Positions 1 to 64,000 of a DNA stretch of 64,000 nucleotides are shown here, piece by piece. Origin of the DNA: Cupriavidus malaysiensis (lineage in GTDB: Bacteria > Pseudomonadota > Gammaproteobacteria > Burkholderiales > Burkholderiaceae). The notes below the pieces were generated by a model. That model saw only the letters and a program-made list of their open reading frames with translations. It did no database searches and was not told where the DNA came from. The position numbers were made by a program, and so were the translations under genes. Location: assembly GCF_001854325.1 (NCBI RefSeq), contig NZ_CP017754.1:1674001-1738000 (forward strand), given 5' to 3'. Each line of letters begins with the position of its first letter. Position 1 is the stretch's first letter.

Positions 1-2030
1 CCGCGATAGCCGGCCTGTTCGGCACCAAGTTCTTCGGCTGCACGACCTCGGATTCCCGCGCCGGCCGGGTGATGGCCCACACGGTGACCATCCTCGGTGT
101 GGCCATCGCCTTCGTGCTGTCGGTGCTCGTGCTGCGCGACGTGCTGGACGGTGCCAGCTTCAACGGCACCATCTACGAATGGATGAGCATCGGCGGCCTG
201 AAGATGGAGGTGGGCTTCCTGGTCGACTCGCTGACCGCGATGATGATGGTGGTGGTCACCTTCGTCTCGCTGATGGTGCACATCTACACCATCGGCTACA
301 TGCAGGGCGACCCCGGCTACAACCGCTTCTTCGCCTACATCTCGCTCTTCACCTTCTCGATGCTGATGCTGGTGATGAGCAACAACTTCCTGCAGCTGTT
401 CTTCGGCTGGGAAGCGGTGGGCCTGGTGTCCTACCTGCTGATCGGCTTCTGGTTCACCCGCCCGACCGCCATCTTCGCCAACATGAAGGCCTTCCTGGTC
501 AACCGCGTCGGCGACTTCGGCTTCATCCTGGGCATCGGCCTGCTGCTGGCCTACAGCGGCAGCCTGAACTACACCGACGTGTTCGCGCAGCGCGACCAGC
601 TCGCCACCGTGATCTTCCCGGGTACCGACTGGCTGATGATCACCGTGGCCTGCATCTGCCTGTTCATCGGCGCGATGGGCAAGTCGGCGCAGTTTCCGCT
701 GCACGTCTGGCTGCCTGACTCGATGGAAGGCCCGACCCCGATCTCCGCGCTGATCCACGCCGCCACCATGGTGACGGCCGGCATCTTCATGGTCAGCCGC
801 ATGTCGCCGCTGTTCGAGCTGTCCGACACCGCGCTGTCCTTCGTCCTGGTGATCGGTGCCATCACCGCGCTGTTCATGGGCTTCCTCGGCGTCGTCCAGA
901 ACGATATCAAGCGCGTGGTGGCCTACTCGACGCTGTCGCAGCTGGGCTACATGACCGTCGCACTGGGCGCTTCGGCCTACTCGGTGGCCGTGTTCCACCT
1001 GATGACCCACGCCTTCTTCAAGGCACTGCTGTTCCTCGGCGCCGGCTCGGTCATCATCGGCATGCACCACGACCAGGACATGCGCAATATGGGCGGCCTG
1101 CGCAAGTACATGCCCATCACCTGGCTGACTTCGCTGGTCGGTTCGCTGGCGCTGATCGGCACGCCGTTCTTCGCGGGCTTCTACTCCAAGGACTCGATCA
1201 TCGAGGCGGTGGCGGAATCGCACATCGCGGGCTCCGGCTTCGCCTACGTGGCGGTGCTGGCCGGCGTGTTCGTCACGGCGTTCTACTCCTTCCGCATGTA
1301 CTTCCTGGTCTTCCATGGCGAGGAACGCTTCGGCAAGGCCAACCACGACCACCACAACCATCATGGCGACCATGAGGACGAGGAGGTCTCGGCGGATCAC
1401 CACCATGGCCTGGCCCCCGGCGAGAAGCCGCACGAGTCGCCGTGGGTGGTGACCTTGCCGCTGGTGCTGCTGGCCATCCCGTCGGTGATCATCGGTGCCA
1501 TCGCCATCGAGCCGATGCTGTTCGGCGACTTCTTCAAGCACGGCGTGGCCTTCAAGGATGTGATCTACGTCGGCGAGAACCACCATGCGATGGCCGAGCT
1601 GGCCGAGGCCTTCCACGGCTGGGTGCCGATGGCACTGCATTCGCTGACCACCCCCGTGCTGTGGCTGGCCATCGCCGGCGTGGTCCTGTCGTGGTTCTTC
1701 TACATGAAGCGCCCCGACATCCCGGAGGCGATCAAGCAACGCTTCTCCGGCGTGTACAAGCTGCTCGAGAACAAGTACTACCTGGATGACATCAACCAGG
1801 CAGTGTTCGCCAAGGGTGCGCGCCTGATCGGCGGCGGTCTGTGGAAGGGCGGCGACCAGGGCCTGATCGACGGCCTGGTGGTCAACGGTTCGGCACGTGT
1901 GGTGGCTTCGTTCGCCGCCGCCAGCCGCTACCTGCAGTCCGGCTACATCTACCACTACGCGTTCGCGATGATCGTGGGCATGCTGGTGCTGCTGACTCTG
2001 ACCATCACCGGCGTGATAGGCACCAAGTAA
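1..2030 (+). CDS. nuoL: NADH-quinone oxidoreductase subunit L (5' end outside window)
   Basis: Membrane antiporter-like subunit of respiratory complex I, one of the proton-pumping arms. The reading frame is open from base 3 to the TAA at 2028-2030, about 675 visible residues, so the true start lies upstream of the window; the in-frame GTG/ATG at 69-74 is internal. The family signature GKSAQFPLHVWLPD followed by MEGPTPISALIHAATM lies near 680-770 and includes the conserved Lys and His of the proton channel. Many hydrophobic segments are visible. A His/Asp/Glu-rich loop (about 1345-1435) is an insertion of the type seen in betaproteobacterial NuoL. nuoM starts 13 bases downstream behind an AAGGA ribosome site, so they form one operon. 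Confidence 0.96.
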   Translation, partial: AIAGLFGTKFFGCTTSDSRAGRVMAHTVTILGVAIAFVLSVLVLRDVLDGASFNGTIYEWMSIGGLKMEVGFLVDSLTAMMMVVVTFVSLMVHIYTIGYMQGDPGYNRFFAYISLFTFSMLMLVMSNNFLQLFFGWEAVGLVSYLLIGFWFTRPTAIFANMKAFLVNRVGDFGFILGIGLLLAYSGSLNYTDVFAQRDQLATVIFPGTDWLMITVACICLFIGAMGKSAQFPLHVWLPDSMEGPTPISALIHAATMVTAGIFMVSRMSPLFELSDTALSFVLVIGAITALFMGFLGVVQNDIKRVVAYSTLSQLGYMTVALGASAYSVAVFHLMTHAFFKALLFLGAGSVIIGMHHDQDMRNMGGLRKYMPITWLTSLVGSLALIGTPFFAGFYSKDSIIEAVAESHIAGSGFAYVAVLAGVFVTAFYSFRMYFLVFHGEERFGKANHDHHNHHGDHEDEEVSADHHHGLAPGEKPHESPWVVTLPLVLLAIPSVIIGAIAIEPMLFGDFFKHGVAFKDVIYVGENHHAMAELAEAFHGWVPMALHSLTTPVLWLAIAGVVLSWFFYMKRPDIPEAIKQRFSGVYKLLENKYYLDDINQAVFAKGARLIGGGLWKGGDQGLIDGLVVNGSARVVASFAAASRYLQSGYIYHYAFAMIVGMLVLLTLTITGVIGTK

Positions 2031-2043
2031 GGAAAACAACGAA

Positions 2044-3510
2044 ATGGTTCTGTCATTCGCAATCTGGCTGCCTATCTTCTTCGGCTTGCTGGTGCTCGCC
2101 TTCGGTTCGGACCGCAGCAAGTGCTTCGTGCGCTGGATGTCGCTGTTCGGCTCGCTGGTGAGCTTCGTCGCCACCCTGCCGCTGATGTTCCACTTCGACC
2201 GCTCCACGGCGGCCATGCAGTTCGTGGAGAAGTCGACCTGGATCGAACGCTTCAACATCCAGTACCACCTGGGTGTCGACGGCATCTCGATGTGGTTCGT
2301 GGTGCTGACCGCCTTCATCACCGTGATCGTGGTGATCTCGGCCTGGGAGGTGATCACCGAGCGCGTGGCCGAGTACATGGCCGCGTTCCTGATCCTGTCC
2401 GGCCTGATGGTCGGCGTGTTCGCGGCGCTGGACGGCCTGCTGTTCTACGTGTTCTTCGAGGCCACGCTGATCCCGATGTACATCATCATCGGTGTCTGGG
2501 GCGGTCCGAACCGTGTCTACGCAGCCTTCAAGTTCTTCCTGTACACGCTGCTGGGCTCGCTGCTGACGCTGGTCGCGCTGATCTACCTGTACAACAAGAC
2601 GGGTACCTTCGAGATCCTGCAATGGCATGACGCCAAGCTGTCGATGAACGAGCAGATCGCGCTGTTCGTCGCCTTCTTCATGGCCTTCGCGGTCAAGGTG
2701 CCGATGTGGCCGGTGCACACCTGGCTGCCCGACGCCCACGTGGAAGCGCCGACCGGCGGTTCGGTGGTGCTGGCTGCCATCATGCTGAAGCTGGGTGCCT
2801 ACGGCTTCCTGCGGTTCTCGCTGCCGATCGCGCCGGACGCCAGCCATACGCTGGCCCCGTTCATCATCACCATCTCGCTGATCGCGGTGATCTACATCGG
2901 CCTGGTGGCGCTGGTGCAGGCCGACATGAAAAAGCTGGTCGCCTACTCGTCGATCGCGCACATGGGCTTCGTCACGCTGGGCTTCTTCATCTTCAGCGAG
3001 ATCGGTATCGAAGGCGGCATCGTGCAGATGATCTCGCACGGCTTCATCTCGGGCGCGATGTTCCTGTGCATCGGCGTGCTGTACGACCGCGTGCACTCGC
3101 GCCAGATCGCCGACTACGGCGGCGTGGTCAACACCATGCCGAAGTACGCCGCGCTCGCCGTGTTCTTCGCCATGGCCAACTGCGGCCTGCCCGCGACTTC
3201 CGGCTTCGTCGGCGAGTTCATGGTGATCCTGGGTTCGGTCAAGTACAACTTCTGGATCGGCCTGCTGGCGGCGACCGCCCTGATCCTCGGTGCGGCCTAC
3301 TCGCTGTGGATGGTCAAGCGCGTGGTGTTCGGCGACATGGTGCACCAGCACGTGCGTGAACTGGCCGACCTGAACAAGCGCGAGTTCTTCATGCTCGGTG
3401 TGCTGGCCCTGATGACCCTGTACATGGGCCTGTACCCGAAACCCTTTACCGACGTGATGCACGCGTCCGTGGTGAACCTGCTGTCCCACGTGGCACAGTC
3501 CAAGCTGTAA
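2044..3510 (+). CDS. nuoM: NADH-quinone oxidoreductase subunit M
   Basis: Second antiporter-like proton-pumping subunit of complex I, 488 residues, usual length for the family. Residues about 137-150 contain the conserved FFEATLIPMYI segment with the membrane Glu needed for pumping. The signature VPMWPVHTWLPDAHVEAP carries the channel Lys/His region, followed by GGSVVLAAIMLKLGAYG. About 14 transmembrane segments are apparent. The ATG at 2044 follows AAGGAAAAC with good spacing. It is co-transcribed with nuoL and nuoN (13- and 18-base gaps). Confidence 0.97.
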   Translation: MVLSFAIWLPIFFGLLVLAFGSDRSKCFVRWMSLFGSLVSFVATLPLMFHFDRSTAAMQFVEKSTWIERFNIQYHLGVDGISMWFVVLTAFITVIVVISAWEVITERVAEYMAAFLILSGLMVGVFAALDGLLFYVFFEATLIPMYIIIGVWGGPNRVYAAFKFFLYTLLGSLLTLVALIYLYNKTGTFEILQWHDAKLSMNEQIALFVAFFMAFAVKVPMWPVHTWLPDAHVEAPTGGSVVLAAIMLKLGAYGFLRFSLPIAPDASHTLAPFIITISLIAVIYIGLVALVQADMKKLVAYSSIAHMGFVTLGFFIFSEIGIEGGIVQMISHGFISGAMFLCIGVLYDRVHSRQIADYGGVVNTMPKYAALAVFFAMANCGLPATSGFVGEFMVILGSVKYNFWIGLLAATALILGAAYSLWMVKRVVFGDMVHQHVRELADLNKREFFMLGVLALMTLYMGLYPKPFTDVMHASVVNLLSHVAQSKL

Positions 3511-3528
3511 GCGGGGGAGAGAGAGAAT

Positions 3529-5007
3529 ATGCAACCGTCCTCTTCTAGTCTGGCACCTGTGGCGCCAATCATCTTCCTGGCCGTGGCCATCGCGGCGATC
3601 AACTGGATCGACCTGGCGCGCGGCAAGGGCAAGCAGAGCGTCGCCTATCCGCTGTCGCTGCTGGCGACGCTGGTGCTGACGTTCTGGTTCGGCCTGGACG
3701 CAGCCGGTGGCGAGACGCACTACGTCTTCGCCAACCTGGTGGTGGTCGACCCGATGGCCAACGTGCTGTCGGCCTTCTGCAGCCTGGGCATGTTCGCCAC
3801 GCTGGTCTACACCCGCAACTACCTCGCCGAGCGCGACATGTTCGCCGGCGAGTTCTACATGCTGTCGCTGTTCACGCTGGGCGGCCAGATCGTGATGATC
3901 ACCGGCAACAACTTCCTGACCCTGTACCTGGGCCTGGAACTGCTGTCGCTGTCGTCGTACGCCCTGGTGGCCCTGCGCCGCGATTCGCGCGTGACCTCCG
4001 AATCGGCGATGAAGTACTTCGTGCTGGGCGCGCTGGCTTCGGGCTTCCTGCTGTACGGCATGTCGATGATGTACGGCGCGACCGGTTCGCTGAACCTGGG
4101 CGAGGTGTTCCGCGTGGTCGAGTCCGGCCGCGTCAACAACACCATGCTGGCCTTCGGCGTGGTCTTCCTCGTCGCCGGCCTGTCGTTCAAGCTCGGCGCC
4201 GCACCGTTCCACATGTGGATCCCCGACATCTACCAGGGTTCGCCGACCGCGGTCACGCTGCTGATCGCCGGCGGTCCGAAGGTGGCGGCATTCGCGCTGA
4301 TGCTGCGCGTCCTGGTCGAAGGCCTGCTGCCGCTGGCGGTGGACTGGCAGATGATGCTGGTGGTGATGTCGGTGGCCTCGCTGGCGATCGGCAACCTGAC
4401 GGCCATCGTGCAGACCAACCTGAAGCGGATGCTGGCGTATTCCACCATCTCGCACATGGGCTTCGTGCTGCTGGGCATGCTGTCCGGCGTCGCCGGTGGC
4501 AAGGCTGACGGCGCTGCCGGCGCCTACAGCGCGTCGATGTTCTACTCGGTGACCTACCTGCTGACCACGCTGGGCACCTTCGGCCTGATCCTGCTGCGCA
4601 CCAGCAAGGGTTTCGAAGCCGAGACGCTGGAAGACCTGAAGGGCATGTCGCGCCGCAACCCGTGGTTCGCCTTCCTGATGCTGGTGATGATGTTCTCGCT
4701 GGCCGGCATCCCGCCGACCGTGGGCTTCTACGCCAAGCTGTCGGTGCTGCAGGCCGTGGTCTCGACCGGCCAGACCTGGCTGGCCGTGGTGGCGGTGCTG
4801 TTCTCGCTGATCGGCGCCTTCTACTACCTGCGCGTGGTCAAGCTGATGTACTTCGACGCGCCGGTGGGCGAAGAGAAGATGGAAGCCACCTTCGGCCTGC
4901 GTTCGCTGCTGAGCCTGAACGGCCTGGCGATCATCCTGCTCGGCATCTTCCCGGCCGCGCTGATGAACCTGTGCTACACGGCGATCCGCGCCACCCTGGC
5001 GTCCTGA
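3529..5007 (+). CDS. nuoN: NADH-quinone oxidoreductase subunit N
   Basis: Third antiporter-like subunit of complex I, 492 residues, all membrane. The family signature FKLGAAPFHMWIPDIYQG followed by SPTAVTLLIAGGPKVAAF is intact, as is TNLKRMLAYSTISHMGF. The ATG at 3529 follows a purine-rich GGGGGAGAGAGAG stretch that serves as ribosome site. It is the last of the nuo genes; the next gene starts 22 bases later and is probably in the same transcript. Confidence 0.97.
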   Translation: MQPSSSSLAPVAPIIFLAVAIAAINWIDLARGKGKQSVAYPLSLLATLVLTFWFGLDAAGGETHYVFANLVVVDPMANVLSAFCSLGMFATLVYTRNYLAERDMFAGEFYMLSLFTLGGQIVMITGNNFLTLYLGLELLSLSSYALVALRRDSRVTSESAMKYFVLGALASGFLLYGMSMMYGATGSLNLGEVFRVVESGRVNNTMLAFGVVFLVAGLSFKLGAAPFHMWIPDIYQGSPTAVTLLIAGGPKVAAFALMLRVLVEGLLPLAVDWQMMLVVMSVASLAIGNLTAIVQTNLKRMLAYSTISHMGFVLLGMLSGVAGGKADGAAGAYSASMFYSVTYLLTTLGTFGLILLRTSKGFEAETLEDLKGMSRRNPWFAFLMLVMMFSLAGIPPTVGFYAKLSVLQAVVSTGQTWLAVVAVLFSLIGAFYYLRVVKLMYFDAPVGEEKMEATFGLRSLLSLNGLAIILLGIFPAALMNLCYTAIRATLAS

Positions 5008-5029
5008 TCGCAACGGCGGAGCGGCGGCG

Positions 5030-5341
5030 ATGAGCACTTCGGCAGGCGGCTGGTTTGTCATCGTGCTGGCACTGATCTGTGCCAACCTGCCGTTCGTCAA
5101 CCAGCGGCTGTTCGGCCTGGTGCCGCTGCGCCGGCCGCTCAAGCCGCTGTGGCTGCGCCTGGGCGAACTGCTCGTCTGGTACGGCGTGGCCGGCGCCGCC
5201 GGCTTCGCTGTCGAGGCGAGCCTTGGCAATGCTTTCCCGCAAGGGTGGCAGTTCTACGCCATCACCGCCTGCATGATGCTGGTGTTCGCCTTCCCGGGCT
5301 TCACCTGGCAATATCTCGTCAAGCACCGCGCCGCGGCCTGA
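5030..5341 (+). CDS. DUF2818 family membrane protein
   Basis: 103-residue protein with an N-terminal hydrophobic segment (GWFVIVLALICANLPFV, about residues 7-23), a second segment around residues 43-60 and a third near 78-95. This pattern and the position directly after nuoN match the DUF2818 family of betaproteobacteria. The function is unknown; the conserved position suggests a complex I assembly or accessory role, which is inference. The ATG at 5030 follows GGAGCGGCG. The Nudix gene follows 43 bases downstream. Confidence 0.85.
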   Translation: MSTSAGGWFVIVLALICANLPFVNQRLFGLVPLRRPLKPLWLRLGELLVWYGVAGAAGFAVEASLGNAFPQGWQFYAITACMMLVFAFPGFTWQYLVKHRAAA

Positions 5342-5384
5342 AGCTCCCCTCCGGGAACGGGCCGCGCCCATTCCCGGAGTGTTC

Positions 5385-6029
5385 ATGAGCGACAAGATCG
5401 AACTGGCCCGCGCGGCCGCTGCCCCCCATGCCCCCGACGCCTCCGACGGCGCCCGCGATGCCGGGTTGACGGAGACGTGCGTCGCCTCGGCGACCCTGCA
5501 CCAGGGCAAGTTCCTCACGCTGAAGCAGGATATCGTCGCGCTGCCCGACGGCAAGCACGCGGGGCGCGAGTACGTGCTGCACCCCGGCGCGGTGATGATG
5601 ATTCCGCTGTTCGACGACGGCCGCGTGCTGATGGAGCGGCAGTTCCGCTATCCCATCGGCAAGGTCATGGTGGAGTTCCCGGCCGGCAAGCTGGACCCCG
5701 AGGAGGGCGCCTTGCGCTGCGGCCAGCGCGAACTGCTGGAAGAGACCGGCTACCGCGCGGAGCGCTGGGACTACCTGACGCGCATCCACCCCGTCATTTC
5801 CTACTCGACCGAGTTCATCGACATCTTCCTCGCGCGCGGCCTGCAGGCCGGCGAGGCGCAGCTCGACGAAGGCGAATTCCTCGAGACCTTCATCATGCCC
5901 GCCGGCCAGTTGATCGACTGGGTGCGCCAGGGCCGCGTCAGCGACGTCAAGACCATCATCGGTGCGTTCTGGCTGGAGAAGGTGCTGTCGGGCGCCTGGG
6001 CGCCAGGCGAACTCCCGGTGCCGCGCTGA
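5385..6029 (+). CDS. Nudix hydrolase, ADP-ribose pyrophosphatase-like
   Basis: Hydrolyses nucleoside diphosphates linked to another group; the closest activity by family is ADP-ribose pyrophosphatase (NudF/YffH type). The complete Nudix box is visible: G, five residues, E, seven residues, then RELLEETGY (about nt 5690-5755), with the metal-binding Glu pair present. I chose ATG 5385 over GTG 5379 because a CGGAG motif lies about 5 bases before the ATG, giving 214 residues. The N-terminus has an Ala-rich stretch of about 20 residues not typical of the fold. It follows nuoN-DUF2818 in the same direction. Confidence 0.88.
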   Translation: MSDKIELARAAAAPHAPDASDGARDAGLTETCVASATLHQGKFLTLKQDIVALPDGKHAGREYVLHPGAVMMIPLFDDGRVLMERQFRYPIGKVMVEFPAGKLDPEEGALRCGQRELLEETGYRAERWDYLTRIHPVISYSTEFIDIFLARGLQAGEAQLDEGEFLETFIMPAGQLIDWVRQGRVSDVKTIIGAFWLEKVLSGAWAPGELPVPR

Positions 6030-6148
6030 GGCAGCGGCCGGCGCAGGTTTGCGCCGGCCGGGCTGCACCCGTTCGCCGGGCGCAGGCACTGGTGTTGGTG
6101 CATCTCGTAGGCTTCGTCCCGCGCGACGGAGTTCGCACTGCACGGGTT

Positions 6149-6195
6149 CGCTCCCCGCTCCCGCTTGCGGAGAGGGGCCGGGGGAGAGGGCAGGC
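6149..6195. repeat. REP-like imperfect palindrome
   Basis: Imperfect inverted repeat CTCCCCGCTCCCGC / GCGGAGAGGGG followed by a CGGGGGAGAGGG tail. It belongs to the same sequence type as the two near-perfect palindromes at 36678-36709 and 36822-36866. It lies between the convergent Nudix (+) and enoyl-CoA hydratase (-) genes, where it could act as a bidirectional terminator or processing hairpin. Confidence 0.65.
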
Positions 6196-6258
6196 GCCGG
6201 CCCGTCGCGGCAGAGCCCGCTGGTCGACGCGCTTGCCTTCGCCCTGCTGCCTTGCCGC

Positions 6259-7023
6259 CTACTTACCCGTCCAGACTGGCTTGCGCTTCTCGGCAAAGGC
6301 CGCCGCGCCCTCGCGCGCGTCGGACGAGGCAAGCACCGGAGCCACCAGCGGGCGCTGGCGCTCGAACATCTCCTCGTTGGACCAGTCGGCCGACTCGGCG
6401 ACGATGCGCTTGCTGGTGGCAACCGCCAGCGGCCCGTTGGCGCCGACCGCGGCGGCCAGCGCCAGCGCGCCGTCGAGCGCCTGGCCCGGTTCGGCCAGGC
6501 GGTTGACCAGGCCATAGGCGTGGGCCGCCTCGGCGCTCATCATGTCACCGGTCAACGCGTACTCCATTGCCACGTGGTAGGGTACGCGGCGCGGCAGGCG
6601 CATCAGTCCGCCGGCGGCGGCGACCAGCCCGCGCTTGACTTCCGGCAGGCCGAATTTCGCTGCACGCGAGGCCACGATCAGGTCGCAGGCGAGCGCCAGC
6701 TCGAAGCCGCCGGCCAGTGCATAGCCTTCCACCGCGGCGATCAGCACCTTGCGCGGCGGTGCCTCGGTCAGGCCGCCGAAGCCGCGCCCGGGCAGGCTGG
6801 GACGCTTGCCGGCGAGGAAGCCCTTCAGGTCCATGCCGGAGCAGAAGGTGCCGCCGGCACCGGTCAGCACCGCCAGGGCCAGCGTGTCATCGGCCTCGAG
6901 CCGGTCGATCGCCGCGGCCAGGGCGGTGGCGGTCTCGAAGTCCATCGCATTGCGGGCTTCGGGGCGGTTGAGGGTGATCAGCAGCACATTGCCGCGCGTC
7001 TCGAGCTGCAGCGTATCGCTCAT
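6259..7023 (-). CDS. enoyl-CoA hydratase (crotonase family)
   Basis: 254-residue crotonase-fold enzyme that probably hydrates trans-2-enoyl-CoA in a beta-oxidation-like pathway. The oxyanion-hole strand is CSGMDLKG near residue 61. Both catalytic glutamates of true hydratases are visible: Glu108 in GGFELALACD and Glu128 in GLPEVKRGL. The start has GGAGACC upstream. Downstream partners on the same strand are an SDR (27 bases upstream in transcription) and a thiolase; together the three provide hydratase, 3-hydroxyacyl dehydrogenase and thiolase steps. The actual acyl chain cannot be deduced. Confidence 0.9.
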   Translation of the reverse strand: MSDTLQLETRGNVLLITLNRPEARNAMDFETATALAAAIDRLEADDTLALAVLTGAGGTFCSGMDLKGFLAGKRPSLPGRGFGGLTEAPPRKVLIAAVEGYALAGGFELALACDLIVASRAAKFGLPEVKRGLVAAAGGLMRLPRRVPYHVAMEYALTGDMMSAEAAHAYGLVNRLAEPGQALDGALALAAAVGANGPLAVATSKRIVAESADWSNEEMFERQRPLVAPVLASSDAREGAAAFAEKRKPVWTGK

Positions 7024-7050
7024 TTGCGGTCTCCTCGACTCGGCCGCGCG

Positions 7051-7818
7051 TCAGCGCGGCTGCATGCGGATGGCGCCGTCCAGGCGGATGGTCTCGCCGT
7101 TGAGCATGGGGTTCTCGAGGATGTGCAGCGCGGTCGAGGCGTACTCGTCGGGTGCGCCCAGGCGTGCCGGGTGGGGCACCATGGCGCCCAGCGAGCTACG
7201 CACGTTCTCCGGCAGCTTGGCCAGCAGCGGGGTGTCGAACAGGCCGGGGGCGATGGTGCAGACGCGGATCAGGCGCTGGGCCAGGTCGCGCGCAGCCACC
7301 AGCGTCATGCCGACGATGCCGGCCTTGGCCGAGGCGTACGGGATCTGCCCGATCTGGCCTTCGTAGGCGGCTACCGAGGCGGTCAGCACGCAGGCGCCGC
7401 GCTCGCCGTCGACCGGCTCGTTCTTCGCCATGCGGGCCGCGGCGAGGCGCAGCGTGTTGAAGGTGCCGACCAGGTTGATGCGCACGATCGACTCGTACTT
7501 TTCCAAGGAGCCGGGAGAGCCGTCCTTCTCGACCAGGCGCACGGGGCCGCCCAGGCCGGCGCAATGCACCAGGCAGCGCAGCGGCGCGAGCGCCTCGGCG
7601 GCGTCGAAGACGCGGTTCATCTGCTCGGTGTCGCACACGTCGGCCTGGACGAAGGTCACCTTGCCCTGCAGCGCGTCGAGTGCCGCCGCGCCGCGCTCGG
7701 CCGACAGGTCGCAGATGACCACGGCGACGCCGCGTTCGAGCAGGCGGCGGGCGCTGGCCAGGCCCAGGCCGGAGGCGCCGCCGGTGACGACGGCGGACAT
7801 TTGCGAATCAAGCTTCAT
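7051..7818 (-). CDS. SDR-family 3-hydroxyacyl-CoA dehydrogenase
   Basis: 255-residue short-chain dehydrogenase resembling 17-beta-HSD10/type II 3-hydroxyacyl-CoA dehydrogenases. The nucleotide-binding motif TGGASGLG lies at residues 12-19, the NAD-preferring Asp (ICDLS) near 37, and the catalytic Ser148, Tyr161 and Lys165 (YASAK) are all present. The start was set at the ATG whose complement is at 7816-7818 because AGGAGACCC precedes it. An upstream in-frame extension exists but is low-complexity. It sits between the thiolase and the hydratase in a three-gene leftward operon. Confidence 0.88.
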   Translation of the reverse strand: MKLDSQMSAVVTGGASGLGLASARRLLERGVAVVICDLSAERGAAALDALQGKVTFVQADVCDTEQMNRVFDAAEALAPLRCLVHCAGLGGPVRLVEKDGSPGSLEKYESIVRINLVGTFNTLRLAAARMAKNEPVDGERGACVLTASVAAYEGQIGQIPYASAKAGIVGMTLVAARDLAQRLIRVCTIAPGLFDTPLLAKLPENVRSSLGAMVPHPARLGAPDEYASTALHILENPMLNGETIRLDGAIRMQPR

Positions 7819-7843
7819 TTCGGGTCTCCTGTTGGTCTGTCTT

Positions 7844-7879
7844 GGGATTCGGGTCGGGATTCGGGGCGGGATTCGATGG
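7844..7879. repeat. 12-bp tandem repeat, 3 copies
   Basis: Three near-identical copies of GGGATTCGGGNC in the spacer between the thiolase stop and the SDR start. It is one of several 9-15 bp tandem triplets found in spacers of this window. Confidence 0.75.
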
Positions 7880-7894
7880 CGGGGCGGTGGCGCT

Positions 7895-9073
7895 TCACAG
7901 GCGCTCGATGATGGTCGCATTGGCCATGCCGCCGGCCTCGCACATCGACTGCAGGCCATAGCGGCCGCCGCTGTCTTCCAGCGCATGCAGCATGGTGGTC
8001 ATCAGGCGCGCGCCGGAGGCGCCCAGCGGGTGGCCCAGGGCAATCGCGCCGCCGCGCGGATTCAGGCGCGCCGCGTCGGCGCCCAGTGCCTTCTGCCAGG
8101 CCAGCGGCACGCAGGCGAAGGCCTCGTTGATCTCGTAGTGGTCGATCTGGTCCAGGCGCAGGCCGCTCTTCTTCAGCGCGCGCTGGCTGGCGGGGATCGG
8201 CGCCGTCAGCATGGCCACCGGGTCGTCGCCGCACACATCGAAGGCGACGAAGCGGGCGCGCGGCTTCAGGCCCAGGCGCGCCGCGGCGGACTCGCTCATC
8301 AGCAGGATGGCCGCGGCGCCATCGCTGATCTGCGAGGCGTTGCCGGCGGTGACGTTCCAGCCGACCTGCGGGAAGCGGGCGCTCAACTCTTCGTTGCGGA
8401 AGGAGGCCTGCAGCGTGCCCAGCTTTTCCACCGAGGTGCCCGCACGGATGGTCTCGTCGTGCTCGACCACGCCGTTCGGCGTGACGATGGGCAGGATCTC
8501 GCGGCGGAAGTCGCCGCGCTCGCGGGCGGCGGCGGCGAGCTCGTGCGAGCGTGCCGAATAGCCGTCCATCTGTGCGCGCGACAGCTCGTAGCGGGCGGCC
8601 ACCAGCTCGGCGGCAACCCCTTGCGACACCAGGCCTGGCGCATAGCGGGCTTCCATCGACGGACCGTAGGGGTTCTGGCCGATGCGCGCCGAACCCATCG
8701 GCACGCGGCTCATCGACTCGATGCCGCAGGCGATCACGATGTCGTAGGCGCCGGCCATGATGCCCTGTGCGGCAAAATGCACGGCCTGCTGGCTGGAGCC
8801 GCACTTGCGGTCGATGGTGGTGGCGGGCACGTGCTCGGGAAAGCCCGCCGCCAGCCAGGCCACGCGCCCGGGGCCCGCGGACTGCTCGCCGGCCTGGGTC
8901 ACGCAGCCGGTGATGACGTCGTCCACCAGGCCGGGGTCGAGGCGGTTGCGCTCGACCAGTCCCTTCAGCACCTGGGCCAGCAGTTCGGTGGCATGCAGTT
9001 CGGTGAAGGCCGAACCCGGTTTGGAACGGCCCATGGGGCTGCGGATGGCGTCGACGATGACGGCTTGCTGCAT
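7895..9073 (-). CDS. acetyl-CoA C-acyltransferase (thiolase)
   Basis: 392-residue thiolase catalysing thiolytic cleavage of 3-ketoacyl-CoA. Nucleophile Cys91 lies in TTIDRKCGSSQQA, His348 in GGAIALGHPLGASG, and the second catalytic Cys378 in SMCEAGGMANATI. The CEAGGMANA ending is typical of the FadA/steroid-thiolase branch rather than biosynthetic PhaA. The ATG has AGGAGACC upstream. It is the first gene of the leftward thiolase-SDR-hydratase operon and is divergent from the IclR-type regulator, which likely controls it. Confidence 0.92.
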   Translation of the reverse strand: MQQAVIVDAIRSPMGRSKPGSAFTELHATELLAQVLKGLVERNRLDPGLVDDVITGCVTQAGEQSAGPGRVAWLAAGFPEHVPATTIDRKCGSSQQAVHFAAQGIMAGAYDIVIACGIESMSRVPMGSARIGQNPYGPSMEARYAPGLVSQGVAAELVAARYELSRAQMDGYSARSHELAAAARERGDFRREILPIVTPNGVVEHDETIRAGTSVEKLGTLQASFRNEELSARFPQVGWNVTAGNASQISDGAAAILLMSESAAARLGLKPRARFVAFDVCGDDPVAMLTAPIPASQRALKKSGLRLDQIDHYEINEAFACVPLAWQKALGADAARLNPRGGAIALGHPLGASGARLMTTMLHALEDSGGRYGLQSMCEAGGMANATIIERL

Positions 9074-9204
9074 GCTGGTCTCCTGTGATGCGGCGGATGG
9101 CTTCTGGATCGCTGGATGAGACGGCAGACTCGAAATCCAGTGTCTTTTGTCTCGTTGTGATGCTTTATGGTCCGAAAAGTCTAGCGTAAACGTGGAAATA
9201 TTTG

Positions 9205-9234
9205 TTGACTGTCTTCTTATCTGAGGTGCAATAT
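9205..9234 (+). promoter_or_regulatory. candidate promoter of the IclR-type gene
   Basis: TTGACT and CAATAT separated by 18 bases in the AT-rich divergent spacer between thiolase and IclR gene. Position relative to the ATG at 9277 is reasonable. The spacer (9074-9276) must also contain the leftward thiolase promoter, which I could not place. Confidence 0.45.
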
Positions 9235-9276
9235 GAATTTAATGAGACTGAAGTATCGAAATGTAGAGGGCGAGGC

Positions 9277-10074
9277 ATGAATCATCCGGTAGCGGCGGGG
9301 GACCAGGACGGCGAGGGCCGGCTGGTCAGCGCGCTGGCGCGCGGGGTCTCCATCCTGGGGTGCTTTTCGCCGACGGCACAGGAACTGAGCGGGCGCGAGC
9401 TGATGGAGATGACCGGCCTGGCCAAGCCCACCTTGTTCCGCCTGCTCGACACGCTGTGCGAGCTGGGCCTGCTGCGCTACTCGGAACGGGTGTCCAAGTA
9501 CGTGCCCGGCGTCGGCCTGCTGAACCTGGCGGCGCCGGCGCTGGCGCGCATGACGGTGCGCCAGCTGGCGCGGCCCCTGATGCAGGAACTGGCCGACCAC
9601 ATCTGCGGCCAGCTCGAGCTGACCCTGGGCATCGGCCATACGCTCAGCTACGTCGAGATCGTGCAGGGCGTGGGCAGCAAGGTGTTCCGCCCCGAGGTGG
9701 GCATGCGCGTGTCGGTCTCGCGCACCGGCTCGGGCCGCGCCTACCTGTCGCTGATGGCACCCGAGGAGCGCGAGGCTTACCTGGCCGGGCTGAAGGCACA
9801 GGATCCGCAGCGCGAGGCCTGGCTGCAGGAGCGCCTGGCCGATGCCGCGCGCGACCTCGAGGAGTACGGCTTCTGCCGCGGCCATCGCGACCTGCACCGG
9901 GAAATCGAGTCGATCGCCGTGCCCATGCGGGTGCGCCGCGACGGCGAGGCGTGGATCTTCGCCGCCTCGGTGCCGGTGTACAGCGAGCAGAGCAAGCAGC
10001 TCGTCGACAACCTGGGGCCGCGCCTGGTGACGCTGGTACGCAGTGTCGAGGCTTCACTGGGGACGATCGGGTAG
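9277..10074 (+). CDS. IclR-family transcriptional regulator
   Basis: 265-residue regulator. The N-terminal winged helix-turn-helix spans about residues 20-80 (LSGRELMEMTGLAKPTLFRLLDTL), followed by the IclR effector-binding domain with the typical SRTGSGRAYLS and EYGFCRGHRDLHREIESIAVP segments. Start at ATG 9277 is supported by GAGGGCGAGG; a longer in-frame TTG/ATG extension is AT-rich and not protein-like. It is divergent from the thiolase operon and upstream of two gene remnants, so it probably regulates an acyl-CoA or aromatic catabolic set on one or both sides. Confidence 0.9.
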   Translation: MNHPVAAGDQDGEGRLVSALARGVSILGCFSPTAQELSGRELMEMTGLAKPTLFRLLDTLCELGLLRYSERVSKYVPGVGLLNLAAPALARMTVRQLARPLMQELADHICGQLELTLGIGHTLSYVEIVQGVGSKVFRPEVGMRVSVSRTGSGRAYLSLMAPEEREAYLAGLKAQDPQREAWLQERLADAARDLEEYGFCRGHRDLHREIESIAVPMRVRRDGEAWIFAASVPVYSEQSKQLVDNLGPRLVTLVRSVEASLGTIG

Positions 10075-10115
10075 TAGAAGGAGAAGGGGTTTCAAACCGG
10101 AGGAGACACGCAGTC

Positions 10116-10568
10116 ATGACCAAGCTGCATCGCTGGGCGCAAATACAAGCAGACAAGGCCGCCGAGATCCAGGCCGACACTGGCGCGGTGCTGACCTACG
10201 GCGGGCTCGACCGCCGCGCCGGGCGCGTGGGGCGCTGGCTGGTGTCGCTCGGCCTGCTGACGCAGCATCCGGCCGTTTATGACGCCGCCGTGAGCGGGGT
10301 GCCCGACGAGGAGTTCGGCGAAGTCGCCAAGGCCGTGGTGCACCTGCGCGACCCGGCCCGGGCCGGCGCCGCCATGGCGCAGGAACTGGTGGATTTCTGC
10401 CTGGCCAGGCTGGGCCGCCCGAAACTGCCGCGCACCGTGGTGTTCGACAACCCGCTGCCGCGCCTGGAGACGGGCAAGCTGCTGCGCCGCGAACTCAAGG
10501 AGCGCTATCGCGGCCGCCCGGGCGAGGGCTTCGCGGTGCAGGCGCGCCGCGCCGCAGCCGACGCCTGA
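10116..10568 (+). pseudogene. remnant of an acyl-CoA synthetase with large internal deletion
   Basis: A single open frame of 150 codons reads as the two ends of an AMP-forming acyl-CoA synthetase joined together. Residues 1-47 match the usual N-terminus (AEIQADTGAVLTYGGLD, then RVGRWLVSLGL). From residue 48 on it matches the C-terminal domain (HPAVYDAAVSGVPDEEFGE ... PRLETGKLLRRELKE). The whole AMP-binding core of roughly 350 residues, including the P-loop-like signature, is missing, yet the frame is kept. It has a good ribosome site (GGAGGAG). It cannot be an active synthetase; it could still make a small protein, which is inference. Confidence 0.85.
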
Positions 10569-10573
10569 ATCCC

Positions 10574-10603
10574 CATCCCAGCCCATTCCAGTCCATCCCG
10601 GGC
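10574..10603. repeat. 10-bp tandem repeat, 3 copies
   Basis: Three degenerate copies of CATCCCAGCC between the synthetase remnant and the dehydrogenase remnant. Confidence 0.65.
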
Positions 10604-10650
10604 CGGCGCGTCTCGCGGAGGTGCCGGCCGAGCCTTGCAAGGAAGCCGTC

Positions 10651-10950
10651 ATGCGTAGTGTTTTCCGTGAAGACCACGAACAGTTCCGTACCCAGATGCT
10701 GCGCGTCTTCGTCGACGATTGCCTGGCGCTGCACCTGCGCCGCGAGCTGAGCCCGGACCGCGCGGCCATGGCCAAGCTCAATGCCACCGAGATGCAGGGC
10801 CGCGTGCTCGACGAGTTCCTGCAACTGCACGGCGGTTAAGGCTACATGAGCGAATACGCGATCGGCGGCGCCTGGGTCGACGCACGCGTGCAGCGCATCT
10901 TCGGCGGCAGCAGCGAAATCATGCGCGAGATCATCGCGCGCACGCTGTAG
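10651..10950 (+). pseudogene. remnant of an acyl-CoA dehydrogenase: internal deletion plus nonsense codon
   Basis: The first 20 codons resemble an acyl-CoA dehydrogenase N-terminus (VFREDHEQFRTQMLRVF). They run in frame straight into the C-terminal domain (NATEMQGRVLDEFLQLHGG). At 10837-10839 a TAA stands where the family has Tyr (LHGG-Y-GYM), consistent with a TAC to TAA change. The same frame then continues with GYMSEYAIGGAWVDA and the C-terminal FGGSSEIMREIIARTL to TAG at 10950. About 280 of 380 residues are lost. It follows the synthetase remnant in the same direction, so the pair looks like a decayed operon. Confidence 0.9.
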
Positions 10951-10967
10951 CGCCGGGCGCGCGCTGA

Positions 10968-11903
10968 CTAGGCTGCGGCGGCGCCGTGCGCGGGCGCCCG
11001 GCCGGCGCGCGGCAGCGGGAAGACCCGCGCCGCCACGTCGCGGAAGCGCTGCGCGGCGGCGCTCTGCTGGTCGGGGCGGTAGGCCAGGGCGAGCCCGATC
11101 GCGGCCGCGGCCGGATAGTCCTCCAGTTCCCGGTAGACGATACGCTCGCTGGCGAAGCGCTGCATGATGGACGGCACCAGGGCTACGCCCAGCCCGCTTT
11201 CCACCAGCGCGAGCACGGTCTGCACCTGGATGGCTTCCTGCGCCACGCGCGGCACGAAGCCGGCGAGCTGGCAGGCCGACATGGCGGCGCTGTGCAGGCC
11301 GGCCGCCTCGTCGGCGGCGTACATGATGAAGCGTTCCCCGGCCAGCTCGGCCAGGCGCAGCGGCCCCTTGCCGGCGAGCGCGTTGCCGCGCGGCAGCGCG
11401 GCCACGAAGCCGTCGTGCTCGAGCGGCAGCAGGGTGGCGCCCGAGTGGCGCAGCAGCGGCGTGCGCACCAGCCCGACGTCGAGCGCTTCCTCGTCCAGCC
11501 ATTGCAGGATGCGCGCCGAGGTGGCCTCGCGCAGCACCAGCTCCACGCCGGGGTACTCGGCACGGAAGATCGGCACCAGGCGCGGCAGCAGCGCGAAGGT
11601 GGTGGAGCCGACGAAGCCCACGCGCAGCACGCCGCCGGTGCCGCTGTCCGCGCTGCGCGCGGCATCGGAGAATTGCGCGGCGTGGAACAGCATGCGGCGT
11701 GCCTCGGCGAGCGCGGCGCGGCCGCTTGGCGTCAGCGCCACGCCGCGCGCGTCGCGCGTGAACAGCGTGGTGCCGAGTTCGGCCTCCAGTTTCTGGATCG
11801 ACACCGACAGCGGTGGCTGCGCCATGTGCAGGCGCTCGGCAGCGCGGCGGAAATTCAGCGTTTCCGCCAGCACGACGAAATGCCGGATGCGGCGCAGGTC
11901 CAT
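10968..11903 (-). CDS. LysR-family transcriptional regulator
   Basis: 311-residue LysR protein. The helix-turn-helix occupies residues 1-60 (MDLRRIRHFVVLAETLNF, then RRAAERLHMAQPPLSVSIQK), followed by the periplasmic-binding-like effector domain. The start was placed at the ATG complementary to 11901-11903, the canonical LysR N-terminus, not at a longer upstream frame. It sits 14 bases downstream of the enoyl-CoA hydratase in the same leftward transcript, and is the natural candidate to bind the mirror-image operator modules at 12820-12852 and 13024-13068. Confidence 0.92.
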   Translation of the reverse strand: MDLRRIRHFVVLAETLNFRRAAERLHMAQPPLSVSIQKLEAELGTTLFTRDARGVALTPSGRAALAEARRMLFHAAQFSDAARSADSGTGGVLRVGFVGSTTFALLPRLVPIFRAEYPGVELVLREATSARILQWLDEEALDVGLVRTPLLRHSGATLLPLEHDGFVAALPRGNALAGKGPLRLAELAGERFIMYAADEAAGLHSAAMSACQLAGFVPRVAQEAIQVQTVLALVESGLGVALVPSIMQRFASERIVYRELEDYPAAAAIGLALAYRPDQQSAAAQRFRDVAARVFPLPRAGRAPAHGAAAA

Positions 11904-11917
11904 GGGGCTGCGCCGGC

Positions 11918-12715
11918 TCACTGGCCGGTGAAGACCGGCTGGCGCTTTTCCAGGAAGGCCTGCACCGCTTCGCGATGGTCGGCGGTCTGATGCGACAGTG
12001 CCTGCAAGCCGGCCGACAGTTCCAGCAGCGTGTCCAGGCGGCTGTGCATGCCTTCGCGCATCAGCCGCTTGGCCATGCGCACCGCGTGCGGCGGGTTGGC
12101 GGCGATGCGCGCGGCGATGTCGAGGGCCGTCGGCAGCAGTTGCTCGGCCGGCACCACGCGCGAGACCAGGTTCCATTCGAGGGCCTGGCGGGCATCGATC
12201 GGCGTGCCGGTGAAGGTCATCTCGGCGGCGCGCGACAGCCCGATCACGCGCGGCAGCAGCCAGGCGCCGCCATCGCCGGGAATGATGCCGAGCTTGACGA
12301 AGCTCTCGGCGAACTGGGCCTGCTCCGCGGCGATGCGGATGTCGCACATGCAGGCCAGGTCGAGGCCGGCGCCCATGGCCGGGCCGTTGACTGCGGCGAT
12401 CACCGGCACCTCCAGGTTGAACAGGGCCAGCGGCAGGCGCTGGATGCCGTTGCGGTAGTCCTGGCGGATCTCCAGGCCGCTGACGGCGCCCGATGCCTGG
12501 CGTTCCATGTCGCGGATATTGCCGCCGGTGGAGAAGGCGGCGCCGGCGCCGGTGAGGACCACCGCGCGCACGCTGCGGTCGTCGCGGATGCGAGCGATGG
12601 CGGCGAGGAAGTCGTCGACCGCGCTGTTGCCGGTCAGCGGGTTGCGCCGCTCGGGCTCGTTCATGGTCAGGGTCACGATGTGGCCCTGTTGCTCGTATCG
12701 CAGGAAATCCGCCAT
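11918..12715 (-). CDS. enoyl-CoA hydratase/isomerase family protein
   Basis: 265-residue crotonase-fold protein. The oxyanion-hole segment FSTGGNIRDME and NGPAMGAGLDLACMCDIR are clear. The second catalytic Glu region reads FVKLGIIPGDGGAWLLPR, so an Asp-Gly-Gly replaces the usual Glu/Ala-Gly-Gly, as in a known crotonase subgroup; chemistry may be isomerisation or hydration. The start was chosen at MADFLRYEQQG, where family similarity begins. It is the first gene of a leftward pair with the LysR regulator, divergent from the acyl-CoA dehydrogenase pair. Confidence 0.88.
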   Translation of the reverse strand: MADFLRYEQQGHIVTLTMNEPERRNPLTGNSAVDDFLAAIARIRDDRSVRAVVLTGAGAAFSTGGNIRDMERQASGAVSGLEIRQDYRNGIQRLPLALFNLEVPVIAAVNGPAMGAGLDLACMCDIRIAAEQAQFAESFVKLGIIPGDGGAWLLPRVIGLSRAAEMTFTGTPIDARQALEWNLVSRVVPAEQLLPTALDIAARIAANPPHAVRMAKRLMREGMHSRLDTLLELSAGLQALSHQTADHREAVQAFLEKRQPVFTGQ

Positions 12716-12819
12716 TTGTCCTTGTCTCTCCGTATGGGTTCGTTCTGCTTGCCGCAGTCGCGGCACACGTTGCTGCGCACGGCCGCCGGGGGCAAGGCTA
12801 AGGGAGGCGGACTCGGCTT

Positions 12820-12852
12820 GTCCAATATCCGTTTGCACAGGAGCGATATCGC
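12820..12852 (-). promoter_or_regulatory. promoter/operator module A, leftward
   Basis: Read on the minus strand this 33-base module has the blocks GATATCG, six variable bases, TGCAAA, three variable bases, ATATTGGAC. The same arrangement with identical spacing occurs on the plus strand at 13036-13068. It lies about 105 bases upstream of the hydratase-LysR transcript and points toward it. GATATCG overlaps a further GATAT repeat at 12841-12861, consistent with a LysR-type operator. Confidence 0.6.
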
Positions 12853-12865
12853 CGGGATATTGCGC

Positions 12866-12892
12866 TGCCGCGCCTGCCGCGCCTGCCGCGCC
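12866..12892. repeat. 9-bp tandem repeat, 3 exact copies
   Basis: TGCCGCGCC repeated three times between the two mirror-image promoter modules. Confidence 0.8.
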
Positions 12893-13023
12893 AAGCCTGC
12901 CCAAGGCGCAGGCGGGCCAAGATGGCGCGGTATTCCGACGGCTTGTCCTCGGCGGGGGCGTGCGGGAAGAGCTGTCCAGCGCCGCTGTGGCCAGGGCTTC
13001 CAGGGGGCATTCGCCGGCATCCG

Positions 13024-13068
13024 CCCGATACCGATTCGATATCGGGAGCTTGCAAATCAATATTGGAC
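13024..13068 (+). promoter_or_regulatory. promoter/operator module B, rightward, with LysR-type box
   Basis: Perfect 7-base inverted repeat CCCGATA, nine bases, TATCGGG at 13024-13046, which fits the LysR T-N11-A box. It runs into the block order GATATCG-N6-TGCAAA-N3-ATATTGGAC at 13038-13068 shared with module A at 12820-12852. It points toward the Bug remnant and the acyl-CoA dehydrogenase pair. Confidence 0.65.
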
Positions 13069-13121
13069 GGGGCCCGCGCGACGCCCTTACTCTGTCGCAT
13101 CCGCCGCCGTCCGCGCATCTG

Positions 13122-13445
13122 ATGTTCGGTGCGCTGCCGTCGTCGATGCCACACGCGCGCGCCGGTAAGCTGCATGCCCTGGCGATCCTGGACGCGACCC
13201 GATTCCCGCTGATGCCCGAGGTGCCCACGCTGCGCGAGCTGGGCTTCAACGATACCGAGGCCAGCGCCTGGTTCGGCGTGGTGGCGCCGGCGCGCACGCC
13301 GCGTGCCATCGGCGCGCAGCCGATGATGCCGGGCAGCCCGGAGGCGTTCGGCCGCTTCGTCGAGGACGAGCGCGCGCGCTGGATCCCGGTCGCCAAGGCG
13401 CTCGGGGTCGGGGCGGAACGAGCGGCGCCAGGACCGCAACCGTGA
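13122..13445 (+). pseudogene. remnant of a Bug-type solute-binding protein
   Basis: The 107-codon frame matches only the C-terminal part of tripartite tricarboxylate transporter (Bug) receptors: FGALPSSMPHARAGKLHALA, then FPLMPEVPTLRELGF, WFGVVAPARTP. After APARTPRAI about 25 residues usual in the family are missing, and the frame resumes with GAQPMMPGSPEAFGRFV to the normal C-terminal RWIPVAKALGV. The signal peptide and the first two thirds are absent. It therefore carries both a 5' truncation and an in-frame internal deletion. It lies just upstream of the acyl-CoA dehydrogenase pair. Confidence 0.82.
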
Positions 13446-13482
13446 CTGTGTATGACCGATTGACCGATAAGGGAGTCGAAGT

Positions 13483-14640
13483 TTGGACAACTTGCTGAGT
13501 GCCTTCCGGCTGGCGGCCTTGCCGGCTGAAGCCGAGGCCTTCCGCGCCGATGTGAAGGCCTTCCTGCGCGACAACCAGCCGGCCGCGCCGGCTGACGTGC
13601 GTGCCCGCTCGTGGATGGGTTTCGATGCGGCCTTCAGCCGCCGGCTCGCCGCGCGCGGCTGGGTCGGCCTGACGCTGCCGGCCTCCTACGGCGGTGCCGG
13701 CATGGACGCCTTCCGGCGCTTCGTGCTGGTCGAGGAACTGCTGGCGGCGGGGGCGCCGGTGTCGGCGCACTGGATCGCCGACCGCCAGAGCGGTCCGCTG
13801 ATCCTGAAGTACGGCACCGAGGCGCAGAAGCGCTTCTATCTGCCGCGCATCTGCGCCGGCGACGCCTTCTTCTGCATCGGCATGAGCGAGCCGGGCTCCG
13901 GCTCGGACCTGGCCAGCGTGCGCACCCGGGCAACGCGCTGCGAGGAGGGCTGGCGCCTGTCGGGGCGCAAGATCTGGACCACCAATGCCGACCACTGCCA
14001 CTACATGATCGCGCTGGTGCGCTCCTCCGGCGCGCCGGAGGACCGGCAGCGGGGGCTATCGCAGTTCATCGTCGACCTGTCGCTGCCGGGCGTGACGGTG
14101 CGCCCCATCCGCGACCTGACCGGCGATGCGCATTTCTCGGAGGTCAGCTTCGACGATGTGCTGCTGGCGCCAGACGCGCTGGTGGGCGACGAAGGCAGCG
14201 GCTGGGAACAGGTGACGGCGGAACTGGCTTTCGAACGCAGCGGTCCGGAACGCATCTACTCGAGCATCGCCTTGCTGGAGCACTGGCTGGCGGGACTGCG
14301 GCGCGGCGCGCCAGGCGCGGAGCAGATCGCACTGGCCGGGCGCTTCGCCACCCACCTGTGCACGCTGCGCAGCATGTCGGTGGCGGTCACCGCGCGGCTG
14401 GCACGTGGCGAGAGCCCGGTGGTCGAGGCGGCGCTGGTCAAGGACATCGGCACCGAGTTCGAGCAGTCGATCCCGGCCCTGATCGAGGCGCTGTGCGGTG
14501 CCGAGCCGGGCGCCGAGATCGATGCCGAACTGGTCCGCACGGTGGCCTACCTGAGCCAGATCTCACCGACCTTTTCGCTGCGCGGCGGAACCCGCGAGAT
14601 CCTGCGCGGCATGATCGCGCGCGGCCTGGGGCTGCGCTGA
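13483..14640 (+). CDS. acyl-CoA dehydrogenase (TTG start)
   Basis: 385-residue FAD-dependent acyl-CoA dehydrogenase. N-terminal domain to about residue 125, the FAD/substrate loop CIGMSEPGSGSDLASVRTRA, IWTTNADHCHYMIAL, and the C-terminal helical domain ending in RGGTREILRGMIARGLGLR are all intact. The start is TTG at 13483: an in-frame stop lies at 13468-13470, the next Met is about 45 residues inside the conserved domain, and AAGGGAG lies 7 bases upstream. It is followed after 34 bases by a second dehydrogenase subunit, an arrangement like PimC/PimD heteromers. It is probably expressed from module B upstream. Confidence 0.9.
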   Translation: MDNLLSAFRLAALPAEAEAFRADVKAFLRDNQPAAPADVRARSWMGFDAAFSRRLAARGWVGLTLPASYGGAGMDAFRRFVLVEELLAAGAPVSAHWIADRQSGPLILKYGTEAQKRFYLPRICAGDAFFCIGMSEPGSGSDLASVRTRATRCEEGWRLSGRKIWTTNADHCHYMIALVRSSGAPEDRQRGLSQFIVDLSLPGVTVRPIRDLTGDAHFSEVSFDDVLLAPDALVGDEGSGWEQVTAELAFERSGPERIYSSIALLEHWLAGLRRGAPGAEQIALAGRFATHLCTLRSMSVAVTARLARGESPVVEAALVKDIGTEFEQSIPALIEALCGAEPGAEIDAELVRTVAYLSQISPTFSLRGGTREILRGMIARGLGLR

Positions 14641-14674
14641 GCGGGCCCGTCACCCCATCGAGAGAACCTGAGCG

Positions 14675-15655
14675 ATGTTCGTAGAAGCCATCGAGGCCAT
14701 CCTGAAAGACCAATGCACGCCGGCCTTCGTGCGCAAGGTGGAGGCTGGTGCGCCGGCTGCGCCGTTGTGGGACGCTCTGGCCGACGCCGGCTTCCTCGAG
14801 TTGCTGGCACCGGAGGCCGCGGGTGGCGCCGGGCTTACCCTGGCCGAAGCCTTCCCGGTCTTCACCGCGCTGGGACGGCACGCCGTGCCGGCGCCGGTGG
14901 CACAAAGCCTGGCCGCGCGTGCGCTGCTGGCGCCGCACGGCGTGGCCGTACCGGCCGGCATGGTCACGCTCGCGCCGGCGCTGCGCGCCGAAGGCGAGGG
15001 TGGCTATTGCGCCCAGACGCCCTTCGGCATGCTTGCCGGCCATGTGCTGGCCGATGCCGGCAGCGACCTCGTGCTGCTGGACTGCGCCGCCGCCGAGCGC
15101 GTCGCCGCCGGCGTGCACGGCAGCCAGTGCGCCACGCTGCGCTGGGCGCGCGCCGAGCCCTTGCTGCGCCTGCCCGGGGCAGGCGGCGGGGTGCAGGCTT
15201 TCGGCGCCGCCCTGCATGCGGCGCTGCTGGCGGGCGCCATGAGCCGCGTGTTCGAGCTGACGCTGCAGTACGGCAACGACCGCGCCCAGTTCGGCAAGTC
15301 GATCGGCAAGTTCCAGGCCATCCAGCACCAGCTTGCCGTGATGGCGGAACATGTGGCGGCGGCCGGCACCGCCGCCGAACTCGCCTTCCGCGGCGACCGC
15401 CCGGTGCCGGCCATGCTGGGGGCGGCCATCGCCAAGGCGCGTACCAGCGAGGCCGTCGGCGTGGTCGCGGCCAGCGCGCATGCGGTGCACGGTGCGATCG
15501 GCGTCACTGAGGAATATGATCTGCAACTGCTGACACGCCGGCTGCACGAATGGCGCATGGCGCACGGCTCCGAGGCCTACTGGCACCGGTTCGTCGGGGA
15601 GGCCCTGCTGGCCTGGCGCGGCAGCGCCAGCGACTTCGCGCGCCAGGCAGCCTGA
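14675..15655 (+). CDS. acyl-CoA dehydrogenase, short partner subunit
   Basis: 326-residue member of the acyl-CoA dehydrogenase family, shorter than the usual 380. N-terminal helices (LWDALADAGFLELLAPEAAG) and the C-terminal four-helix domain (RAQFGKSIGKFQAIQHQLA; HAVHGAIGVTEEYDLQLLTR) are recognisable, while the middle beta domain is reduced. This form is typical of the second gene in two-subunit dehydrogenase pairs such as PimD. ATG at 14675 follows GAGAGAACC. Its neighbour 13483-14640 is the likely heteromer partner. Confidence 0.87.
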   Translation: MFVEAIEAILKDQCTPAFVRKVEAGAPAAPLWDALADAGFLELLAPEAAGGAGLTLAEAFPVFTALGRHAVPAPVAQSLAARALLAPHGVAVPAGMVTLAPALRAEGEGGYCAQTPFGMLAGHVLADAGSDLVLLDCAAAERVAAGVHGSQCATLRWARAEPLLRLPGAGGGVQAFGAALHAALLAGAMSRVFELTLQYGNDRAQFGKSIGKFQAIQHQLAVMAEHVAAAGTAAELAFRGDRPVPAMLGAAIAKARTSEAVGVVAASAHAVHGAIGVTEEYDLQLLTRRLHEWRMAHGSEAYWHRFVGEALLAWRGSASDFARQAA

Positions 15656-15920
15656 GCGCCCCGGGGGGGGCGGCGCACCTGCCGTCGCCGCCCCGCTGTC
15701 CCGGCGCGGCCCCGCTGCACGAGGCTTTGCAAGCCAGCGTTCCTCCGCCCCCGGGGCGCCGGCATGGCCGCGGCAGCGCCCCTTTCCACCTGCTGTTAAG
15801 CTTGTATCGGGCAGGGCGTCCTCGCCTTGCCGTTTTGCATGGCAGAATCCCTGCCGCATCCGCCATTTTTCGGCGCTTGCGGCGGGTTTGGAGCGGTTCG
15901 CAAAAAAATTAGCACGACCG

Positions 15921-15949
15921 TTCACAAAATTTCGATTCACGGATAATAT
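15921..15949 (+). promoter_or_regulatory. sigma-70-type promoter of the DUF1178 gene
   Basis: TTCACA and TAATAT with exactly 17 bases between them in an AT-rich patch, ending 24 bases before the ATG at 15974. The remainder of the 318-base spacer 15656-15973 holds a G-run and no gene that I can see. Confidence 0.65.
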
Positions 15950-15973
15950 TGCTTTCGACGGGCTGGAAAGATC

Positions 15974-16420
15974 ATGAAGGTGCTCGACCTGCGCTGTGCG
16001 CATGACCATCGTTTCGAGGGCTGGTTCGCCTCGGAGGAGGAGGCGCAGAACCAGATCGCGCGTGACCTCGTCCAGTGCCCGGTCTGCGGCGACCACGCCG
16101 TGAGCCGGCTGCCGAGCGCGCCGCGCCTGAATCTCTCGGGCGCCGTGGCGCCGGCGCAGGGCTCCGGCGAATCCTCGCCGACCGCACGGCAGGCGGCGCT
16201 GCAGGCGCTGTACCTGAAGGCGGTGCGGCAGGTGCTGGCGCAGACCGAGGACGTGGGGGAACGCTTTGCCGAGGAGGCGAGGCGCATGCACTACGAAGAG
16301 GCGCCCGAGCGCGGTATCCGCGGCTCGGCGTCGGCCGAAGAGGTGCAGGCGCTGGCCGAGGAGGGCATCGATACCATCCAGCTCGTGGTGCCGGACGCGC
16401 TCAAGCAGACGGCCCACTGA
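15974..16420 (+). CDS. DUF1178 family protein
   Basis: 148-residue small protein with the family N-terminus MKVLDLRCAHDHRFEGWF and a CxxC pair (QCPVCGDHAVSRLPSAP, about residues 34-50), likely a zinc-ribbon-like knuckle. The C-terminus (HYEEAPERGIRGSASAEE) is also a DUF1178 hallmark. Function unknown. It has its own promoter at 15921-15949. In related genomes I recall it close to the nuo/Nudix group, so the catabolic block 6259-15655 may be an insertion; this is inference. Confidence 0.9.
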   Translation: MKVLDLRCAHDHRFEGWFASEEEAQNQIARDLVQCPVCGDHAVSRLPSAPRLNLSGAVAPAQGSGESSPTARQAALQALYLKAVRQVLAQTEDVGERFAEEARRMHYEEAPERGIRGSASAEEVQALAEEGIDTIQLVVPDALKQTAH

Positions 16421-16513
16421 ATTGCGTCCTGTGCCCGTTCCCGCCGGTGCATGACGCGCAGGCAGAACAACGCGCCGGTCATTTAGACGCCGGCATCATC
16501 ACTGGAGACGGGC

Positions 16514-17716
16514 ATGGATCTCAACTACTCGGCGGCCGACGACGCCTTCCGCGCGGAAGTGCGCGGCTGGCTGGAGGCCAATCTGCCGGCGGACATCCGC
16601 AGCAAGGTGCTGAACCACCGGCGTCCGAACCGCGACGACCTGGTGCGCTGGCACAAGATTCTGGCCGGCAACGGCTGGTCGGCGCCGCACTGGCCCGTGC
16701 AGTTCGGCGGCACCGGCTGGAACGCCACCCAGCGTCATATCTGGGATGAAGAGAACGCCCGTGTCGGCGCGCCCGGCGTGCTGCCCTTCGGTGTCGCCAT
16801 GGTGGCACCGGTGATCATGAAGTACGGCAACGAGCAGCAGAAGCAGTACTACCTGCCGCGCATCCTGGACTGCACCGACTGGTGGTGCCAGGGCTATTCC
16901 GAGCCGGGTTCGGGTTCCGACCTGGCTTCGCTGAAGACGCGCGCCCAGCTGACCTCGGACGGCAAGCACTACATCGTCAACGGCCAGAAGACCTGGACCA
17001 CGCTCGGCCAGCACGCCGACATGATCTTCTGCCTGGTGCGCACCGATCCCGAGGCCAAGCAGCAGGAGGGCATCTCCTTCCTGCTGATCGACATGAAGAC
17101 CCCGGGCATCACCGTGCGCCCCATCATCATGCTGGACGAAGAGCATGAGGTGAACGAGGTCTTCTTCGACAACGTGCAGGTGCCGGTCGAGAACCGCGTC
17201 GGCGAAGAGAACAAGGGCTGGACCTACGCCAAGTACCTGCTCGGCCACGAGCGCACCGGCATCGCCCGCGTGGGCAATTCCAAGCGCGAACTGGGCTTCC
17301 TCAAGCGCGTGGCGCGCCAGCAGCAGAAGAACGGCAAGCCGCTGCTCGAGGATCCGGTGTTCGGCGCCAAGGTCGCCGCGCTGGAAGTCGAGCTGATGGC
17401 GCTGGAGATCACCGTGCTGCGCGTGGTGTCGAGCGAGGCCGCAGGCAAGGGCCCCGGCCCGGAAGCCTCGATGCTCAAGATCAAGGGCACCGAGATCCAG
17501 CAGCTGCTGACCGAGCTGATGGTCGAGGCCGTCGGCCCCTACGCCCAGCCCTTCGATCCGGCCTACCTGGAGTGCGAGCACGAGCATGCCGTGACCGGCT
17601 ACGACGATGCCGCGCCGCTGGCCGCGTACTACTTCAACTATCGGAAGACCTCCATCTACGGCGGCTCCAACGAAATTCAGAAGAACATCATCAGCAAGAT
17701 GATCCTGGGGCTGTGA
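16514..17716 (+). CDS. acyl-CoA dehydrogenase, PimC-like large subunit
   Basis: 400-residue FAD-dependent dehydrogenase. The motifs CQGYSEPGSGSDLASLKTRA, GQKTWTTLGQHADMIFCLVR and the C-terminal KTSIYGGSNEIQKNIISKM are intact. The LVRWHKILAGNGWSAPHWP segment is characteristic of the large subunit of pimeloyl-CoA-type (PimC) dehydrogenases acting on dicarboxylyl- or medium-chain acyl-CoA. It is 13 bases upstream of the PimD-like partner, making a two-gene unit. ATG at 16514 follows GGAGACGGGC. The substrate is not certain. Confidence 0.92.
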   Translation: MDLNYSAADDAFRAEVRGWLEANLPADIRSKVLNHRRPNRDDLVRWHKILAGNGWSAPHWPVQFGGTGWNATQRHIWDEENARVGAPGVLPFGVAMVAPVIMKYGNEQQKQYYLPRILDCTDWWCQGYSEPGSGSDLASLKTRAQLTSDGKHYIVNGQKTWTTLGQHADMIFCLVRTDPEAKQQEGISFLLIDMKTPGITVRPIIMLDEEHEVNEVFFDNVQVPVENRVGEENKGWTYAKYLLGHERTGIARVGNSKRELGFLKRVARQQQKNGKPLLEDPVFGAKVAALEVELMALEITVLRVVSSEAAGKGPGPEASMLKIKGTEIQQLLTELMVEAVGPYAQPFDPAYLECEHEHAVTGYDDAAPLAAYYFNYRKTSIYGGSNEIQKNIISKMILGL

Positions 17717-17729
17717 GGAGACACGCGAC

Positions 17730-18848
17730 ATGAACTTCAATCTGAGCGACGAACAGAAGCAGCTCGCCGACGCGATCCACCGCTTCATCGACAAGAGCTA
17801 CGACTTCGAGACCCGCAAGAAGGGCATCCAGACCTCCGCCGGCCACAGCGACTCCGCCTGGGGCGCGCTGGTCGAGCTGGGCCTGACCGCGCTGCCGGTG
17901 CCGGAAGCGCAGGGCGGCTTCTCCGGCAAGGCGGTCGACATGATGGTGGTGATGCAGGAGCTCGGCCGCGGCCTGGTGGTCGAGCCCTACCTGGCCACCG
18001 TGGTGGCCGCGCACGCGCTGAAGCTGGCCGGCGGCCAGGAAGCGCTGCTGGAGCAGGTGGCCGGTGGCGAACTCAAGCTGGCCACCGCCTTCAACGAGCC
18101 GCAAGCCCGCTATGCGCTCAATGACGTGCGCGTCACGGCCAAGGACGGCAAGCTGAACGGCCGCAAGGTCGTGGCCATCCACGGCGCGCAGGCCGACAAG
18201 CTGGTGGTGTCGGCGCGCACCGGCGGCGCCGAGGCCGACCTGGACGGCATCTCGCTGTTCCTGGTGGACGTCAAGGGTGCCGGTGTCAGCGTCACCGACT
18301 ACCGCACCATCGACAACCTGCGCGCGGCCGACATCCAGTTCCAGGATGCGCCGGCCACGCTGCTGGGCAGCGCAGGCAAGGCCTGGCCGATCATCGAGGA
18401 GAGCGCCGACTACGCCGCCGTGCTGCTGTGCGCAGAGGCGGTCGGCGTGATGGACACGCTCAACGCCGCCACGCTGGAATACGCCAAGACGCGCCAGCAG
18501 TTCGGCGTGCCGATCGCGCGCTTCCAGGCGCTGCAGCACCGCATGGTGGAGATGTTCATCCATGCCGAGCAGTCGCGCTCGATCACGCTGCTGGCCGCGG
18601 CGCGCTTCGAAGAGTCGTCGCCCGAGGAGCGCCGCCGCTTTGCCTCCGCCGCCAAGGCACGCGTCGGCCAGGCCGCGCGCGCGGTCGGCCAGGAGGCGGT
18701 GCAGATCCACGGCGGCATGGGCGTGACCAACGAACTGCCGGCCGCGCACATGTTCAAGCGCCTGACGCTGATCAACACCACCTTCGGCGACGTGGACCAT
18801 CACCTGGGCCGCTTCGCCGCACAGCCGGGCTTCCAGCAGGCAGCCTGA
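17730..18848 (+). CDS. acyl-CoA dehydrogenase, PimD-like small subunit
   Basis: 372-residue partner of the preceding dehydrogenase. N-terminal MNFNLSDEQKQLADAIHRF, FAD-domain core and the C-terminal segments KTRQQFGVPIARFQALQHRM and AVQIHGGMGVTNELP are conserved. ATG at 17730 follows GAGGAGA. It is followed by a strong intrinsic terminator at 18875-18907, which closes the DUF1178/PimC/PimD transcript. Confidence 0.92.
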   Translation: MNFNLSDEQKQLADAIHRFIDKSYDFETRKKGIQTSAGHSDSAWGALVELGLTALPVPEAQGGFSGKAVDMMVVMQELGRGLVVEPYLATVVAAHALKLAGGQEALLEQVAGGELKLATAFNEPQARYALNDVRVTAKDGKLNGRKVVAIHGAQADKLVVSARTGGAEADLDGISLFLVDVKGAGVSVTDYRTIDNLRAADIQFQDAPATLLGSAGKAWPIIEESADYAAVLLCAEAVGVMDTLNAATLEYAKTRQQFGVPIARFQALQHRMVEMFIHAEQSRSITLLAAARFEESSPEERRRFASAAKARVGQAARAVGQEAVQIHGGMGVTNELPAAHMFKRLTLINTTFGDVDHHLGRFAAQPGFQQAA

Positions 18849-18874
18849 TGCGCGTCCGCGCGCAGTGAGCAGAC

Positions 18875-18907
18875 AAGCCGCGCCGGTGGTCCGGGCGCGG
18901 CTTTTTT
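18875..18907 (+). terminator. intrinsic terminator after PimD-like gene
   Basis: Perfect 10-base stem AAGCCGCGCC / GGCGCGGCTT with a 9-base loop, followed by a T run. Confidence 0.9.
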
Positions 18908-18998
18908 GCTTCCGGGCACGTCCCCGGCGGTGGTGCCGGCATGACGCAGGCCTCAACCCAGAACCGGCCCGAGCGGCCACTTGCAGGTCACAATCACC

Positions 18999-19442
18999 AT
19001 GCTTTACTTCGAAGACTTCACGGTCGGCAGCAAGCGCGACCTGGGCTCCTACCACGTCACCGAGGAAGAGATCCTGGCCTTCGCCCGCCAGTACGATCCA
19101 CAGCCCTTCCATACCGACAAGGAGGCCGCCGCCAGGAGCATCTACGGCGGCCTGATCTCCAGCGGCTGGATGACCTGCGGCATCATGATGCGGCTGGTGG
19201 TCAACAGCATGGTCGGCAAGTCCGCCAGCATGGGCTCGCCCGGCGTGGACGGCATCCGCTGGCTCAAGCCCGTCTACGCGGGCGACACGCTCAGCGTCAC
19301 CCTGAGCGTGCTGGAGTCGCGCCCGTCCCAGTCCAAGCCCGACCGCGGCGTGGTGCACACGCTGTGGGAGGCCACCAACCAGCGCGGCGAACTGGTCTGC
19401 ACGGTCAAGGGCATGGGCATGTACGGGCGCCGGCCCGCCTGA
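18999..19442 (+). CDS. MaoC-type (R)-enoyl-CoA hydratase
   Basis: 147-residue hot-dog-fold hydratase. The hydratase-2 motif is visible: catalytic Asp and His in ARQYDPQPFHTD, followed by SIYGGLISSGWMT. ATG at 18999 is preceded by AGGT with 10-base spacing; an upstream in-frame TTG is less likely. It lies directly downstream of the PimC/PimD pair but beyond the terminator. A second, related MaoC gene starts 182 bases later. Probable role: R-specific hydration of 2-enoyl-CoA. Confidence 0.88.
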   Translation: MLYFEDFTVGSKRDLGSYHVTEEEILAFARQYDPQPFHTDKEAAARSIYGGLISSGWMTCGIMMRLVVNSMVGKSASMGSPGVDGIRWLKPVYAGDTLSVTLSVLESRPSQSKPDRGVVHTLWEATNQRGELVCTVKGMGMYGRRPA

Positions 19443-19574
19443 GCGGGAATCCGGCGCGGCAGGCACAATGGGCTGGCATGACGCCGCCGCAGCCCGGCCC
19501 TGGACCTGTCGGCCGGGCGCGGTTCACGACCCGGCCCGAGCTGGACGAATTGCCAGCAAAGCAAGACTAAGCAC

Positions 19575-19604
19575 AGCCAACCGAAGCCAACCAAAGCCAA
19601 CTCA
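19575..19604. repeat. 10-bp tandem repeat, 3 copies
   Basis: AGCCAACCGA, AGCCAACCAA, AGCCAACTCA directly upstream of the second MaoC gene. Confidence 0.75.
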
Positions 19605-19624
19605 AGACGATAGAAGGAGACAGG

Positions 19625-20104
19625 ATGCGCACCATTGCCTCGCTCGAGGAGCTCGAGAGCCTGCAAGGCCAGGAAGTCGCCGTCAGCAACTGGATGGAGA
19701 TCACCCAGCAGCAGGTCAACCTCTTCGCCGAAGCCACCGGCGACCACCAGTGGATCCACGTCGACGTGGAACGGGCCAGGCGCGAGTCGCCGTTCGGCGC
19801 CCCGGTCGCTCACGGTTTCCTCACCTTGTCGCTGCTGCCCGCCATGATGCAGAGCGCGCTCGACATGCCCGGCGTCAAGATGGGGGTCAACTACGGCCTG
19901 AACCGCGTACGCTTCACCTCGCCGGTGCCGGTGGGCAGCCGCCTGCGCGCACGCATCAGGCTGCTCAAGGTGGAGCGCCTGGATCCGCTGCCGAATGCGC
20001 CGGGCCTGGTCGGTGCCCAGTCGACCTGGGAAGTGACCATGGAACGTGAAGGCAGCGACCGTCCGGTCTGTGTGGCCGAATCGATCAGCCGCCGCTACTC
20101 CTGA
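19625..20104 (+). CDS. MaoC/NodN-like dehydratase
   Basis: 159-residue hot-dog-fold protein. Catalytic residues lie in AEATGDHQWIHVDVERA, followed by SPFGAPVAHGFLTLSLLP, the typical R-hydratase/NodN pattern. MGVNYGLNRVRFTSPVPVGS forms the C-terminal strand motif. ATG 19625 follows AGAAGGAGACAGG, a strong ribosome site. An intrinsic terminator follows at 20188-20213. Substrate unknown; it may act on the same pathway as the adjacent MaoC and dehydrogenase genes. Confidence 0.88.
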   Translation: MRTIASLEELESLQGQEVAVSNWMEITQQQVNLFAEATGDHQWIHVDVERARRESPFGAPVAHGFLTLSLLPAMMQSALDMPGVKMGVNYGLNRVRFTSPVPVGSRLRARIRLLKVERLDPLPNAPGLVGAQSTWEVTMEREGSDRPVCVAESISRRYS

Positions 20105-20187
20105 CGCCGGGCCGCTGTGACGCCGGCAGAGGGCATACGCGCCACCCTGTCGCTATCCTGCTGGCATCCTGCGTAGATTCCACTTGG

Positions 20188-20213
20188 AAAGGCCGCCATG
20201 TGCGGCCTTTTTT
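20188..20213 (+). terminator. intrinsic terminator after second MaoC gene
   Basis: GGCCGC / GCGGCC stem with a 5-base loop, preceded by AAA and followed by six T. The rest of 20105-20397 is spacer; AT-richer sequence near 20270-20310 may hold the promoter of the next gene. Confidence 0.85.
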
Positions 20214-20397
20214 CCTGTCGGCCGCGCCATCTGCCGGCCTACCCGGCTGTGCCGGGCGCCTTCCGCATTACAAACGGATACAACTGTAGCGATTCCACAA
20301 AGCCTGGCAGGCTTGCGCGGCCCTAGAGTGCAGGCGTGGAGCAGCCGGGCATGGAACCTGGCGCCCCGTTACACGGACAAAGATCGGACGGATAGAT

Positions 20398-20727
20398 ATG
20401 AAATACATCGGCTTGATTTGCATGGCGGCGGCGGGGCTGCTGGCCAGTGCAGGCGCGCAGGCGCACGTTGACGTGGGGATCGGCATCGGTATTCCGGCGC
20501 CGGTCGTGGTCGCGCCGCCGGTGTATGTCGCGCCTGCCCCGGTCTATGCACCGCCGCCGCCGGTCTACGCGGCTCCGGCCTACGCGCCTCCCGTCGTGGT
20601 GGCACCGGGCCCCGGCTACTGGGGGCCGGGATGGCGCGAGCGGCACTGGCGTGAGCGGGAATGGCGCGAGCACGAGTGGCGTGACCACGAGTGGCGCGAG
20701 CATGAGCGCCGCGAGCACTGGCGCTAG
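20398..20727 (+). CDS. secreted Pro/Val- and WRE-repeat protein
   Basis: 109-residue protein of unknown function. Residues 1-21 form a signal peptide (hydrophobic core LICMAAAGLLASAG, cleavage after AQA). A Val/Pro/Ala-rich stretch follows (PVVVAPPVYVAPAPVYAPPP) with repeated PxYxxP units, then PGPGYWGPG. The C-terminus is a charged tandem repeat of WRE-R/H-(E/H) units, about seven copies (WRERHWREREWREHEWRDHE). Similar low-complexity periplasmic or cell-surface proteins occur in Burkholderiales. A terminator follows at 20790-20819. It is monocistronic. Confidence 0.8.
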   Translation: MKYIGLICMAAAGLLASAGAQAHVDVGIGIGIPAPVVVAPPVYVAPAPVYAPPPPVYAAPAYAPPVVVAPGPGYWGPGWRERHWREREWREHEWRDHEWREHERREHWR

Positions 20728-20789
20728 CCGGACCTGCGGGGCGGGCGGGCAGCGGAGACAGGACTCCCGCCGGCAGCCTGCTGCACAGC

Positions 20790-20819
20790 AGCGCGGAGGT
20801 CGGGAACTCCGCGCTTTTT
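20790..20819 (+). terminator. intrinsic terminator after WRE-repeat gene
   Basis: AGCGCGGAG / CTCCGCGCT stem with an 8-base loop, followed by five T. Confidence 0.88.
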
Positions 20820-20868
20820 CGTTGTGCCACTACGACAAATCGCGCAGAAAGACCCTGTCGCACATGGG

Positions 20869-20883
20869 GCGACATATTGTCGC
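20869..20883. promoter_or_regulatory. candidate RegA/RegR-type redox-regulator box upstream of cyo
   Basis: GCGACATATTGTCGC is a perfect 6-3-6 palindrome and fits the published RegR-box pattern GNGMCR-TTNN-GNCGC at all but one position on each strand. Two more half sites lie beside it (TGTCGC at 20856-20861, ACGACAAATCGCG at 20832-20844). It is about 575 bases upstream of cyoA; no other convincing gene lies between 20728 and 21456. Confidence 0.5.
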
Positions 20884-21097
20884 ACCCCGGCGCACCACGT
20901 AGTCTTCCGGATTGCCTTCGGCGTACCCGGATCTAGTGGGAAGGCTTCCTCCACCATCTCCCCGTCACACCCGGCGGGCGCAGGCATGGCAAGGGCTGGC
21001 CGGTCCGGCCGCCTGCCGGCCGGCGGTGGCGCCGGCCACTCTCCCTGGCACCGCCAAGGTGCGCATCCCCGACCTGCCTTCGTCATTGTCCGATTTT

Positions 21098-21114
21098 CCG
21101 GACAGTGTGTCCGG
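21098..21114. promoter_or_regulatory. palindrome CCGGACA-N3-TGTCCGG upstream of cyo
   Basis: Perfect 7-base arms around GTG, ten bases upstream of the candidate cyo promoter at 21124. Its position suits an activator or repressor site. The regulator is unknown. Confidence 0.5.
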
Positions 21115-21123
21115 TACCTGTGG

Positions 21124-21151
21124 TTTACCCTGCATGTTGCGTTGCGATAAA
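21124..21151 (+). promoter_or_regulatory. candidate promoter of cyoABCD
   Basis: TTTACC and GATAAA with a 16-base spacer in an AT-richer patch within the 729-base gene-free region 20728-21456. It would give a leader of about 300 bases before cyoA; a closer promoter was not evident. Confidence 0.35.
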
Positions 21152-21456
21152 TTCGCGCCACGATGTTTGCCGCCTCGCCCCCTTCGCCTGCAGATAGCGC
21201 TCGCCTATTGAGCCGGCGGGGCAGGCACCGCCATGCGAATACCCCCCAATGCGGACCGCCTGGCCGGTTCGGCGCAGTCGCCCACAAGGTGATGCCCGGA
21301 TCGGCCTGAAGCAACGGTCGGCCGCATGCTCCCGGGCCAATGCCCCGGGCTCCGCGCTCCGGTTTCCTTTCCCCAGTCCTTCCCCGCCTCGCGCTCCCGC
21401 GCCAGGCAGTGAAGCCGCGTCGTGCCTAGCCGCGGCGAACTCAACCCAGTCGTGAC

Positions 21457-22428
21457 ATGAAGAAATATAAACCTCCGCGTTGGACGCGGTTCCTGCCCAG
21501 CTTGGGCTTGCTGCTGCTTGGCGGCTGCAACATGGGTGTGCTCGATCCGAAGGGCGCGATCGGCATCGAGGAGCGCTCCATCATCATCACGGCCACCTGG
21601 CTGATGCTGCTGGTGGTCGTGCCCGTCATCATCATGACGCTGGCATTCGCCTGGAAATACCGCGAGAGCAACAAGGCGGCGCGCTACGAGCCCGACTGGT
21701 CGCACTCCACCGCCATCGAGGTGGTGGTGTGGCTGATCCCCTGCCTGATCATCATGGTGCTGGGCTACATCACCTGGAAGTCTTCGCACGACCTGGACCC
21801 GTACAAGCCCATCGAATCCGAAGTCAAGCCGATCACCATCGAGGCCGTCGCACTGGATTGGAAGTGGTTGTTCATCTACCCGGACCAGCACGTCGCCACC
21901 ATCAACGAGATCGCCTTCCCGGTCAACACGCCGGTGAACTTCAAGATCACCTCGGATTCGGTGATGAACTCGTTCTTCATCCCGCAACTGGGCAGCATGA
22001 TCTATGCGATGGCCGGGATGGAAACCAAGCTGCACCTGATCGCCAACCATGCCGGCGTGTACGACGGCATGTCGTCGAACTACAGCGGCGGCGGCTTCTC
22101 GGGCATGAAGTTCAAGGCCAAGGCGATGTCGGGCTTCGAGTTCGAGCAGTGGCTCAAGCAGGTCAAGGCGTCCCCGCGCGAACTGACCCTGGCCGATTAC
22201 GAAAAGCTGGCCCAGCCCAGCGAGAAGGAGCCGGTGACCCTGTTCGCCAAGGTTGACCCGAACCTGTTCCACGGCGTCCTGCACAAGTACATGGATGGCA
22301 CCGGTGGCGCCATCGCCGGCGGCGGCACCTCCTACGGTCCCGTCTGCACCTCGCGCAACACGATCGGCACCGGCCAGCAGGTGTCCATGGCCGTGCCCGC
22401 CGTCGCGGCGCCGGGCTCGAATTCCTAG
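21457..22428 (+). CDS. cyoA: cytochrome o ubiquinol oxidase subunit II
   Basis: 323-residue membrane-anchored lipoprotein subunit of the bo3-type quinol oxidase. The lipobox LLGGC lies near residue 24, and two transmembrane segments follow ([37 protein letters not shown]). The cupredoxin domain contains [20 protein letters not shown], where the CuA-ligating Cys pair of cytochrome c oxidases is absent, confirming the quinol-oxidase type. C-terminal CyoA-specific helix region includes [12 protein letters not shown]. It is the first of four tightly packed genes (8, 2 and 0 bases between them). Confidence 0.96.
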
Positions 22429-22436
22429 GAGCAAGA

Positions 22437-24413
22437 ATGTTTGGCAAATTGACACTGGAGGCCATTCCGTACCACGAGCCCATCATCATGGGCGCGCTGG
22501 GCGGGGCAGGCCTGGCAGGGCTGGCGGTATTCGCCCTGATCACTTACTTCGGCAAGTGGAAGCCGCTGTGGAATGACTGGATCACTTCGGTCGACCACAA
22601 GAAGATCGGCATCATGTACTCGCTGGTCGCGCTGATCATGCTGCTGCGCGGCTTCGCCGACGCCATCATGATGCGTACCCAGCTCGCGCTGGCCACCAAC
22701 GGCAACCCGGGCATCCTGCCGCCCGAGCACTACGACCAGATCTTCACCGCCCACGGCGTGATCATGATCTTCTTCGTGGCGATGCCGCTGATGACCGGCC
22801 TGATGAACCTGGTCGTGCCGCTGCAGATCGGCGCGCGCGACGTGGCCTTCCCGTTCCTGAACACGCTGAGCTTCTGGCTGTTCGTGGCCGGTGCCATGCT
22901 GGTCAACGTCTCGCTGGGCGTCGGCGAATTCGCCCGCACCGGCTGGCTGGCCTACCCGCCGCTGTCCGAGCTGGCCTACAGCCCGGGCGTGGGGGTCGAC
23001 TACTACTTGTGGGCCCTGCAGATCTCAGGCCTCGGTACCTTGCTGACCGGCGTCAACTTCCTGGTGACCATCCTCAAGATGCGCGCGCCGGGCATGACCC
23101 TGATGCGCATGCCGGTCTTCACCTGGACCGCGCTGTGCACCAACGTGCTGATCCTGGCCTCGTTCCCCGTGCTGACCGTGACCCTGGCGCTGCTGGGCCT
23201 GGACCGCTACCTGGGCATGCACTTCTTCACGAACGAGATGGGCGGCAACGCCATGATGTACGTGAACATGATCTGGATCTGGGGCCACCCTGAGGTCTAC
23301 ATCCTGATCCTGCCTGCCTTCGGCATCTTCTCGGAAATCATCTCGACCTTCTCGGGCAAGAAGCTGTTCGGCTACAAGGGCATGGTCTACGCCACCTGCT
23401 GCATCATGGTGCTGTCGTTCCTGGTCTGGCTGCACCACTTCTTCACGATGGGCTCCGGCGCCAACGTCAATGCCTTCTTCGGCATCACGACCATGATCAT
23501 CTCCATCCCGACCGGGGTGAAGATCTTCAACTGGCTGTTCACCATGTACCGCGGCCGCGTGCGCATGACCACCCCGGTCATGTGGACCCTGGGCTTCATG
23601 GTCACCTTCGTGATCGGCGGCATGACCGGCGTGCTGATGGCGGTGCCGGCGGCTGACTTCGTGCTGCACAACAGCCTGTTCCTGATCGCCCACTTCCACA
23701 ACGTGATCATCGGCGGCGTGCTGTTCGGCTACCTGGCCGGCGTGACCTACTGGTTCCCGAAGGCCTTCGGCTTCAAGCTGGACGAGCGCCTCGGCAAGTG
23801 CGCCTTCTGGTGCTGGCTGGTGGGCTTCTACTTCGCCTTCATGCCGCTGTACGCACTGGGCCTGATGGGCATGACCCGCCGCCTGAACCACACCGACAAC
23901 CCGGAATGGACCCCGTTCCTGCACGTGGCCGTGATCGGCGCGGTGCTGATCGGCCTGGGCATCGTGTTCCAGGTGCTGCAGATCATCGTGTCGATCCGCA
24001 ACCGCAAGGCGCTGGCCGACGTGACCGGCGATCCGTGGAACGGCCGCACCCTGGAGTGGGCCACCTCGTCGCCGCCCCCGTTCTATAACTTCGCGCACAC
24101 CCCGGTGGTGCAGGACCTCGACGCCCTCGCCGACATGAAGGCCCGTGGCGACGTGCCGAAGAAGGAAGCGCACTACGACCAGATCCACATGCCCAAGAAC
24201 ACCGGCGCAGGCTTCTTCATCGGTGCCTTCAGCCTGGTGTTCGGCTTCGCCCTGACCTGGCACATCTGGTGGCTGGCCATCGTCGGCCTGGTCGGCATGA
24301 TCGTCTCCTTCATCGTCCGCAGCAACGACGACCACATCGACTACTACGTGCCCGCGAAGGAAGTCGAAGCCGTCGAAGCGCGCCATTTTGACCGTCTCGC
24401 GTCGCAGGCCTGA
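22437..24413 (+). CDS. cyoB: cytochrome o ubiquinol oxidase subunit I
   Basis: 658-residue catalytic subunit that reduces oxygen to water with ubiquinol and pumps protons. The CuB/cross-linked His-Tyr motif [16 protein letters not shown], the CuB pair WLHHFFTMG and the heme b/o3 ligands [13 protein letters not shown] are all visible, with proton-channel residues [17 protein letters not shown] typical of CyoB. It starts 8 bases after cyoA with AGGAGCAAG upstream. Confidence 0.98.
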
Positions 24414-24415
24414 AC

Positions 24416-25060
24416 ATGTCGACCCAAGTCCTAGACCGTTATCCCGCGCACGCCGCCCCCGCGGCGCATGACCACGCGCACGACCACGACCACGCCCACC
24501 ACGACACCGCCGGTAACACGGTGTTCGGGTTCTGGGTGTACCTGATGACCGACTGCATCATCTTCGCCGGACTGTTCGCCGCTTTCGCGGTGCTGCGCGG
24601 CGAAGTGGCGGGCGGCCCCTCGGGCAAGGAACTGTTCGAACTGAACTACGTCCTGGTCGAGACCTTCCTGCTGCTGTTCTCGAGCCTGACCTCGGGCATG
24701 GCGATGGTGGCCCTGCACAACGGCCAGAAGGCCCGCCTGCAGTTCTGGCTGGCCATCACCTTCCTGCTGGGCGCGGCCTTCATCGGCATGGAAATCAACG
24801 AGTTCCATCACCTGATCGCCGAGGGCGCCAGCCCGCAGCGCAGCGCCTTCCTGTCGTCCTTCTTCACGCTGGTCGGCACCCACGGCCTGCACGTGGCCAG
24901 CGGCCTGCTGTGGATGGCCGTGCTGATGTGCCAGATCGCCAAGAAGGGCCTGACGCCCACCATGAACAAGCGCCTGGCGTGCTTCGCGCTGTTCTGGCAC
25001 TTTCTGGACATCGTCTGGATCGGCGTGTTCACCGTGGTGTACCTGATGGGAGCGATGTAA
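24416..25060 (+). CDS. cyoC: cytochrome o ubiquinol oxidase subunit III
   Basis: 214-residue membrane subunit with five helices. The N-terminus is His-rich (about residues 12-30: many HD pairs), followed by [19 protein letters not shown], the family start. [14 protein letters not shown] and [18 protein letters not shown] are standard. It begins 2 bases after cyoB, probably translationally coupled. Confidence 0.97.
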
Positions 25061-25414
25061 ATGGAACACAGCAACGTCTCCGCCGGCCACGGCAGCCATG
25101 CCGCTGGCGGTGCCAGCCACGGCAGCGTCAAGTCCTATGTGATCGGCTTCGTGCTGGCGGTCATCCTGACCGTGATCCCGTTCAAGATGGTGATGGACGG
25201 CTCGGCCGCCCCGTCGACCATCCTGGTGGTGATCCTGGCGCTGGCCGTGGTGCAGATCCTCGTCCACATGGTCTACTTCCTCCACCTCGACCGCTCTTCG
25301 GAGCAGCGCTGGAACGTGATCGTGCTGGCCTTCACCGCGCTGATCCTGCTGATCGTGGTGGCAGGCTCGCTGTGGATCATGCACAACATGAACGTCAACA
25401 TGATGGCGCATTGA
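25061..25414 (+). CDS. cyoD: cytochrome o ubiquinol oxidase subunit IV
   Basis: 117-residue small membrane subunit with three helices. Family segments [19 protein letters not shown] and [14 protein letters not shown] are present. The N-terminus again carries several His residues. It starts immediately after the cyoC stop. No cyoE (heme O synthase) follows; a terminator comes next at 25461-25485. Confidence 0.96.
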
Positions 25415-25460
25415 ACGCCGCGTGCCGCCCGGCGGCACGCGATGTTCCGATGTTCCGACC

Positions 25461-25485
25461 AACGGGCCCTGCGGGGCCCGTTTTT
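25461..25485 (+). terminator. intrinsic terminator of cyoABCD
   Basis: ACGGGCCC / GGGCCCGT with a 4-base loop followed by TTTT. Confidence 0.92.
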
Positions 25486-25653
25486 CTTTGTTGCCGCGCC
25501 GGCCGCGTTGCCCCCTGGCGCGCCGCCTTGGCGCATGGCCGCCGCACCTACGCCCGATCGTGGTTCACGCCGCACGCGCAGGGCCCACGCGCCACCCCCG
25601 GCGCCGGCATGCCTGGCGCTTCACCCGTGCGCGCCATGCACCACTCTGCCCCA

Positions 25654-25696
25654 TGCACGCCGATGGTGCGCAGCGTCGCTGCACGCCGTTGGTGCG
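25654..25696 (+). promoter_or_regulatory. two NtrC-like enhancer sites upstream of urtA
   Basis: Two copies of TGCAC-N7-GTGCG at 25654-25670 and 25680-25696, centres 26 bases apart. Both match the NtrC pattern TGCAC-N7-GTGCA except for the last base. They lie about 70-130 bases upstream of the sigma-54 promoter at 25767-25782, the usual position for such enhancers. A further TGCACCA half site is at 25638. The 422-base spacer 25415-25836 holds no gene. Confidence 0.72.
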
Positions 25697-25766
25697 CCGC
25701 CCTGACGGGCGCCCGTTCCACGCCCCGCCGCCGCGCCGGCCGGGCCCCCGCACGCGGCGATGGCCT

Positions 25767-25782
25767 TGGCACGCTAGTTGCA
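25767..25782 (+). promoter_or_regulatory. sigma-54 (RpoN) promoter of the urea operon
   Basis: TGGCAC-GCTAG-TTGCA fits the -24/-12 consensus TGGCAC-N5-TTGC exactly, with GG and GC ten bases apart. It lies 55 bases before the urtA ATG. Together with the NtrC-like sites it indicates nitrogen-limitation control of urt/ure. Confidence 0.85.
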
Positions 25783-25836
25783 GAACCTGCACCCGGAGTT
25801 CGCTGTTCCACAACACACGACAATCTGGGAGCTGCA

Positions 25837-27093
25837 ATGAAACGACGCAATATGCTGAAGCTGACCGCGGTGGCCGCGGCGGCGATGATCGGGTCCAGCA
25901 CGCTGGCACTGGCGCAGAGCAAGGAGCCGATCAAGGTCGGCATCCTGCACTCGCTGTCCGGCACGATGGCGATCTCCGAGACCTCGCTGAAGGACGTCGC
26001 GCTGATGACCATCGACGAGATCAACAAGAGCGGTGGCGTGCTGGGCCGCAAGCTCGAACCGGTGGTGGTGGACCCGGCCTCGAACTGGCCGCTGTTCGCC
26101 GAGAAGGCGCGCCAGCTGATCAGCAAGGACAAGGTGGCGGTCACCTTCGGCTGCTGGACTTCGGTGTCGCGCAAGTCGGTGCTGCCGGTCTACGAGGAAC
26201 TGAACTCGCTGCTGTTCTACCCGGTGCAGTATGAAGGCGAAGAGATGTCGAAGAACGTCTTCTACACCGGCGCGGCGCCCAACCAGCAGGCCATCCCGGC
26301 CGTCGAATACCTGATGAGCAAGGAGGGTGGTGGCGCCAAGCGCTTCTTCCTGCTCGGCACCGACTACGTCTATCCGCGCACCACCAACAAGATCCTGCGC
26401 GCCTTCCTGAAGAGCAAGGGCGTGGCCGACTCGGACATCGAGGAGGTCTACACGCCGTTCGGCCACAGCGACTACCAGACCATCGTCGCCAACATCAAGA
26501 AGTTCTCGCAGGGCGGCAAGACCGCGGTGATCTCGACCATCAACGGCGACTCCAACGTGCCCTTCTACAAGGAACTGGGCAACGCCGGCCTGAAGGCCAA
26601 GGACGTGCCGGTGGTCGCCTTCTCGGTCGGCGAAGAAGAGCTGCGCGGCATCGACACCAAGCCGCTGGTGGGCCACCTGGCCGCGTGGAACTACTTCATG
26701 TCGGTCAAGAACCCGACCAACGATGCCTTCCGCAAGGAATGGGCGGCCTGGGTCAAGGCCAACAACCTGCCCGGCGGCGACAAGCGCGTGACCAATGACC
26801 CGATGGAAGCGACCTACGTCGGCATCCATATGTGGGCCCAGGCCGTCAAGAAGGCCGGCAGCACCGATCCGGACAAGGTGCGTGCGGCCATGTACGGCCA
26901 GACCTTCAAGGCGCCGGACGGCTTCACGCTGACCATGGGCGACAACCACCACCTGTACAAGCCGGTGATGATCGGCGAGGTGCGCGGCGACGGCCAGTTC
27001 AGCGTGGTGTGGAAGACGCCGAAGCCCATCCGCGCCCAGCCCTGGAGCCCGTTCATCTCGGGCAACGAAGGCAAGCCCGACAAGGTGATGTAA
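25837..27093 (+). CDS. urtA: urea ABC transporter substrate-binding protein
   Basis: 418-residue periplasmic receptor for urea. The N-terminus has a twin-arginine-like signal (MKRRNMLKLTAVAAAAM, cleavage near LALAQS). The mature protein begins EPIKVGILHSLSGTMAISE, the UrtA/FmdD hallmark. FGCWTSVSRKSVLPVYEE and YVYPRTTNKILRAFLK are typical. ATG 25837 follows GGGAG. It heads an operon urtABCDE-ureDAJBCEFG about 12.5 kb long with a sigma-54 promoter. Confidence 0.96.
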   Translation: MKRRNMLKLTAVAAAAMIGSSTLALAQSKEPIKVGILHSLSGTMAISETSLKDVALMTIDEINKSGGVLGRKLEPVVVDPASNWPLFAEKARQLISKDKVAVTFGCWTSVSRKSVLPVYEELNSLLFYPVQYEGEEMSKNVFYTGAAPNQQAIPAVEYLMSKEGGGAKRFFLLGTDYVYPRTTNKILRAFLKSKGVADSDIEEVYTPFGHSDYQTIVANIKKFSQGGKTAVISTINGDSNVPFYKELGNAGLKAKDVPVVAFSVGEEELRGIDTKPLVGHLAAWNYFMSVKNPTNDAFRKEWAAWVKANNLPGGDKRVTNDPMEATYVGIHMWAQAVKKAGSTDPDKVRAAMYGQTFKAPDGFTLTMGDNHHLYKPVMIGEVRGDGQFSVVWKTPKPIRAQPWSPFISGNEGKPDKVM

Positions 27094-27228
27094 GCGGGGG
27101 AGGAGGGCGGCGCCACGCGCCGGCCCCTCCGATCGTACCGCCATGTCCGCGCATGGCGGCCTGGCCGCCACCGGACACCCCCGGAGGAGGCCGGCCGTCC
27201 TGCCATCCGTCGCCGACCACAGACCATC

Positions 27229-28866
27229 ATGCTCCGAACCGCATTCCAGTCCGCCGCCTCCCGCCTGCGCGCCGCGCTGGCCGCCGCGCTGCTGCTCGCG
27301 GTGCCGCTGCTGCACGCCGCGCCGCTGACGCAGGACGACCTCAAGCCGCTGGCAGGGGACGATTTCGACGCCAAGAGCGCCGCCATCGCCGCGCTCGCCA
27401 AGGCGCCGGCCGCGCAGGCCGGCCCCATCCTCAAGGCGCTGCAGGACGATTCGCTGCAATACGCCCCCGGCACCGGCATGGTGATCCAGGACGGCGACAA
27501 GATCCTCGACGCCGTCAGCGGCAAGCCGGTCGCGGTCAAGGCCGACGAGCTGGAGGCGCCGACCTTGAACAACAGCCTGCGCTCCCAGGTGGACAGCGCG
27601 GCCAGCAGCCTGCTGCTGCAGTCGCCCGACATCGCGGTGCGCACGCAGGCCATCAATACCCTGCTCGACCAGCCCGACAGCGCGTCGCGCGAGACGGTCG
27701 AGGCGGCCCGCAAGGCGGAGGCCGACCCCGCGCTGCGCGCCAAGCTGGACGTGATCTGGGCCGGCGCGGCGCTGTCCGACCCGGACCGCAACGCGCGCCT
27801 GGAGGCGATCCGCATCCTCGGGCGCGACGATAATCCGCAGAACCGCCTCAAGCTCAAGCCCTTCGTCGAGCGCGATGCGGCGGGCCGCTACCGCGAGCCC
27901 GATGCCGAGCTGCGCGTGGCCGCCCAGCAGGTGCTCGACGGCTTGCGCACCGAGCAGCGCCGCGCCGAGCTGATCGGCAACCTGTTCGCCGGCCTGAGCC
28001 TGGGCAGCGTGCTGCTGCTGGCGGCGCTCGGCCTGGCCATCACCTACGGCCTGATCGGCGTCATCAACATGGCGCACGGTGAATTCCTGATGATCGGCGC
28101 CTATGCGACCTACTCGGTGCAGAGCGTGTTCCGCGCGCATTTCCCCGGCGCCTTCGAGTGGTACCTGCTGGCGGCGCTGCCGGCCGCCTTCCTGGCCTCG
28201 GCGCTGGTCGGCTTCGTGCTGGAGCGCCTGGTGCTGCGCCATCTGTACGGCCGCCCGCTCGAGACCTTGCTGGCGACCTTCGGCGTCAGCCTGCTGCTGA
28301 TGCAGGCCGTGCGCACGGTGTTCGGCGCGCAGAACGTGGAGGTGGCCAATCCGGCATGGATGAGCGGCGGCTTCGCGCTGCTGCCGGCCCTGGTGATTCC
28401 CTACAACCGCGTCGTCATCATCGTGTTCGCGCTGGCGGTGGTGGCGGTGGCCTGGGGCGTGCTCAACCGCACCCGCCTCGGCCTGTTCGTGCGCGCCACC
28501 ACGCAGAACCGCACCATGGCGGCCTGCGTGGGCGTGCGCACCTGGAAGGTCGACAGCTACGCCTTCGCCTTCGGCGCCGGCATCGCCGGCCTGGGCGGTT
28601 GTGCGCTGTCGCAGATCGGCAATGTGGGTCCGGACCTCGGCCAGGCCTACATCATCGATTCCTTCATGGTGGTCGTGCTGGGCGGCGTGGGCCAGCTCGC
28701 CGGCACCATCGTCGGGGCCTTCGGCCTGGGCCTCGTCAACAAGTTCATCGAGCCGTTCTACGGCGCGGTGCTGGCCAAGATCTTCGTCCTGGTGCTGATC
28801 GTGCTCTTCATCCAGAAGCGCCCGCAAGGACTGTTCGCGCTCAAGGGGCGCAGCGCGGAGGCATGA
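27229..28866 (+). CDS. urtB: urea ABC transporter permease UrtB
   Basis: 545-residue inner-membrane permease. It has a signal-like N-terminus and a long periplasmic extension of about 250 residues, which is characteristic of UrtB and absent in LivH, before the eight-helix LivH-like domain from LFAGLSLGSVLLLAALGLA. The permease domain includes NMAHGEFLMIGAYATY and GGVGQLAGTIVGAF. Its stop overlaps the urtC start (ATGA at 28863-28866). Confidence 0.95.
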   Translation: MLRTAFQSAASRLRAALAAALLLAVPLLHAAPLTQDDLKPLAGDDFDAKSAAIAALAKAPAAQAGPILKALQDDSLQYAPGTGMVIQDGDKILDAVSGKPVAVKADELEAPTLNNSLRSQVDSAASSLLLQSPDIAVRTQAINTLLDQPDSASRETVEAARKAEADPALRAKLDVIWAGAALSDPDRNARLEAIRILGRDDNPQNRLKLKPFVERDAAGRYREPDAELRVAAQQVLDGLRTEQRRAELIGNLFAGLSLGSVLLLAALGLAITYGLIGVINMAHGEFLMIGAYATYSVQSVFRAHFPGAFEWYLLAALPAAFLASALVGFVLERLVLRHLYGRPLETLLATFGVSLLLMQAVRTVFGAQNVEVANPAWMSGGFALLPALVIPYNRVVIIVFALAVVAVAWGVLNRTRLGLFVRATTQNRTMAACVGVRTWKVDSYAFAFGAGIAGLGGCALSQIGNVGPDLGQAYIIDSFMVVVLGGVGQLAGTIVGAFGLGLVNKFIEPFYGAVLAKIFVLVLIVLFIQKRPQGLFALKGRSAEA

Positions 28867-30062
28867 TGCAGGGTTCCTTCTCTCGATCCTCGAACGGTTT
28901 GCGCCTGGACGTGCCCGAGCGCCAGCCGCTGTTCCCCGCGCGCGGCTGGCTGGCGCTGGCGGTGCTCGCCGCCATCGCCTGCATCGGCGTGCCGCTGTGC
29001 GCGCTGGTGCTGCCGCCCGGCCATCCGCTGCACCTGTCGGCTTACGCACTGACGCTGATCGGCAAGATCATGTGCTACGCGCTGGCGGCCATCGCGCTCG
29101 ACCTGGTGTGGGGCTACTGCGGCATCCTCAGCCTGGGCCATGGCCTGTTCTTCGCCCTCGGCGGCTATGCCATGGGCATGTACCTGATGCGGGCCATCGG
29201 GCGCGAGGGCGTCTACAAGAGCGAGCTGCCGGACTTCATGGTGTTCCTGGACTGGAAGGAACTGCCCTGGTTCTGGCACGGCAGCGAGCACCTGTGGGTG
29301 GCGCTGGCCCTGGTGGTGCTGGTGCCCGGCTTGCTGGCCTGGCTGTTCGGCTTCTTCGCCTTCCGCTCGCGCATCAAGGGCGTCTACCTGTCCATCATCA
29401 CACAGGCGATGACCTATGCGGCCATGCTGCTGTTCTTCCGCAACGAGACCGGCTTCGGCGGCAACAACGGCTTCACCGACTTCAAGCGCATCGCCGGCTT
29501 CGCCGTGGCCGCGCCGCAGACCCGCACCGCGCTGTTCGTGCTGAGCTTCGCCGCGCTGCTGGCCGGCTTCATCGCCTGCCGCGCCATCGTCGCCTCCAAG
29601 CTGGGCCGCGTGGTGACGGCGGTGCGCGATGCCGAGACGCGCGTGATGTTCTCCGGCTACAACCCGCTCGGCTACAAGCTGTTCGTATGGACCTTCTCGG
29701 CGGTGCTGTGCGGTATCGCGGGCGCGCTCTACGTGCCGCAGGTGGGCATCATCAACCCGGGCGAGATGTCGCCGGCCAACTCGATCGAGATGGCGGTGTG
29801 GGTGGCCGTGGGCGGGCGCGGCACGCTGGTCGGCCCGGTCGTCGGCGCCTTCCTCGTCAACGGGGCCAAGACCCTGTTCACGGCCTATTTCGCCGAGTAC
29901 TGGCTGTTCCTGCTGGGGGCGATGTTCGTGCTGGTCACGCTCTACCTGCCGGACGGCGTGGTCGGCCTGTTCAAGCGGCTGCGCGCCGCGCGCCGGCCGC
30001 AGGTGCCGGCGGTGGCGGCCGCGCCGGCGGCCGGCGCGAGCCATAGCGGAGGTGAGGCATGA
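28863..30062 (+). CDS. urtC: urea ABC transporter permease UrtC
   Basis: 399-residue LivM-like permease, the UrtB partner. YCGILSLGHGLFFALGGYAM and VWVAVGGRGTLVGPVVGAFL are family segments; the insertion LPDFMVFLDWKELPWFW is specific for UrtC. Start at ATG 28863 overlaps the urtB stop; ATG 28866 is the alternative. The C-terminus is an Ala/Pro-rich tail. Confidence 0.95.
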   Translation: MMQGSFSRSSNGLRLDVPERQPLFPARGWLALAVLAAIACIGVPLCALVLPPGHPLHLSAYALTLIGKIMCYALAAIALDLVWGYCGILSLGHGLFFALGGYAMGMYLMRAIGREGVYKSELPDFMVFLDWKELPWFWHGSEHLWVALALVVLVPGLLAWLFGFFAFRSRIKGVYLSIITQAMTYAAMLLFFRNETGFGGNNGFTDFKRIAGFAVAAPQTRTALFVLSFAALLAGFIACRAIVASKLGRVVTAVRDAETRVMFSGYNPLGYKLFVWTFSAVLCGIAGALYVPQVGIINPGEMSPANSIEMAVWVAVGGRGTLVGPVVGAFLVNGAKTLFTAYFAEYWLFLLGAMFVLVTLYLPDGVVGLFKRLRAARRPQVPAVAAAPAAGASHSGGEA

Positions 30063-30943
30063 GTGCGGCGATGGGTATCAGCAAGAGCGTCGAGGCCGGC
30101 GCGCAGGGCGATGCCGGGTTGGCCGAGAGCGGCGACGCCACCGGCCTGGGCCGGGTGCTGGAGCCGGGCGTCATCGACGTCTCGCACGGCCCCATCCTCT
30201 ACCTGGAGGACGTGACCGTGCAGTTCGATGGCTTCCGCGCGCTCAACAAGCTGACGCTGTCGATCGACCACGGCGAGCTGCGCTGCGTGATCGGCCCCAA
30301 CGGCGCCGGCAAGACCACCATGATGGACGTGATCACCGGCAAGACCGGACCGCGTAACGCCAGCGTCAACGGCCGCGTGTTCCTGGGCCAGACCATCGAC
30401 CTGATGCGCATGACGGAGCCGCAGATCGCCCAGGCCGGCATCGGCCGCAAGTTCCAGAAGCCCACCGTGTTCGAGCAGCACGCGGTGTGGGAGAACCTGG
30501 AGCTGGCGATGAAGGCGGACAAGCGCTGGTGGGCCACGCTGCGCGCGCGCCTGGACGGCAGCGGGCGCGGCCGCATCGAGCAGACGCTGGCGCTGACCGG
30601 TCTGGAAGACGAGGCCTACCGGCCCGCCGGGCTGCTGTCGCACGGACAGAAGCAGCGCCTCGAGATCGGCATGCTGCTGATGCAGCAGCCGCAGCTGTTG
30701 CTGCTGGACGAGCCGGTGGCCGGCATGACCGACGAGGAAACCATGCAGCTCGCCGCGCTGCTCAACGGCCTGCGCGGCACCTGCTCGATGATGGTGGTGG
30801 AGCATGACATGGAGTTCGTCGCCGCGCTGGCCGGCGAGGCCGGCAAGGTGACGGTGCTGGCCGAGGGCAGCGTGCTGGCCGAAGGCACGCTGGACGCCGT
30901 CAAGCGCGACGAGCGCGTGATCGAATCTTATCTGGGACGATGA
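30059..30943 (+). CDS. urtD: urea ABC transporter ATP-binding protein UrtD
   Basis: 294-residue ATPase. Walker A GPNGAGKTT, signature LSHGQKQRLEIGM and Walker B LLLLDEPVAGMT are intact, with the UrtD-specific DVITGKTGPRNASVNG. The first 45 residues are a variable extension before ILYLEDVTVQFDGF. Its ATG overlaps the urtC stop by 4 bases (ATGA). Confidence 0.95.
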   Translation: MSAAMGISKSVEAGAQGDAGLAESGDATGLGRVLEPGVIDVSHGPILYLEDVTVQFDGFRALNKLTLSIDHGELRCVIGPNGAGKTTMMDVITGKTGPRNASVNGRVFLGQTIDLMRMTEPQIAQAGIGRKFQKPTVFEQHAVWENLELAMKADKRWWATLRARLDGSGRGRIEQTLALTGLEDEAYRPAGLLSHGQKQRLEIGMLLMQQPQLLLLDEPVAGMTDEETMQLAALLNGLRGTCSMMVVEHDMEFVAALAGEAGKVTVLAEGSVLAEGTLDAVKRDERVIESYLGR

Positions 30944-31638
30944 AGATGCTGCAGGTCAATGCACTGAACCAGTTCTACGGCGGCAGCCACATCCTGCGCG
31001 ACGTCAGCTTCGAGGTGCCGCACGGCCGCCTGACCACGCTGCTCGGGCGCAACGGCGTAGGCAAGAGCACGCTGCTCAAATGCCTGATGGGCGTGGTGCC
31101 CACGCGCAGCGGCAGCATCCAGTGGGATGGCCGCGCGCTGGAAAAGAAGCCGCCCTACGAACGCGTGTCCGCAGGCCTGGCCTATGTGCCGCAGGGGCGC
31201 GAGATCTTCCCGCGCCTGACGGTGGAAGAGAACCTGCTGATCGGCGCGGCCAGCCGTGCCCGACCGGCCGGCGTGCCGGAACGCATCTACGAGCTGTTCC
31301 CGGTGCTGCGCACCATGCGCCAGCGGCGCGGCGGCGACCTGTCGGGCGGACAGCAGCAGCAACTGGCGATCGGACGCGCGCTGATGAGCGAGCCCGGCCT
31401 GCTGATCCTGGACGAGCCGACCGAAGGCATCCAGCCCTCCATCATCCAGGACATCGGGCGCGCGCTGCGGCTGCTGGTCGACGAATTCGGCATGACGGTG
31501 CTGCTGGTGGAGCAGTACTACGAGTTCGCCCGCCACCTGGCCGACCACTACGTGGTGATGAGCCGCGGCGAAGTGGTGGCCAAGGGGGCGGGCGCGGACA
31601 TGGAGCGCGATGGCGTGCGCGAGTTGATCGCGGTGTGA
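30940..31638 (+). CDS. urtE: urea ABC transporter ATP-binding protein UrtE
   Basis: 232-residue LivF-like ATPase, second nucleotide-binding subunit. LLGRNGVGKSTLLKCLMG, LSGGQQQQLAIGRALMSEP and LLILDEPTEGIQPS are visible. Start at ATG 30940 overlaps the urtD stop; ATG 30946 is an alternative. A run of six 9-bp repeats follows its stop. Confidence 0.95.
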   Translation: MKMLQVNALNQFYGGSHILRDVSFEVPHGRLTTLLGRNGVGKSTLLKCLMGVVPTRSGSIQWDGRALEKKPPYERVSAGLAYVPQGREIFPRLTVEENLLIGAASRARPAGVPERIYELFPVLRTMRQRRGGDLSGGQQQQLAIGRALMSEPGLLILDEPTEGIQPSIIQDIGRALRLLVDEFGMTVLLVEQYYEFARHLADHYVVMSRGEVVAKGAGADMERDGVRELIAV

Positions 31639-31643
31639 GCGCC

Positions 31644-31697
31644 GATCGGGCCGCTTGCGCCGCTTGGGCCGATTGCGCCGATTGCGCCGATCAAGCC
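31644..31697. repeat. 9-bp tandem repeat, 6 copies
   Basis: Six consecutive degenerate nonamers of type GATTGCGCC/GCTTGGGCC immediately after the urtE stop; the fourth and fifth copies are identical. Confidence 0.85.
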
Positions 31698-31854
31698 GTG
31701 CGAGTGCGGCAGCGGCGGCGCGCCGGCGACGGGGCTTCCGGGCCCCGCGGTGGCGCGCTATGATGCCCGCAGCACAGGCGGTCTGGCGGCGCGGTGCCAA
31801 GCGCCGCCGCCCGCATCCGTCCTCGCGCCTTGCCGATACGTGCTTCCATTTCCC

Positions 31855-32727
31855 ATGCGCCATCCCGATTTCCCTCCCGCCGTGGCCACGCTTCCTGCCT
31901 GGCAGGCCAGCCTGCGCCTGCGCTTCGCCGCGCGGGGCGGGCGCAGCGTGCTGGTCGAGCGCCGCCACCAGGGGCCGCTGCTGGTGCAGAAGCCGCTCTA
32001 TCCCGAGGGCGCGCCCTGCCACGCGGTGATCCTCCATCCGCCGGCGGGCATCGCCGGCGGCGACGACCTCGATATCGAGGTGGCGGTGGAGGCCGGCGCG
32101 CATGGCGTGCTGGCCACGCCCGGCGCAAGCAAGTGGTACAAGTCGCTCGGGCGCGAGGCCGCGCAGCGCGTGACGCTGCGCGTGGCCGCCGGCGCGCGGC
32201 TCGACTGGCTGCCGCAGGAGAACATCATCTACGACGCGGCGCGCGCGCGCATCGCCACCCGCGTCGAGGTCGAGCCGGGCGGCAGCGTGATCGGCTGGGA
32301 CGCGCTGGTGCTGGGGCGGCGTGCTTCCGGCGAGCAGTGGTCCAGCGGTGCCGTGTGGCTCGACACCTGGGTCGGCGGCGGCGCGCGCGCGCAGTGGATC
32401 GAGCAGGCGCACATCACGGCGGACTCACCGTTGCGCGGCGCCCGGGGCGGCATGGACGGGCTGCCGGTGATGGGCACGCTGTGGGCGGTGGGGGAGGGGG
32501 CCACGCAGGAGCTGGCCGAGCAGCTGGCGCAGACGCTACCCTACACGGCGGTGTTGCGTGCGGGCGTGAGCTGCCTGCCGGCGGCGCGCGCGCAGCCCGT
32601 GCTGCTGCTGCGCGTGCTGGGTGAGCGCATGGAGGCGGTACGCCAGGTGCTGGTGGCGGCATGGACGCTGCTGCGCGAGCCCATGCACGGGGTGCCGGCG
32701 CGGCCGCTGCGCCTGTGGGCCACTTGA
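31855..32727 (+). CDS. ureD: urease accessory protein UreD
   Basis: 290-residue chaperone that, with UreF and UreG, delivers nickel to urease. QASLRLRFAARGGRSVLVER, HPPAGIAGGDDLDIEVAV and GASKWYKSLGREA are typical of UreD. I chose ATG 31855 (MRHPDFPP); a longer in-frame start at 31750 adds a non-homologous 35-residue stretch. It follows urtE after a 216-base spacer with tandem repeats. Confidence 0.92.
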   Translation: MRHPDFPPAVATLPAWQASLRLRFAARGGRSVLVERRHQGPLLVQKPLYPEGAPCHAVILHPPAGIAGGDDLDIEVAVEAGAHGVLATPGASKWYKSLGREAAQRVTLRVAAGARLDWLPQENIIYDAARARIATRVEVEPGGSVIGWDALVLGRRASGEQWSSGAVWLDTWVGGGARAQWIEQAHITADSPLRGARGGMDGLPVMGTLWAVGEGATQELAEQLAQTLPYTAVLRAGVSCLPAARAQPVLLLRVLGERMEAVRQVLVAAWTLLREPMHGVPARPLRLWAT

Positions 32728-32777
32728 GCTCGCCTGAGGCCGGGGCGGTGGACACGCCGATGGATGGGACGGCAAGC

Positions 32778-32821
32778 CGAGAGAACCGAGAGAACCAAGA
32801 GAACCAAGGGAACCGAGAGAC
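32778..32821. repeat. 9-bp purine-rich tandem repeat, about 5 copies
   Basis: Units CGAGAGAAC, CGAGAGAAC, CAAGAGAAC, CAAGGGAAC and a partial copy, directly before the ureA ribosome site (AAGAGGA). Confidence 0.85.
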
Positions 32822-32836
32822 AAGAGGAATGCGAGC

Positions 32837-33139
32837 ATGGAACTGACACCACGCGAGAAGGACAAGCTGCTGATCTTCACCGCCGCGCTGCTGGCCGAGC
32901 GCCGCCGCGCGCGCGGACTGAAACTGAACTACCCCGAGGCGGTGGCGCTGATCACCGCCGCCATCATGGAGGGGGCGCGCGACGGCCGCACCGTGGCCGA
33001 GCTGATGCACGAGGGCACCACCGTGCTGGCGCGCGAGGACGTGATGGAAGGCGTGGCCGAGATGATCCCGGAGATCCAGGTCGAAGCCACCTTCCCGGAC
33101 GGCACCAAGCTGGTCACGGTGCACCACCCGATCGTCTGA
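32837..33139 (+). CDS. ureA: urease subunit gamma
   Basis: 100-residue smallest structural subunit of urease (urea to ammonia and carbamate). [34 protein letters not shown] and [18 protein letters not shown] are diagnostic. Standard length. AAGAGGA ribosome site upstream. Confidence 0.98.
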
Positions 33140-33199
33140 GGCCGTGCCGCGCGTCCCTGCCCGAGCCTTTCCTGAGCTGACACCAGAAGAGAGATCCCG

Positions 33200-33820
33200 A
33201 TGAACCGCCCCTCCCGCAACATCGTCCGCGCGCGCCTGGCCCTTGGCGCCACCCTGTCGCTGGCCGCTGCCTCCGCCTTTGCCCATCCCGGCCACGATGC
33301 CGCCACCGTCGGCGCCAGCCTGTGGGCCGGCCTGCTGCACCCCTTCACCGGACTGGACCACCTGCTGGCGATGACGGCGGTCGGGGTCTGGAGCGCACAG
33401 ACGGCGCAGGGCGGCAGCGTGCTGCGGCTGCCGCTCGCCTTCGTGCTGCTGATGCTGGTGGGCGCCGTGCTCGGGCTGGGCGGGCTCGCCCTGCCGGCGG
33501 TGGAGCCCATGATCGCCGCTTCGCTGCTGGTGCTTGGCCTGCTGGTGGCGGCGCGCGCCGCGCTGCCGGGCCCGGCCGGCATGGCCGTGGTCGGTGGCTT
33601 CGCCTTGTTCCATGGCTATGCGCACGGCGCCGAGCTGCCCGCTGCCGCCGCCGCGTTGCCGGCCACGCTGGCCTACGTGGCCGGCTTTGCCTGCGCCACC
33701 ATGGCTCTGCACCTGTCGGGCATCGGGCTGGGCAGCGCGCTGCGCCGCCAGGGCGGCTGGCTGATGCGCGCGGCCGGGGCCGGCGTGGCGCTGTATGGCA
33801 TCGGCCTGCTGGCGGCCTGA
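33200..33820 (+). CDS. ureJ: HupE/UreJ family membrane protein, probable nickel transporter
   Basis: 206-residue membrane protein with an N-terminal signal peptide (cleavage near SAFA-HPGH) and about six helices. The HupE/UreJ motif [18 protein letters not shown] is intact, with [10 protein letters not shown] near residue 135; these His residues are thought to bind nickel. It lies between ureA and ureB as in Cupriavidus and related genera and likely supplies nickel to urease. Confidence 0.9.
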
Positions 33821-33887
33821 GCGCCGCGGCGCGGACCCGGTGCTGCCAACGACCAAGCGAGAGCAAACAAGAGGAGAGCACAAGCCC

Positions 33888-34192
33888 ATGATTCCCGGCG
33901 AACTGATGCCCGCCGACGGCGAGATCGAACTCAATGTCGGCCGGCCCACGGTCACGGTCACCGTGGCCAATACCGGCGACCGGCCCATCCAGGTCGGCTC
34001 GCATTTCCACTTCTACGAAACCAATGCAGCGCTCGACTTCGACCGCGCGGCGGCGCGCGGCTTCCGGCTGAATATCGCCGCCGGCACCGCGGTGCGCTTC
34101 GAGCCCGGCCAGAGCCGCACCGTCGAGCTGGTGGCGCTCGACGGCGCGCGCATCGTCTACGGTTTCAACGGCAAGATCATGGGAGCGCTGTG

Positions 34193-34193
<1 letters not shown>
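33888..34193 (+). CDS. ureB: urease subunit beta
   Basis: 101-residue structural subunit. [37 protein letters not shown] and [12 protein letters not shown] are diagnostic. ATG 33888 follows AGAGGAGAGC. Its stop overlaps the ureC start (TGATG). Confidence 0.98.
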
Positions 34194-35911
<1,718 letters not shown>

Positions 35912-35949
35912 CGCGGCACCGTGCCGGACGTGCCGCCCGCAAGCCTGTC

Positions 35950-36621
35950 ATGCTAAAGATCGACAAACACCTCAGTGCACCGCACGGCATCGCGCCCGTG
36001 CTGGTCAAGCGCGCCCCCAAGCTGGTGCTGCCCTTCGGCGAGCGCAGCAAGAGCCGGCTGCGCGCCACGCTCGACAACGGCGAGGAAGCCGCCCTGTTCC
36101 TGCCGCGCGGCACCGTGCTGCGCGGCGGCGACCTGCTGGTGACCGAAGCGGGCACCTTCGTCGAGGTGCTGGCGGCGCCCGAGCACGTGCTGCAGGTCAG
36201 CGCCGCCGATCCGCTGGCGCTGATGCGCGCCGCCTACCATCTCGGCAACCGCCATACCCCGGTGGAAGTCGGGCGCGACTACCTGCGGCTGGAATACGAT
36301 CCGGTGCTGGCCGACATGCTGGCCCGCCTCGGCGTGCGCGCCGAACGCACGGAGCAGCCGTTCGAACCGGAAGCCGGCGCCTACGGCGGCGGCCACAAGC
36401 ACGGGCACGACGCGACCTTCGCCGAGGACTACGCGGCCGCGCAGGCGGTGTTCCACGAGCATCATGGGCATGGTCACGATCATGGGCACTCGCACTCGCA
36501 CTCGCACTCGCACTCGCACTCGCACTCGCACTCGCACTCGCACGGCCATTCGCATCCCCATGGCGATTCGCACGACCATGGCGATCACGTGCATGACGAG
36601 CATTGCGGGCACAAGCACTGA
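35950..36621 (+). CDS. ureE: urease accessory nickel metallochaperone UreE with long His tail
   Basis: 223-residue metallochaperone. N-terminal domain (about 1-75) and the metal-binding domain with GNRHTPVEV and [13 protein letters not shown] are standard. After residue 155 it carries an extended His-rich tail: [12 protein letters not shown], then nine His-Ser units, ending in DEHCGHKH. The nine His-Ser units come from nine exact CACTCG hexamers. ATG 35950 lies 38 bases after ureC. Confidence 0.96.
36487..36540 (+). repeat. CACTCG hexanucleotide repeat, 9 exact copies, inside ureE
   Basis: 54 bases of perfect hexamer repeat coding for alternating His-Ser. Slippage would change tail length by His-Ser pairs without frameshift. 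Confidence 0.97.
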
Positions 36622-36677
36622 GAGGTTTCGCGCAGACGCATGAAAAAGCGATCGCCTGATTCTCTGCCGACGACCGA

Positions 36678-36709
36678 GCTCCCCTCTCCCGCGTGCGGGA
36701 GAGGGGAGC
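36678..36709. repeat. REP-like perfect palindrome, 15-bp arms
   Basis: GCTCCCCTCTCCCGC, GT, then the exact reverse complement. It lies in the 305-base ureE-ureF spacer and is shared with 36822-36866 and, less perfectly, 6149-6195. Confidence 0.9.
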
Positions 36710-36821
36710 AAACCGGCGCGCGCCGGGTGCCGTTTCGCGACAATGCGGCTCAGGCAGTCCGGGTGGAATCGTCCGGCGCGCGAAGCCGCCCGAATCCGGC
36801 CGACAACGTAAGCGCACCGAA

Positions 36822-36866
36822 GCTCCCCTCTCCCGCATGCGGGAGAGGGGCTGGGGGTGAGGGCGG
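36822..36866. repeat. REP-like palindrome, second copy
   Basis: Same 15-base left arm as 36678, loop AT, right arm matching 12 bases, then CTGGGGGTGAGGG, a tail I know from REP-type elements of this bacterial group. The copies are 144 bases apart and in the same orientation. Confidence 0.88.
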
Positions 36867-36926
36867 GCGCCCGGTAGAGCGGCGCGGCGATGATCTTCCC
36901 GTGCGCCAACGAAGAGCCGGCGAACC

Positions 36927-37619
36927 ATGACCGCACTCCCCCAACTCCTCTCCCTGCTCCACCTCGCCTCTCCCGCGCTGCCGATCGGGGGCTTCAGCTA
37001 TTCCCAGGGCCTGGAGGCCGCCATCGACTGCGGCATGGTGCGCGATGCCGACAGCGCCGAGCGCTGGATCCGCGACAACCTGCTGTCTGTGCAGTCGCAG
37101 TGCGAGGCGCCGCTGTGGCTGCTGCTGCATCGTGCCTGGCAGGCCGGCGACCTGGCCGCGGTGCGGCATTGGAACGACTGGTTCCATGCCACCCGCGAGA
37201 CCGCCGAGCTGAGGCTGGAGACCGAGCAGATGGGCTGGTCGCTGGCGCGCCTGCTGGGGCAGATGGGCTGGGGTGACCTGGCCCTGCGCGACGGCCTGGC
37301 CGCGCTGGCGCCGGCCTGCCTGCCGACGGCCTTCGCCGCGGCCTGCGTGGCGCTGCAGGTGGAGGAGGGCGACGGCCTGGCGGCCTACTGCTTCAACTGG
37401 GCCGAGAACCAGGTGGCGGCGGCGCTCAAGGCGGTGCCGCTCGGCCAGGTGGCGGGGCAGCACATCCTGCGCCGCCTGCATGCGACGGTGCTGGCGACGG
37501 TGGCCGAGGCGCAGCGGCGCGCGGGCGCCGAGCCGCCGCTGCTGTCGACCTTCTCGCCCATGCTGGGCCTGCTGTCGGCGCGCCACGAGACGCAGTATTC
37601 CCGGTTGTTCCGCTCCTGA
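36927..37619 (+). CDS. ureF: urease accessory protein UreF
   Basis: 230-residue all-helical protein that forms the UreD-UreF-UreG nickel-loading complex. [20 protein letters not shown] and [22 protein letters not shown] helices, and the C-terminus [14 protein letters not shown], are diagnostic. The ATG at 36927 follows GGCGAACC, a weak ribosome site. A 305-base spacer with two REP palindromes separates it from ureE. Confidence 0.94.
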
Positions 37620-37682
37620 AGGCAGGCGTCCGTCACCAGGCCCCTGCCCGGACTCTCATTCGAATCGCCAAACGAAACCATC

Positions 37683-38309
<627 letters not shown>

Positions 38310-38313
38310 CCGC

Positions 38314-38339
38314 CTGGCAGGGCACGCCGTGCTTGCCAG
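38314..38339 (+). terminator. stem-loop after ureG, no T run
   Basis: CTGGCAGGGCAC / GTGCTTGCCAG, 11 paired bases with one bulge and loop GCC, five bases after the ureG stop. No U-tract follows, so it may be a processing or Rho-associated hairpin. Confidence 0.4.
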
Positions 38340-38354
38340 CGCGGCGCATGCTTT

Positions 38355-38375
38355 GGCATACTGCTGAGCTATGCC
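38355..38375. promoter_or_regulatory. operator-like inverted repeat GGCATA-N9-TATGCC
   Basis: Perfect 6-base arms with the LysR-type T-N11-A spacing, in the 459-base spacer upstream of the dehydratase. The rest of 38310-38768 has no convincing gene. Confidence 0.4.
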
Positions 38376-38768
38376 AGCCATGCCGACCGCCCTTTCCGCC
38401 TGTCGCGCCGCCACCGTTACCGGTGCCGGTGTGTACGGCCGTGCGGTTGCGGCGCTCCCGGCTGAGCACCCGGCCAGTATCGCCGCCGCCCCGTGCGCGG
38501 GCGGCGCCTCCCTGGCGCGCTCCCTCGCGCGTTCCACCCCCCTCTCCATCATCCGAATTATCTCGGGTCGCTGAGCTGCGGCTTCGGCCGGTGCTTGGTG
38601 GCCCCAGTCCCGGCTGCGCGCGCCCAGGCGGCGCCGCGCCGCCGCTTGCGGCCAGCCGGCAGCGTGCCGGCCGGCGATCCGAATCTTGCGAAGATTGCGG
38701 GCGCAGCGGGTGCGGCAGCTACGGCGGCCGTGCCGCCTGCTGTCTCGCCCGCGCCGATGGAGAGTCCC

Positions 38769-39818
38769 ATGTCCAACCCGCTCGAGCTGCTGAGCACGCT
38801 CGCCCACCTGTACGCCCCTTATCCCACGCTGGCCGAGATCGAGGCCACCGCGGCACGCCTGCAAGGCAAGGTCCTGTCCACGCCGGTCTGGCCCTGGCAG
38901 GCCGGCGAACTGCCCGGCCGCCTGCGGCCCGGCACCGAGGTCTGGCTGAAACTGGAGCTGTTCCAGCTCACCGGCACCTTCAAGCTGCGCGGCGCGCTCA
39001 ACAGCATCCTGCAGCTTGACCAGCCGGCACGCGCGCGCGGCGTGGTCGCCGCCAGCGCCGGCAACCATGCCATGGCGGTGGCTTATGCCGCCCGCGTGGC
39101 CGGCGTCAGCGCACGGTTGGCGATGCCGGCCGGCGCCAGCCCGGCGCGCGTCGAGGCATGCCGGGCCTGGGGCGCGCAGGTGGAGCTGCTGCCCGACGTG
39201 CACGCAGCCTTCGCGCGTGCCGATGCACTGGTGGAAGAGGAGGGGCGCACCATGGTCCATCCCTATGATGGCCCGCTGATCGCCCAGGGTACGGGCACCG
39301 TCGGACTCGAACTGATGCGCCAGGTCGCGTCCCTCGATGCGGTGGTGGTGCCGGTGGGCGGCGGCGGCCTGGCGGCGGGCATCGCCGCCGCGGTCAAGCA
39401 GATCAATCCAGCCTGCCGCGTCTACGGCGTCGAGCCCGAGGGGGCCGACGCCATGACGCGCAGCTTCGAGGCCGGCTCGCCGCAGCGGCTCGAACGCGTG
39501 CAGACCATCGCCGACAGCCTCGGCGCGCCCTATGCGTTGCCCTACAGCTTCGGCGTGTGCCGCCGCTTCGTCGATGCCATGGTGCGCGTCAGCGACGATG
39601 CGCTGCGCGCGGCCATGCACGCGCTGTACCGCGACGTGAAGCTGGCCACCGAACCCGCCACCGCGGCCTCGACCGCGGCCCTGCTCGGACCGCTGCGCGA
39701 GGAGCTGGGCGGCAAGCGCGTAGCGCTGATCGTGTGCGGCTCCAATCTCGATGCGCCGACTTTCGCGCGCCATCTGCGCGATGCCGAAGCCCGGGCGCAG
39801 GCCGTGCAGGACGCCTGA
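38769..39818 (+). CDS. threonine/serine dehydratase-like PLP enzyme
   Basis: 349-residue fold-type II PLP enzyme. Schiff-base Lys72 in TGTFKLRGALNS, SAGNHAMAVAYAARV, and the PLP-phosphate loop VPVGGGGLAAGIAAA are visible. It lacks a C-terminal ACT domain, so it is of the catabolic/biodegradative or racemase-like type rather than IlvA. The start at ATG 38769 is chosen because GGAG precedes it by 6 bases; ATG 38757 is in frame. Reaction probably deamination of L-threonine or a related hydroxy amino acid. Confidence 0.85.
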   Translation: MSNPLELLSTLAHLYAPYPTLAEIEATAARLQGKVLSTPVWPWQAGELPGRLRPGTEVWLKLELFQLTGTFKLRGALNSILQLDQPARARGVVAASAGNHAMAVAYAARVAGVSARLAMPAGASPARVEACRAWGAQVELLPDVHAAFARADALVEEEGRTMVHPYDGPLIAQGTGTVGLELMRQVASLDAVVVPVGGGGLAAGIAAAVKQINPACRVYGVEPEGADAMTRSFEAGSPQRLERVQTIADSLGAPYALPYSFGVCRRFVDAMVRVSDDALRAAMHALYRDVKLATEPATAASTAALLGPLREELGGKRVALIVCGSNLDAPTFARHLRDAEARAQAVQDA

Positions 39819-39880
39819 GCGCGGGCGTTTGCCGCCGGGAGGAAGGGGTAGGGCAGGCCGGTGGGAAGGCGCGGCGCGCT

Positions 39881-40264
39881 TCAGCGCGCGCCGCCCTTGT
39901 TGGCGAGGGCGCGCGCGACCGCGGCGACCACGTCCTGTTCGCTGTCCGACAGCGTCGTCATATAGCGCAGCGTGGCCTGCTGGGCCGGGTTCTTGCCGCT
40001 GCGGAAGGGCGTGCGCTTCTGCTCCAGCAGCAGTTCGCTGGCCGGCGCCTCGCCGAAGCGCATCAGCTCGCCAGGTGGTACGCCGAGCGTGTCGGCGAGC
40101 GCGCAGATATTGATCAAGGCCACATTCCGCACACCGCGCTCGATTCCGCTGACGTACGAACGAGCCAATCCACTCTCCAATGCCAGCTTCTCCTGAGACC
40201 AGCCTCGCTGCTTTCTCAGCATTGCAAGTTGTTGTCCGAATAACTTCAGGGGAGTGCTGACCAT
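39881..40264 (-). CDS. XRE-family transcriptional regulator
   Basis: 127-residue regulator. The helix-turn-helix spans about residues 9-64 (LAMLRKQRGWSQEKLALES, GLARSYVSGIERGVRNVAL). The C-terminal part (SELLLEQKRTPFRSGKNPAQQ, then MTTLSDSEQDVVAAVARAL) is a helical extension. It is divergent from the cupin-like gene at 40395; a palindrome overlapping that gene's -10 box is a likely binding site. Confidence 0.88.
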   Translation of the reverse strand: MVSTPLKLFGQQLAMLRKQRGWSQEKLALESGLARSYVSGIERGVRNVALINICALADTLGVPPGELMRFGEAPASELLLEQKRTPFRSGKNPAQQATLRYMTTLSDSEQDVVAAVARALANKGGAR

Positions 40265-40302
40265 GGTCCAGGCAGAAATGGAATCGGTCAGAGGCTAAGG
40301 GT

Positions 40303-40343
40303 TTGACCTTGCCAGGGCGACAACTTATAGTGTCACGCACTAT
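40303..40343 (+). promoter_or_regulatory. promoter with overlapping operator for the cupin-like gene
   Basis: TTGACC-N16-TTATAG at 40303-40330, followed by the inverted repeat ATAGTG-N5-CACTAT at 40327-40343, whose left arm overlaps the -10 box. This is a repressor geometry; the adjacent XRE protein is the obvious candidate. Confidence 0.6.
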
Positions 40344-40394
40344 CGGTTACAGCCGGCGCGAACTTGAGCGGACCGGCTCTGCGAGGAGCGTGCG

Positions 40395-41144
40395 ATGCAA
40401 GTCTTTTCCCTCTTCGACTCACCGTTCAGCGAGGCCGGGCAAGCCGTGGGCCCGGGCCTCGGCCTGCACGCGCGGCTGCTGCCCGACGACTTCGACGGCC
40501 TCGGTGGCGGCGGCGCGGACTGCGTGCTGTTGCGCGAGGGCGAGACGCAGCAGGGCGTCGCGGTGGCGGGAGCGCAGCTTTGGACCTGCCTGCGCGGCGC
40601 GCTGGCGCTGTCGCTGGCGGGCGAGGACGGCATCGTGCTGCTCGGTGCCGGCGACCTGTTCATGCCGCCCGGAGGTGGCACGCTGCGGGTATGCGCGCTG
40701 CTGGACAGCGTGCTGGTGTGCACGGCGCTGGAGGGGGCGGCGCCGGCCGCGCGCGAGCGGGCCGCTTCCTGGCAGGACGGCGCTTTGCTGCGTGCCGACG
40801 AGGCTGTCATCACGCTCGATGCGGCGACCCTGCGCGCCGGCGGCGATGGCGTGCCGGGCCGCCACGCCGCGCTGGCCGCCGTGCGCCGCGACGAGCAGGG
40901 CTGGGCCGAGGCGCTGGCGCGCCACGGCCTGCGCTGGGCGGTGTGCTATCGCGGGGTGCTGCGCCTGCGCTGGTGGTCGCTCGCGGCGGGAAGCGAGGAC
41001 GCGGCGCCGGTGCAGGAAGCCTACCTGCAGCCCGGCATGGCCTATGCCCCCGATGCCGGCGAGCGCTACCGCCTGGAGGCCCTGAGCGAACCCGCGGGGC
41101 TGCTGTGCGGCCTGCAGCCGCCGGCGTGGCGCGCGGCGGCCTGA
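40395..41144 (+). CDS. hypothetical cupin-like protein
   Basis: 249-residue protein not confidently assigned. Two beta-rich halves each look like a cupin barrel: residues about 45-110 (LWTCLRGALALSLAGEDG, LLGAGDLFMPPGGGTLRVCA) and about 180-245 (CYRGVLRLRWWSLAAG, YLQPGMAYAPDAGERYRLEA). Metal-binding His residues of classic cupins are not obvious. GAGGAG precedes the ATG. It is controlled with the divergent XRE gene, possibly as a sensory or acid-type dioxygenase-like protein; this is inference. Confidence 0.6.
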   Translation: MQVFSLFDSPFSEAGQAVGPGLGLHARLLPDDFDGLGGGGADCVLLREGETQQGVAVAGAQLWTCLRGALALSLAGEDGIVLLGAGDLFMPPGGGTLRVCALLDSVLVCTALEGAAPAARERAASWQDGALLRADEAVITLDAATLRAGGDGVPGRHAALAAVRRDEQGWAEALARHGLRWAVCYRGVLRLRWWSLAAGSEDAAPVQEAYLQPGMAYAPDAGERYRLEALSEPAGLLCGLQPPAWRAAA

Positions 41145-41182
41145 GCGGACCGGGGCCGGCACGAACTCCCGGGTGCCGCGCC

Positions 41183-41227
41183 CGGTGGTGCCGGTACCGG
41201 TGGCGCCGGTATCAGTGACGCTGGTAC
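41183..41227. repeat. 15-bp tandem repeat, 3 copies, overlapping GST 3' end
   Basis: Degenerate copies of CGGTGGTGCCGGTAC; the third reaches into the last codons of the GST gene. Confidence 0.65.
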
Positions 41228-41907
41228 TGCGTGGCGCCGAACAGGACCTCGCGCGCCTTGGCATCGTCTTGCAGCGCGCGCCGCTGAGCAGACAGCACCT
41301 CCACGCCGCGCTTGACCGCGGGACGCTCGGCGATGACGTTGAACCAGCGCTTCAGGTGCGGGTACTCGTCCAGTTCCACCCCCTGGTTCTGCCAGCTGCG
41401 CAGCCAGGGGAAGGTGGCGATGTCGGCGATGGAGTACTGGTCGCCGGCCAGCCATTCATGCCTGGACAACTGCTTGTCGATCACGCCGTACAGGCGCTTG
41501 GCCTCGTTGGTATAGCGCTGGATGGCGTAGTCGATCTTCTCCGGCGCGTAGATGCGGAAGTGGTGGGCCTGGCCCAGCATCGGGCCGACGCCGCCCATCT
41601 GGAACATCAGCCACTGCAGCGCATCGTACTTGCCGCGCACGTCCTCGGGCAGGAACCTGCCGGTCTTGCCGGCCAGGTAGACCAGGATGGCGCCCGACTC
41701 GAACAGCGAGATCGGCTCGCCGTCCGGGCCGTCGGGATCGACGATGGCCGGGATCTTGTTGTTCGGGCTGATGGCGAGGAAGTCCTCGCCGAACTGGTCG
41801 CCGGCGCCGATATTGATCGGGTGGACGCGGTAGGGCAGGCCGCACTCCTCCAGCATGATATGAACCTTGTGGCCGTTGGGCGTGGCCCAGGTGTAGACGT
41901 CGATCAT
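41212..41907 (-). CDS. glutathione S-transferase, YfcG-like
   Basis: 231-residue thioredoxin-fold protein of the nu-class GST group (YfcG/YghU), usually a glutathione-dependent disulfide reductase. The N-terminal MIDVYTWATPNGHKVHIMLEE and ISPNNKIPAIVDPDG carry the conserved Thr/Asn of the active site, followed by LFESGAILVYLAGKTGRFLP. The helical C-domain contains NEAKRLYGVIDKQL. The ATG is the one at 41907 with family-typical start. A paralogue is encoded at 53407-54111. Confidence 0.9.
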   Translation of the reverse strand: MIDVYTWATPNGHKVHIMLEECGLPYRVHPINIGAGDQFGEDFLAISPNNKIPAIVDPDGPDGEPISLFESGAILVYLAGKTGRFLPEDVRGKYDALQWLMFQMGGVGPMLGQAHHFRIYAPEKIDYAIQRYTNEAKRLYGVIDKQLSRHEWLAGDQYSIADIATFPWLRSWQNQGVELDEYPHLKRWFNVIAERPAVKRGVEVLSAQRRALQDDAKAREVLFGATQYQRH

Positions 41908-41987
41908 CGGGAAAGGGCTCCTGGCTGTGATCGTTGCGCATGCCACATCGACCGCCGACGTGGCGAACCGGGCGATTTAAGCACAGA

Positions 41988-42017
41988 AGAAAAAAACGCG
42001 CAGACGGGCTGCGCGTT
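41988..42017 (-). terminator. intrinsic terminator, leftward, of acyl-CoA dehydrogenase
   Basis: AACGCGCAG / CTGCGCGTT stem with a 5-base loop; on the minus strand it is followed by seven T (A run at 41988-41994). It closes the gene ending at 42075. Confidence 0.88.
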
Positions 42018-42074
42018 TTCCATGTTGCCAGCAGGGCCGCACGAGGGCGGCCGCCGGCGCGGTGGCAAGCGGGT

Positions 42075-43337
<1,263 letters not shown>

Positions 43338-43510
43338 GGGGGTCTCCTCACAACCACAGAAAATGGCCGGCGCCACGCGCGATGGCGAGGCGCCGGAGGG
43401 CACGGTCCGTGCCGGCTGGAAACACTGTATCGGAATCGGGTTAATAAGGGAAATGAATTTTCTCGATTTGTCAGTATCAATATCCTGCATTCCATGCCAG
43501 AATCGACGCC

Positions 43511-44443
43511 ATGCAGCTCTCCCGTATCGACCTGAACCTCTTCGTGGTGTTCGACGCCATCTACAGCGAAGGCAGCATCACCGCGGCCGCGCGCCAGCTC
43601 AACCTGACGCAGCCCGCCGTGAGCCACGCGCTGGGCCGGCTGCGCACGCTGTTCGACGACCCGCTGTTCGAGCGGCGCGGCCAGGGCATGGCGCCCACGC
43701 CGCTGGCGCGCTCGCTGGCCTCCGAAGTGCGCGGCGCGCTGCAATCGTTCGCGCGCACTCTCCAGGACACCCCCCATTTCGACCCGACCGCCACGGTGCG
43801 GCGCTTCACCATCGGCATGCGCGACGCGCTGGAATCCACGCTGCTGCCGCCGCTGATGGCGCGCGTGACCGCTGCCGCGCCCCAGGTCGAGATTGCGGCG
43901 ATCCGCTTCGACCGGCGCGAGATGGAGTCGGAACTGCTGGCCGGCACCCTCGACGCCGCCATCGACATCCTGCTGCCGGTGTCGCCGGCCATCCACCACG
44001 CCCCCTTCATGGCCGACCCGATGGTGGTGCTGGCACGGCGCGACCACCCGCTGGTCAAGAAAGAACTGACGCTGGAACGCTACCTCGCCGCCGAGCACGT
44101 GCACGTCTCCTCGCGCCGGCGCGGCGCCGGGCTGGAAGACCAGGCGCTGCACCGCATGGGCCTGACCCGGCGTGTACGCCTGCGCTGCCAGCACTACGCC
44201 GCGGCCTGCCGCGTGGTGAGCTGCACCGACCTGCTGGCGACATTGCCGCTGCGCTATGCGCGCATTGCCAACGAGCCCTATGCCAACCGCTTGCTGACGC
44301 TGCCGTTCAAGGTGCCGTCGCTGGAACTGCATCTCTACTGGCATGCGGGTGGGGAGAATGATGGGGCTAACCGGTGGTTGCGGGAGCAGTTGATGGGGGT
44401 GATGAATGCGTTGGGGGGTGGGGCGGGGGAGGCGGGGGCTTAA
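43511..44443 (+). CDS. LysR-family transcriptional regulator
   Basis: 310-residue LysR protein of the NodD/LinR-like branch: [18 protein letters not shown], then [20 protein letters not shown], with [19 protein letters not shown]. It is divergent from the acyl-CoA dehydrogenase, whose 173-base shared spacer is AT-rich (43430-43490) and likely holds its operators. The final 30 codons use GGG and TTG heavily and end in a G-quadruplex-like run (44413-44438), unlike the rest of the gene. It ends against the repeat element at 44505. Confidence 0.92.
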
Positions 44444-44504
44444 GGGATTTTGTGTCTTGATTGTTTGCGGTGGTTTGGCGGTGTCGGTGATTCCACGGGC
44501 ATCG

Positions 44505-45215
44505 GTCTGCGGGGCAACGGCCTGTTTCGACTCCCCCTGCGGGGGAGCCGACCTACTTTCTTTGTCTCGCCAAAGAAAGTAGGCAAAGAAAGGCGACCCG
44601 GGTGCGGCGACCCCCCCCCTCGCGAATGGGCCCCGGCCGCCGCGCCCGTCCGAACTCGCGGCCTGCGGCCGCTCAGACAGCGGACGGGCTTCATCGGCGG
44701 CCGGGGCCAATTCGCGAGGCGCCGCACACGGGAGGGAAAGGCCAACCGTTGGTCTGCGAGCGGGCTCACTTTTGCATAACAGCCAGGTTTGCTGAGCCTT
44801 TGTGTTCGGCCAGCAGTTGGCCGAACACAGCCCACCCGAAGCGAAGCGAGGCGTGGCGTCTGTTCCCTGCCGTGTGCGGCGCCTCGCGGGCTGAGGCAAA
44901 GAGCGGATTAGAGGGCCCCCTGTCTGAGGATCGCCTTAAGGCGATCCGAGTTGGGGCCCGGCCGCTCTTTGCCTCAGCACGCGAGGGGTTTTTGAGCCGC
45001 ACCCGGCGCGCCTTCTTTGCCTACTTTCTTGGGCAAGACCAAGAAAGTAGGTCGGCTCCCCCGCAGGGGGAGTCGAAACAGGCCGTTGTCTCGCAGACCG
45101 ACACCCCCCCGAATCCACGCGCTAAATCACGAAAGCCGAAACAGGCCGTGGCCCCGCAGACCGACAGCACCCAAAGACAAGCACGAGATCAAGAGAACCG
45201 AAACAAGCCATTGCC
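44505..45215. repeat. large nested palindromic repeat element, copy R1
   Basis: An element of about 0.7 kb between the convergent LysR and GST genes. It starts and ends with the same segment in opposite orientation (left 44515-44600, right about 45010-45088): CAACGGCCTGTTTCGAC, a CTCCCCC-TGC-GGGGGAG hairpin and a 13-bp CCTACTTTC... hairpin. Inside are two nested palindromes: core A (arms 44618-44642 and 44695-44719, with inner stems CCCGTCCG/CGGACGGG and GCGGCC/GGCCGC) and core B (arms 44881-44905 and 44965-44989, inner GGATCGCC-TTAA-GGCGATCC). A GTGTTCGGCCA stem at 44802-44828 lies between them. No protein-coding signal survives comparison; the whole 825-base spacer 44444-45268 is accounted for by this element and its flanks. 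Confidence 0.92.
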
Positions 45216-45268
45216 ACGATCCACCGACGCCGTCAGCCAAGGCCACCAGAGCCTGCCCTAACCCCCAT

Positions 45269-45880
45269 CTACTCCGCCGGCGCAGCCAAAAACGCCTCCG
45301 TCCCCTCCGCCTCCAACGAAAAACCATTGAGGAGCGGATAATCCGCCAGCACCACCACATCCGCCACCATCATCTGGATAAAGCGCCAGGTCACCGCAAT
45401 GGTCACCCCCGCCTGATCCCCCGGCGTCGGCAAGGGGCCCGCATCCGGCAGCAGTTCGCCCTCCAGTTCGGCGCAGGCCGCATGAAGCTGCTGGGTGACG
45501 CGTTCCAGCCAGGGCGCGTGGCGCTTTGCCTCGGGACGCAGCCCGCGTTCGTAGACGATCTGCACGGCCTTCTCGCAGGCGGCCAGCGCCAGGCCGACAC
45601 GGCGCAGCGCGCGCGTGCGGGCGCGCGGCTCGGCCGGCATCAGGCTGCGGCCGGGTGCCAGCACGGTCTCCGCGTAGTCGATGATGAGGGTGGAGTCCAT
45701 CAGCACCTGGCCGTCGTCGCAGACCAGGGTGGGCGCCTTGACCACCGGGTTGATGGCGCGGAACGCATCGTAGGTGCTGAACACCGACACCGGCTTGTGT
45801 TCGTAGGGCAGTCCCAGCAGGCGCAGCGAGATGGCGGTGCGGCGCACATAGGGGGAGTCGAGCATGCCGATCAGTTGCAT
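45269..45880 (-). CDS. glutathione S-transferase family protein
   Basis: 203-residue GST. The N-terminal thioredoxin-like domain MQLIGMLDSPYVRRTAISLR, VVKAPTLVCDDGQVLMDSTLI has the conserved cis-Pro and Ser/Asp glutathione contacts; the catalytic Ser lies in DSPYVRR. The C-terminal domain is all helical. It is divergent from the LysR gene at 46244, with a LysR-type site between them. Its last codons show the same G/T-rich drift as other gene ends beside the repeat elements. Confidence 0.88.
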   Translation of the reverse strand: MQLIGMLDSPYVRRTAISLRLLGLPYEHKPVSVFSTYDAFRAINPVVKAPTLVCDDGQVLMDSTLIIDYAETVLAPGRSLMPAEPRARTRALRRVGLALAACEKAVQIVYERGLRPEAKRHAPWLERVTQQLHAACAELEGELLPDAGPLPTPGDQAGVTIAVTWRFIQMMVADVVVLADYPLLNGFSLEAEGTEAFLAAPAE

Positions 45881-46096
45881 AGTCGTTCTCGTTCGTCAGT
45901 TCAGGTTAATGGTGGGGACGCGCCGCCCAGCGCTCGGGCTAGCTTGGCCTGCCGCCCTCCGCAGCACGTGCCGGTAGGCGCCGGCGCCAGCCTGTGCTAC
46001 GGTTCCGGTCATGCTGCGCCGCGCTGCGGCGTTGCGCGACAGCACACTGTAGCGCGCCTGGCGGGGCGGGAAAATCGAGAAGTTTTCCGCGCTTCC

Positions 46097-46111
46097 GTTA
46101 GTAACGCTAAC
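46097..46111. promoter_or_regulatory. operator-like repeat GTTAG-N5-CTAAC
   Basis: 5-base arms in the 363-base divergent spacer 45881-46243 between GST and LysR. The only other item seen in this spacer is a 13-bp tandem repeat (CAGGATGGCCCGA type, 46128-46160). Confidence 0.45.
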
Positions 46112-46243
46112 AGATCTGCCGGACCAGCAGGATGGCCCGACAGGATGGCCCACCAGGACGCACCGATGGCGCGGCAACGCCCGGCCGAGTGACAGGATGA
46201 TTCGACGGAACCCAGCAACGCGGCCGGCGGCCGCCTACCTGGC

Positions 46244-47167
46244 ATGAGCGCGCTGCCGCCCCTGCCGGCGCTGCGCAGCTTCGAAGCCGTGGCCCGGCTG
46301 GGCAGCGTGACCCTGGCCGCGCAGGCGCTGCACGTGACCCATTCGGCGGTCAGCCAGCAGATCAAGCTGCTGGAGGCGCAGCTCGGCGTGACCTTGTTCG
46401 TGCGCGCCGGGCGCGGCCTGCGCCTGAGCGAGGCGGGGCGGCTCTATGCCCTGCAGGTGCGCGCGGCGCTGCAGCAGCTGGGCGAGGCCACGCGGCTGGT
46501 GCAGACGCGCGGCCAGGACGAGACGCTGGTGGTGGCGGTGATGCCGTCCTTCGGGCGCAACTGGCTGCTGCCGCGGCTGCCGCGCTTCCGCCAGCGCCAC
46601 CCGCGCTACCGCGTGCGGCTGGAGGCCAGCCTGGAGATCCAGGACATGCGCCAGGCCAATGCCGACGTCGCCGTGCGCATCGGCCGCGGCGACTGGGAGG
46701 GCTTGTCGCACAGCGAGTGGCTGCACGATGAGCTGGTGCTGGTGGCCTCGCCCGCCTTTCACGGCGGGCGCTTGCCGCGCACTGCGCGCGAGGCCATGGC
46801 CGGTCCGCTGATCCGCTCCGCCGAGCCGTGGGCGAGCTGGTGCGAGGCCGCCGGCGTGGCCGAGCCGCCGGCCGGCAGCGGGCTGTGGATCAACGATTCC
46901 AACCTCATCCTGGAGGCGGTGCGCCTGGGCCAGGGCCTGGCGCTGGAGCGCCTGAGCCTGGTGGCCGACGCGCTGGCCACCGGCGAACTGGTGCAGGTCA
47001 CGCCGGTGCGCGTGCCGTACTTCTATCCCTATTGGCTGGTATGGCCGGCGCGCGAGGAGGCGCGCACCCGGCAGTCGCACTTCATCGCCTGGATGGAGGA
47101 AGAGGGCCGCGCCTATGCGGCCGGGCTCGCGGGGCTGCCGGTGCCCGGGAAACGCCCGCGACGCTGA
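46244..47167 (+). CDS. LysR-family transcriptional regulator, GcvA-like
   Basis: 307-residue regulator. PPLPALRSFEAVARLGSVTL, HVTHSAVSQQIKLLEAQLGV and FVRAGRGLRLSEAGRLY are typical of the GcvA group. The effector domain is complete. It is divergent from the GST gene 45269-45880 and convergent with the Bug gene, so the GST is its probable target. Confidence 0.92.
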   Translation: MSALPPLPALRSFEAVARLGSVTLAAQALHVTHSAVSQQIKLLEAQLGVTLFVRAGRGLRLSEAGRLYALQVRAALQQLGEATRLVQTRGQDETLVVAVMPSFGRNWLLPRLPRFRQRHPRYRVRLEASLEIQDMRQANADVAVRIGRGDWEGLSHSEWLHDELVLVASPAFHGGRLPRTAREAMAGPLIRSAEPWASWCEAAGVAEPPAGSGLWINDSNLILEAVRLGQGLALERLSLVADALATGELVQVTPVRVPYFYPYWLVWPAREEARTRQSHFIAWMEEEGRAYAAGLAGLPVPGKRPRR

Positions 47168-47206
47168 ATCCTCGCCGGCGAGGTCCCGTCCTGGCGGCCT
47201 TGCCGC

Positions 47207-48217
47207 TCAATCCAGGCGGACGCCACCTTCCTTGACCACGGCCGCCCAGCGCGTCCGTTCGCTGGCGAAGAAGCGGTTGGTTTCCGGCGGCGTCATGGTC
47301 ACCACCTCGGCGCCCTGGGCGGTGAGCTGGGCGCGCACTTCCGGCAGGCGGATGATGCGGATCAGTTCGGCGGACAGGCGCGCCACCAGCGCGTCCGGCA
47401 TCGCGGCCGGCGCCATCACGCCCTGCCAGGTGCCGGACTCGAAGCCGGGCACGCCCTGCTCGGCGATGGTCGGCACCTGCGCAATCAAGGGCATGCGCGT
47501 CTTCTTGGAGACGGCCAGCAGCTTGAGCTTGCCGGCCTGCACCTGCGGCAGCGTGGCCAGCATGCCGTTCATCAGGACCTGGGCGGTGCCGGCGACGGTA
47601 TCGGTCACGGCCTGCGAGCCGCCCTTGTAGGGCACGTACTGCCACTTGGCGCCGGTGGCCTGGGCCACCGCCACGCCGGCCAGGTGCGGCGCGCTGCCGA
47701 TCGCGGTGACGGCGAAGTTCAGTGGCGTGCGCCGCGACAGTTCCACCACTTCCTTGAGGTTGCCCGCCGGCACGGACGGATGGACCACCAGCAGGTGCGG
47801 CGAATAGGCCAGCATGGCCACGCCGCGCAGGTCCTTGCCGGGATCGAAGCTGAGCTTGGTGTAGACCGAGGGGCTGATGGCCAGGGCGCCGACGTCGCAC
47901 TGCATCAGCGTGTGGTGGTCGGCGCCGGCCTGCGCCACCATGGCCGCGCCGATATTGCCGTTGGCGCCGGGACGGTTGTCGATCACGATGGGCTGGCCCA
48001 GCGCTTCGCCCAGGTGGCGGCTGATCAGGCGCGCGATGATGTCCGACGAGCCGCCGGCCGGGTAGGGCACCACCAGGCGGATCGGACGGGTAGGCCAGTC
48101 GGCGGCCCTGGCCGTGCGCGGCGCGCCCAGCAGGGTGGCGCTGCCGAGCGCGGCGAGGGAGGGGGGGGCGCCGAGGGCGCCAAGCTGCTGCAGGAAGTGC
48201 CGGCGGTTCGAAGGCAT
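47207..48217 (-). CDS. Bug-family solute-binding protein
   Basis: 336-residue periplasmic receptor of the tripartite tricarboxylate transporter type. It begins with a Tat/Sec signal (NRRHFLQQLGALGA ... ARA-A). The mature start DWPTRPIRLVVPYPAGGSSD and IVIDNRPGANGNIGA are diagnostic. Unlike the remnant at 13122-13445 this one is full length. No TctA/TctB partners are near, as usual for orphan Bug proteins. Ligand unknown. Confidence 0.93.
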   Translation of the reverse strand: MPSNRRHFLQQLGALGAPPSLAALGSATLLGAPRTARAADWPTRPIRLVVPYPAGGSSDIIARLISRHLGEALGQPIVIDNRPGANGNIGAAMVAQAGADHHTLMQCDVGALAISPSVYTKLSFDPGKDLRGVAMLAYSPHLLVVHPSVPAGNLKEVVELSRRTPLNFAVTAIGSAPHLAGVAVAQATGAKWQYVPYKGGSQAVTDTVAGTAQVLMNGMLATLPQVQAGKLKLLAVSKKTRMPLIAQVPTIAEQGVPGFESGTWQGVMAPAAMPDALVARLSAELIRIIRLPEVRAQLTAQGAEVVTMTPPETNRFFASERTRWAAVVKEGGVRLD

Positions 48218-48240
48218 GGTGCTGTCTCCAAGGATTTTGT

Positions 48241-48257
48241 TGTATGTTGTCGTACAT
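48241..48257. promoter_or_regulatory. operator-like element ATGT-N6-ACAT upstream of Bug gene
   Basis: TGTATGTTGTCGTACAT contains overlapping inverted repeats 25 bases upstream of the Bug start on the minus strand; resembles GntR-type sites. The regulator is not in the window. Confidence 0.35.
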
Positions 48258-48466
48258 CATAAGGTAAAAAACCGGGGCACGCCTGACCTTGCCCGCCTGC
48301 CCGCGCGCGGGCCACGGTTGCTTGGATGCAGATCCAATACTGGTATGGATTTCACGGAATTTCAGGGATTTCCCGCAGGCGGCGACAGGTGCGGGGAAAG
48401 GCATCGGCATGCCGTCCCGGCGCGTGGCGGCCCCGGGCGGGAGGACGGGATGGGCAATCTCCTTAT

Positions 48467-48484
48467 GTCATCTGATACGATGAC
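48467..48484. promoter_or_regulatory. operator-like palindrome GTCATC-N6-GATGAC
   Basis: Perfect 6-base arms 97 bases upstream of the SulP ATG in the 363-base spacer 48218-48580. No gene seen in the spacer. Regulator unknown. Confidence 0.45.
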
Positions 48485-48580
48485 TTGGGCGAAGGTGACT
48501 TGAGCGGGTCGGTCCAGGCGGGCCGCCCGCCGATCAAGCGCAGGCTTGATCTCCCGCCCCCACTCGCGCAGGATGCCTCC

Positions 48581-50368
48581 ATGTCCAGTTCCCTGCCCCC
48601 GAACCCAGGCCCACCCGCGCGGGATCCTTCTGCGCATGCCGCGCGGCTGCCCGGCCTGCTGCGCGGCATGCGCCCGCTCGACCGCGCCGGCGTGGTGCGC
48701 GATGCCCTGGCCGGCCTCCAGCTCGCCTCGATGAACGTGCCGCAACTGCTCGGCTATGCCCGCATCGCCGGCATGCCGGCGGTGGCCGGCCTCTACACGG
48801 CGGTGCTGCCGGTGATGGCCTTCGCGCTGTTCGGTGCCTCGCGCCACCTGGTGGTGGCGGCCGATTCCGCCACCGCCACCATCCTGGCCGGCCAGGTCGG
48901 CGCGATGGCGCCGGCGGGCAGCGCCGAGTACGCCGCGCTGGCGGGCATGGTGGCCTTGATGACCGCCGCGCTGCTGCTGCTGGCGCGCCTGTTCCGCCTC
49001 GGCTTCCTGGCCGATTTCCTGTCACGCACGGTGCTGGTCGGCTTCCTGGCCGGGGTCGGCGTGCAGGTGGGCATCGCCATGCTGGGCGACATGCTCGGCC
49101 TGGCGGTCCATGCCACACGCTCGACCGACCAGGTGCTGGCGCTGCTGCGCCACCTGCCGGAGATCCGCCTGCCCACGTTGGGCATCTCGGTGCTGGTGGT
49201 CGCTACGATCCTGCTCGGCAAGCGCTACGTGCCGCGCTGGCCGGTGGCGCTGGTCGCGGTGGTTGCCGGCATCGCTCTCAGCCACGCCACCGGCTTCGCC
49301 GCCCGCGGCATCGCCGTGATCGGCCCGGTCGCCGGCGGGCTGCCGGCCCTGCGCCTGCCGCTGGTGGGCTGGCAGCAAGTGCTGGAGCTGGTGCCGGTGG
49401 CCGGCTCCTGCTTCGTCATGATCGTGGCGCAGAGCGCCGCTGCCGGGCGGGCCTTCGCCGAGCGCTACGACGAACGCTTCGATGGCGACGCCGACATCCT
49501 CGGGCTGGCCGCCGCCAATGCCGGCGCTGCCCTGAGCGGTACCTTCGTCGTCAACGGCAGCCCGACCCAGACCGCCATGGCGGACCAGGCGGGGGCGCGC
49601 AGCCAGCTGGCGCAACTGGTGTTCGCCGCCATGGTGGTGGTGGTGCTGCTGTGCCTCAGTGGCTGGCTGCAATACCTGCCGCACTGCGTGCTGGCCGGCG
49701 TGGTGTTCACCATCGCGATCGGGCTGGTCGACGTGGGCAAGCTGCGGGCGATCCGCGCCGAGAGCCCGGGCGAGTTCCGCCTGGCGCTGGTCACCGCGGC
49801 CGCGGTGGTGCTGGTGGGGGTCGAGCACGGCATCCTGCTGGCCATCGCGCTGTCCCTGCTGCGCCACGTGCGCCACAGCTACCGGCCCCACACCACCATG
49901 CTGCTGCCGGGGCCGGACGGGCGCTGGCTGCCGATGCCGGCCGCGCCCGGCAGGGAGACCGCCCCGGGCCTGATCGTCTACCACTTCGGCGCGGACCTCT
50001 TCTATGCCAATGACAACGCCTTCGTCGGCGAGGTGCGGCGGCTGGTGGCGCACGCGCCGCGGCCGGTGCGCTGGTTCCTGGTGGACGCCGGCGCCATCAC
50101 CGACCTGGACTATTCGGCCGGGCGCTCGCTCGGCAATCTGTGCACGCAGCTGGCGCAGCAGGGCGTCCGGGTGCTGTTCGCGCGCGTCAACCACTACCTG
50201 CATGCCGACATGGTGCGGCACGGCATCGCCCACATGGTCGGCGAGGCGCGCATCTTCGCCACCATGCACGAGGCGCTGGCCGCCGTCCATGCCGAAGGCG
50301 GCATCCCCGGCACCTGGCCGGGCAACGGCATGGAGGCGGCTGCCAGCGGCGGCGCGACAGCCGGCTAG
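48581..50368 (+). CDS. SulP-family anion transporter with STAS domain
   Basis: 595-residue transporter. SulP N-terminal motifs are present: DALAGLQLASMNVPQLLGYA, AGMPAVAGLYTAVLPVMAF, with about 10-12 helices. NGSPTQTAMADQAGARSQLA is the conserved central segment. The C-terminal STAS domain (about 455-590) reads FLVDAGAITDLDYSAGRSLG and VLFARVNHYL. Substrates in the family are sulfate, bicarbonate or dicarboxylates; it cannot be resolved here. ATG 48581 is preceded by GCAGGATGCC. Confidence 0.92.
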   Translation: MSSSLPPNPGPPARDPSAHAARLPGLLRGMRPLDRAGVVRDALAGLQLASMNVPQLLGYARIAGMPAVAGLYTAVLPVMAFALFGASRHLVVAADSATATILAGQVGAMAPAGSAEYAALAGMVALMTAALLLLARLFRLGFLADFLSRTVLVGFLAGVGVQVGIAMLGDMLGLAVHATRSTDQVLALLRHLPEIRLPTLGISVLVVATILLGKRYVPRWPVALVAVVAGIALSHATGFAARGIAVIGPVAGGLPALRLPLVGWQQVLELVPVAGSCFVMIVAQSAAAGRAFAERYDERFDGDADILGLAAANAGAALSGTFVVNGSPTQTAMADQAGARSQLAQLVFAAMVVVVLLCLSGWLQYLPHCVLAGVVFTIAIGLVDVGKLRAIRAESPGEFRLALVTAAAVVLVGVEHGILLAIALSLLRHVRHSYRPHTTMLLPGPDGRWLPMPAAPGRETAPGLIVYHFGADLFYANDNAFVGEVRRLVAHAPRPVRWFLVDAGAITDLDYSAGRSLGNLCTQLAQQGVRVLFARVNHYLHADMVRHGIAHMVGEARIFATMHEALAAVHAEGGIPGTWPGNGMEAAASGGATAG

Positions 50369-50396
50369 TGGGCTGCCGGCTAGTGGGCTGCCGGCT
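50361..50396. repeat. 15-bp tandem repeat, 2.4 copies
   Basis: CCGGCTAGTGGGCTG repeated exactly, overlapping the SulP stop codon. Confidence 0.85.
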
Positions 50397-50425
50397 CCGA
50401 CGGCGGAGCGCGGAGCCGCGCAGGC

Positions 50426-50872
50426 CTAGAGCAATGACTTGCCCTGGGCCAGCACCTTGTCGCAGACCTGCTTGGTCATCTCGGCCTTGAGGCCGCCGCC
50501 GCTCAGGTCGAGCTGCTGGCCGTTGCCGCTGTCGAGGATGCCCTTGGCGCCGCTGGAATAGCCGCTGTCGGACCCGGCGGAGCCGCCCAGCTTGCCCATC
50601 AGCGAGTTCTTGACCGAGCTGGCGGCATTGCCGCCCAGGTAGTTGTTCTTGATGCAGAACTCGAGCAGGCCGGCCACGTTGCCGGTGCTGCCCGAGACCA
50701 GCGACTGACCTGACAGCGCGCCGCCGAGGTTGCCCAGGCTGCCGGTCCCGGACGAGGAGCCGCCGCCGGCCTTGTTGAGCAGGTCGCCGAGCTGGGCCTG
50801 GGCGCTGCCCGCGGCGAGCAGGGCGGCGCCCAGCAGGACCGCCATGGCGGCGCGGTGGGTGCGAGCCTTCAT
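50426..50872 (-). CDS. DUF2501 (YjjA-like) secreted protein
   Basis: 148-residue exported protein. Signal peptide MKARTHRAAMAVLLGAALL, cleavage near AQAQ. The mature part is Gly/Ser-rich and ends with the family segment LLEFCIKNNYLGGNAAS, then MTKQVCDKVLAQGKSLL, with two conserved Cys. Function unknown; related to YjjA. Start at ATG 50872 rather than an earlier in-frame ATG because the signal peptide begins there and GAGGATTCTCC is upstream. Confidence 0.87.
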   Translation of the reverse strand: MKARTHRAAMAVLLGAALLAAGSAQAQLGDLLNKAGGGSSSGTGSLGNLGGALSGQSLVSGSTGNVAGLLEFCIKNNYLGGNAASSVKNSLMGKLGGSAGSDSGYSSGAKGILDSGNGQQLDLSGGGLKAEMTKQVCDKVLAQGKSLL

Positions 50873-50947
50873 GAGGATTCTCCTTTCCGCCGTTCGGGGT
50901 GTCGGCATGCGGGGGGAGACTTCACTATAGCGGGTCGCACGGCGCGC

Positions 50948-51331
50948 TTACCCACCGACTGCCTGCAGCGCCAGGTCGTGGCTGTGCCCGAACCACAGCG
51001 CACGGTCGCGATGGTCGCGCAGCGCGTCGCCGGTATTCGGGTGCAGCAGCACGTCCAGCGCGCCGTGGTGGAGCGCCAGCCACGCCACCAGCCCGCCCAG
51101 CACGTCCGGCGCGAAGGCGATCTGGTAGCTCCAGCAAGGATGCGGCCCGACCGGACGATCGTGCACGCGGCCGAGCGCGATACGCGCGCCGAACGCCGCA
51201 TCGAGGCCGGCGCGCAGCGCCAGTGCCGCGTCGCGGCTGGCGGCGTCGAAATAGACGTGGGCATGCCAGTCGGCAATGGCGCCGGCCGGGTCGGGGCCCG
51301 GATTGCCGTTGGACCGGACTTCGTCATGCAT
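50948..51331 (-). CDS. DOPA 4,5-dioxygenase family protein
   Basis: 127-residue small ferredoxin-like fold protein of the DOPA/extradiol dioxygenase-like group. WHAHVYFDAASRDAALALR, PHPCWSYQIAFAPDVLGGL and LDVLLHPNTGDALRDHRDRALW carry the conserved His residues (HAH, and HPNTGD...H). It probably opens catechol-like rings or is a stress-related homologue. The start is the ATG MHDEVRSNG; upstream in-frame sequence is not family-like. Confidence 0.85.
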   Translation of the reverse strand: MHDEVRSNGNPGPDPAGAIADWHAHVYFDAASRDAALALRAGLDAAFGARIALGRVHDRPVGPHPCWSYQIAFAPDVLGGLVAWLALHHGALDVLLHPNTGDALRDHRDRALWFGHSHDLALQAVGG

Positions 51332-51599
51332 GGCGATTCTCCGCAGGCGGCGCGCCGGCGCGGGGAGGTCCCGTGCCTGGGCGCGCACATGCCGGGCGCG
51401 CCGGCCTTGGGCCGGCGGCGCGTCCGGTGGCGGCCACGGTACCACAGCGGCGCGGCGCGTGCCGCTGTGGTGCGCAGGCGACACCCCCCCCTTCGGGGGA
51501 TCAATTGCAATCGGCGTGTCAGGCAAGAATGCTCTGCGCACGGCCCGGTCATTCGATCCATGCCGCCGCTGCGCATCGCATTTCGGAGGGAGCCCGCTG

Positions 51600-53381
51600 A
51601 TGATCGGCATTGATGTTCCGTTGTCGGTCCTGTTGTCGCTGACCGTGGCCTCGCTGGCATGCTACGCGGCGCTCGAGCTTGCCGGCAGCGTCCGCGGTGC
51701 CGGCACCAGGCGGGCGGGGTGGGCGACATGGGTCCGCCTGCCGTCGCGCCGGCTGGCCATCGCCTTGCTGCTGGGCGGCACCGTGACCGGCGCCTGGCAC
51801 CTGGGTTGGCCGATGCTGCGCGCGCTGCCGGGCCGGATCGGCCTGGATGCGCGCTGGCTGGTCACGGCCGCGGCCGTCGCCTGCCCGCTGGCGCTGGCCG
51901 GTATGCTGCTGCTGGGGCGGCGCGCCAGGCGGCTGACGCGCGCGCTGCAGCAAGCCCGCCTGCAGCTGCAGTACCTGGGGACGCACGATATGCTGACCGG
52001 CCTGCCCAACCGCCAGCAACTGGCCGAACAGATCGCGATCCGCCTGGCCAGCCGCATCGGCCAGGCCATCGAGGCGCGCACCGGCGCCGGGCACGCCGCC
52101 ACGCTGTTCGTGCTGGGCCTGGATAATTTCCGCGCCATCAACGATTCGCTGGGGCACGCGGTCGGCGACGACGTACTCAAGGCCTGCGCGCAGCGCTTGC
52201 GCGAGATGGCGCACGAGGGCGACGTGGTGGCGCGCCTGGGCGGCGACCAGTTCGGCGTGCTGATGCATTCGCGGCCCGGCCGCCTCGAGGCCGCCGCGAT
52301 CGCCACGGCGCTGCGCCAGGTGCTCGGCCGCTACGCGCTGGTGCACGATGTGCGCGTGCGGGTCAGCGCCAGCGTGGGCATCGCCCTGTGCCCGTCCGAC
52401 GGGCGCGATGCCGAATCGCTGCTGCTGGCCGCCGATGCCGCCATGCAGTATGCCAAGCGCGCCGGCCGCAACACGCACCGCTTCTTCGAGGTCGGCATGC
52501 ATGCCGACGCGGCGCGCACCCTGACGCTGCAGCGCGATCTGCAGCGGGCCCTGGACGAGGGGCACCTCAGCCTGGTGTTCCAGCCCAAGTACCGCATCGC
52601 CGGCCGCGCGCTGGCGGGCGCCGAGGCGCTGATCCGCTGGAACCACCCCGAGCTGGGCAACGTGCCGCCGCCGGAATTCATCCCGATCGCCGAACGTTCC
52701 GGGCAGATCATCCAGGTGGGAGAGTGGGTGATCCGGGAGGTCTGCCGCTGGATCCGCGACTGGGACAGCGAAGCCCTGCCGCCGGTGCAGATTTCCATCA
52801 ACCTGTCGGCGGCGCAGTTCGAGGTGCCGGACCTGGCCGGGCGCGTCGACACCATCGTGCGCGCGGCGGGCGTGCGGCCGCAGCGCCTGATGTTCGAGAT
52901 CACCGAATCGGTGGCGATGCAGAACGCCGAACGTGCCGCCGAGACCATCCGCGCCTTCCACGCGCACGGCTTCGAACTGGCCATCGACGATTTCGGCACC
53001 GGCTACTCGAGCCTGGCCTACCTGCAGCGTTTCAAGGTACGCCAGATCAAGGTCGATCGTTACTTCACGCAGGAACTCGATGAGCACGAGACGGAGGGCA
53101 AGGCGCTGCTGTCGGCCATCGTCACGCTGTCGCACGCCCTGCAGATGGAGGTGGTGGCCGAAGGCGTCGAGACCGGCAGCCAGCTCGATACGCTGACCAG
53201 CGTCGGCTGCGACGAGGTGCAGGGCTTCCTGCTGTCGCGGCCCTTGTCCGTGGCCGCCTTCCGCCAGCATCTCAGGGAGCGCCACGGCGCGGCCCACGCG
53301 GCCGGCGCCACCGACGTCACCGACGTGGGCCGGATGCAGGGGCGGGCGGCCGCCGCCGCGCCGGCACCGCAGCCGTCCTGA
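51600..53381 (+). CDS. membrane GGDEF-EAL protein with degenerate GGDQF
   Basis: 593-residue c-di-GMP protein. Three hydrophobic segments at about residues 5-28, 52-66 and 88-106 form a short membrane sensor region that vaguely recalls an MHYT repeat (GAWHLGWPM at 64-72). The GGDEF domain spans 122-295 with active site changed to GGDQF (214-218) and no RxxD inhibitory site (HEGD instead). The EAL domain (about 305-560) is intact: AEALIRWNHPE, DDFGTGYSSLAYL and DRYFTQELDE. It is likely a phosphodiesterase whose cyclase-like domain is regulatory. Confidence 0.9.
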   Translation: MIGIDVPLSVLLSLTVASLACYAALELAGSVRGAGTRRAGWATWVRLPSRRLAIALLLGGTVTGAWHLGWPMLRALPGRIGLDARWLVTAAAVACPLALAGMLLLGRRARRLTRALQQARLQLQYLGTHDMLTGLPNRQQLAEQIAIRLASRIGQAIEARTGAGHAATLFVLGLDNFRAINDSLGHAVGDDVLKACAQRLREMAHEGDVVARLGGDQFGVLMHSRPGRLEAAAIATALRQVLGRYALVHDVRVRVSASVGIALCPSDGRDAESLLLAADAAMQYAKRAGRNTHRFFEVGMHADAARTLTLQRDLQRALDEGHLSLVFQPKYRIAGRALAGAEALIRWNHPELGNVPPPEFIPIAERSGQIIQVGEWVIREVCRWIRDWDSEALPPVQISINLSAAQFEVPDLAGRVDTIVRAAGVRPQRLMFEITESVAMQNAERAAETIRAFHAHGFELAIDDFGTGYSSLAYLQRFKVRQIKVDRYFTQELDEHETEGKALLSAIVTLSHALQMEVVAEGVETGSQLDTLTSVGCDEVQGFLLSRPLSVAAFRQHLRERHGAAHAAGATDVTDVGRMQGRAAAAAPAPQPS

Positions 53382-53406
53382 GCCCCGGCATGCCGAGGCG
53401 GCGGGG

Positions 53407-54111
53407 TCAGGCCCGCTTGGGGATCTCCAGCCCGCGTGCCACCGCCGGCCGCGCCACGAAGGCGGCCAGCACGCGCGCGACGTTGGGGAAGTCGGCGAAG
53501 CCCACCAGCTCGCCCGCTTCGTAGAAGCCCACCAGGTTGCGCACCCACGGGAAGGTGGCGATATCGGCGATGGTGTAGTCGTCGCCCATGATCCAGTCAC
53601 GCCCCGCCAGCCGTTCCTCCAGCACGCCCAGCAGGCGGCGCGCTTCCGCCACGTAGCGGTCGCGCGGGCGCTTGTCCTCGAAGTCGCGGCCGGCGAACTT
53701 GTGGAAAAAGCCCACCTGGCCGAACATCGGCCCGATGCCGGCCATCTGGAACATCAGCCACTGGATGGTCTCGTAGCGTGCCGCCGGTTCCTGCGGCAGC
53801 AGCCGGCCTGCCTTGTCGGCGAGGTAGATCAGGATGGCACCGGATTCGAACAGCGCGAGCGGCTTGCCGCCGGGGCCGTGGGGATCGAGGATGGCGGGTA
53901 TCTTGTTGTTCGGGTTGAGCGACAGGAAGGCGGGCGACATCTGGTCCTGGCTGTCGAAGCGCACCAGGTGGGGCTCGTAGGGCAGGCCGGTCTCCTCCAG
54001 CATGATCGACACCTTGACGCCGTTGGGCGTCGGCAGCGAGTACAGCTGGATGCGGTCCGGATGCGCGGCGGGCCATTTCTGCGTGATGGGGAAGGCGGAC
54101 AGGTCGGACAT
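53407..54111 (-). CDS. glutathione S-transferase, YfcG-like paralogue
   Basis: 234-residue nu-class GST closely resembling the gene at 41212-41907: IQLYSLPTPNGVKVSIMLEE, SLNPNNKIPAILDPHGPGG, LFESGAILIYLADKAGRLLP, YTIADIATFPWVRNLVGF. The active-site Thr/Asn positions are present. It has an N-terminal extension MSDLSAFPITQKWPAAHPDR. It is convergent with the GGDEF-EAL gene. Confidence 0.9.
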   Translation of the reverse strand: MSDLSAFPITQKWPAAHPDRIQLYSLPTPNGVKVSIMLEETGLPYEPHLVRFDSQDQMSPAFLSLNPNNKIPAILDPHGPGGKPLALFESGAILIYLADKAGRLLPQEPAARYETIQWLMFQMAGIGPMFGQVGFFHKFAGRDFEDKRPRDRYVAEARRLLGVLEERLAGRDWIMGDDYTIADIATFPWVRNLVGFYEAGELVGFADFPNVARVLAAFVARPAVARGLEIPKRA

Positions 54112-54195
54112 TGGCGGAGCCTGCAGGGCAGGCGCGAGTCGGGAAAACGCCGATGATAATCGAGGCGGCGCCGGCCTGCCGGCCGCGTGTCCCGG

Positions 54196-54225
54196 GCCAT
54201 CCCGCGCCATCCCACGCCAGCCCGC
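54196..54225. repeat. 10-bp tandem repeat, 3 copies
   Basis: GCCATCCCGC, GCCATCCCAC, GCCAGCCCGC in the spacer upstream of the transpeptidase gene. Confidence 0.7.
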
Positions 54226-54351
54226 TCGATTCCCCTTGCCTGCCATGCGGCACAATGGCCATCTGCGCGCGGCGGCAGCGTGCTTGTGCCGCCGCGCTCC
54301 GGGTTCCGGCCTGGCCTGGGCCGACCCGAGGCACCCTCCAGGGAAGACCCG

Positions 54352-56337
54352 ATGACAAGACGACACCTCGCGCCCGCGTTCGCCGCCATCGCCACGGCCC
54401 AGCTGCTGCTGGCCGCGTGCGGCCACGTTCCGCCAGCGCGGGCGCCGGCCGCCGGCACGCCGCCCGGGGTCGAGGCCGGCTGCCGCGTGCCAGGCGAGCG
54501 CGGTATCGTGGTCGGCGCCGGCCAGCCGGGCGATACCACGCTGCCGGAGCCGGCTTCCGGCTACCGCACCGGACTGCAGCCGGCCTTTGCCCGGCGCTAT
54601 ATGGTGTCGACCTCGAACGCGCTGGCCAGCGCCGCCGGTTGCGCGGTGCTCGCGCGCGGCGGTAGCGCGGCCGACGCGGCGGTCGCCGTGCAGGCGGTCC
54701 TGGGCCTGACCGTGCCCGAGGCTACCGGCCTCGGCGCGGGCGGGCTGCTGCTCTACTACGACGCGGGCAGGAAGACCGTGCAGGCCTACGACGGACGCGA
54801 GACCGCGCCCGCTGCCGCCACCGGCGACTACCTGCGCTATATCGACGCCGCCAGCGAACGCCAGGCGCCCCTGCCCAGCGCGCGCGCCAGCGGCCGCGCG
54901 ATCGGCACCCCCGGCCTGCCGCGCCTGCTGGAGGCAGTGCAGCGGGACCACGGCAGGCTGGCCTGGCGGGACCTGTTCGGCGACGCCATCACGCTGTCCA
55001 CCAACGGCTTCCCCATCGGCGGCCGCCTGGCCGACGCCATCGCTCTCAACGCGGCCAGCCTCAAGCGCGATCGCGCCGCGGCGGCCTACTTTCTCCACGC
55101 CGACGGCTCGCCCAAGGCGCTCGGCACGCGGCTGGCCAATCCCGCCTATGCGGACACGCTGCAGCGGCTGGCGGAGCAGGGCGCCGACGCGTTCTACACC
55201 GGCAGCATCGCGCAGGACATCGTCGCCAGCATCGCCACCACGCGGGCCGCCGACGGCAGCCCGATCACGCCGGGCAAGACCACGCTGGCCGACCTGGCCG
55301 GCTACCAGGCCAAGCGTCGCGAGCCGGTGTGCACCACCTACCGCGAATACTGGGTCTGCGGCATGCCGCCGCCGTCGTCCGGCGGCATCACCGTGGCGTC
55401 GGCGCTCGGCATCCTGGAACACTTCGACCTGGCACGGTACAAGCCGGCCGCCATCGATGGCGAAGGCGGGCACCCGAGTGTGACGGGCGTGCACCTGGTC
55501 AGCGAGGCCGAGCGCCTGGCCTACGCCGACCGCGACAAGTACGTGGCCGACACCGATTTCGTCCCGCTGCCGGGCGGCACCTGGGACACGCTGCTGAACC
55601 AGCGCTACCTGCAGGGCCGCGCCCGCTTGATCGACCTGCGCGCCAGCATGCGGACCGCCAGCCCGGGCAAGCTGGGCACGGTGCCGCTCGGCGTCGACCC
55701 GGCGCTGGCCGAGCACGGCACCAGCCACTTCAGCATCGTCGACGGCGACGGCAACGTCCTGACCGCCACCACCACCGTCGAGAGCAGCATGGGGTCCTTC
55801 CACATGACCCGCGGCTTCCTGCTGAACAACCAGCTGACCGATTTCTCCGCCGACCCCGCCGACCCCGCCGGCACGCCCTACGCCAACCGGCTGGCCCCGG
55901 GCAAGCGTCCGCGCAGCTCGATGGCGCCGACCCTGGTCTTCCGCAAGGCGGCGGACGGTTCCCGCGGCGACTTCCTCATGGCCACCGGCTCGCCCGGCGG
56001 CGGCGCCATCCCGCAGTATGTGGTGAAGACCCTGGTGGGCATGCTCGACTGGGGCCTCGACGCCCAGCAGGCAGCCGGCCTGGTCGACTTCGGCGCCTTC
56101 AACTCGCCCATCACCACGCTGGGCGGCGAGCATCCGTATATCGACACGGCCGACGGCGGCAACCGCGACGCGCTGATCACCGGCCTGCGCGCGCTGGGCC
56201 ACACCGTCGGCACCGCCGCGCAGCCGAGCGGCGTCAACACCATCCTGCGCGTGCGGCGCGACGGCGTGCCGGTCCTGCAAGGCGGCACCGATCCGCGCCG
56301 CGAAGGCGTGGTGCTGGGCGACACCATCCGGCCCTGA
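54352..56337 (+). CDS. ggt: gamma-glutamyltranspeptidase
   Basis: 661-residue secreted enzyme that cleaves glutathione and gamma-glutamyl compounds, processed autocatalytically. The N-terminus is a lipoprotein-type signal (AQLLLAAC, Cys near residue 23). The nucleophile of the small subunit is Thr457 in AEHGTSHFSIVDGDGN. The GPTLVF-like SMAPTLVFRKAADG and GSPGGGAIPQYVVKTL motifs are complete. Long but normal for lipoprotein GGT of this group. ATG 54352 follows GGGAAGACCC. Confidence 0.93.
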   Translation: MTRRHLAPAFAAIATAQLLLAACGHVPPARAPAAGTPPGVEAGCRVPGERGIVVGAGQPGDTTLPEPASGYRTGLQPAFARRYMVSTSNALASAAGCAVLARGGSAADAAVAVQAVLGLTVPEATGLGAGGLLLYYDAGRKTVQAYDGRETAPAAATGDYLRYIDAASERQAPLPSARASGRAIGTPGLPRLLEAVQRDHGRLAWRDLFGDAITLSTNGFPIGGRLADAIALNAASLKRDRAAAAYFLHADGSPKALGTRLANPAYADTLQRLAEQGADAFYTGSIAQDIVASIATTRAADGSPITPGKTTLADLAGYQAKRREPVCTTYREYWVCGMPPPSSGGITVASALGILEHFDLARYKPAAIDGEGGHPSVTGVHLVSEAERLAYADRDKYVADTDFVPLPGGTWDTLLNQRYLQGRARLIDLRASMRTASPGKLGTVPLGVDPALAEHGTSHFSIVDGDGNVLTATTTVESSMGSFHMTRGFLLNNQLTDFSADPADPAGTPYANRLAPGKRPRSSMAPTLVFRKAADGSRGDFLMATGSPGGGAIPQYVVKTLVGMLDWGLDAQQAAGLVDFGAFNSPITTLGGEHPYIDTADGGNRDALITGLRALGHTVGTAAQPSGVNTILRVRRDGVPVLQGGTDPRREGVVLGDTIRP

Positions 56338-56498
56338 GCCGTGCGGCGCGCGCAGCGCCGTCGCGGCCCCCCGACGGTGCCGGCCGCCTGTGCCCGATGA
56401 CCTTGCGCGTAATGGGCAAGGCACGCTCCCTGGTCCAACATGGATCCGAACGCGCGGTACTCCGCGCGAGCGGTTCCCAACCTCACAGGAGCGAAGCC

Positions 56499-56915
56499 AT
56501 GTCCATTACTCAACCTACCCGATTCCTGCGCACCGTCCTGCTGGCCGACGCCGCCACCTGCCTGGCGACCGGCTGGCTGCTCGCCTTCGGCGCCGATTTC
56601 GTGCACGGCCTCACCGGCATCGCCGCCGGGCTGTCCTTCTACGCGGGCACGGCGTTGTTGCCGATCGGTGCCTTCATTGCGCTGGTGGCGACGCGCCTGC
56701 TGGTGGCGCCGGCGGTGTGGCTGGTGATCGCCGGCAATCTCGGCTGGGTTGCCGGGAGTGTGTGGTTGCTGGCGGAGGGGGGAGGCGGGGCGAATGCGCT
56801 TGGCATGGTTTTCATCGGTGCGCAGGCGCTGGTTGTCGCGGTGCTGGCTGAGATGGAGTTTTTGGGGGTGAGGAGGATGGTGGGGGGTGGGGGTTTGCGG
56901 GTGGAAGGGGTTTGA
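56499..56915 (+). CDS. small four-helix membrane protein
   Basis: 138-residue membrane protein of unknown function. Four hydrophobic segments: LRTVLLADAATCLATGWLL, SFYAGTALLPIGAFIALV, LLVAPAVWLVIAGNLGWVAG, and GMVFIGAQALVVAVLAEMEF. AGGAGCGAAGCC precedes the ATG. The last 30 codons become strikingly G/T rich and end in G-runs (56864-56910), directly beside the repeat array. It may be an inner-membrane stress or redox accessory protein; I do not recognise it. Confidence 0.8.
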   Translation: MSITQPTRFLRTVLLADAATCLATGWLLAFGADFVHGLTGIAAGLSFYAGTALLPIGAFIALVATRLLVAPAVWLVIAGNLGWVAGSVWLLAEGGGGANALGMVFIGAQALVVAVLAEMEFLGVRRMVGGGGLRVEGV

Positions 56916-56943
56916 TTTTCTTGTTGTTGGTTTGTCGTTTGGA

Positions 56944-57384
56944 TTCGGGCGGTGTCGGTTTGCGAGGCAACGACCTGTTTCGACTCCCCCTGCGGGGAGC
57001 CGACTCGCTTTCGTGACGCAATGCTTTTGCGCGTGGATTCGAGTGGTATCGGTCAGTGTGACAACGGCCTGTTTCGACTCCCCCTGCGGGGGAGCCGACC
57101 TACTTTCTTGGTCTTGCCCAAGAAAGTAGGCAAAGAAGGCGCGCCGGGTGCGGCTCAACCCCCCCTCGCGTGCTGTGGCAAAGAGCGGCCGGGCCCCAAC
57201 TCGGATCGCCTTAAGGCGATCCTCAGACAGGGGGCCCTCTTTTCCGCTCTTTGCCTCAGCCCGCGAGGCGCCGCACACGGCAGGGAAAAGATGCCACGCC
57301 TCGCTGCGCTTCGGGCGGGGGGTGTGCGGCCAGCTTGCTGGCCGCACACCAATGCACACGTGACTCGATGCCTTGTCGCTTGTC
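56944..57384. repeat. palindromic repeat array R2, tandem unit U1
   Basis: 441-base unit. Order: GTCGACTCG-type lead, CTCCCCC hairpin 57078-57094, CCTACTTTCTTGG / CCAAGAAAGTAGG stem 57099-57130, core B palindrome 57164-57268 (23 of 25 outer pairs; inner GGATCGCC-TTAA-GGCGATCC at 57203-57222), and a perfect 14-bp GGTGTGCGGCCAGC / GCTGGCCGCACACC stem 57321-57350. Repeats as U2 at a 439-441 base period. Confidence 0.95.
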
Positions 57385-57823
57385 TTCGGGCGGTGTTGGT
57401 GTGCGGGGCAACGGCCTGTTTCGACCCCCTGCGGGGAGCCGACTGGCTTTCGTGACGCACGGCTTTTGCGCGTGGATTCGAGTGGTATCGGTCAGTGTGA
57501 CAACGGCCTGTTTCGACTCCCCCTGCGGGGGAGCCGACCTACTTTCTTGGTCTTGCCCAAGAAAGTAGGCAAAGAAGGCGCGCCGGGTGCGGCTCAACCC
57601 CCCCTCGCGTGCTGGGGCAAAGAGCGGCCGGGCCCCAACTCGGATCGCCTTAAGGCGATCCTCAGACAGGGGGCCCTCTTTTCCGCTCTTTGCCCCAGCA
57701 CGCGAGGCGCCGCACACGGCAGGGAACAGACGCCACGCCTCGCTGCGCTTCGGGCGGGGGGTGTGCGGCCAGCTTGCTGGCCGCACACCAATGCACACGT
57801 GACTCGATGCCTTGTCGCTTGTC
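57385..57823. repeat. palindromic repeat array R2, tandem unit U2
   Basis: 439-base near copy of U1. Its core B outer stem is perfect over 25 pairs because a pair that is A-T or mismatched in other copies is G-C here (CTGGGGC / GCCCCAG). Same GGTGTGCGGCCAGC stem. Confidence 0.95.
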
Positions 57824-58203
57824 TTCGGGGGGTGTCGGTCTGCGAGACAACGGCCTGTTTCGACTCCCCTGCGGGGAGCCGACTCGCTTTCGTGACGCAA
57901 GGCTTTTGCGCGTGGATTCGAGTGGTATCGGTCAGTGTGACAACGGCCTGTTTCGACTCCCCCTGCGGGGGAGCCGACCTACTTTCTTGGTCTTGCCCAA
58001 GAAAGTAGGCAAAGAAGGCGCGCCGGGTGCGGCTCAACCCCCCCTCGCGTGCTGAGGCAAAGAGCTGCCGGGCCCCAACTCGGATCGCCTCAAGGCGATC
58101 CTCAGACAGGGGGCCCTCTTTTCCGCTCTTTGCCTCAGCCCGCGAGGCGCCGCACACGGCAGGGAACAGACGCCACGCCTCGCTTCGCTTCGGGTGGGCT
58201 GTG
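57824..58203. repeat. palindromic repeat array R2, tandem unit U3 (diverging tail)
   Basis: Third unit, about 380 bases before it diverges. The terminal stem changes to GTGTTCGGCCAGC / GCTGGCCGAACAC (58201-58227), i.e. T-A replaces the G-C pair of U1/U2. Core B is CTGAGGC / GCCTCAG. Confidence 0.93.
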
Positions 58204-58462
58204 TTCGGCCAGCTGCTGGCCGAACACAAAGGCTTAGCAAACCTGGCCGTTATGCAAAAGTGAGCCCGCTCGCAGACCAACGGTTGGCCTTTCCCTCCCG
58301 TGTGCGGCGCCTCGCGAATTAGCCCCGGCCGCCGATGAAGCCCGTCCGCTGTCTGAGCGGCCGCAGGCCGCGAGTTCGGACGGGCGCGGCGGCCGGGGCT
58401 AATTCGCGAGGGGGGGGCGCCGCACCCGGGTCGCCTTTCTTTGCTTACTTTCTTTGGCGAGA
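58204..58462. repeat. palindromic repeat array R2, inverted core A half
   Basis: Reverse-complement of the left half of R1 (44552-44870). Core A arms lie at 58310-58334 and 58387-58411, perfect over 25 pairs. The unit ends in the 5' arm of a CTTACTTTCTTTG hairpin (58444-58456) interrupted by the insertion sequence. Confidence 0.93.
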
Positions 58463-59741
58463 TGTATAGACCGGGGACATAGGTGACACCTGTGCGAGGA
58501 CATGGTTGACACATATTAAGCCGCCTGGTGGTCGTTCAAATCGATGTAGCCGAAGCAGTGATCGACGAAATACAGATCGAATCGTCCATCGTGGTTGGGT
58601 TGTGGGCGCAAGGCGACCGGGAAATCTCGTAGGGCATTGGACACTTTGAAGGTTTGCCCGCGAAAGCGCAGTTGTCCGTCCCATTTGATCTTCACCACCA
58701 GATCGTCAGGGCCGTATTCGATCTCCGGTAGCACCTCCGGATAGGAGCGAGGACTGGGCTGATAGCGTGTCACCGGCGTCGCCAGGCCGAGTGCCTCGTG
58801 TGGGCGCTGCAAGTTGTAGATATCGCGCCAGGCATCAAACGCATGCTGGGCTTGCAGGCTGGAGGCAAAGCCACGGGCATTGATCACTTCGGCTTTGAGG
58901 GTGCGGTGAAAGCGTTCGTCCTTGCCATTGGTTTGAGGATGGGCCGGACGGCTATGGGTCAGGCGCACGCCCAGCCGGATGAGCCAGACCCCCAGGCCGG
59001 TGAGCTGCCCCGGTTGTGAAGGACTGCCCCACGGCGCCCCATTGTCGGCGTTGATACGCCAAGGCAGTCCGAAGTGGCGAAAGGCCTGGGCCAGGTGCTC
59101 CTGGACCACAGCGGTGTGGGTCTGCGTACAGGCGGCCAGCGTGACGGCGAAGCGGGAATGATCGTCCAGTACCGTCAATGGTGAGCACATCTGGCCATCG
59201 TGCGTGCGAAAGCCGCCCTTGAAATCCATTTGCCACAGCTGATTGGGCGCCGCATGTTCAAAGCGTTGCCAGGGCTGGGCCTTGACCGAGGCTTCGGGTG
59301 AGATCAGGCCATGTCGATGCAGGATGGACGTCACGGTGCTCGGAGCCGGCACCGGTGTGTGGCCCAGATCCTGAAGCCGCCGGCTGATCTTGCGTCCGCC
59401 CCAAGCCGGGTGCTGCAGGCGCAGGGCGACGACCAACCGCTCCAGTTCCTCCGCCGTTCGGGTCGGACTGGTCGCGGGCCGGCGCGACCGCTCGACCAAA
59501 CCAGCCATCTCCTGTTCGGTGTACCGAGCAATCCACTTATAGCCGGTCTGCGGGGAGATGCCGTAGCGTTGGCATAGCTGGCGGCGATTGCAGCCCTCTT
59601 GCTGGGCGAGCAGGACGAATTCGTGGCGCAGGCTCATGGTGTCGCGTGGGCTCCAGGGCATGACGGACTCCGGCAGAAACTCTGCCGTGAAGTGTCAACC
59701 ATGTCCTCGCACACCTGTCCACCATGTCCCCGGTCTATACA
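58463..59741. mobile_element. IS481-family insertion sequence, complete
   Basis: 1279-base element. Terminal inverted repeats begin TGTATAGACCGGGGACAT and extend about 50 bases (58463-58512 and 59692-59741, 45 of 50 identical). The 6-base target duplication GCGAGA lies at 58457-58462 and 59742-59747. It carries one transposase gene on the minus strand. The insertion is in the hairpin loop of the repeat array. Confidence 0.95.
58516..59661 (-). CDS. IS481-family transposase
   Basis: 381-residue transposase. N-terminal helix-turn-helix (GCNRRQLCQRYGISPQTGYK), then the DDE integrase core: Asp in WQMDFKGGF, Asp in RINADNGAPWG and Glu in GKDERFHRTLKAEV. The start MPWSPRDT fits the IS481 N-terminus. 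No frameshift or stop is visible, so the element could be active. It lies within the terminal repeats at 58463-59741. Confidence 0.94.
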   Translation of the reverse strand: MPWSPRDTMSLRHEFVLLAQQEGCNRRQLCQRYGISPQTGYKWIARYTEQEMAGLVERSRRPATSPTRTAEELERLVVALRLQHPAWGGRKISRRLQDLGHTPVPAPSTVTSILHRHGLISPEASVKAQPWQRFEHAAPNQLWQMDFKGGFRTHDGQMCSPLTVLDDHSRFAVTLAACTQTHTAVVQEHLAQAFRHFGLPWRINADNGAPWGSPSQPGQLTGLGVWLIRLGVRLTHSRPAHPQTNGKDERFHRTLKAEVINARGFASSLQAQHAFDAWRDIYNLQRPHEALGLATPVTRYQPSPRSYPEVLPEIEYGPDDLVVKIKWDGQLRFRGQTFKVSNALRDFPVALRPQPNHDGRFDLYFVDHCFGYIDLNDHQAA

Positions 59742-59965
59742 GCGAGACAAAGAAAGTGAGTCGGCTCCCCGCAGGGGAGTCGAAACAGGCCGTTGCCTCG
59801 CATACCAACACCGCCCAAACCCACATGACAAGCGTCAAGTCACGAGAGCCGAAACAGGCCGTTGACCTGCACACCAACACCGCTCGAACCCACACGACAA
59901 GCGTCAAGTCACGAGAGCCGAAACAGGCCGTTGACCTGCAAACCGACACCGCCCGAAAAAATCTC
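59742..59965. repeat. palindromic repeat array R2, right part after the insertion
   Basis: Begins with the duplicated loop GCGAGA and the 3' arm CAAAGAAAGTGAG (59748-59760), followed by CTCCCC / GGGGAG and GTCGAAACAGGCCGTTG. Then a 69-base unit repeats twice (59831 and 59900: AGCGTCAAGTCACGAGAG...), each containing CGAAACAGGCCGTTG. The remaining 50 bases to 60018 are plain spacer. Confidence 0.9.
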
Positions 59966-60018
59966 CCGACGGCTCGAACAAGCAACACCGTTCAAGCCAT
60001 CAAAACAAGCCACAACCC

Positions 60019-61092
60019 TTACTGCTTCGCTTTCTGCGCGTACTGCCACCCCATCTCCGCCATCGGCCGCGCCCGCTTGCCCGCATCCAGCGCCTGCGCC
60101 GACGAGGCCGTGCCGTCCACCACCCGCTTCATGATCCCCTGCAGGATGCCGGCAATGCGGAACATGCTGAAGGCCAGGTAGAAGTTCCAGTCGCCGGTGA
60201 TCTCGCGCCCGGTGCGCTGTTCGTACAGCTTGCGGTAGCTGGCTTCGTCGGGGATGCCGAGCGAGGCATAGTCGAGGCCGGCGATGCCGCGGAACTGGCC
60301 CGGTGCGATATGCCAGCTCATGCAGTGGTAGCCGAAGTCGGCCATCGGATGGCCCAGCGTCGACAGTTCCCAGTCGAGCACGGCCAGCACGCGCGGCTCG
60401 GTCGGGTGGAACATCAGGTTGTCGAGGCGGTAGTCGCCATGGACGATGCTGGTCAGGTCGGCGCCTTCCTGCGGGATATGCTGCGGCAGCCATTCCATCA
60501 GCGCATCCATCGAGGGGATGGACTCGGTTTCCGACAGCTTGTACTGCTTGGTCCAGCGTTCGATCTGGCGCGAGAAGTAGTTGCCGGGTTTGCCGTAGTC
60601 GCCCAGGCCGATGGCCTGGTAGTCGACGCTGTGCAGGGCGGCGATGACGCGGTTCATCTCGTCGTAGATGGCGCCGCGCTCGCTGTTGCTCATGTCGGGC
60701 AGCGACTGGTCCCACAGCACGCGGCCGGCGACGTATTCCATCACGTAGAAGTCGCGGCCGATCACCGTTTCGTCGTCGCACAGCGCGTACATCTTCGCCA
60801 CCGGGACGTCGGTGCCGGCCAGCGCGGCCATCACGCGGTACTCGCGCTCGATGGCGTGGGCCGAGGGCAGCAGCTTGGCGCGCGGGCCGGGCTTGGCGCG
60901 CATCACATAGGTGCACCCCGGCGTGATCAGCTTGAAGGTGGGGTTGGACTGGCCGCCCTTGAACTGTTCGACCGTCAGCGGGCCGGCGAAGCCGTCCACA
61001 TGCTGGCGCATCCAGTCTTCGAGCGCGCCGAGGTCGAAGCGTTGCTGCTCGGCCACGGGCCGGGTGCCTTCGAAGTGCGATACGTTGCTCAT
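60019..61092 (-). CDS. phosphotransferase-fold kinase, ACAD10-like
   Basis: 357-residue protein with the aminoglycoside phosphotransferase/choline kinase fold. Kinase motifs are HGDYRLDNLMFHP (catalytic Asp, metal Asn) and VLDWELSTLGHPMADFGYH (metal Asp). These proteins are associated with acyl-CoA dehydrogenases (ACAD10/11 types) and may phosphorylate 4-hydroxy-acyl-CoA; in this window the ACAD branch is at 42075-43337. It is the last gene of the leftward operon. The ATG is at 61092 (GGAGACAGC upstream). Confidence 0.9.
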   Translation of the reverse strand: MSNVSHFEGTRPVAEQQRFDLGALEDWMRQHVDGFAGPLTVEQFKGGQSNPTFKLITPGCTYVMRAKPGPRAKLLPSAHAIEREYRVMAALAGTDVPVAKMYALCDDETVIGRDFYVMEYVAGRVLWDQSLPDMSNSERGAIYDEMNRVIAALHSVDYQAIGLGDYGKPGNYFSRQIERWTKQYKLSETESIPSMDALMEWLPQHIPQEGADLTSIVHGDYRLDNLMFHPTEPRVLAVLDWELSTLGHPMADFGYHCMSWHIAPGQFRGIAGLDYASLGIPDEASYRKLYEQRTGREITGDWNFYLAFSMFRIAGILQGIMKRVVDGTASSAQALDAGKRARPMAEMGWQYAQKAKQ

Positions 61093-61145
61093 GCTGTCTC
61101 CGTGTTTTTGTCGCGAGGGTTCCGTGCTTGGGTGCGGCGCGGCGT

Positions 61146-61871
61146 TCAGCCCGGCAGGGCGCGCAGCCGCAGGTATTGGTTCAGCATCACTTCCATGGTG
61201 GTGTGGCGCGGGCCGCTGTGCACCGGGGTCGGGGCCGAATAATTGAGCATGCGCACGACCCAGTCGCCGGGCGCCTGGCCGACATCGAGCACATTGATGC
61301 AGCCGGCGGTCTGCAGCAGCGAGCCGAAGAAGACGCGCTGGCCGCAGGTGATCGCATGCGACAGGATGGCGCGGTTGGTGCCGCCATGCAAGACCAGCAG
61401 GGCCGTGTCCCAGTCCGGGTCGGCGCGCAGCCGCTGCAGGCCGGGCAGCACGCGGTCGAGGAACTCGCCGACGCTCTCGCCGCCGAGGAAGCGCTGCTGC
61501 TCGGCGACCACGCCCTCGAAGGCGCCGAGAAAGGCGTCGCGCAGGCTGTCCTCGGGGATCTCGCTGATCTGGCCGCCGCGGATTTCCTGCCAGTCGCTCC
61601 AGGTCTCGGGGGTGCTGCCTTGCATGGCCGGGGTCTCGGCCAGCACACGCTGCGCGGTTTCCACCGTGCGCGGCAGGCCGCTGACGATGACGCGGTCGAA
61701 GCGGATACCTTCGGCGGCGAAGGCGCGGCCGGCGGCGGTGGCCTGCATGCGGCCGGTCTCGTTGAGCACGACCTGCTCGGGCAGCGACTTGCGGCCGCGT
61801 TCGTCGAAGTAGTCGACCGCGCCGTGGCGCATCAGGTAAATGCGCCGGCGGGCGGCGGGGGCCAGCTCCAT
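61146..61871 (-). CDS. histidine phosphatase family protein
   Basis: 241-residue phosphoglycerate-mutase-like phosphatase. The first catalytic motif RRRIYLMRHGAVDYFD has the phospho-accepting His of RHG, PRTVETAQ follows, and the second His is in LHGGTNRAIL. The start is at ATG 61871 because GGAGGAGACAAGG lies directly before it; an in-frame ATG at 61886 is also possible. It lies 53 bases upstream of the kinase gene, which suggests a paired phosphorylation/dephosphorylation role in the same operon. Confidence 0.9.
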   Translation of the reverse strand: MELAPAARRRIYLMRHGAVDYFDERGRKSLPEQVVLNETGRMQATAAGRAFAAEGIRFDRVIVSGLPRTVETAQRVLAETPAMQGSTPETWSDWQEIRGGQISEIPEDSLRDAFLGAFEGVVAEQQRFLGGESVGEFLDRVLPGLQRLRADPDWDTALLVLHGGTNRAILSHAITCGQRVFFGSLLQTAGCINVLDVGQAPGDWVVRMLNYSAPTPVHSGPRHTTMEVMLNQYLRLRALPG

Positions 61872-61969
61872 CCTTGTCTCCTCCATGCCTCTGGTGTGCC
61901 TTGGGGAGGCGCCTCGCGGCGCCATGTGACAAGGCCGGCGCCTGGTGGCGCCGGCCTTGCCGGGGGTGT

Positions 61970-62749
61970 TCAGCGGTAGTTCGGCTTGCGCTTTTCGAGG
62001 AAGGCGCTGATGCCTTCGCCGCCGTCCGGGTGGTGCAGCGCCGCCACGAAGCTGTCGCGCTCGGCCACCAGGTGCTCGGCGAGCGAGGCGCTGGCGGCAT
62101 GATTGACCAGGTCCTTGATACGGCCTACCGCGTGCGGCGACTCGCCGGCCAGTTCGCCGGCCAGCTTGAGCGCCTCGGCCAGCGCCTGGCCCGGCGCGGC
62201 GATGCGGTTGACCAGGCCGAAGTGCTGCAGGCGCGCGGCGTCGACCGGCCGGCCCAGCATCATCAGCTCGCTGGCGAGCTGGCGGGGCAGGGCGCGCGCC
62301 AGTTCGTAGGAGCCGCCGCCGTCGGGCGTCAGGCCGACCTTGGCATAGGCCATGACGAACCTGGCGTCGCTGGCGGCGACGACGAAGTCGCAGGCGAGCA
62401 CCAGCGAGAAGCCGGCGCCGGCCGCCGGGCCTTCGACCGCGGCGATGATGGGCTTGGGGAAGGCGTGCAGGCCTTCGATCCAGCGGTTCAGCACTTCGAT
62501 GCTGCGCGCCTGCACCTCGGGCGGCTGGGCGCGGTTGCCGAGCAGCCGGTTGAGGTTGCCGCCGGCGCAGAACACGCCGTCGGCGCCGGTCAGCACGACC
62601 GCGCGCAGCGAGTCGTCGCCAGCGGCCGTTTCCAGCGCCGCCTGCGAGGCCGCGTAGATGTCCGGGTGCAGCGCATTGCGCGCCTCCGGGTTGGAGATGG
62701 TCAGCACCAGGGTGGAGCCGACGCGTTCGGAGAGGAGCTGTGCGGTCAT
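61970..62749 (-). CDS. enoyl-CoA hydratase/isomerase, PaaG-like
   Basis: 259-residue crotonase. VFCAGGNLNRLLGNRAQ is the oxyanion-hole strand, and VEGPAAGAGFSLVLACDF is the first active-site helix. The second reads AYAKVGLTPDGGGSYELAR, with Asp-Gly-Gly rather than a catalytic Glu, as in PaaG-type isomerases. It is 65 bases downstream of the hydroxyacyl-CoA dehydrogenase in the same leftward operon. Confidence 0.9.
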   Translation of the reverse strand: MTAQLLSERVGSTLVLTISNPEARNALHPDIYAASQAALETAAGDDSLRAVVLTGADGVFCAGGNLNRLLGNRAQPPEVQARSIEVLNRWIEGLHAFPKPIIAAVEGPAAGAGFSLVLACDFVVAASDARFVMAYAKVGLTPDGGGSYELARALPRQLASELMMLGRPVDAARLQHFGLVNRIAAPGQALAEALKLAGELAGESPHAVGRIKDLVNHAASASLAEHLVAERDSFVAALHHPDGGEGISAFLEKRKPNYR

Positions 62750-62814
62750 CGGGACGGTCTCGGCGTGGCAGCGTCAGGAGCGGCCGGGTTGGGGGCAGGC
62801 GAGGGGCGGGCCCC

Positions 62815-64000
62815 TCAGGCTTCCTCGGCCAGCAGCGACAGGCCCAGGCCGGCGCGGCGCCACAGCCACGGGCTCGGGCGGTAGCGCATGTCGCCGGTCA
62901 GGCGTTCCATATTGCGCAGGGTCTCCAGCACCAGCGCCGGGCCGATGGCGTCGCCCAGGGCCAGCGGGCCCTTGGGGTAGCCCAGGCCCAGGTTGACCGC
63001 CAGGTCGATGTCGGACGGCGTGGCGATGCGCTGCTGGGCGATGTCGCTGGCGATGTTGACGATGCAGGAAACGATGCGCTGGGCGACGAAGCCGGCCGAG
63101 TCGCGGATCACGGTGACCGGCTTGCCGTCGCTGGCGAACAGGCCGTGCGCGGCGTCGCGCGCGGCGGCGCTGGTGGCCGGCGTGGTCATCAGGGTGCGGC
63201 GCTTGGTGGCCTCGAAGGGCAGCAGGGTGTCGATGGCCACCACGCGGCTGGCGTCCAGGCCTTCTTCCAGTGCGCTGGTGGTGGCGTCCAGGCCGAGCGG
63301 GGTGACCACGATCAGCGCCTCGGCCGAGGGCTGGTTGCCGACTTCCGGCGTCACGCCCAGGGCGATCAGCAGCTTGACCACCATGTCATGGCCGCGCTGG
63401 TTGGCGCGGCTGACCCAGACGCTGGCCGGGCGCGCGGCGGGCACCGCGGCGGCGACCGGCACCTGCTTGGCGCCGTTCTCGTAGCGGTAGAAGCCGGCGC
63501 CGGCCTTGCGGCCGATCAGGCCGCCCACCGAGCGGATCGCCGTGATCGGCGAGGGACGGTAGCGCGGTTCCTGGTAGAACTGGTTGTAGATCGATTCCAT
63601 CACCGGGTGCGACACGTCCAGCCCGGTCAGGTCCATCAGTTCGAAGGGGCCCATGCGGAAGCCGGCCTGCTCGCGCATGATGTCGTCGATGTCGGCAAAG
63701 GCGGCCACGCCTTCCTGCGCCACCTTCAGGCCCTCGATGTTCATGCCGCGGCCGGCATGGTTGACGATGAAGCCGGGCATGTCCTTGCAGCGCACCGGGG
63801 TGTGGCCCATGCGGCGCGACAGCACCATCAGGGCGTCGCCCACGGCGGGGTCGCCGGACAGGCCGTCGATGACCTCGACCACCTTCATCAGCGGCACCGG
63901 GTTGAAGAAGTGGTAGCCGGCGATGCGGCCCGGGTGCCTGGCGCCCACGGCGATCGCGGTGATCGACAGCGAGGAGGTGTTGGAGGCGATGACGGCATCC
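62815..64000 (-). CDS. 3-hydroxyacyl-CoA dehydrogenase (5' end outside window)
   Basis: C-terminal about 395 residues of a fused-domain 3-hydroxyacyl-CoA dehydrogenase. The NAD-domain end ASNTSSLSITAIAVGARHPG and the signature GYHFFNPVPLMKVVEVI are visible (at the right edge and about 63920), and a tandem C-terminal domain repeats near 62960-63150 (SAGFVAQRIVSCIVNIASDIA, LGLGYPKGPLALGDAIGP), as in PaaH/PaaC-type long enzymes. The frame is open to the window edge at 64000. It heads the operon hbd-like, hydratase, phosphatase, kinase. Confidence 0.93.
   Translation of the reverse strand, partial: DAVIASNTSSLSITAIAVGARHPGRIAGYHFFNPVPLMKVVEVIDGLSGDPAVGDALMVLSRRMGHTPVRCKDMPGFIVNHAGRGMNIEGLKVAQEGVAAFADIDDIMREQAGFRMGPFELMDLTGLDVSHPVMESIYNQFYQEPRYRPSPITAIRSVGGLIGRKAGAGFYRYENGAKQVPVAAAVPAARPASVWVSRANQRGHDMVVKLLIALGVTPEVGNQPSAEALIVVTPLGLDATTSALEEGLDASRVVAIDTLLPFEATKRRTLMTTPATSAAARDAAHGLFASDGKPVTVIRDSAGFVAQRIVSCIVNIASDIAQQRIATPSDIDLAVNLGLGYPKGPLALGDAIGPALVLETLRNMERLTGDMRYRPSPWLWRRAGLGLSLLAEEA

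Follow-up and report, generated by a model that had tools for sequence, protein, structure and literature searches.

We studied a family of long palindromic repeats in 64,000 nucleotides of Cupriavidus malaysiensis DNA (contig NZ_CP017754.1; this whole stretch is called the window). Their units keep a conserved fold of several helices, and we regard them, with moderate rather than high confidence, as copies of a mobile or once-mobile non-coding element whose recognised feature is the fold of a single strand. A unit measures about 200-300 bases and contains an outer helix, a core, an apical hairpin, a pyrimidine-rich stem 1, a GC stem 0 and a repeated tail. Folded, it would form a long rod made of the first three helices, with fixed unpaired internal loops, followed by stem 1, stem 0 and the tail. 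Two types recur in the own genome and in the genomes G023 and G024: alpha, with the stem 1 loop TCTTGC and the box GCGCGCC, and beta, with TCTCGC and GCGACCC. Units occur singly, in tandem or as inverted alpha/beta pairs. R1 (44530-45073) and U3+R2 are one compound element in opposite orientations, in which a beta half and an alpha half face each other around the terminal stem.

Table 1. Positions of the repeat units, their parts and neighbouring features in the window.
Feature	Positions	Strand	Parts and remarks
R1, beta half	44530-44731	-	stem 0 44530-44547; stem 1 44552-44583; outer helix 44598-44608/44721-44731; core A 44618-44642/44695-44719; apical motif 44653-44679
Terminal stem, middle of compound R1	44801-44829	.	
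R1, alpha half (inverted)	44870-45073	+	outer helix 44870-44880/44996-45006; core B 44882-44906/44962-44986; apical motif 44921-44952; stem 1 45020-45051; stem 0 45056-45073
Repeated modules beside U1 stem 0	56918-57083	-	two of 6 copies of a 72-base family between 56918 and 57962
U1 (alpha)	57077-57350	- (putative structured strand)	found by repeat finding and direct reading; stem 0 57077-57094; stem 1 57099-57130; outer helix 57144-57154/57270-57280; core B 57164-57188/57244-57268; apical motif 57198-57229; terminal stem 57321-57350
U2 (alpha)	57516-57789	-	stem 0 57516-57533; stem 1 57538-57569; outer helix 57583-57593/57709-57719; core B 57603-57627/57683-57707; apical motif 57637-57668; terminal stem 57760-57789
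U3 (alpha)	57956-58228	-	stem 0 57956-57973; stem 1 57978-58009; outer helix 58023-58033/58149-58159; core B 58043-58067/58123-58147; apical motif 58077-58108; terminal stem 58200-58228
R2 (beta, inverted), first part	58298-58462	+	includes first half of stem 1; outer helix 58298-58308/58419-58429; core A 58310-58334/58387-58411; apical motif 58350-58376
IS481-like insertion sequence in R2 stem 1 loop	58463-59741	-	inverted ends TGTATAGACCGGGGACAT; transposase ORF 58516-59661
R2, remainder	59742-59957	+	second half of stem 1; stem 0 59765-59780; repeated tail

The IS481-like element inside R2 has the hexamer GCGAGA on both sides (58457-58462 and 59742-59747). The same insertion sequence end borders a stem 1 loop at seven ends, in four of 13 own-genome sources (the window copy, L037, L043 and L039), and in this search, which covered element-bearing sources, the insertion sequence seems to target the stem 1 hairpin. 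Two other features of the window were recorded: an ORF of 693 residues in which Pfam recognises an APH phosphotransferase domain (60019-62100, minus strand), which adjoins the interrupted element, and an Rfam match to 5_ureB_sRNA (RF02514; 142 bits, 34346-34631, minus strand), which is unrelated to the element.

A sequence-only reading of the window had pointed to four stems in which both bases of a pair change between copies while pairing is kept, and direct reading together with a repeat finder located all four. In stem 1 the R1 arms are CCTACTTTCTTTG/CAAAGAAAGTAGG, whereas U1-U3 and the reverse half of R1 have in common the arms CCTACTTTCTTGG/CCAAGAAAGTAGG, giving T-A against G-C as claimed. 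Core B has an A-T pair (CTGAGGC/GCCTCAG) in U3 and R1 and a G-C pair (CTGGGGC/GCCCCAG) in U2; one pair of core A is G-C in R1 and A-T in R2; and the terminal stem has G-C in U1 and U2 and T-A in U3 and R1. Two mismatches were absent from that reading: a T.T in core B of U1 (CTGTGGC/GCCTCAG) and, beside the cited core A pair, a G.A in R1 at a position that is T-A in R2 (arm complementarity 96% in R1 and 100% in R2). The agreement of R1 with U3+R2 is not independent, since both are the same compound element, inverted, and the window's own examples would not alone have proved a selected structure. Three units folded on both strands gave z-scores from -8.0 to -12.9 relative to 60 dinucleotide shuffles each.

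Further copies came from the own genome (7.95 Mb in 3 contigs), where a 441-base unit query matched 120 places, and from its relatives. Matches were found in six of 60 genomes, the own included (with G023, G024, G021, G018 and G059); those in G018 and G059 were short and weak only. When the core pattern was searched in named genomes, one per species, the sole match was Cupriavidus basilensis KF708. We extracted 102 units: 34 from the own genome, at least 37 from G023 and at least 30 from G024 (among the matches listed for these two), and one from G021. Five units of unclear type, most with an interrupted stem 1, were left out, some interrupted units such as R2 being kept; 96 distinct units were aligned and 94 entered the covariation tests. 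The G021 locus L148 (around 1485-2165) also holds inverted pairs of another family, spaced by about 610 bases, whose stem 1 is similar but whose body is different.

Covariation was tested with our own implementation of the R-scape idea: the null keeps the tree and the number of substitutions per branch and moves the substitutions to random columns, and the score is a G-test with average-product correction over all column pairs. With 94 units from four genomes, four of 21,736 pairs reached E < 0.05 (60 simulations), all of them in the core stem, so the covariation check proposed in the sequence-only reading placed every significant pair inside a predicted stem. A stem-only test (200 simulations) passed 10 of 76 predicted pairs, in stem 0, stem 1, the outer helix and the core, against 0, 1, 0, 0, 1 and 0 when the structure was slid by -3, -2, -1, 1, 2 and 3 columns; the 76 pairs derive from folds of both strands of the same sequences, which favours the unslid structure in this test, though not in the all-pairs test. 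Sister genomes only (64 rows) gave 10 of 76 (slid controls 0, 0, 3, 1, 0, 0), alpha units only (62 rows) gave 4 of 76 (slid controls all 0), and the own genome alone (30 units) gave 0 of 76. The interpretation of the double changes as the mark of a selected structure thus held once sister genomes were included, but not from the own genome by itself. The helices covary beyond phylogeny, as is asked of structured RNAs.

The mismatches that remain in the stems indicate which strand is constrained. Units were folded without G-U pairs and single mismatches flanked by pairs were counted, so that both strands were treated alike; an A.C mismatch on one strand is a G.U pair on the opposite strand. Among 97 Cupriavidus units, isolated mismatches comprised 149 A.C, 1 G.T and 82 others, or 26, 1 and 32 distinct contexts; 26 against 1 corresponds to about 4e-7 in a two-sided sign test, with contexts that are not fully independent. 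Mutation bias fails to explain the A.C excess, because transitions in unpaired columns lean the opposite way (36 C>T or A>G against 22 G>A or T>C). Of the 350 A.C cells in the aligned units, 95 belong to a single extension pair for which the listed strand never shows pairing, and a column that is probably misaligned accounts for 10 of the 22 G.T cells. The other strand also folds more stably in all three units tried (for U2, -149.3 against -140.8 for the listed strand, with z of -12.9 and -10.9; the R1 beta half has z of -8.0 on both). The A.C excess and the stabler opposite fold point to the reverse complement of the listing as the probable constrained strand in Cupriavidus, with the core first and stem 1 and stem 0 last. 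Outside Cupriavidus the spanning helices had 13 A.C and 5 G.T, which is not significant (P = 0.096), a looser set had 18 A.C and 6 G.T contexts, and the apical hairpin had no A.C excess (14 G.T, 10 A.C). Wobble pairs do not tell RNA from single-stranded DNA. A separate observation concerns columns 52, 73 and 82-90 of the aligned Cupriavidus units: where the 5' arm of stem 1 changes between C and T, the 3' arm changes between G and A, and in most cases so does the GGCAAAGAAGG segment that follows, as though the 3' arm of stem 1 were able to pair with either of two CTTTCTT copies.

Copies at orthologous loci bear on how the paired changes arise. Flanks of G023 and G024 match at 12 element loci, eight of them on both sides, with 89-98% identity (among the matches listed). 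Core arms were read by pattern at 11 of these locus pairs, with both partners read in eight; seven of the eight differ in the core arms, six of those on both sides, and no arm pair loses more than one of its 14 base pairs. Stem versions are common to copies as haplotypes, the same arm versions being found at many loci. As both arms change together at orthologous loci and arm versions are shared, many of the double changes between copies were probably copied as a block from other copies, and independent compensatory events would be fewer than differing copies because copy-to-copy conversion would move paired blocks. The covariation signal also holds across species, and the pairing of the apical helix across genera. 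These block differences and haplotypes are what would be expected if the repeats were DNA palindromes kept perfect by mutational bias, through template switching between arms and conversion between copies, with no selection. We consider that account improbable: such correction is strand-blind, yet A.C and G.T contexts stand at 26 to 1; it would erase the internal loops, which stay unpaired and conserved; and mismatched intermediates persist (22 of 96 cells are A.C at one pair). Conversion between arms, which the sequence-only reading had named among the explanations that would undo its claim, is contradicted as the sole cause by the strand asymmetry and the unpaired loops; the probable movement of paired blocks between copies stays as a caveat.

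Gene context was derived from crude ORF scoring of 65 clusters in four genomes (one cluster in G021; among the matches listed): 28 lie between convergent genes, 29 between tandem genes and 3 between divergent genes, and 5 are unknown. This gene context, the strong hairpins and the presence of copies at orthologous places in G023 and G024 would suit a host-serving RNA at gene ends, whose hairpins protect or terminate neighbouring transcripts as proposed for REP/BIME. That role seems to us rather unlikely, for the 41 single units (among the matches listed) are not consistently oriented relative to adjacent genes: 16 are convergent, 12 are tandem in the direction of the putative structured strand and 9 tandem in the opposite direction, with 4 other or unknown. 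Occurrence is also patchy, with matches in the six of 60 genomes mentioned, two of them by short weak matches only. Against it stands also a unit between two genes that we take, from reading by eye, to be rplY and pth, which follows a terminator-like hairpin and lies upstream of the next gene. G023, G291 and G024 have this unit at the site, which is empty in six others (nine listed of 40 matched). It has short simple repeats on its stem 0 side and no clear target duplication, filled and empty sites differing too much to judge. In the own genome the tail beside stem 0 consists of 62-base tandem repeats, with 6.7 copies at L035:4016-4430 and shorter arrays beside other copies. Single units of G023 and G024 (among the matches listed) have no inverted partner.

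For the mobile or once-mobile element that we favour, the likely form would be either an RNA read from the core to stem 1 or a single-stranded DNA intermediate of the same strand. Units would enter sites that are empty in relatives, by insertion rather than loss, and copies would exchange sequence, conversion being the presumed cause of the block differences. A trans-acting protein would recognise the fold, mobility would be the reason for its conservation, and transcription is likewise presumed.

The architecture is also found well outside Cupriavidus. The apical motif was searched as the pattern AACTCG - hairpin - CTCARACA, or in the stricter form AACTCGC...GCTCARACA, with the reversed pattern as control. 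The loose form gave 34 matches in the own genome against 1 reversed, and in many of 228 other genomes of the class sample it was no commoner than the reversed control; many loose-pattern matches are chance. The stricter form was present in 89 of 300 genomes of the order, in 52 of 134 genera, with 448 matches against 26 reversed, up to 19 per genome and 36 genomes with at least five. The phylum sample outside the class showed no enrichment (13 single matches against 8 reversed, by table reading). Short as it is, the motif lets the same architecture be found in many genomes, and the internal-loop motif AACTCG/CTCARACA is kept in genomes whose stems are unrelated but complementary.

We chose 102 motif strings from the outputs as likely members, a choice that favours pairing; the control re-deals the right arms of these same strings. 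In pairs 2-6 of the apical helix, 80.7% of 486 cells were Watson-Crick, whereas the re-dealt control averaged 44.6% and never exceeded 51.6%; 70 of the 486 cells were mismatches other than G.T or A.C. For the 26 strings of G367, G324 and G443 the value was 99.2%, and one position showed all four pair types. Directly below the motif, 17 of 55 class-level sites have a helix of at least six pairs, as do 42 of 11,000 random positions; 14 of the 17, from five genomes, are in the same register (0, +2). Stem 1-like hairpins recur as well: with a pyrimidine-rich arm and at least nine pairs, one lies within 330 bases of the motif at 18 of 55 class-level sites; with at least eight pairs, near 35 of 94 sites of a wider set, and near none of the 21 wider-set sites that have neither a 4-pair apical helix nor 12 spanning pairs. 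The structural criteria select 30 of the 94 wider-set sites, and inverted motif pairs are present in distant genomes. On the core side of a unit from the order Burkholderiales (L303, ~1600-1720) we observed a 12-base tandem repeat (GGCAAGAGCTAC), at the end opposite to the Cupriavidus tail.

Stem 1 was found between dapF and a DUF484 gene in Pasteurella multocida, with an inverted partner about 0.4 kb away, and between aceF and lpdA in Burkholderia cepacia; other carriers are Aeromonas caviae, Comamonas odontotermitis, Caballeronia and Pseudoalteromonas. Stem 1 regions match large replicons of all these genera and of Ilyobacter; some other matches from these searches fall in another part of the query. 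The megaplasmid of Ilyobacter polytropus (Fusobacteriota; L436, NC_014633.1), far outside the motif-enriched class, has six stem 1-like hairpins. Stem 1 and the apical motif are not always together, since only one of the four carriers read (Pasteurella, Aeromonas, Ilyobacter and Comamonas) has the motif, in loose form, in Comamonas. The window's alpha unit and the units of two distant genomes had no match in plasmids, the window's compound and the Pasteurella stem 1 none in phages, and a 52-base stem 1 none in E. coli. In IMG/VR, 3 of 121 motif sites were hairpin-like by our own thresholds (among 120 stretches listed), so that there is little sign of a viral carrier in these stretches. No Rfam family matches the element at gathering score, a permissive search returning sub-threshold, mostly generic hairpins. 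We found no description of this element family in the openly licensed literature, where short strings of stem 1 and the apical motif matched only unrelated papers. By analogy with SINE retroposons, one may speculate that this is an uncatalogued, class-wide family of the Gammaproteobacteria (in the GTDB sense), together with the stem 1 of the Fusobacteriota megaplasmid, which would spread as RNA by means of a structured body, a recognition hairpin and a simple-repeat tail; we hold this extension to be unlikely as a whole.

The strand-specific fold, the inverted pairs, the dispersed copies and the empty site would equally suit a DNA-hairpin substrate, that is, a single-stranded DNA fold bound by a recombinase or transposase (compare REP/RAYT, IS200 ends and attC sites), with no RNA role. 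A search for Y1_Tnp domains yielded no candidate enzyme: the own genome has a single match, whose 3.3 kb locus contains neither stem 1 nor core; among 23 Y1_Tnp loci from seven genomes, a core match occurs at L244 (G116) only; and G139 has no Y1_Tnp match though the motif family is present there. In these loci a link to RAYT/Y1 transposases is not supported. The units are also far longer than REPs, and a DNA-only substrate is to us a doubtful alternative, if somewhat less so than the gene-end RNA. A hand-read hint has become a statistically supported conserved fold with an indicated constrained strand. Conserved in fold and without an Rfam match, such a repeat family lends itself to transcript and structure probing, and it is relevant to the spread and persistence of long palindromic repeats in bacteria.

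Several known classes of repeats resemble the element. MITEs have no ORF, inverted ends, dispersed copies and empty sites. The element is like them (one example is in PMC4853749) in having no known ORF, inverted ends, dispersed copies and an empty site, and R1 has terminal inverted repeats with 94-base arms that are 93% complementary. It is unlike MITEs in that the Y1_Tnp search found no cognate transposase and the internal structure is conserved and not the ends only; at the filled site, which differs much from the empty ones, no clear target duplication was seen. As described in the part of PMC3733652 that we consulted, GTAG/CGTC REPs, BIMEs and TIRtrons are intergenic palindromes with inverted dimers, two stem versions and a gene-end bias; stem variants of REPs and BIMEs keep pairing, and GT pairs are taken there as a sign of RNA. 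All these features, the last for Cupriavidus units, are common to the window element, which differs from the repeats of that account in being about ten times longer, in having a fixed internal-loop motif, and in having neither an unpaired GTAG tag (the GTAG of stem 1 is inside the helix) nor a RAYT beside it in the own genome. On the same grounds (a unit of about 200-300 bases against a 20-40 base palindrome, no unpaired tag, no adjacent RAYT in the own genome) identity with REPs was rejected. The P. fluorescens repeats R0, R2, R178 and R200 are likewise intergenic, MITE-like families, several with inverted repeats, and have a tail-to-tail gene bias; in the portion of the source consulted they come without a class-wide motif or a strand-specific fold, and are set apart here by description (PMC2718517). 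The BRE is, like the element, a chromosomal intergenic repeat, known from Bordetella and Comamonadaceae, sometimes in variable tandem arrays and at an sRNA locus; in the consulted part of its description it differs in its full length of 75-91 bp and in having no structure or covariation reported (PMC3110155). With its partly similar taxonomic spread, and compared by description, BRE could be part of the same family.
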